DNA from: a virus
Length of the DNA: 23,522 nt
Direction: 5' to 3' (one strand)
IMG/VR virus record: IMGVR_UViG_3300029892_000018
Coordinates: 1 to 23,522 of that record
Shown: positions 1 to 23,522 of the stretch, piece after piece
Layout of the letters: every line of letters begins with the position of its first letter
Numbering within the stretch: position 1 is the stretch's first letter
Notes under the pieces: generated by a model
Told to the model about the DNA's origin: nothing
Seen by the model: the letters and a program-made list of their open reading frames with translations, nothing else
Database searches by the model: none
Made by a program: the position numbers and the translations under genes

Positions 1-3
1 GTA

Positions 4-1302
4 ATGGAAAAACTTTTAGAAATTGAAGAAATAATAATTGGCGGACTAATATCAGACCCCAATTCATTGATAAAAGTCAGTGACAAAATCACGCCTGAGC
101 ATTTCACGGACAAAAATCTAAGACTTATCTATGAAGAAATCTTAAAACAATATTCAAAAGACCAGAATTATGATTTAATAAGTCTGTATAATGCCTTAAA
201 GCCTCATAGAATAGAAGCAAGTTATTTATCAAAGCTCAGCAGCAATTCGATTTCAACTGTTTTTATTGACAAGCATTGTGAAATCTTAATCGAAAAAAAC
301 ACAAGGCACAGATTAAAGGAACTTGGTAAATTCCTAAGCTCTGCTAACGATTTAACTGATACGAACGAGTTATTAGAGCAAACAGAAAAATTATTATTTG
401 ATATTTCAATTAAGAAAAAAACTAATTTTTTTCATATATCAGACCCCACAAATCAATTATTAGAACAAATTGATGCTATTAAAAGCAACAGAGCGGACAC
501 CTCAAGATTAAAAACAGGTTTTTGGGATTTGGATTATTATACGGGAGGATTTGAAGCGGGAAACCTTTACATCCTTGCAGCAAGACCTTCTATGGGAAAA
601 TCTTCTTTAATGCTGAACATTGCTGAAAACATATCGAAATACTTCCCTGTATTTATAATAAGTCTTGAAATGTCAAGCGAAAACCTTGCAGGCAGGTTAA
701 TTGCCCAGAACTCAGGAATAAGTTATTTATCTTTGTTGTCGGGAAGATTTGAAAACAACGAAAATGTATTAAAGGCAAGCCATTATGTAAGAAACCTAAA
801 AATCTTCATTGATGACAGTGCCTCACTGAATATCCAGGAAATAAAAAGCAGGATACGAAAAATCAAATTAGAAAAAGATATTAAAGTAGTTTTTATTGAT
901 TACCTGCAAAAAATCACAGCAAAAGCCGAAAGCAGAGTAAGAGAAATGGGTTTAATTGCTTCTGAATTAAAAGCAATTGCAAAAGAATTAAAAATTCCTG
1001 TTATAGCAGTTTCACAACTCAGCAGGTCAGTTGAGCAGAGGCAAGTCAAAAGACCAAATTTATCAGATTTAAGAGACAGCGGAGAAATAGAACAAGAAGC
1101 CGATGTAGTCATCTTTATTTACCGCCCCGAATATTACAAATTAGACAAATTTGAAGATGGTACAGAAAGCAAAGGCAAAGCTGAAATAATCATTGCAAAG
1201 AACAGAAACGGTTCAGTCGGAGATTTCAGATTAGAATTCAATCAGGGATTAACAAGGTTTGAAAATCCTAAGGTCCAAATTTCTGATGATGGAATTATTT
1301 AA
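4..1302 (+). CDS. dnaB: Replicative DNA helicase, DnaB family
   Basis: Hexameric ATP-driven helicase that unwinds the phage replication fork and usually contacts primase. The 432-aa length is typical of DnaB. Residues 1-135 resemble the DnaB N-terminal helical domain. The RecA-like C-terminal domain shows Walker A (ARPSMGKSS, about 193-201), the catalytic Glu in SLEMS (E222), Walker B (VVFIDYLQ, about 295-302), the VIAVSQLSRSVEQR segment (333-346), the SDLRDSGEIEQEAD motif (354-367) and the IIAKNRNG arginine-finger region (396-403). All key residues are present and I see no intein. The first ATG is 3 bases into the window, so its ribosome-binding site and any upstream operon partner are out of view. 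The next gene starts 23 bp downstream on the same strand. Family assignment is secure; that it serves phage replication is inferred from context. Confidence 0.95.
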   Translation: MEKLLEIEEIIIGGLISDPNSLIKVSDKITPEHFTDKNLRLIYEEILKQYSKDQNYDLISLYNALKPHRIEASYLSKLSSNSISTVFIDKHCEILIEKNTRHRLKELGKFLSSANDLTDTNELLEQTEKLLFDISIKKKTNFFHISDPTNQLLEQIDAIKSNRADTSRLKTGFWDLDYYTGGFEAGNLYILAARPSMGKSSLMLNIAENISKYFPVFIISLEMSSENLAGRLIAQNSGISYLSLLSGRFENNENVLKASHYVRNLKIFIDDSASLNIQEIKSRIRKIKLEKDIKVVFIDYLQKITAKAESRVREMGLIASELKAIAKELKIPVIAVSQLSRSVEQRQVKRPNLSDLRDSGEIEQEADVVIFIYRPEYYKLDKFEDGTESKGKAEIIIAKNRNGSVGDFRLEFNQGLTRFENPKVQISDDGII

Positions 1303-1325
1303 ACATTCAAAAACACGGAGCAAAA

Positions 1326-1724
1326 ATGAACGATAAAACCATTCGGAATGAAGAAATCTTTGAACTTTATAAACAAAAATTATTCACAATAAAACAACTT
1401 GCTTACAAATACAAAGTAAGCCGTAAACACTTAAGAGCAGTTTTCACTAAAAACAACATTGACATATGGGAGGATGAACATAAAAAAATCCGTAATGAAT
1501 ACATAGAAAAATACAGACAAAAACAAATGAGCAGAGAAGAAATCAGAAAAGCACTTAAAAAGTCAAGAAGTGCAGTTGATGGTATGCTAAGGAGTGCGGG
1601 CTTAGAATTTTGGGATGCGAAATTCCATCTTTCTAAGCCCAAAGAAAAACCCCGAAGTAAAAGCAAGTTTTATTCGTATGATGAATTTTTCAAGAACACT
1701 ATTTTTTACCGATTCAACGAATGA
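1326..1724 (+). CDS. Small protein with two tandem HTH-like units
   Basis: A 132-aa basic protein of unknown role, probably DNA-binding. It contains an apparent internal duplication: residues about 12-48 (ELYKQKLFTIKQLAYKYKVS onward, ending NIDIW) align with about 62-98 (EKYRQKQMSREEIRKALKKS onward, ending GLEFW). Each unit looks like a helix-turn-helix of the kind found in terminase small subunits, recombinases and homing-enzyme DNA-binding modules. The Lys/Arg-rich C-terminus (about 100-132) has no recognisable fold. The ATG is preceded by CGGAGCAAAA, a ribosome-binding leader shared with the leftward small genes nearby. It sits 23 bp after dnaB, so it is probably co-transcribed, and it ends before a convergent terminator. 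A regulator or replication-accessory role is inference only. Confidence 0.8.
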   Translation: MNDKTIRNEEIFELYKQKLFTIKQLAYKYKVSRKHLRAVFTKNNIDIWEDEHKKIRNEYIEKYRQKQMSREEIRKALKKSRSAVDGMLRSAGLEFWDAKFHLSKPKEKPRSKSKFYSYDEFFKNTIFYRFNE

Positions 1725-1762
1725 AATGTTCGCTTTAATTAAGGACGATTATTTTGTTAGCA

Positions 1763-1797
1763 AAAATCCCAATGCTCAAGAAAAGCACCGGGATTTT
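1763..1797. terminator. Bidirectional intrinsic terminator between convergent genes
   Basis: An interrupted hairpin lies in the only gap between the rightward dnaB/HTH genes (ending 1724) and the leftward genes (ending 1865). The outer arms are AAAATCCC (1763-1770) and GGGATTTT (1790-1797). The inner arms are TGCT (1773-1776) and AGCA (1784-1787), around a 7-nt loop. The arms end in A/T runs on both strands, and a T-tract follows at about 1807-1815 on the + strand. The symmetry and position fit a terminator working in both directions. Confidence 0.7.
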
Positions 1798-1864
1798 ATT
1801 CACTGTTAATTTTTTCGCAATCATAAAGAATCCTTTTTTTGAGATGAAAAATTTGCGCCCCGAA

Positions 1865-2101
1865 TTAAGAGACTTCCACCCAAATCTTAAACGGGAGATT
1901 TTCATCAGTATTATAAGGGCTATAAATATTCCCTTTTGAATCCGAAGCAAAACTTCTAACCGTTCCATCTTCAAAAAGGGAGTCCCAAATATCCGTTGGT
2001 TTAACAAGTCTGTATTTATCTTTCACTTTAGTTTTAACAACCAAAGGCAAAGGATTATAACCAAATTTATTGATTATTTCTTCAATTGAGTAGGTTTTCA
2101 T
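1865..2101 (-). CDS. Hypothetical small protein, leftward early-type gene
   Basis: A 78-aa protein I do not recognise. It begins MKTYSIEEIINKFGYNPLPL and has several Tyr/Trp residues, with no signal peptide or membrane segment. The start is supported by AAGGAGC (complement at 2110-2116) 8 bases before the ATG. It is the last gene of a leftward group (3013-3228, 2400-2747, 2123-2359, then this one) and ends at the convergent terminator. A longer minus-strand reading frame at 1735-2007 overlaps it in another frame but has no such ribosome-binding site. Genes of this size next to replication genes in phages are often early host-takeover or anti-defence genes; nothing in the sequence shows that here. 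Confidence 0.75.
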   Translation of the reverse strand: MKTYSIEEIINKFGYNPLPLVVKTKVKDKYRLVKPTDIWDSLFEDGTVRSFASDSKGNIYSPYNTDENLPFKIWVEVS

Positions 2102-2122
2102 AATTTTTTGCTCCTTTCTTTT

Positions 2123-2359
2123 TTATTTTGATTTTATTTCAATCTCTTTTATTGGGTGGAAGGTTAAGCCTTCTCCTAAATACTCATCTTCGGTTGGCAT
2201 TGCATTATAAAATCTTATACCGTAGCCGATAGACTTACCGCAGTTCAGGAAATCGCCTAAAATTGGTTTTACTCCATTCTTAACCCAGATATTAAATCTC
2301 TGGGAGTTGAACTCTAAAAATTCTTTTTCTATTTCATTTATTGATTTTCTCGTTTCCAT
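2123..2359 (-). CDS. Hypothetical small protein, leftward early-type gene
   Basis: A 78-aa protein of unknown function, starting METRKSINEIEKEF, with a charged helical N-terminus and a Gly/Tyr-containing centre (GKSIGYGIRFYN). No catalytic motif, signal peptide or membrane segment is seen. AAGGAGC (complement at 2367-2373) lies 7 bases before the ATG and fixes the start; this leader is nearly identical to that of the next gene downstream. It is separated from its neighbours by 21 bp and 40 bp and probably shares their transcript. Confidence 0.75.
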   Translation of the reverse strand: METRKSINEIEKEFLEFNSQRFNIWVKNGVKPILGDFLNCGKSIGYGIRFYNAMPTEDEYLGEGLTFHPIKEIEIKSK

Positions 2360-2399
2360 TTTTTTTGCTCCTTTATTTTAAGAGTATTTTCAAATTTAT

Positions 2400-2747
2400 T
2401 TAGTCCGCATTTATAAATTTGTGATATAAGTTTTCAAATTCTGTCCAACCCTCGTTCGATAAATATTCTATGAGATATTTTTTTGCGTCTTGCTTAATTA
2501 TTCGAGCTTCGCAAAATAAAGAGCCGTCTTCATTGACCATATAGATACCAGTCAAACCATTTATTCTCACCGCCGCAGGCTTATACCATCCCGAATTTGT
2601 ACTATTTAAATTTAAAACAGTCAAGCATTTATCCAAATCATCATGGATTGTATTGCCCACCCAAAATAATTTTCCCACAGTATCCCCGATTGTTTTTAAA
2701 GCTTTTATTCTGGCTTCATTGTCTTTTGTATTTGCCAAAGTTTCCAT
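2400..2747 (-). CDS. Hypothetical protein, leftward early-type gene
   Basis: A 115-aa protein I cannot assign. It starts METLANTKDNEARIKALKTI and contains the segment WYKPAAVRINGLTGIYMVN, which suggests a small mixed alpha/beta fold. No transmembrane or catalytic motif is visible. The ribosome-binding site is AAGGGGC (complement around 2753-2759), close to the AAGGAGC of the two genes downstream. The region just upstream on its coding strand (2748-3012) contains the lone CRISPR-like repeat and operator-like palindromes, so its promoter may lie there. Confidence 0.75.
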   Translation of the reverse strand: METLANTKDNEARIKALKTIGDTVGKLFWVGNTIHDDLDKCLTVLNLNSTNSGWYKPAAVRINGLTGIYMVNEDGSLFCEARIIKQDAKKYLIEYLSNEGWTEFENLYHKFINAD

Positions 2748-2834
2748 TTTTTGCCCCTTCTTTTTTATTTAAGAATTAAATTAAATCTTTGTTGTTTAAA
2801 AAAAAAAATAATTAGTTAAAAATTTATTAATTCA

Positions 2835-2853
2835 GGGCGTAAAAATTACGCCC
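2835..2853. promoter_or_regulatory. Operator-like palindrome GGGCGTAA-AAA-TTACGCCC
   Basis: A perfect 8-bp inverted repeat around a central AAA. Its right arm is part of the motif TTACGCCCCGAAGTAAA (2846-2862), which recurs with one mismatch at 3584-3600 and in shortened form at 3616-3627. It could be a repressor operator for the leftward genes or a short hairpin in a leftward transcript; the sequence does not decide. Confidence 0.4.
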
Positions 2854-2905
2854 CGAAGTAAAAAATGAATTTTGAGCAATAAAAAAAGCGAACCAATCCA
2901 GCACA

Positions 2906-2935
2906 GTTTTAATCGAACCATAGTGGAATTGAGAC
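2906..2935 (+). ncRNA. Solitary CRISPR-like repeat, possible RNA anti-CRISPR
   Basis: A 30-bp element beginning GTTTTAATCGAACCAT and ending GGAATTGAGAC. Length, GTTTTAA start, weak central dyad (CCA-TAG-TGG) and 8-nt 3' handle ATTGAGAC match the form of type I-B/III-style CRISPR repeats, whose handle is commonly ATTGAAAC. There is only one full copy, with no spacer array and no cas gene in the window. One base after it a strong hairpin begins (2937-2966), so a short repeat-plus-hairpin RNA is plausible. Solitary repeat units in phages are known, and some act as RNA anti-CRISPRs (Racrs) by occupying Cas proteins. Resemblance is seen directly; the function is inference. Confidence 0.5.
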
Positions 2936-2936
2936 T

Positions 2937-2966
2937 CCTCACCCGGCCGCCTTCCGCCGGGTGAGG
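2937..2966. repeat. G+C-rich hairpin, copy 1 of a 28-bp repeat
   Basis: An 11-bp perfect stem (arms CCTCACCCGGC and GCCGGGTGAGG) with an 8-nt loop, extremely G+C-rich for this genome. Positions 2938-2965 are identical to 3268-3295. It immediately follows the CRISPR-like repeat and lies downstream of the leftward 71-aa gene. It could be a terminator, although no clear T-run follows on either side, the 3' structure of a small RNA, or one end of a mobile cassette. Confidence 0.75.
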
Positions 2967-2979
2967 TCACAAATTGTGA
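2967..2979. promoter_or_regulatory. Operator-like palindrome TCACAA-A-TTGTGA
   Basis: A perfect 6-bp inverted repeat with one central base, directly abutting hairpin copy 1 and 34 bp beyond the stop of the leftward 71-aa gene. Its size and symmetry suit a dimeric repressor or activator site. No second copy was noticed in the window, so a chance palindrome cannot be excluded. Confidence 0.25.
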
Positions 2980-3012
2980 TACCATTGTTAATTGAAAATT
3001 CAGGGCTTGAGA

Positions 3013-3228
3013 TTATTCGTAATTCTTATCTAATATCTCTATCCCATCATTCCTTGCAATTGCGATGACATTCTCATTGTCATATATACTAATAAATTCA
3101 TCCGTGCCCTTTAAGTCGTAATCGATGACCTTGTTCTCCGCAATACGAAGAGCTTCACTGAAGCTATCACAGCTTGCGATATCGGATGCTCCTTCCGGAG
3201 TCATCATCGCCAATCTAAAATTTGCCAT
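3013..3228 (-). CDS. Small acidic protein in a hairpin-flanked cassette
   Basis: A 71-aa protein with no recognised family. It starts MANFRLAMMTPEGASDIASC and has acidic stretches (ENKVIDYDLKGTDE; YDNEN), giving a clear net negative charge; no membrane or signal segment. The leader before the ATG has only a weak GAAGAG ribosome-binding site. Codon use differs from neighbours, with many G/C-ending codons (GCG, CCG, GTC, ATC, GAC, AAG) against the A-ending habit around it, suggesting separate acquisition. It is bracketed by two identical 28-bp hairpins and by a full and a half CRISPR-like repeat. Small acidic phage proteins beside CRISPR-like sequence make an anti-CRISPR conceivable, but nothing in the protein itself shows it. 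Confidence 0.7.
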   Translation of the reverse strand: MANFRLAMMTPEGASDIASCDSFSEALRIAENKVIDYDLKGTDEFISIYDNENVIAIARNDGIEILDKNYE

Positions 3229-3267
3229 ATAATCTCTTCGGCTCGCCGTCCTTCCAACGACTATTTA

Positions 3268-3295
3268 CTCACCCGGCCGCCTTCCGCCGGGTGAG
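3268..3295. repeat. G+C-rich hairpin, copy 2 of a 28-bp repeat
   Basis: A 28-bp sequence identical to 2938-2965, with 10-bp arms CTCACCCGGC and GCCGGGTGAG. It lies in the leader region of the leftward 71-aa gene, 40 bp before its ATG. With copy 1 it brackets that gene at an outer distance of about 360 bp. Identity over all 28 bases, loop included, implies recent duplication or active maintenance rather than two independently evolved terminators. Confidence 0.75.
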
Positions 3296-3301
3296 AATTA
3301 G

Positions 3302-3318
3302 AGTTTTAATCGAACCAT
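3302..3318 (+). repeat. Half copy of the CRISPR-like repeat
   Basis: AGTTTTAATCGAACCAT is identical to 2905-2921, the first half of the CRISPR-like repeat, in the same orientation. Beyond this the sequence diverges and lacks the GGAATTGAGAC end. A further related fragment, GAACCATTGAAAAC, lies at 3352-3365. The half copy is 6 bp from hairpin copy 2, so the order on the + strand is repeat, hairpin, gene (reversed), hairpin, half repeat. Confidence 0.6.
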
Positions 3319-3530
3319 TGCTTTAATACTATCCATCCCTGTGCCAGAACAGAACCATTGAAAACAAAGCAAAATCAAAGAATCCGAAAAACAAAAATGA
3401 ATCACAATGAAACACGGTAACAAGGAAAATCACTAAAACCACCCCAAAAGCCCCGAATACAAGCCAAAAACGCAACAATTACGAAAATGTATTACATCAG
3501 TACATAATCTCAAAAAGAAACACAAAAATA

Positions 3531-3561
3531 TTGTTTGAATAAGAAAAAATGATTATTTTTG
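3531..3561 (+). promoter_or_regulatory. Candidate Bacteroidota-type promoter for packaging genes
   Basis: TTG/TTTG at 3531-3537 and TATTTTTG at 3554-3561 match the TTG ... TAnnTTTG layout of Bacteroidota primary-sigma promoters with spacing of about 16-20 bp. It points rightward toward the terminase genes, about 210 bp upstream of the first start codon. A motif this loose arises by chance in A/T-rich DNA. An isolated TATAAT at 3671-3676 without a good -35 is a competing candidate. Confidence 0.25.
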
Positions 3562-3583
3562 CAAAGGGTAAAGCAGGTAATTT

Positions 3584-3627
3584 TTACGCCCAGAAGTAAA
3601 GACAATATGTAAATATTACGCCCCGAA
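3584..3627. repeat. Two TTACGCCC-type motifs upstream of terminase genes
   Basis: TTACGCCCAGAAGTAAA (3584-3600) and TTACGCCCCGAA (3616-3627) are spaced 32 bp apart in direct orientation. The first differs by one base from the copy at 2846-2862 on the other side of the 71-aa gene. Three copies in a regulatory stretch fit binding sites for one phage regulator. A caution is that GCCCCGAA is a common word in this genome. Confidence 0.4.
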
Positions 3628-3772
3628 AAAACAGACACAAACTAAGTAACTAAAGTAAATTAAAAAAAAATATAATAGACTCAAACCAATTAAAATAAAA
3701 TATAAAAACAAACAAAAACAAACAGAGAACCAGAAGAACCCAAACGAACATAATCCTTAAAGAAACAAATGA

Positions 3773-4405
3773 ATGAAAGAAAAGAAAGGCGTAGAAAAGC
3801 GACTACAGTACTCTCGGAAGTATTGGCAAATTAAAGCAATCAAAAAATATTGCGAAATTGTAATAAAAAAGGAAACTAAAAGATTAACACGAGATGAATG
3901 GATACAAGTTGGAAAAGCCACACAAAGATGGGTTATTGACGACAAAATCGCATACATAAGAGCAAGAAAAACAATTATGAGCAACCAAGAAATAGTAAAT
4001 CAGACACTAATAAATATGTTGCTGCAAGCAGACATCAGCCCAGAACGAGGGTTTAATCTGCTAAAGGAAGCCGAAAACATTGCAAAAGAGAATAAAAACA
4101 GCGGTGACCTGATAAAAATCGCAGACAGATATCTGGAGCTGCACGGATTAGCTCCGCAAAAAGCCCGGATAATCGTCAAAGAGACAAGAGACACGGTGGA
4201 TTACAGTAATTTATTGCCCAGTAAGGTTAAAAAGAGCATCACTTTAACGACCGAAACATCGGGCAAAAACCTCGAAAATGGAAGATTTTCACGGCAAAAT
4301 ACAAACGAAGGCCTCGAAAACAGCGAAAAAACGCAACCAGAAGACCAAGAAACCGAAGAAACTGAAGAAACAGACGACCAAAAGCCCGAAAATAAGGAAG
4401 AATAA
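3773..4405 (+). CDS. Putative terminase small subunit
   Basis: A 210-aa protein, the likely DNA-recognition subunit that delivers concatemeric DNA to the large terminase. The case is mainly positional: it is the first rightward gene before TerL, with only a 42-aa ORF and one doubtful ORF between. The N-terminus (1-70) is very basic and helical (KKGVEKRLQYSRKYWQIKAI). The centre (90-145) is helical and ends DLIKIADRYLELHGL, a type of helix seen in phage small terminases. The C-terminus (165-210) is low-complexity and acidic (EETEETDDQKPENKEE), suited to contacting TerL or portal. No strong ribosome-binding site precedes the ATG. Alternatives are a regulator or an unrelated early protein. Confidence 0.55.
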   Translation: MKEKKGVEKRLQYSRKYWQIKAIKKYCEIVIKKETKRLTRDEWIQVGKATQRWVIDDKIAYIRARKTIMSNQEIVNQTLINMLLQADISPERGFNLLKEAENIAKENKNSGDLIKIADRYLELHGLAPQKARIIVKETRDTVDYSNLLPSKVKKSITLTTETSGKNLENGRFSRQNTNEGLENSEKTQPEDQETEETEETDDQKPENKEE

Positions 4406-4423
4406 ACCCCAAAAGTTGCGAAA

Positions 4424-4681
4424 ATGGAAAGATTTATCGGCAAAATACAAAAAGCATCTGGAAAAATAACGGAGCGGAAAGGAAAAACAAAGGAAGTGAG
4501 AAACAAAGAACCCCGAAGCCCGAAAGTCAAGCAGGAAATCCCGGAAAATTTTTCAACGGAATTTGACCCCACCCGCCTTTGGAACGGACGGGACGGCGCA
4601 CGGCGGGAAGACCCAATAAATTTTTTGACCAATTTTGGATTTGGTACAATAAATTTTTTGACCAATTTTGGAATTGCTTAA
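4424..4681 (+). CDS. Doubtful 85-aa ORF over a repeat-rich segment
   Basis: An open frame after the putative TerS, starting MERFIGKIQKASGKI. No ribosome-binding site precedes the ATG. The first about 10 codons copy part of the TerS coding sequence (4274-4305 versus 4420-4450). The middle runs through a G+C-rich islet (4565-4613), and the end is a 33-bp tandem repeat read in frame as two copies of INFLTNFG. Very basic, no recognisable domain. It may be a true small gene or simply repeat DNA that happens to stay open; I favour the latter slightly. Confidence 0.3.
   Translation: MERFIGKIQKASGKITERKGKTKEVRNKEPRSPKVKQEIPENFSTEFDPTRLWNGRDGARREDPINFLTNFGFGTINFLTNFGIA
4565..4672. repeat. G+C-rich islet plus 33-bp tandem repeat
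   Basis: Positions 4565-4613 are unusually G+C-rich, with inverted arms CCCGCC (4572-4577) and GGCGGG (4602-4607) and an internal GGACGGGACGG. Directly after come two 26-bp identical units (4614-4639 and 4647-4672, containing TTTTTTGACCAATTTTGG) at a 33-bp period. Each unit carries a small CCAA/TTGG-type dyad. Islet plus tandem repeat, in a gap before TerL, could be a packaging (pac/cos-proximal) site, a REP-like insertion or a protein-binding array. Confidence 0.6.
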
Positions 4682-4704
4682 AAAAATATTCAATTAAGTT
4701 TTAG

Positions 4705-4833
4705 ATGACAAGATACTATTACATACGACCGATAATATACGATGCAGAATTCATTTGGGAGATAAACGGAATGGAAATAGAAGGAATATACACAGAATTT
4801 TGCTATACAGAATTCAGCATAGTATTAAATTAA
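4705..4833 (+). CDS. Putative 42-aa protein upstream of terL
   Basis: A short ORF starting MTRYYYIRPIIYDAEFIWE and ending FCYTEFSIVLN, rich in Tyr, Ile and Glu. It occupies most of the space between the repeat segment and terL, ending 20 bp before the TerL start. No good ribosome-binding site is visible and I recognise no family. It is supported only by position and by an ordinary protein-like composition, so it could be spurious. Confidence 0.35.
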   Translation: MTRYYYIRPIIYDAEFIWEINGMEIEGIYTEFCYTEFSIVLN

Positions 4834-4853
4834 GGACATAAGATAAAAGGAAA

Positions 4854-6374
4854 ATGGACCAGCAAGAATTAAAACAGGAAATTATCAAGGAATGTGCAAC
4901 TGACTTAATATACTTTATGAAAGTCACCACTCCAGAAGTAACCACAGCGGAGACGCCTGCGTTTCATTACGAAATTGCTGATTTATTTATGGACAGAAGC
5001 ATCAAACAAATAATGATACAAGCCCCGAGAGGATTTGCGAAATCATCGCTTGCCAAAGCAATAATTAAACATCACATAATATTTGACGGGGGCAACAAAG
5101 TAATCTTAATACAATCCAAAACCCGACCTGAAGCAATAAACAGACTTCAGGATATTAAAAAAGACCTGCAAAAACCGATAATAGAAGATTTATTTAACTT
5201 AAAGATAAACTTTGATAACGATTTAATCTGGAGAGAAGACAAAATTCAATTTGATTATTTCAATCCATTTTACAATGAACTTCAGACCATAATGATTCGT
5301 GCCATTGGGACGGGGCAGCAGGCAAGAGGAATGCTTGTTAAAAACACAAGAGTAACTTTATATTTACTTGACGACCCTGATGATGAGGATAACTGCCTGA
5401 CAGCTAACAGAATGGAACAAAACTTAAGCAAATTCTTCGGCAATAAAGAAGGATTAACATTAGACGGAAGAGTAATAGTAATAGGCACACCTATAAAACA
5501 AGGATGTATTGTTGATAGACTGAACAATGCTTATGGATGGGTTACACGGGTTTACGATGCCATTGACGAAAAAGAAAAAAAGAGTATCTGGGAAAGTTAC
5601 CGACCTTACAAATGGGTAATGGAGAAAAAACGGGAATTTGAATCAATTGGAATGCTTTGGAAATGGTATTCTGAGTATAGATGCTCAATAGTAATAGATG
5701 AAGCAATCCTAAGAGGATGGAAGTATTACGATGGTGAAGTTGTATATAAAAACGGTAATAATTACTTAAAAATAACCCACAGAAACCTTGAAAAACTACC
5801 TCAAGAAGAACTAATCCCAATAAATATTTATTTAGGTATTGACCCTGCATCATCGAGTAAAAGCGATTCAGACTTTTCGACTATTGTAGCAGTCGGATAC
5901 GATGGCAGGAATATCTATGTATTAGATTATTACCGAAACCATGTTCCACCTGTAACACACGCAGAAACCATCATAAAATACATTAAAGAATACCACCCGC
6001 AAAGAGCGCATATAGAAACCGTAGGTTATCAGGAAATGCTCAGAAATTACCTCAGACAAAGATTACTTGAGGAAGACATATTCATTCCTGGGCTTGAAAG
6101 AAAATTCAACCCAAGAAGTGAAAAATCAGCAAGACTTGATTCATTACAGCCGTATTTTGCTTTAGGGAAAGTATGGATTAAACCTAAAATGAGCGAATTA
6201 GAAGATGAACTTGTCTCTTATCCACGAGGCAAACACGAAGACTTAATAGATGGATTTTATTATGCAACTGTAAGTTTAAGCAAACCAAATCATACAGTAG
6301 AAGATACTGAAAAACTTGAAGCATTTTTCTATGAAAGAGAAAACAAATATAAAGAAAGCTGGGTAACAGCATGA
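4854..6374 (+). CDS. terL: Terminase large subunit (packaging ATPase/nuclease)
   Basis: Packaging motor that cuts concatemeric phage DNA and pumps it through the portal into the prohead. The ATPase domain shows Walker A QAPRGFAKSS (about 56-65), Walker B LLDDPDDED (about 171-179) and the coupling segment VIVIGTP (207-213). The RNase H-like nuclease domain shows GIDPA (D330), HIETVGYQE (E388) and HEDLIDGFYYA (D463, D466), so all acidic metal-binding residues appear intact. The 506-aa length is normal. AAAAGG lies just before the ATG. Its stop codon overlaps the next gene by 4 bp, so translation is probably coupled. It belongs with the large terminases of podovirus and P22/SU10-like groups; the exact subfamily and packaging mode (headful or cohesive) cannot be read from the sequence alone. 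Confidence 0.95.
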   Translation: MDQQELKQEIIKECATDLIYFMKVTTPEVTTAETPAFHYEIADLFMDRSIKQIMIQAPRGFAKSSLAKAIIKHHIIFDGGNKVILIQSKTRPEAINRLQDIKKDLQKPIIEDLFNLKINFDNDLIWREDKIQFDYFNPFYNELQTIMIRAIGTGQQARGMLVKNTRVTLYLLDDPDDEDNCLTANRMEQNLSKFFGNKEGLTLDGRVIVIGTPIKQGCIVDRLNNAYGWVTRVYDAIDEKEKKSIWESYRPYKWVMEKKREFESIGMLWKWYSEYRCSIVIDEAILRGWKYYDGEVVYKNGNNYLKITHRNLEKLPQEELIPINIYLGIDPASSSKSDSDFSTIVAVGYDGRNIYVLDYYRNHVPPVTHAETIIKYIKEYHPQRAHIETVGYQEMLRNYLRQRLLEEDIFIPGLERKFNPRSEKSARLDSLQPYFALGKVWIKPKMSELEDELVSYPRGKHEDLIDGFYYATVSLSKPNHTVEDTEKLEAFFYERENKYKESWVTA

Positions 6375-6574
6375 TAGTAGGAGTTATAAGACAATGTATA
6401 AATTGTCAAAATTCATCTTATGTAAAACCCGATGAAGAAAAATGTCCTCATTGCGGGCATCATTTCTTTATTAAAGAAAAACCTAAAAACTATTCAGCGG
6501 AGGTAATTGTTCCCATTGGCACTCAGGAACTAAACCGCAGAGCAATTGAAGAAATGAGAACTAAAGGGTATTAA
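6371..6574 (+). CDS. Small zinc-ribbon protein between TerL and portal
   Basis: A 67-aa protein with four cysteines in two CxxC knuckles (C9/C12 in QCINC and C25/C28 in CPHCGHH), a zinc ribbon by sequence. The C-terminal half (PIGTQELNRRAIEEMRTKGY) is probably helical. It overlaps the terL stop by 4 bp (ATGA) and ends 1 bp before the portal start, locking it into the packaging/portal unit. Its role is unknown: it may help terminase-portal docking or bind nucleic acid. I know of no experimentally characterised homologue. Confidence 0.85.
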   Translation: MIVGVIRQCINCQNSSYVKPDEEKCPHCGHHFFIKEKPKNYSAEVIVPIGTQELNRRAIEEMRTKGY

Positions 6575-6575
6575 A

Positions 6576-8792
6576 ATGCTAAATGACCAAGAAATGCAAG
6601 AAAAAGATAATAATTCTTATCAGCAGGAACTCAAAGATAAAGATATAGTAAACGAAACTATTCGTTTATATAGACTTTATTCTGGCGGGGACAGAGAAAC
6701 TTGGCAGACTGAAGTAAACGAAGATATAGAATTTGTTAATAATGCTCAGTATTCCTTAGAGGATAAACTTGCTTTAGAAGAAAAAAATATTCCTGCGGTT
6801 GTTTATAATGTAATCAAACCTACACGAGACCAAGCAATTCAGCAATTAACTCAAAACGACCCGCAGTTTTTAGCAATAGCAAGGGAAAACTCCGATACAC
6901 AACTTGCCGCTGATATTACAGATTTAATGAGTTATATCTGGGATAAATCTAACGGAAGACAGCATTTTATAAAAGCAGTTGAAAATTTCGAAGATGGAGG
7001 ATTATTCTGTCTCCAGACTTATTATGACCCATTCGCTGATTGGGGTAAAGGTGATATTAAAATAAGACATATTGATTTAAGAGATATTTATATTGACCCC
7101 CGTAGTACAATGCGAAATGCTCAAGATGCTGAAAATATATTCCTTGCATATATAATGAGCGAAGAACAAATTCAAAGACAATATCCGGGATTTGATTTAC
7201 AAGGGGTAGCAACTTATCAAGGTAAAATTCGTTATAAGGGTTCTAATCGTTCTTCAGATTTAGGGCAGGTATTTGAAGGTGAGTTTATACCCGATGGGCA
7301 TTATTATTTATGTATTGACCGTTATAGAAAAATTAAAGTCCCGATGTTCAGAATATCTGACCCGAATACTACAATAGAAAGATTACTCACAGAAGAACAA
7401 TATATCGAATATGCTAATGAAGAAGCGTTAATTGTAAGTAAAATCGGAGACCAGAAGGCAATAATTGATAAAAAAGAAATTTTAGATTGGAAATTAAGAA
7501 TATCACAATATAGAACGAATATTTTCCATTTGATGACTGATGGGAATTGGTATCCAGGGACAGAAAACATAGGGCATACATTAGCAAGCCCCGATGGGCA
7601 ATTAGTTGTTCCAATACCTAATTCAACCGTACAAGTAGAAATAACAAATAAAGCGAGATTATTAAATGAAGGATTATTACAATGGGAAAAAGTATTCGTT
7701 GACAGAATTGAAGAAACGCTTGTAATTGGTGATAAATTATACGGTAAAAAAATACTCCCTATATCTAAATATCCTTTTGGTATTACAATGCTCCATCATA
7801 CAGATTCACCATTCCCGTATGGAGACGCAAGATTAGCAAAACCAATACAAGAACAAATAAACAAAGCAAGAAGTTTAATAACTGCTTATCATACCAATAT
7901 AGCGAGCTTAAAAGTATTCGTTCCTGAAGGCACAGACTTAAAGAAATTAGAAAAAAATTGGGGGAAAGCAGGCGCTCAGTTTTTTACTTACGACCCTTCA
8001 GTAGGCGTACCAATAGTAGTACAATTACAGCAAATGAGCAATATCCTGCTTCAGCAAACACAGGAAGATAAATATTTAATACAGAGAATCTACGGAGTTT
8101 ATGAATTTCAAGACGGTGCGGCTAATGTAGCCCCGCAAACAAAAGGCGGTACTGTATTATTAGATGAATACGGACAAAGACGAAGTTATTATAAAAGAAT
8201 ATACATCGAACAAGCATTAAACGATTTAGCCGAAGTAATATCAGAAATGATACCAGAAGTATATACTCAGGAAAAAGTAATCAGAATAATAAGACCTAAC
8301 TCAACTCCGAAAGAAGTATATTTCAATGTAAGAGAAAACGACACTATATTAAACGACCTTACATCCAATAGATACGATATTAAATTAGTTTCAGGTTCAA
8401 CACTCACTTCAACTCGGGGTGCAAGACTTGAAACTGCTATTGCTCTGTGGGATAGAGGTATATTAAAGACCGAAGAACCTATATTAAGACTTACTGATTT
8501 ACCAGAAATTGATAAAATACTTGCAGAAAATTCAACTATTTCACAAGCTCAGCAAATGTTAGAGCAATTACAACAAACAGTTAAGGAATTGCAAGGCGAT
8601 ATGCAAACTTCAAAGCGTGAACTTACAAATGCAGAAATCCGTATTGAAAAAGAAAAAGCCAAAGCAAAACTTAACCAATTACTATCAGAACTTAAAGCTG
8701 GCGTGAATCTCGCACAAATGCGGATGAATGACCAGACTAAACAAATAAAAAAAGAGGTAAGTAATAACAAATCTCGAAAGGATCGAAAATGA
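6576..8792 (+). CDS. Portal protein, P22-like
   Basis: Dodecameric ring at one head vertex: DNA entry and exit channel, docking site for terminase and tail. The 738-aa length fits the large P22-type portals. The N-terminal part carries hallmarks of that family, including IPAVVYNVIKPTRDQ (about 72-86), ARENSDTQLAADITDLM (about 102-118) and DLRDIYIDPRS (167-177). The last 85 or so residues form a Gln/Lys/Glu-rich coiled coil, matching the helical barrel that P22 portal projects into the head. A second in-frame Met at residue 7 is possible, but the first is better supported by an AAAGGG upstream. It overlaps the scaffold gene by 4 bp (ATGA). Confidence 0.9.
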   Translation: MLNDQEMQEKDNNSYQQELKDKDIVNETIRLYRLYSGGDRETWQTEVNEDIEFVNNAQYSLEDKLALEEKNIPAVVYNVIKPTRDQAIQQLTQNDPQFLAIARENSDTQLAADITDLMSYIWDKSNGRQHFIKAVENFEDGGLFCLQTYYDPFADWGKGDIKIRHIDLRDIYIDPRSTMRNAQDAENIFLAYIMSEEQIQRQYPGFDLQGVATYQGKIRYKGSNRSSDLGQVFEGEFIPDGHYYLCIDRYRKIKVPMFRISDPNTTIERLLTEEQYIEYANEEALIVSKIGDQKAIIDKKEILDWKLRISQYRTNIFHLMTDGNWYPGTENIGHTLASPDGQLVVPIPNSTVQVEITNKARLLNEGLLQWEKVFVDRIEETLVIGDKLYGKKILPISKYPFGITMLHHTDSPFPYGDARLAKPIQEQINKARSLITAYHTNIASLKVFVPEGTDLKKLEKNWGKAGAQFFTYDPSVGVPIVVQLQQMSNILLQQTQEDKYLIQRIYGVYEFQDGAANVAPQTKGGTVLLDEYGQRRSYYKRIYIEQALNDLAEVISEMIPEVYTQEKVIRIIRPNSTPKEVYFNVRENDTILNDLTSNRYDIKLVSGSTLTSTRGARLETAIALWDRGILKTEEPILRLTDLPEIDKILAENSTISQAQQMLEQLQQTVKELQGDMQTSKRELTNAEIRIEKEKAKAKLNQLLSELKAGVNLAQMRMNDQTKQIKKEVSNNKSRKDRK

Positions 8793-9691
8793 AAAACAAA
8801 GAAAAATTCTTCCAGACAACAGACCAAGTACCAGAAAATGAACCAGAAGTTCAAATGGTGCAAGGAGAAATGGAAGAGGGTGAGCCAATAGAGGAATCTG
8901 TAAACGGACCAGAAACTTCTCAAGGCGAATCCAAGTCAGTTGAAGAATTGCTTCAGCTTAGTGATGAAGAATTAAAACAATATGGTATAGATGACCCTAA
9001 ACAGTGGAAATCATACCAGAGACTTCTTCACAAAAAAGAAAACGAATGGAAACAAAAAGAGCAATTCTACGAACAAACACTTCAGAAGTTGTTACAGCAA
9101 GCTATGATTCAGCAACAACCAGAGCCGCCTAAGGAGGAAAAAGTAGAACTCCCGCCAGTACTGCCTCCTAAACCTGCTAATTTTGACCTTACAGAAGCGG
9201 TGGCAGACCCGAACTCTGAATCAGGCAGATGGTATCAACAGTTTCTTGATTATCAGCAAAAGGTATCTGAGTATAATACAAAGGTAACCCAAGAGCTGAT
9301 GAGAAAGATAACGGCTGAAGAAGAAATGAAGCGTAGAATCCAAGAAAAAGAACAATTTAAAGCTACTGTTATAGCAAATTTAAGAGAAAACGGTTTAGAA
9401 GATGACGATGCCGTTGGAGCTTATAATCTGCTTGAAGCAATAATGACCTCCGATGTTAAAAACGGAGCTAAATTATTAGCCAAAGCAGTAAAAGGTGAAG
9501 CACTGAATTTATTAAAAAATAAAAATATAAATTCAGCATTACCTAAAAAACCAAAGGCAAGTGATTTCTTGCCTCCAGGAATTGAAAGTTCGGGTGCAGT
9601 GCCAGGTGAAACATACGAAAAGCAATTTATTTCAGAAATTAAGGGCGGGAATAAAACAAACAAGATATTAAGTAAAATTCAAAGGAGTTAA
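8789..9691 (+). CDS. Putative capsid scaffolding protein
   Basis: A 300-aa protein that likely guides capsid assembly and leaves or is degraded before DNA fills the head. It sits between portal and capsid genes, the usual place for scaffold. The sequence fits: an acidic disordered N-terminus (1-70), Gln/Lys/Glu-rich helices predicted as coiled coil (75-110 and 155-200), a Pro-rich hinge (about 113-130: EPPKEEKVELPPVLPPKP) and a basic C-terminal tail for capsid contact. No protease motif is visible, so a fused maturation protease is unlikely. It starts in the 4-bp overlap with portal and ends 2 bp before the capsid gene. Assignment is by position and composition, not by a recognised family motif. 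Confidence 0.75.
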   Translation: MKNKEKFFQTTDQVPENEPEVQMVQGEMEEGEPIEESVNGPETSQGESKSVEELLQLSDEELKQYGIDDPKQWKSYQRLLHKKENEWKQKEQFYEQTLQKLLQQAMIQQQPEPPKEEKVELPPVLPPKPANFDLTEAVADPNSESGRWYQQFLDYQQKVSEYNTKVTQELMRKITAEEEMKRRIQEKEQFKATVIANLRENGLEDDDAVGAYNLLEAIMTSDVKNGAKLLAKAVKGEALNLLKNKNINSALPKKPKASDFLPPGIESSGAVPGETYEKQFISEIKGGNKTNKILSKIQRS

Positions 9692-9693
9692 AA

Positions 9694-11016
9694 ATGGCTA
9701 TTAAATCATTATTCGAGGGCGGCGTATCAGGAAAACTTTTCCTTGACAGACGCCAATTTTATCCCGACCCGCAGGAAGTAGCTGAACTGTGGTCAAATAT
9801 GTTCCCGTTTACTACTGTTCTTGAACAGTTAGAAACAAAAAAAGTAGATGACCCATTATATAAAATGTTTGAGAATGAATCCTCATTTTATAAACAACAG
9901 TTCTCAACAACAACTGCTGCTACAATAGCTAATGATGGAAGTGAATCAGGTGCTTACACAATAGCCAATATTGTGGGGCTTCCTACTACTGTGGACGATT
10001 ACTACAAAGGTATAGTATTTGAAGTATGGGACAGCACTTTAGCAACACTTAAAGGTGTTGTATTTTGTAGCTCAGTAACAGGCGGACAGTTAAAATTCAA
10101 AACATTAAAAGGTGTTGCTGTAACAACTGTATCAGGTGATTTGTTCCTTGCTATTGGTAAACTAAGAGGTGAAGGACATGTAGCACCGTTAGGATTCCAG
10201 AAAGAACTTAATGTTGTATGGAACTCAACTGCTCTTATTACTGAAAGCTGCGAGCTTACAGGCGATTTATTCGCTGCTGCAAAGCTCAGAGGCTATTCAA
10301 GTGATATGGCATACCAGCGACAAGAAATGTTCAAACGCTATAAAAACTGGACTGAACAGACACTATTGAAATCTGTTTCCGTGCTTGGGACAAATATGGA
10401 CGGCGGCGGAACATTCTCCGAAGCATCACTCAGAACATTGACAGACAGCGAAGGAGCATCAGGCGTTGTAAGAAGTACCTATGGTTATATTCCTATTCTC
10501 AGAGACTATGGAATTACTTGGACTACTGGTGCAATGGATGCTGACACTAATATATTTCAATTCAATAAATCCACAGTAACTTACAACGACTTTATCGGCG
10601 GTGCTGAAATCATATTCGATAAAAGAGATAACGATGAAGCACTTGCATTCGCAGGAAGAGGTGCTATCACCACAATAGCTCAGAGAGTTGCTGACGGTGA
10701 TAAGAAATTCGGATGGGCTGGTAAATTCCAACTTGGCGATGCTAAATGGAATACCATAGGATTTTCAATGAGAGCATTGGAAACACCTCACGGGGTTCTA
10801 TGGTTAGTGCCAACTAAATCATTAAGACACGCTTATAATCAGACAATGGTTATTCCGAACCTTGAGCATATTGGAGTAGCAGTATTCAGACCCGATGAAT
10901 ACAAGAACAATGTTAAGACTGATAACGATTACGACGGAGTAAAGGACTCTATTAAGAGTTCTAAGGGTATCTGGATGAGACTTTTGAAGTCACATCATAT
11001 GGTACAGTTCGTCTAA
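9694..11016 (+). CDS. Major capsid protein, HK97-fold type
   Basis: Main shell protein. The 440-aa sequence starts MAIKSLFEGGVSGKLFLDRR and follows the portal-scaffold-capsid order. It resembles the major capsid proteins of SU10-like and related podoviruses: an N-terminal arm, a beta-rich insertion around 85-150 (the VVFCSSVTGGQLKFKTLKGV type), a helical segment with QRQEMFKRYKNWTEQTLLKS (about 208-227), and a C-terminal half with FAGRGAITTIAQRVADG. A very good ribosome-binding site (AAAGGAGTT) precedes the ATG, as expected for the most abundant virion protein, and codon use is less A-ending than its neighbours. A hairpin follows directly. No cleavable prodomain is evident. Confidence 0.88.
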   Translation: MAIKSLFEGGVSGKLFLDRRQFYPDPQEVAELWSNMFPFTTVLEQLETKKVDDPLYKMFENESSFYKQQFSTTTAATIANDGSESGAYTIANIVGLPTTVDDYYKGIVFEVWDSTLATLKGVVFCSSVTGGQLKFKTLKGVAVTTVSGDLFLAIGKLRGEGHVAPLGFQKELNVVWNSTALITESCELTGDLFAAAKLRGYSSDMAYQRQEMFKRYKNWTEQTLLKSVSVLGTNMDGGGTFSEASLRTLTDSEGASGVVRSTYGYIPILRDYGITWTTGAMDADTNIFQFNKSTVTYNDFIGGAEIIFDKRDNDEALAFAGRGAITTIAQRVADGDKKFGWAGKFQLGDAKWNTIGFSMRALETPHGVLWLVPTKSLRHAYNQTMVIPNLEHIGVAVFRPDEYKNNVKTDNDYDGVKDSIKSSKGIWMRLLKSHHMVQFV

Positions 11017-11028
11017 TAACTTTCTGAA

Positions 11029-11047
11029 GGGGGAGTAATACTCCCCC
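11029..11047 (+). terminator. Hairpin after the capsid gene
   Basis: A perfect 7-8 bp stem, GGGGGAG (11029-11035) with CTCCCCC (11041-11047), and a tiny loop, 12 bp after the capsid stop. The following GTTAATAAAATT is only weakly U-rich, so this is probably a leaky terminator or an mRNA-stabilising 3' end that sets capsid expression above the downstream tail genes. Confidence 0.6.
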
Positions 11048-11069
11048 GTTAATAAAATTGGAGATATAA

Positions 11070-12365
11070 ATGGCAAATTATAAAACCAGAATAGAAAGTT
11101 TAATTGGAAGTGTAAACGATGACACGGCACTTACGGATTTATTTAATTCAGCAATTAAATATGTAATTGATTTAATTCCTGCTGAAAAGTTAGAAACCTA
11201 TTATAAATCTCTGACAGTTAATACATCTGGGCTAACTATTACAGGAATAAGACCAATCTATGCACACAAAAACAATTACATAGCACGAAGGTTGAACTTA
11301 GGTGAAGTGGGGAGAGCTAACGATACGGCTTCGATATTCCGAGCCACCGATAAAGACCCCGTATGGTATATATTAGACTCCAAAGTATATGTATTGCCAA
11401 ATGGCGGAGTACTGATAGCGGTGCAATACCCCACCAACCAAACAATAACGAGCACAAGCATAACGGATTTCCCGAATGAATACGACCACGCAGTTGTATT
11501 ATACACAGCTATAAATGGAAGAATAAAACAAATATCAGACCTTACTGCAAATACATTAAACTCGTTAACATTCCAAGAAATATCATTTCCACCTGCACCG
11601 AGTTCACCTTCGTTTAATTTTAATAATGTAACTTACACAGATGCAACTTACAATAGTGCTTCGTACACATCAGCGATTTATGAAAAAGCACTTATAGATA
11701 CAATTGCGTCAACTTTAATAACATTCAATGAGACTTTAGATTACAGCTCACTTGCATTAACCCCGAGTTATTCATCAGTTGACAGTGCATTAACAAATCA
11801 AGATATTGAATTATCTAACGCACATCTAAATAAAATCAATACTCAACTTGAAGAATACCAAAAGAATTTACTTAATTCACTTAATGAGTTTAATAAAAAC
11901 AAAGAACAATTTACTGCAAAACTTCAAGTAGCTATTGAAAATGCAAGATTAACTCAGGAAAGATTAATTCAGCAAACCCGTGAACAAATAGAACTAAATA
12001 AATTTAATGCACAAAAATTCATTGAAACAGAGCTTGCTAACTATCAAAGTAAATCTCAGGTAGATATAGCAAACCGCAGAGCTGAGTTAGAATTATCAAT
12101 TAACAATAAAGCTAAAAAATTAGAATCTGACATATTAAACGCTTCAAAACAATTAGAAACCCAAATATCTCAGTATGAAATGAATTTAAGATTATATGCG
12201 CAGCAAACCGAACAAGCAGCCCAGAGATTAAACCAAGAAGTAAGCAGAATTACTGCAATGATAAATAAATACAACTTACAATACCAACAATTATCACTTG
12301 GACTTGACAAATTAAGAGAAGAATTTAATAATTACATTAAAGGAATACAAAATGGCAACATTTAA
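11070..12365 (+). CDS. Virion protein: adaptor-like N-terminus, long coiled coil
   Basis: A 431-aa structural protein of unclear exact role. Residues 1-150 form a compact alpha/beta region (TRIESLIGSVNDDTALTDLF; VWYILDSKVYVLPNGGVLIA) resembling small head-tail adaptor domains placed after capsid genes. A Ser/Thr/Tyr-rich linker (about 165-230) follows, then about 200 residues of nearly uninterrupted heptad-like Gln/Asn/Leu/Glu sequence (230-431), a long coiled coil. It opens the tail gene block after the capsid hairpin (ribosome-binding site GGAGA) and overlaps the next gene by 14 bp. It could be a head-tail adaptor with a long extension, or a fibre/whisker-type appendage. Confidence 0.65.
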   Translation: MANYKTRIESLIGSVNDDTALTDLFNSAIKYVIDLIPAEKLETYYKSLTVNTSGLTITGIRPIYAHKNNYIARRLNLGEVGRANDTASIFRATDKDPVWYILDSKVYVLPNGGVLIAVQYPTNQTITSTSITDFPNEYDHAVVLYTAINGRIKQISDLTANTLNSLTFQEISFPPAPSSPSFNFNNVTYTDATYNSASYTSAIYEKALIDTIASTLITFNETLDYSSLALTPSYSSVDSALTNQDIELSNAHLNKINTQLEEYQKNLLNSLNEFNKNKEQFTAKLQVAIENARLTQERLIQQTREQIELNKFNAQKFIETELANYQSKSQVDIANRRAELELSINNKAKKLESDILNASKQLETQISQYEMNLRLYAQQTEQAAQRLNQEVSRITAMINKYNLQYQQLSLGLDKLREEFNNYIKGIQNGNI

Positions 12366-12795
12366 GATAAGATATAATGTAAGCGCAATCCCTATTGAAA
12401 TAAACACATTATCCGATGGAGTTGAAACTGTTAGCACAATAAACAGCATAATAGAAAAAACCTTTGGAGGTTCTTCAGAACGAAACTTTGGGACAACTGC
12501 GAATAATGTAAAAACAGCAAATTATAACACAACTGCTTCGAATACTGATTTAGATACAATAATATCGGGCTTACCACAGGGTTTGAAATTTATATACATA
12601 AAAATATTATCTCAGCTAAGCACACAATCCCCCATAGTAATATTAAAATACGGTACAACCCAAATTGCACAATTAGAAGGCGTTGGGGATGTATGCCTTA
12701 TTCCTTTAGCAGCGGGTAGTCCACTGGATTACAACTTAAGTTCTCCAACATCGAATCAAACCGCACAAGTAGAAATATTAGTAGCAGGAACATAA
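12352..12795 (+). CDS. Small beta-rich virion protein
   Basis: A 147-aa protein with alternating beta-type sequence and many Thr/Ser/Asn residues, no Cys motif and no signal peptide. The end (PTSNQTAQVEILVAGT) suggests a final strand of a beta sandwich. Its start overlaps the preceding coiled-coil gene by 14 bp and is preceded by AAAGGAAT; its stop is 1 bp from the next gene. Position among tail genes suggests a decoration, stopper or tail-accessory protein. I do not recognise the family. Confidence 0.7.
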   Translation: MATFKIRYNVSAIPIEINTLSDGVETVSTINSIIEKTFGGSSERNFGTTANNVKTANYNTTASNTDLDTIISGLPQGLKFIYIKILSQLSTQSPIVILKYGTTQIAQLEGVGDVCLIPLAAGSPLDYNLSSPTSNQTAQVEILVAGT

Positions 12796-12796
12796 A

Positions 12797-13762
12797 ATGA
12801 CTGCACAAACAATAGTTGAAAATATAAGAAGAGTATTTCCTGATATAAGCATTCAGCAAATACTTAAAGATTTAGACCAAGCACAGAAAATTTTCTGTAA
12901 TGATTTAGATTTATTGCAGAAAAGAGCCACATTAAATGATATTCACAGCAACACAGCTTGGGAACTGCCAAATGATTTTGTCAGATTGTATGATATAAGA
13001 GCATACGATATAAACGGACAAAACACTGATTTGGAAGATTATTATTTAGCCCACGAAGTAGAATTTAATAAATTATTCATTTATTCAATGACAAGAACCC
13101 CGATAAAGAAAATACCTGATTCTATTTCGTTGATTTACATACATTACATTTACAAACCAATACAAATAAATACTGAAGATTCAATTATTTCAATTCCTGA
13201 AGATTTTGCAAAAGCATTAGAACATTATTTATTGCAGGATTATTTTTCTAAATATCCAGTGCAAACCTTAATAGAAGGTAGAATAGTAACACAATTTATG
13301 GTGAACCTTGCTTCTTGGCACTATAAAAGATATTTAGAAATTAAACAACAAGCCAAAATATACGCAAAAAGAAGAGATTTCACAGAAGGCGACGCAGTAT
13401 TCTATGGACAAGCAGGAAGATTTTCATTACCCAAACGAACTAATAATTTATCAGCAGGTTCAACTATGTATTTAGACGGACTTGCCTCCATATTTACAAA
13501 ATATGCGAGGTTTACACTTGTTTCGACGCAAACCCCCGAACAAAATGCTACACCAATAGCAGTAATTGGATATAATACATTATCTGCCACACAGCCAGAT
13601 AGTAATTCATTCACGATTTCATCTACAAATGAATTTGAATTTGACACGCATATTGAATGCAATAATGGTGATGTAAGCTGGGCGCAGTCTGATAATTCGA
13701 CAATAGCATTTTTATTGCCAAACGGCTGGGGAACTATTGATATAGAAATTTGGGAAAGATAG
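12797..13762 (+). CDS. Head-tail connector/tail tubular-like protein
   Basis: A 321-aa protein. Residues 1-205 are helical and look like the adaptor or tail-tube A proteins of podoviruses that ring the portal: MTAQTIVENIRRVFPDISIQ at the start, WELPNDFVRLYDIRAYDING (about 55-74), SLIYIHYIYKP, and ALEHYLLQDYFSKYP later. Residues about 215-321 are a Thr/Ser/Asn-rich beta domain ending NGWGTIDIEIWER, perhaps an outward-facing accessory domain. It is packed tightly between neighbours (1 bp on each side). The order adaptor then nozzle (next gene) matches T7 gp11-gp12 and P22 gp4-gp10. Assignment rests on order and overall pattern, without a diagnostic motif. Confidence 0.65.
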   Translation: MTAQTIVENIRRVFPDISIQQILKDLDQAQKIFCNDLDLLQKRATLNDIHSNTAWELPNDFVRLYDIRAYDINGQNTDLEDYYLAHEVEFNKLFIYSMTRTPIKKIPDSISLIYIHYIYKPIQINTEDSIISIPEDFAKALEHYLLQDYFSKYPVQTLIEGRIVTQFMVNLASWHYKRYLEIKQQAKIYAKRRDFTEGDAVFYGQAGRFSLPKRTNNLSAGSTMYLDGLASIFTKYARFTLVSTQTPEQNATPIAVIGYNTLSATQPDSNSFTISSTNEFEFDTHIECNNGDVSWAQSDNSTIAFLLPNGWGTIDIEIWER

Positions 13763-13763
13763 A

Positions 13764-15929
13764 ATGCCAAGACAAGTATTCAGCATAAAGGAATTTAAAT
13801 ACGGTATAATCACCGCAAGTGATACAGAGGATTTTAACGAAGAAGCCGCTTCGTATTCACTTAATATTGATGGTTCGGATATATATGGAATACTTCGTTC
13901 AATCCCCACTGATGCTGATTATAAAGCATCCGACTCTGTTATAAGCAATATCAGAATTGCTGAAATGATAAATATTGGAGATGTATATCATTTAATTTAT
14001 CACGATTCAAACGCAAACGAAATATGTTTAATTACAGATTTTTATAATAAAGAGAACTTCGCTAAGAAAATAACTTTATTTACTGTTGCTTCAGATGAAG
14101 TAAGTTTAACAAATAACAAAAAACAAATAATAGTAGGCACAACAGGGAATTCTAAAACAATAACATACGCAGAAGCAGGAATATTCGGATTCGGAATTAC
14201 ACATAACATAACAGGTTGTGTAAATGCAGGCGATGGTTCAATACAAGTAAATATATCAGGGACAGGAGCTTTTGCTTACAAATCAGGTGATATAGTAAAA
14301 ATTACAGGAGTAACGGGGACAACCGAAGCTAACGGATATTGGAAAGTTTATAATGTATTTCATGATGGGACCAACGGATATATTACTTTATCTAATTCAA
14401 CTTATACTAATGCTTATATCTCAGGTGGAGTAATTACACAAATATTCCACATAAACAATAGTGCAATTGCACCGCTTGTAGCAGATACAGCTGATAATTT
14501 TTATTTATCGACAATTTCGGGTGGCGGATCTACGGGATACTTCCCCGCAAACACATATTACGAATATAGAATATCGTTAATTTACAACGGCATAGAAGAA
14601 TCCCCGATGTCCGCTTATCCTACACTGAATTCCTTTTCTATAACAACGGGAACGGCGTTTGAATACATAAGATTAGATTTAAGAATGCTTGGCGGTTATC
14701 CGACTGCCTCGAACTTCGATGGAACAAACCTTGACCGTAGAGTAACAGGAATAAACATTTACAGAGCAGACTCAACTGATAATAGTCCATCAAATATAGG
14801 ATTATTTAGAAAAATAATCAGCATAGATATAAACGATAGTGCTTGGCAACCATCCGCAAGCACACAATATTATTACATAAGAGATTACGGAACATACTGC
14901 GTGGTTTCAACTTCGGGTGGAAGTTCATTTACAACAAGCAAACTTGCTTATTCGGAAAATGTTACATTCCAAGAAAACTCAGGGCTTCCCGAAACACTTT
15001 ACTCAACAACAAGACAATGGAGATTAAGCACACACGGATACGGCTACCATTTTGTTACAAATAATGATTCTGTAATTTATGCTTCTCAGCCATACAGATA
15101 CAATTCATTTAATTGGGTAGATAACTATGTAGTAGTACCTAAAAAAATCACGGCTTTAGCATTTTTTGAAGGTAAACTATGGGCATTTTCGGATAACAAT
15201 GTATATAGAATTCATCCTGCGAATTTATACATAGAAGATATATACGAAAATGTTGGTGCATTAGGACAGCGTTCAGTTCATATAACCGAAGCAGGAATGT
15301 TCTTTGCTAATAAAAACGGAGCTTGGAGAATATCAGGCGGACAAATTACTGACTTGAGTTATGCAATACAAAAAAAATATGTTTCAACATATAAAAGCTG
15401 GCAAAGTTTTGCTTACAATTCGATAAATGATATTATTGTAACTTCAGAACCGATTAAAAAATATATCTTATTCATAAATGAAGTAGATAACAGCGGAGTA
15501 TATCAATTATTTGCTTGGGCTTATAATTACGAATTAAAAAGATGGGATGCCTGGGATTTCGGGTATAATTCAAGTGCTAACTCAGGACAATTCAAAGGCA
15601 AAAATGGAGAAATTTATCTATCTTACGGCACAGCGACTAAACAATTATTTGCTGGTAATTCATACAGAAATTGGGAATGGACATCAAAAAGAATAGGATT
15701 AGAGAACAGTTTACAAAAAAAATCATTCATTAAAATAAAAGCGGGCATTAGTGGAACGGTAAATATGTATTATGGGATAGACACCGACACACCCTCAACC
15801 CCGTACACAAATGAAGATAACATACTTCAATACGGCAAATCAATAATGATAAAACTAAGTGCTTCTTCGGGTAATAATTTTGTAAAAGGATTAGAATTGA
15901 TATACAGAGAAATGGAAGGCAAAAGATGA
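13764..15929 (+). CDS. Tail nozzle (tubular protein B-like)
   Basis: A 721-aa protein, likely the distal tube of the short tail that fibres attach to. After MPRQVFSIKEFKYGIITASD the sequence is almost all beta, with propeller-like blades at about 455-510 (KKITALAFFEGKLWAFSDN; NVYRIHPA) and a plug-like domain with VGALGQRSVHITEAGMFFAN and GAWRISGG (about 498-528). An inserted beta domain near 130-240 (FAYKSGDIVKITGV; GYWKVYNV) looks like a tail-accessory Ig/OB-type insertion. Size and pattern resemble nozzle proteins of T7-, P22- and SU10-like phages. It follows the connector gene by 1 bp and overlaps the next gene by 4 bp. Confidence 0.75.
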   Translation: MPRQVFSIKEFKYGIITASDTEDFNEEAASYSLNIDGSDIYGILRSIPTDADYKASDSVISNIRIAEMINIGDVYHLIYHDSNANEICLITDFYNKENFAKKITLFTVASDEVSLTNNKKQIIVGTTGNSKTITYAEAGIFGFGITHNITGCVNAGDGSIQVNISGTGAFAYKSGDIVKITGVTGTTEANGYWKVYNVFHDGTNGYITLSNSTYTNAYISGGVITQIFHINNSAIAPLVADTADNFYLSTISGGGSTGYFPANTYYEYRISLIYNGIEESPMSAYPTLNSFSITTGTAFEYIRLDLRMLGGYPTASNFDGTNLDRRVTGINIYRADSTDNSPSNIGLFRKIISIDINDSAWQPSASTQYYYIRDYGTYCVVSTSGGSSFTTSKLAYSENVTFQENSGLPETLYSTTRQWRLSTHGYGYHFVTNNDSVIYASQPYRYNSFNWVDNYVVVPKKITALAFFEGKLWAFSDNNVYRIHPANLYIEDIYENVGALGQRSVHITEAGMFFANKNGAWRISGGQITDLSYAIQKKYVSTYKSWQSFAYNSINDIIVTSEPIKKYILFINEVDNSGVYQLFAWAYNYELKRWDAWDFGYNSSANSGQFKGKNGEIYLSYGTATKQLFAGNSYRNWEWTSKRIGLENSLQKKSFIKIKAGISGTVNMYYGIDTDTPSTPYTNEDNILQYGKSIMIKLSASSGNNFVKGLELIYREMEGKR

Positions 15930-16132
15930 AAGAAAGAATTAACACTACAAGAACAGTACAGGAAATTGAAGATTTAATAAACAAAAGAGTAATAAATAAA
16001 AAATACATCATAAAAAACTTAGACGAAAAAAGAGTTTACGACCTTAAAACCTCTGACATAAATACACTTGCAAGTGTATTAGGAACACTTATTAAAGATT
16101 TAATTGAAGCAGGAATTATAAAAGGAGACTAA
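15926..16132 (+). CDS. Small helical protein after nozzle
   Basis: A 68-aa charged protein, predicted mostly helical (EIEDLINKRVINKKYIIKNL; VLGTLIKDLIEAGIIKGD). It starts in a 4-bp ATGA overlap with the nozzle gene and ends 2 bp before the next gene, which has an AAAGGAG ribosome-binding site inside this gene's 3' end. Short helical proteins here in podophages are usually unknown virion or assembly factors. No family recognised. Confidence 0.75.
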   Translation: MKERINTTRTVQEIEDLINKRVINKKYIIKNLDEKRVYDLKTSDINTLASVLGTLIKDLIEAGIIKGD

Positions 16133-16134
16133 CA

Positions 16135-16746
16135 ATGCCAGCGCCTATTTGGGATTATAAATCAAAGATTGCTGAATTGCAAAGAAAAGCTCAGCCATAC
16201 ACACCACAGACTAATTCTTATTTAGACACAACTGCATTCGGAAAATTAGCTTCTGAGGGCAGATGGGAAGATGCTATAAGGCAATTAGGATTAGCTAATT
16301 TATTTAATTTGACCGATTTCCAATCACCATTATATCAGCAATTCAGAAAATACTTACAAATGAACACCCCCGTAATGGGAGCAAACACACTATTATCACA
16401 AAGTATTGCAAGTGGATTAGGATATGCAGGCGGGCAGAATATAGCAAATATAAAAGCTCAGGAACTAATGCGGCAAAGACAAGACAATATAAACCAAAGT
16501 GTACTAAATTTTGCATTAGGAAACCAAAACCAAGTATTAAATCAAATCGGGCAAATTGGTGGTTCATTTGCACACCAATTTGACAGAGAAGCACAATTAA
16601 AAGCAAGCGAAAATCAATCCACAGCTAATATGCTCCAATCTATTGGTCAAATGGGAGGACTCTTTGCATCAATGCTGATACCAGGCTTAGCCCCAGTTGG
16701 TATGGCAGCGGCAGCATTACCAGCCGTAGGTGGATTTAGAAGATAA
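16135..16746 (+). CDS. Putative internal/ejection virion protein
   Basis: A 203-aa protein. The N-terminus has Trp/Tyr-containing helices (MPAPIWDYKSKIAELQRKAQ), the middle is Gln/Asn-rich and helical (NIKAQELMRQRQDNINQ), and the C-terminus (about 173-200) is a Gly/Ala/Met-rich hydrophobic stretch (GLFASMLIPGLAPVGMAAAA) that could insert in a membrane. Such amphipathic, Gln-rich proteins with a hydrophobic end are typical of the smaller ejection proteins (compare P22 gp7 and T7 gp14) that form the first pore at infection. It is followed by two larger proteins of the same style. Homology is not proved by a visible motif. Confidence 0.6.
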   Translation: MPAPIWDYKSKIAELQRKAQPYTPQTNSYLDTTAFGKLASEGRWEDAIRQLGLANLFNLTDFQSPLYQQFRKYLQMNTPVMGANTLLSQSIASGLGYAGGQNIANIKAQELMRQRQDNINQSVLNFALGNQNQVLNQIGQIGGSFAHQFDREAQLKASENQSTANMLQSIGQMGGLFASMLIPGLAPVGMAAAALPAVGGFRR

Positions 16747-16756
16747 GGAGGATAAA

Positions 16757-17701
16757 ATGGCAAGATATGACTTCGGAAATTTTATTGCAGGTTTTGGCAA
16801 GGGTTTAATAGAATCATTAGAAACCCAGCAAAAACTTGAAGAACAAAGAAAACAAAGAGAGCAGGAACTTGCTTTTCAACTAAGACAACTTAGTTTAACA
16901 GACGCATACAGAAAAGCCCAGCTTGAATCGGACAACCTCAGAAATAAAGCGTTAATAGAAGAAAAAGGTGCTGAATTATTAAGCAAATACACACCTGTAT
17001 ATTCAGGATTATACGGAGGCATTCCCGAAGGTTCTGTATCAGGCGAGCAAATTCAAAAACAATTTCCTACAATAGGAAGTGTTTTTGCCCCGAATATGTA
17101 TTATATGCCCAAACAAGACCAATCAAAACTTGAAGACCCATACGGAAAAAGTTTTACAGGCGTAGAAAATGGCAGACCCGTATTTAAGGCATATAATAAA
17201 CAAACAGGAAGATGGGAAGATATAGGCGAAGTTTATCGAGAAGCAAATAACAATAGTAACAACGGCAGTTCTGATAATGCTACACTTCCTGGGTTAAACG
17301 ATGATAACATTGCTTCGGATGTAGGTGAAGTGCAAAAATTACTTGAGTTATATAAACAGTTTGGAGACGATGAATCGAAAATCAAATATGTTGACAAAGA
17401 TAATAAAGAAATTGAAATTGATAAAAAAATGTGGCGAGTAATAGTCCAAGAACCTTTGCACTCATTACTGACCAAAGCATCATTAAGCGAAAACGATAAA
17501 CTCATAGGCAGTATGTGGGCTAACACAAACTCAATAGTCAATGAAGCAATAAAGAAAAACCCCAATATGCCTTCTGATGAAAAAGCAAGACTTAAAAAAC
17601 AAATTATGTATAATCAACTTGAAGAACTAAAAAGACAGAATGTTTTAACCCCAGCACAAATCCGTGCATTAGAATTATACATTGAGGCAAAAACAAGATG
17701 A
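16757..17701 (+). CDS. Putative internal virion protein
   Basis: A 314-aa protein when started at the ATG at 16757, which has an ideal AAGGAGG six bases upstream. An in-frame ATG at 16730 would add 9 residues and overlap the previous gene, but has no such site. The N-terminus (MARYDFGNFIAGFGKGLIES) has a short amphipathic Gly/Phe stretch followed by a strong Gln/Glu/Arg coiled coil (24-75). The middle is Asn/Ser-rich and probably disordered, and the C-terminal 100 residues are helical. It ends in a 4-bp overlap with the giant gene. Context and style suggest an ejection protein loaded inside the head. Confidence 0.6.
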   Translation: MARYDFGNFIAGFGKGLIESLETQQKLEEQRKQREQELAFQLRQLSLTDAYRKAQLESDNLRNKALIEEKGAELLSKYTPVYSGLYGGIPEGSVSGEQIQKQFPTIGSVFAPNMYYMPKQDQSKLEDPYGKSFTGVENGRPVFKAYNKQTGRWEDIGEVYREANNNSNNGSSDNATLPGLNDDNIASDVGEVQKLLELYKQFGDDESKIKYVDKDNKEIEIDKKMWRVIVQEPLHSLLTKASLSENDKLIGSMWANTNSIVNEAIKKNPNMPSDEKARLKKQIMYNQLEELKRQNVLTPAQIRALELYIEAKTR

Positions 17702-20700
17702 GCGATAAAAAGCAAAAATCAAGAGTCCCTGATTTTAGCAAAATAAATTTTGATAAACTAAAAGAATCTGCAAAGTATGGTTTAACAACTCAGCCCGAAA
17801 CCACGCCAGAACAACAGCCAAGAACCATAGCGGATTACTTCGAGCATACCATTGCATCGGTTAAAGCACCGTTTGAATACTTAGGCAGAGGTATGGATAA
17901 ATTAAAAGATAATCCTGTAGCGGGTGCGTTGGATATTGGATTAGGATTAGTCAATATACCATTTATAATTCCTATGGGTGCTTTAGGGGTTGTTAATGAT
18001 GTAATGTTTGAATTGCCTAAAAAATCAATGCCTGAAGGAAGCACAGGACGAAAAATATTTGAAACCGAACAAAATATATTCAACGGTATATTAGGTTTTC
18101 CTGCAACAGCAGTTGATTTAACTAAAGAAGGAATAAAATCAGTTGTCGGCGAAAAAGGTTGGGAGGATATTCGCAAAGGATTCTATTATGATTACTTATC
18201 CAGAGGATTTATAGACCCAACACTCCCCGAAGAAGAAGGATTAAAAAAAGCAGATGAAATAAACGAAAGATTAGATGAAGGCGCTAAACTAATAGCAACA
18301 TTATTAGCATTCAAAGGCGTCCACAGTCTTATCAAAGGGAAAGGGATTACTTCAGATATTATTCCAGAAAGAACAACAGTTGAACCTAAATTATTACCTG
18401 AATCAAAAATAGAAGTAACCCGCAAAGGCGTAGCAATAGACCCCAAAACAGAATTAGGCAAACAATATCACAATCTTAAAAACGAAAAGAACAGTTTATA
18501 TGCCGATATAGAAGTAGCAAGACAGAAAATACAAGAATTGTCTGGTGATAACAGTCCTGAAGCAGTTCAAACAAGAAAACAACTTATTAGTGAAATATCA
18601 TTAAAGAACAAACAAATAATTGATTTGAATGACAAACTAAGCCAATTAGAAAACACTACTCCAGAAGTTAAACAAACAAGGGTTAAAACAGAACAAAAGC
18701 CCCGAACTCCACAAGAAAAAAGAGACATTAGAGGCAGATTATACTACATTGATGAAAACGGTAAAAGAATATCAAAAGAAAAATACGATGAATTAACAAA
18801 ACCAAAAGAACAACCTAAAACAGAGGAGGTAAAAAATGCCACTGAAGAAGGGAAAATCACAGAAAGTAATCAGCCAGAATATCAGCAAACTGAGACACGA
18901 GGGCTATCCCCAGAAACAAGCAGTAGCAATCGCCCTATCGAAAGCGGGAAAATCGAAGAAAAAGTAACCCCCGTAGAAACAGAAGTTAAAGCAGAAAAAC
19001 CCACTGAGACTGTACCATTAGAGATTAAACCTGAGACTGTAACGCCAAGAGTAAAAGAAATTACTTCTTTTAAGGATTTTATGGACGCAACAACGCCCGA
19101 AATAATCAATTTTGTTAAGAGGAATACAACAACTGAAGAATTTAATAAAATATTAGAAGATGCAAGAAATAACCCAGACAATCTAATACCAATAGAGGGG
19201 AAAACGGTTATTGATATGCAAGCGAGGGCGATTGAAAGTGCTATTTATGCAAAAGCACTGGATATTGCAGAAAAAAAATATGGCACTATTGATACCTCAT
19301 CACGCACCAATTTTACCCCAGAGACTAAGATAGAAAAACCTACTGAGACTGCACCGAAAGTAGAAACTAAAGCAGAATCAAGCGGAATAGATTCAAATAA
19401 TCTAAAAACAATGGACCAATTAAGAGAAGAATTCCGCAAAGAGAAAAATATCACAAAATCTGAATATGATAAATTATCTCAAAAAGATAAAAATAAACTA
19501 AATAGTGAATTTGAAGATTATATTAAAAATTATGAAACGATTATTAAAGACGAATTTCTGAGAAGAAGTAAAGAAAATAAAGAGCAAAGTCGGATAGAAA
19601 CGGAAAAATTAAACAAACAATTTGAACAAAGTTTTATTGAAAGCGAAAAAACTTTACCAATAGATGAAAGAATTGAAAGCAAATTAAGAAGAGGTGCTGA
19701 ATTAACCCCAGAAGAAGCAAAATATTTCAAAGAGAATCAATATGCCCCTGAAGGTTTTTATTATGACAGCAAAGGCAATTTACGGAAAAAACCCAAAACA
19801 GCTACAGAGCCAAAACCCGAAACCTTAGGAACTGCCTCAGAAAAACCGACTGAGACTACACCGAAAGAAGAAGGGAAACCTGCAACACCAGAGGTCAAAG
19901 CAGAAAAGCAACCGTTAACCCCAAAGACTAAAGCAGAAAAAGAAATTTGGGAACAGACAAAAAATGAATTTGTAGCAAATGAAATAGCAAGACAATTTGA
20001 AAAAGAAACTGGGAAAAAAGGGACAGAAGCCGAGTTAGAAAAATGGATATTTAGACGACAGGAAATGATTGGGAATATGGAAGAGTTCCACGCTCAAATT
20101 GTTAAAGATGCTTTTGAAGAAGGAAAACCAGTCCCTCCCGAAATATTAAAAGAGTACTACCCAGATTTGGCTAAGACAGTGAAACCCACTGAGACTACAC
20201 CAAAGGTAGAGGAGCAACCTACTGAAGTTAAGCCAAAAGTAAAATCTACAACGCCAAAGACTAAGATAGAAAAACCTACTGAGATTACACCAAAGGTAGG
20301 AGAGAAATCAAAAATAATTGACGATATAAAAAGTAATATAGAGAAAATAAATAAAGAGAAGTATGCAACGGGTGAAGTAGAAAAAACTTTTGATATAAAG
20401 GCATTGCCCGAATTAGAGAAAATTTTCTCACGATTTAAGAATATTGATGATTTGATTGAGAATGCCTCTCTTAAAGAAAAAATGGATATTGCTGCTTACA
20501 TAAATACTGGTAAATATGAGCCAATAAATTTTGAGACCATCTCTCGGTTAGAAAAATATATGAATAGTCCTACAGGTATGGTTTTTGTTGTTTCTGATTG
20601 GTTAACGAAATATGTTGGTATAGACACGAGAGGTATGATAAAATCCCAATTCCCAACGGGCAAACAAATTGACATATTTGCTTTGGAAAAAAAAATAGGA

Positions 20701-23280
20701 CAACGATTAAAAAATATATGGATTAACTCACAATTTGACGGAGCTAAACGGAAATCTGATATAGTATTTCAGGAATTAACTAAGTTATTCAAAAAAGAGA
20801 AACCTTCTGAAAATTTAGTTAAAGCAAAGAAATCTATTAAGGTAGAGGAGCAACTTACTGAAGTTAAACCAGAAGCAAAACCTACAACGCCAGAAGTTAA
20901 ACCAGAAAAACCCGCAGAACTTCCCGAAGTTAAGGTAAAAGCAAAACAACCTAAAACCACTAACGAAACAATTGAAAGGTTAAAACAAGAAGCCAAGAAT
21001 GAATTAAACAATTTATCTTCGGGCATTGACCCAGCAAAAATGGTGAACACCATCAAGTTAGGATATTATTATTTCAAAGAAGGATTCAACACATTCAAAG
21101 ATTTTTCAAATAAACTAATAACAGAAATAGGCGAAATAGCCAAGCCACAAATATTAAAAATATGGAATGAAGTTAAAAAGATAACCAGAGACTTTGGCGA
21201 AGTTGCAGTTGAGAAAATTGGTGAATATTTAGAAAGCAAATATAACCCTTTCAGAATACAAAAACTTGATTCGGAGAAAATCTTTGGCAAAGAAAAAGCT
21301 CAAAAATTTGAAGAACTAAGTAAGACTTATGAACCCTTAATAGAGGAAGCATCAAATCCTATTAAAAGAACGGGCAAAGCATTTGAAAAAATGTATGCAG
21401 ATGGCAAAGGATTAGCAAGCGATACATTCAGAACATTCGCACAGAGATTTGAAAAAATATCCCCTGAATTATTCGTCAAATTCAGACAATTAAGCCAGAA
21501 GATTTCAAAATCTAATATGGTAACAGACAAAGCTATTCACGATTTAGATGTTAAAATAAGCAAAGCTAAACTAACAAAAGAAGAAAAAGCTAAATTTTAC
21601 GCAGCCCTTCAAAATGCAGATTACTTTGATTATGCAGTAGAATTCGCAAAACAAAAAGGATTCTATAATGAATTTATGAAAGTAAAAAATTTAGCTGATG
21701 ATTTTGCAGCTAAAAACGAGATAAAGAATTTAATACAAGGATACTGGGCAAGAATGGTTAAAGATTACAAGGGATTAAGAAAAGAATTATTTGAAATGTT
21801 CCCCGATTTAAGACCAACAATAGAAAAACTAATTGCTGCCAGAGAAGAAAAATACGGTAAAATGACTGGAGAACAGCAATTAGATTATGTAAACAATGTA
21901 ATAAGAGGATATGTAAGAAATGCTTTGGGAGTAACTTTATCTGAATTAAACAGTATGAAAAAGAGAGTTTTGCCAGTGCTTGATGGTAAATTAGCCAAAT
22001 ATTATCACGACCCGCTGGTATCTCAGCAACTATACTTAAGACAGCAAGCGCAATATTATCACAATCGCACATTCTTTGGAAAACTTGGAGACCCGATAGA
22101 AAGCGTTGGACAAATGATACGAGACCTTGAAAAACAAAAAGGAAAGCAATTTGATTTTGGTGAAATAACTAACTTAACAAGAAAATATTTCAACGAACAC
22201 GGAATAAGAAACGGCGCTTTGTTATTCCTCAGAGATATGGCAATAAGTACTAAATTAGGTAATATTTATGCTGCACTTGTAAATATGAAAGATATTGTAT
22301 GGACACTTGACACAGGTATAAAACCAACAATAAAATCATTACTTACTAATAACAATAGAATAGACTGGAATGTAATAGGATATGACCCATTCGGATATGC
22401 TCACGAACTCAGTACATTAGGGGCAAGGCATAAATTTGTTTCAGAGACTATGAGACTATCTGGATTCAGATTTTGGGATGTAGGATTTGGTAAATCAAAA
22501 ACTATTTTAGCAAGATATTATAAATATCAGGACTTAGCCAAAAAAGACCCCGTAGCACTTGATAAGATACTAAGCAGATACTTACCAGACAAAGCTGATA
22601 GATTTGCAGTAATTGAAGAATTTAAGACAGGCAAAATAGACAATATAAGCGATAGGATGGGATTTGTTTTATTTAATGAATTAAGCGACAGACAACCTAT
22701 AACATTATTAGAAACTCCCCCGAATTATGCCATTGCAGGGAATTGGAGAGTAGTATATTTATTCAAAACTTATTCTATAAGACAATTAGACTACATACTA
22801 AGAGAAAGCATAGATAAAATAAGAACTGAAGGTGCAACCCGAGAAGACAAAATAAAAGCATTAGGCAGGTTTATGAAACTAACAACAATGATGACCCTTG
22901 TTGGGGCAACGGTAGATGAAATCAGAGATGCTATCGCTTCGTATATAACAGGCAAAAAGAAAAATATAACTTTTGGCGAAAGATTACTTGACAACTTCTT
23001 TAATTTATGGTTATTTTCGAGATACGATGTTAGTTCATTTTTGAAAGAAGGCGGAGACGCTATTGCGAAAACCGTAACACCTCCGATAGCAGATGTTCCT
23101 GCTGATATGATAATTGACACATATAATTTATTAAAGCAAAGGAACAAAACAATAAGAAGCTACAAAAACATACCATTCGTAGGCAAATTTATTTACGAAT
23201 ATTTCAAAAAAGGCAATGCAAGCAACAAAATGTTTCCAGATACTAATATAGATTTAAACATAGGAATCCCAAATATCTAA
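17698..23280 (+). CDS. Giant multidomain (polyvalent-type) ejection protein
   Basis: An 1,860-aa protein, probably packed in the virion and injected with the DNA. Residues 1-230 include a hydrophobic Gly-rich stretch (about 77-105, [20 protein letters not shown]) that may cross a membrane. Residues 260-320 form a coiled coil. Between about 340 and 1075, Lys/Glu/Pro/Thr-rich linkers ([10 protein letters not shown] type) alternate with short helical domains (455-540, 570-700, 745-815, 850-1030). Residues 1090-1860 form a long conserved-looking helical region with Trp/Tyr-rich motifs ([27 protein letters not shown]), similar in style to the polyvalent-protein-associated regions of phage ejection proteins. 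No peptidoglycan hydrolase motif was spotted. A separate gene is nested at 18836-18967. Confidence 0.7.
18836..18967 (+). CDS. Nested Lys-rich phage protein, +1 frame inside giant gene
   Basis: A complete 43-aa ORF wholly inside the giant gene (over its residues 380-424), in the +1 frame. It begins [13 protein letters not shown], continues NISKLRHEG then [17 protein letters not shown], and ends in KKK. I recognise this as a small basic protein type common in tailed phages, usually a free-standing gene near structural genes and related in style to DUF6496-type proteins with an R/KQAIAIALS motif. AGGAGGT at 18824-18830, five bases before the ATG, is among the best ribosome-binding sites in the window. 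The giant protein's own sequence here ([14 protein letters not shown] and on) is low-complexity, consistent with being the passenger frame. Its function is unknown. Recognition is from memory, not a search. Confidence 0.85.
20206..20896 (+). repeat. Direct repeat flanking a domain in the giant gene
   Basis: About 55 bp at 20206-20260 (starting GTAGAGGAGCAACCTACTG) recurs at 20842-20896 with a handful of mismatches, encoding [17 protein letters not shown] and [17 protein letters not shown]. The 580 bp between carries one helical domain (about residues 855-1030). A related linker, CTAAGATAGAAAAACCTACT, occurs near 19324 and 20261. Such in-frame DNA repeats allow domain gain or loss by recombination. 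Confidence 0.7.
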
Positions 23281-23290
23281 AGGAACGAAT

Positions 23291-23522
23291 ATGAAAACAA
23301 TTAAATATCTTTTGATTTTAGTAGTGATAACTGTGGTAAGCTGTTATTCTCAGACCAGATCTGGGACATTAAATACCGTAAAACAAATAGCGGGCGATAG
23401 TGCTAACGCTGCTTTGACTAAAGCAAAGCAAGCAATCACGGATACGCTGAATGTAAATTCAAGACAGTTCCAAAGTTTGCAGCAAGTAAGAACTATTGTT
23501 GGTGATTCCTTAAACACTAACA
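23291..23522 (+). CDS. Secreted or lipoprotein-like protein, cut by window end
   Basis: The first 77 codons are visible; the gene runs off the window. It begins MKTIKYLLILVVITVVSC, a lysine-positive start, a hydrophobic core and a VVSC lipobox, giving a likely lipoprotein with Cys18 as the first mature residue; ordinary signal peptidase cleavage after CYSQ is an alternative. The rest is helical and Gln/Ala/Thr-rich (KQAITDTLNVNSRQFQSLQQ). AAAGGAA lies 8-9 bases before the ATG, 10 bp after the giant gene. In this position it might be an outer-membrane spanin subunit (Rz1-like), a superinfection-exclusion lipoprotein or an accessory gene; the visible part lacks the Pro-rich tract typical of Rz1. 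Confidence 0.75.
   Translation, partial: MKTIKYLLILVVITVVSCYSQTRSGTLNTVKQIAGDSANAALTKAKQAITDTLNVNSRQFQSLQQVRTIVGDSLNTN

Follow-up and report, generated by a model that had tools for sequence, protein, structure and literature searches.

A single CRISPR repeat that runs into a strong hairpin in viral DNA raises the question of what the pair is and what, if anything, it does for the phage. We analysed virus record IMGVR_UViG_3300029892_000018 over positions 1–23,522; this contig of 23,522 bp, a fragment, is referred to below as the window. It encodes a DnaB helicase, a terminase, a portal protein and further late genes, and its G+C content (34.5%) is similar to that of the array contigs described below. 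A first-pass annotation, made from the sequence, had described one 30-bp repeat with a weak central dyad and an 11-bp G+C-rich stem one base downstream, and had read the locus as an RNA anti-CRISPR (Racr). The repeat is intergenic, between leftward genes at 2400–2747 and 3013–3228. The features of the locus are as follows.

1865–2747, minus strand: three small orphan genes (78, 78 and 115 aa), like an acr locus in size and setting only
2835–2853, no strand assigned: operator-like palindrome GGGCGTAAAAATTACGCCC, with 52 bp between it and the repeat
2906–2935, plus strand: complete CRISPR repeat of 30 bp, GTTTTAATCGAACCATAGTGGAATTGAGAC, identical at 30/30 positions to repeats of type III-A-linked arrays; sense strand taken from the conserved host leader
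2937–2966, no strand assigned: HP1, a G+C-rich 11-bp hairpin, CCTCACCCGGC-CGCCTTCC-GCCGGGTGAGG, which starts one base (T) past the repeat
2967–2979, no strand assigned: small palindrome TCACAAATTGTGA, the third stem in the predicted RNA
3013–3228, minus strand: orphan gene of 71 aa with HP1 and HP2 on either side; confident small alpha/beta model
3268–3295, no strand assigned: HP2, which repeats the 28-nt hairpin exactly and falls in the 5' region of the 71-aa gene
3302–3318, plus strand: half repeat AGTTTTAATCGAACCAT, 17 nt exact to 2905–2921, 6 bp past HP2
3577–3591 and 3609–3623, no strand assigned: two more operator-like copies, before the rightward late operon

The element was compared with the repeats of real arrays. 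GTDB species genomes were scanned with a slightly relaxed repeat pattern, which yielded 12 contigs, and 7 of these held exactly the same 30 bases in true arrays. Exact copies numbered 80 in L002, 35 (and one more with a single change) in L003, and two to five in each of L005, L006, L008, L009 and L013, with a repeat spacing of mostly 64–71 bp. The repeat-bearing assemblies were chiefly Ignavibacterium sp. and Bacteroidota, and in the family of one host the repeat was present within two mismatches in 7 of 80 genomes. The first-pass annotation had made its reading depend on a match to a known CRISPR repeat; one was found at all 30 positions, confirming the single repeat at 2906–2935 as an exact copy of the repeat of real arrays. 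A chance match was rejected, as the probability of this 30-mer occurring in the window is about 1e-13. Rfam gave no match for the element at gathering score; below that score, CRISPR-DR2 aligned across all 30 positions with 22.2 bits against a cut-off of 37. The contig with the most copies of this bacterial-type repeat, L002 (JAHQXB010000052.1), is binned as a Jordarchaeia archaeon, probably a binning error.

The target system had been guessed as type I-B or III, and linkage to type III-A was found. One contig (G002:C42) encodes on one strand cas6, csm1/cas10, csm2, csm3, csm4, csm5, three CARF-domain genes, cas1, cas2 and a TPR gene, followed by a 36-repeat array. Long ORFs like its cas1 and TPR genes stand directly before the arrays of L005, L008 and L009, and in five of the ten assemblies that bear the repeat Csm1 scored above its curated cut-off. 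Judged by this linkage, the repeat is tied to type III-A; in assemblies other than G002:C42 it may also be used by a type I system. ORFs like REP-associated tyrosine transposases were noted by eye in or beside the cas loci of these hosts (L036, 10107–10748; L008, 41–625). The leaders of six host arrays are alike (local scores 46–285). Because these leaders lie upstream of GTTTTAATC, the plus strand of the window is, by comparison with the host arrays, the crRNA sense strand, and the 3' end of the repeat, ATTGAGAC, is the expected 8-nt handle. No host-like leader precedes the phage repeat: the upstream sequence scored 22–29 against the host leaders, while shuffles averaged 24 and host leaders scored 46–285 against one another.

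A pairing of the phage with Ignavibacterium is plausible. Among the genomes searched, the phage DnaB was closest to that of Ignavibacterium (40–41%, 280–285 bits), compared with 231 bits for Bacteroidales and 220 bits for Thermoflavifilum. The host is unproven because none of 185 host spacers gave a convincing match to the window. Relatives of the terminase and structural genes were found, none of them with the repeat or the hairpin; DnaB, the 71-aa gene and the left part of the phage had no relatives in IMG/VR or INPHARED. The small neighbouring proteins matched no known Acr family, and the 71-aa and 115-aa genes had no match in named phages. In a single-sequence structure model (pLDDT 89), the fold of the 71-aa protein was nearest to phage proteins that include the Dmd antitoxin and AcrIF9, with insignificant E-values; the model of the 115-aa protein was too poor for use.

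Other carriers of the repeat class had features of their own. Phage-like ORFs without cas genes accompany an array of seven copies of the same repeat in L038 (G005:C20, CAKZQG010000020.1, the same contig as L006; 8434–8863, minus strand), which, according to the record titles, shares its read set (SRR5214706) with the Ignavibacterium assembly L008, also repeat-bearing. A 132-aa helix-turn-helix protein of the window (1326–1724) has 28% identity to a protein of this phage and a weak match, far below cut-off (2.2e-4), to the Cbp1 family of CRISPR repeat-binding proteins. Virus L041 (IMG/VR 3300009417_000013) carries a three-repeat mini-array at 246–452; complementary arms of 27 nt (85%) enclose it and a T-run comes next, so that the array looks as though it had been placed in the loop of a terminator hairpin. 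In L004 (CALJNE010000089.1; 7452–7664, minus strand), one and the same insert of about 60 nt with two hairpins splits two CRISPR repeats after GTTTTAATCGAACCAT; the resulting unit of 86 bp is present in two copies with 99% identity, which looks like the copying of a repeat that was already interrupted. In an Ignavibacterium-family array (L099, G435:C12), one repeat is interrupted by palindromic, REP-like sequence (CCCGACTTGTCGGGA among others).

The window element is a solitary repeat unit, because the 23.5-kb contig contains neither cas genes nor a leader, and no other full repeat. The best other matches in the 100-bp flanks reached only 13/30 and 15/30, and no spacer-sized interval between repeats exists in the window, the next partial copy being the half repeat, 367 bp off in the same orientation. 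The earlier statement that no cas genes or array lie nearby therefore stands for the window, but it had overlooked this half repeat and the second hairpin, 0.33–0.4 kb away. The order of elements is repeat, HP1, leftward 71-aa gene, HP2 and half repeat. Because the contig is a fragment, a further array may lie elsewhere in the phage genome. An assembly chimera formed through the 30-bp repeat is unlikely, because an operator-like palindrome and the half repeat lie on its far side too and the leftward genes run across without interruption.

The main rival to a functional reading is a remnant, in which a phage mini-array derived from a host array by recombination has left an intact and a half repeat, with the hairpins and the 71-aa gene between them and no present function. 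The half repeat at 3302–3318, in the same orientation, gives this alternative some weight; mini-arrays of the same repeat class do exist in phages (seven copies in L038, three in L041), and array-end repeats of the class are often broken. However, the intact copy is without one mismatch although the array is gone, and nothing like a spacer-sized interval, second full repeat or leader has survived with it. We consider a remnant unlikely, though deserving of attention.

The 11-bp G+C-rich stem described one base past the repeat was found again at 2937–2966. HP1 has a perfect 11-bp stem, an 8-nt loop, a folding energy of -23.4 kcal/mol and a z-score of -5.5. It had been taken as the 3' end of an RNA, which is unsupported for a terminator: neither HP1 nor HP2 has a T-run on either strand, the terminator scan did not list the hairpin, and an intrinsic terminator was rejected. 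The window has no strong GC stem besides HP1 and HP2, and each of these is at most 6 nt from one of the window's two repeat copies. The hairpin was absent from eight of nine array-bearing assemblies, the match in the ninth being a phage contig (L043), and gave 1 weak match among 391 class members. A host REP-like palindrome as its source was rejected, as it is not multi-copy in host genomes. The first 52 bases (1–52) of L043 (G003:C28), which belongs to a repeat-bearing assembly, are 87% identical to window 3244–3295, GC hairpin included, and lie upstream of late genes. L043 is an unrelated phage with a PBSX-type terminase and an HK97-type portal match just under cut-off, and no CRISPR repeat adjoins its hairpin. 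Because the hairpin is absent from the host assemblies except for phage contig L043, where it has no adjoining repeat, it is an element in its own right, and we only infer a role for it in a Racr.

The hairpins could be RNA structures that regulate the leftward 71-aa gene, in its 5' region and at its 3' end, and unrelated to the repeat. HP2 and its left flank are conserved in L043 beside late genes, and, read on the minus strand, HP2 has another stem after it. It is harder to explain in this way why the window's two strong GC stems adjoin its two repeat copies: when placements were randomised 200,000 times, none brought two hairpins within 8 nt of two repeat copies, a count that assumes independence and leaves aside joint duplication, which would break it. 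Such regulation is compatible with the other readings, and we rate it as a realistic possibility somewhat short of an even chance.

The conserved hairpin also bears on whether the locus is a one-spacer crRNA gene, in which the repeat and the next 38 nt would form a crRNA against phages with the same hairpin element. Type III crRNAs do not need a second repeat. The downstream sequence matches the unrelated phage L043 at 27/28 nt, and phage mini-arrays that target rivals are known (PMC6858448). Yet such a guide would itself be folded, at -23.4 kcal/mol, and would match the phage's own HP2 too, and a single shared element may reflect a common function rather than targeting; we regard this gene as very improbable.

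A role at the level of DNA would require no RNA; the repeat would be a decoy or recombination site, used either by Cas1-Cas2 or in exchange with host arrays. Its perfect identity to the host repeats fits such a role, and the half repeat and duplicated hairpins are the record of past recombination. Cas1-Cas2 usually requires a leader, however, and none is present here; nor was an integrase gene among the protein families found in the window. This role appears improbable.

The fold of the repeat also differs from the weak central dyad first described, as 8–9 bp of pairing join its two ends (GUUUUAAU/AUUGAGAC). In the RNA predicted for 2896–2985 the repeat ends pair (9 bp), HP1 is stacked directly behind them and a small third stem follows (z-score -4.5). 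The repeat thus retains beside HP1 the same end-pairing fold that is predicted for the array repeats. In the predicted fold of a Cas6-cut product, AUUGAGAC-U-hairpin, the handle is free and the guide is locked.

Sequence upstream of the repeat was compatible with regulation. The operator-like form GTAAWWWTTACGCCC occurs exactly, and in intergenic DNA, only at 2835–2853 (both strands), 3577–3591 and 3609–3623; shuffled sequences with up to two mismatches allowed contained 0.36 ± 0.58 such sites. These palindromes point to regulation of the DNA immediately before the repeat, although the site at 2835–2853 may serve the leftward gene starting at 2747 instead. No sigma-70-like or Bacteroidota-type promoter match was found directly upstream on the plus strand, though Ignavibacterial promoters are poorly covered.

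We propose that the solitary repeat unit is a candidate Racr directed at type III-A (Csm) immunity in Ignavibacterium-group hosts, and give this proposal an even chance of being right. A short plus-strand RNA would start within 2854–2905 and span the repeat and HP1. Host Cas6 would bind this RNA and cut it 8 nt before the 3' end of the repeat, and the downstream product, AUUGAGAC-U-hairpin, would bear a genuine 5' handle with its guide locked in the 11-bp stem. Csm proteins would then nucleate on a decoy RNA unable to guide, and the decoy would compete for Csm4/Cas10 so that host crRNAs were competed out. The handle end is where type III Csm complexes begin to assemble, and for this reason a product with a free handle and a locked guide would suit a Csm4/Cas10 competitor.

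Several observations argue for the proposal: the 30/30 array match, the type III-A genes on the same contig as an array, Csm1 in half of the ten assemblies, the retained fold, the free handle predicted for the cut product, an intergenic position without leader or cas genes, the upstream palindrome and the kinship of DnaB. Against it stand the lack of a recognised plus-strand promoter directly upstream, the lack of a host spacer matching the phage, the occurrence of the hairpin away from any full repeat (HP2 and L043) and the finding of no related phage with the unit. In addition, because the flanking genes are on the minus strand, the main transcript may be antisense. Whether the hairpin belongs to the Racr we judge to be about evenly balanced. 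The Racr reading of the first-pass annotation is still the best one and has gained an exact type III-A-linked repeat, but has lost the hairpin as a 3'-end terminator. A bolder version, which we think rather unlikely, is that fusion of an exact host repeat to a guide-locking hairpin makes a III-A-specific Racr that Cas6 cleavage turns into a handle-only crRNA decoy; the pair of repeat and hairpin, present twice around an orphan leftward gene, would then be a regulated counter-defence cassette that unrelated phages of these hosts exchange.

A published list of viral solitary repeats has 2,103 entries, covering all types but VI, and about 90% of their carriers infect CRISPR-bearing hosts (PMC10651486). 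RacrIF1, from a Thiocystis violascens prophage, is expressed, is cut by Cas6f and pulls Cas6f and Cas7f into an aberrant subcomplex (PMC10651486). Most of its inhibition came from the part upstream of the Cas6 cut and not from the handle side (PMC10651486), which by analogy may count against a Racr here. Like RacrIF1 and other solitary units (PMC10651486), our element is a single host-like repeat in a phage intergenic region without cas genes, keeps the repeat fold and, if the proposed pairing is right, matches the system of its hosts. It differs from RacrIF1 (PMC10651486) in its exact identity, its type III-A link, the hairpin one base past the repeat and the half repeat and second hairpin nearby, and in being known from sequence alone.

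Stand-alone leaderless repeats and mini-arrays of Sulfolobales viruses (PMC6858448) are likewise virus-borne, identical or similar to host repeats and without cas genes, and the stand-alone copies are leaderless. Unlike the mini-arrays of those viruses, which have leaders and spacers against related viruses (PMC6858448), the window holds one full repeat and no recognisable spacer. The Chiyouvirus mini-array (PMC10848311) also has repeats identical to a host array, but consists of four repeats and three spacers (PMC10848311), where ours is one repeat. No precedent for the repeat-hairpin arrangement was found in the papers examined. Solitary-repeat Racrs are already known, and what is new here is the perfect match to the repeats of likely hosts together with this unusual arrangement. 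If the proposal is true, it offers an early view of an arms race in which uncultured Ignavibacteria and phages are engaged. Most CRISPR types already have reported Racr candidates, but the mechanism was established for type I-F, in which it is the stem-loop side, bound by Cas6, that counts. Type III complexes, in contrast, are built around the 5' handle, so that a Racr that worked against type III-A through a locked guide would reveal another route by which decoy RNAs can defeat CRISPR.
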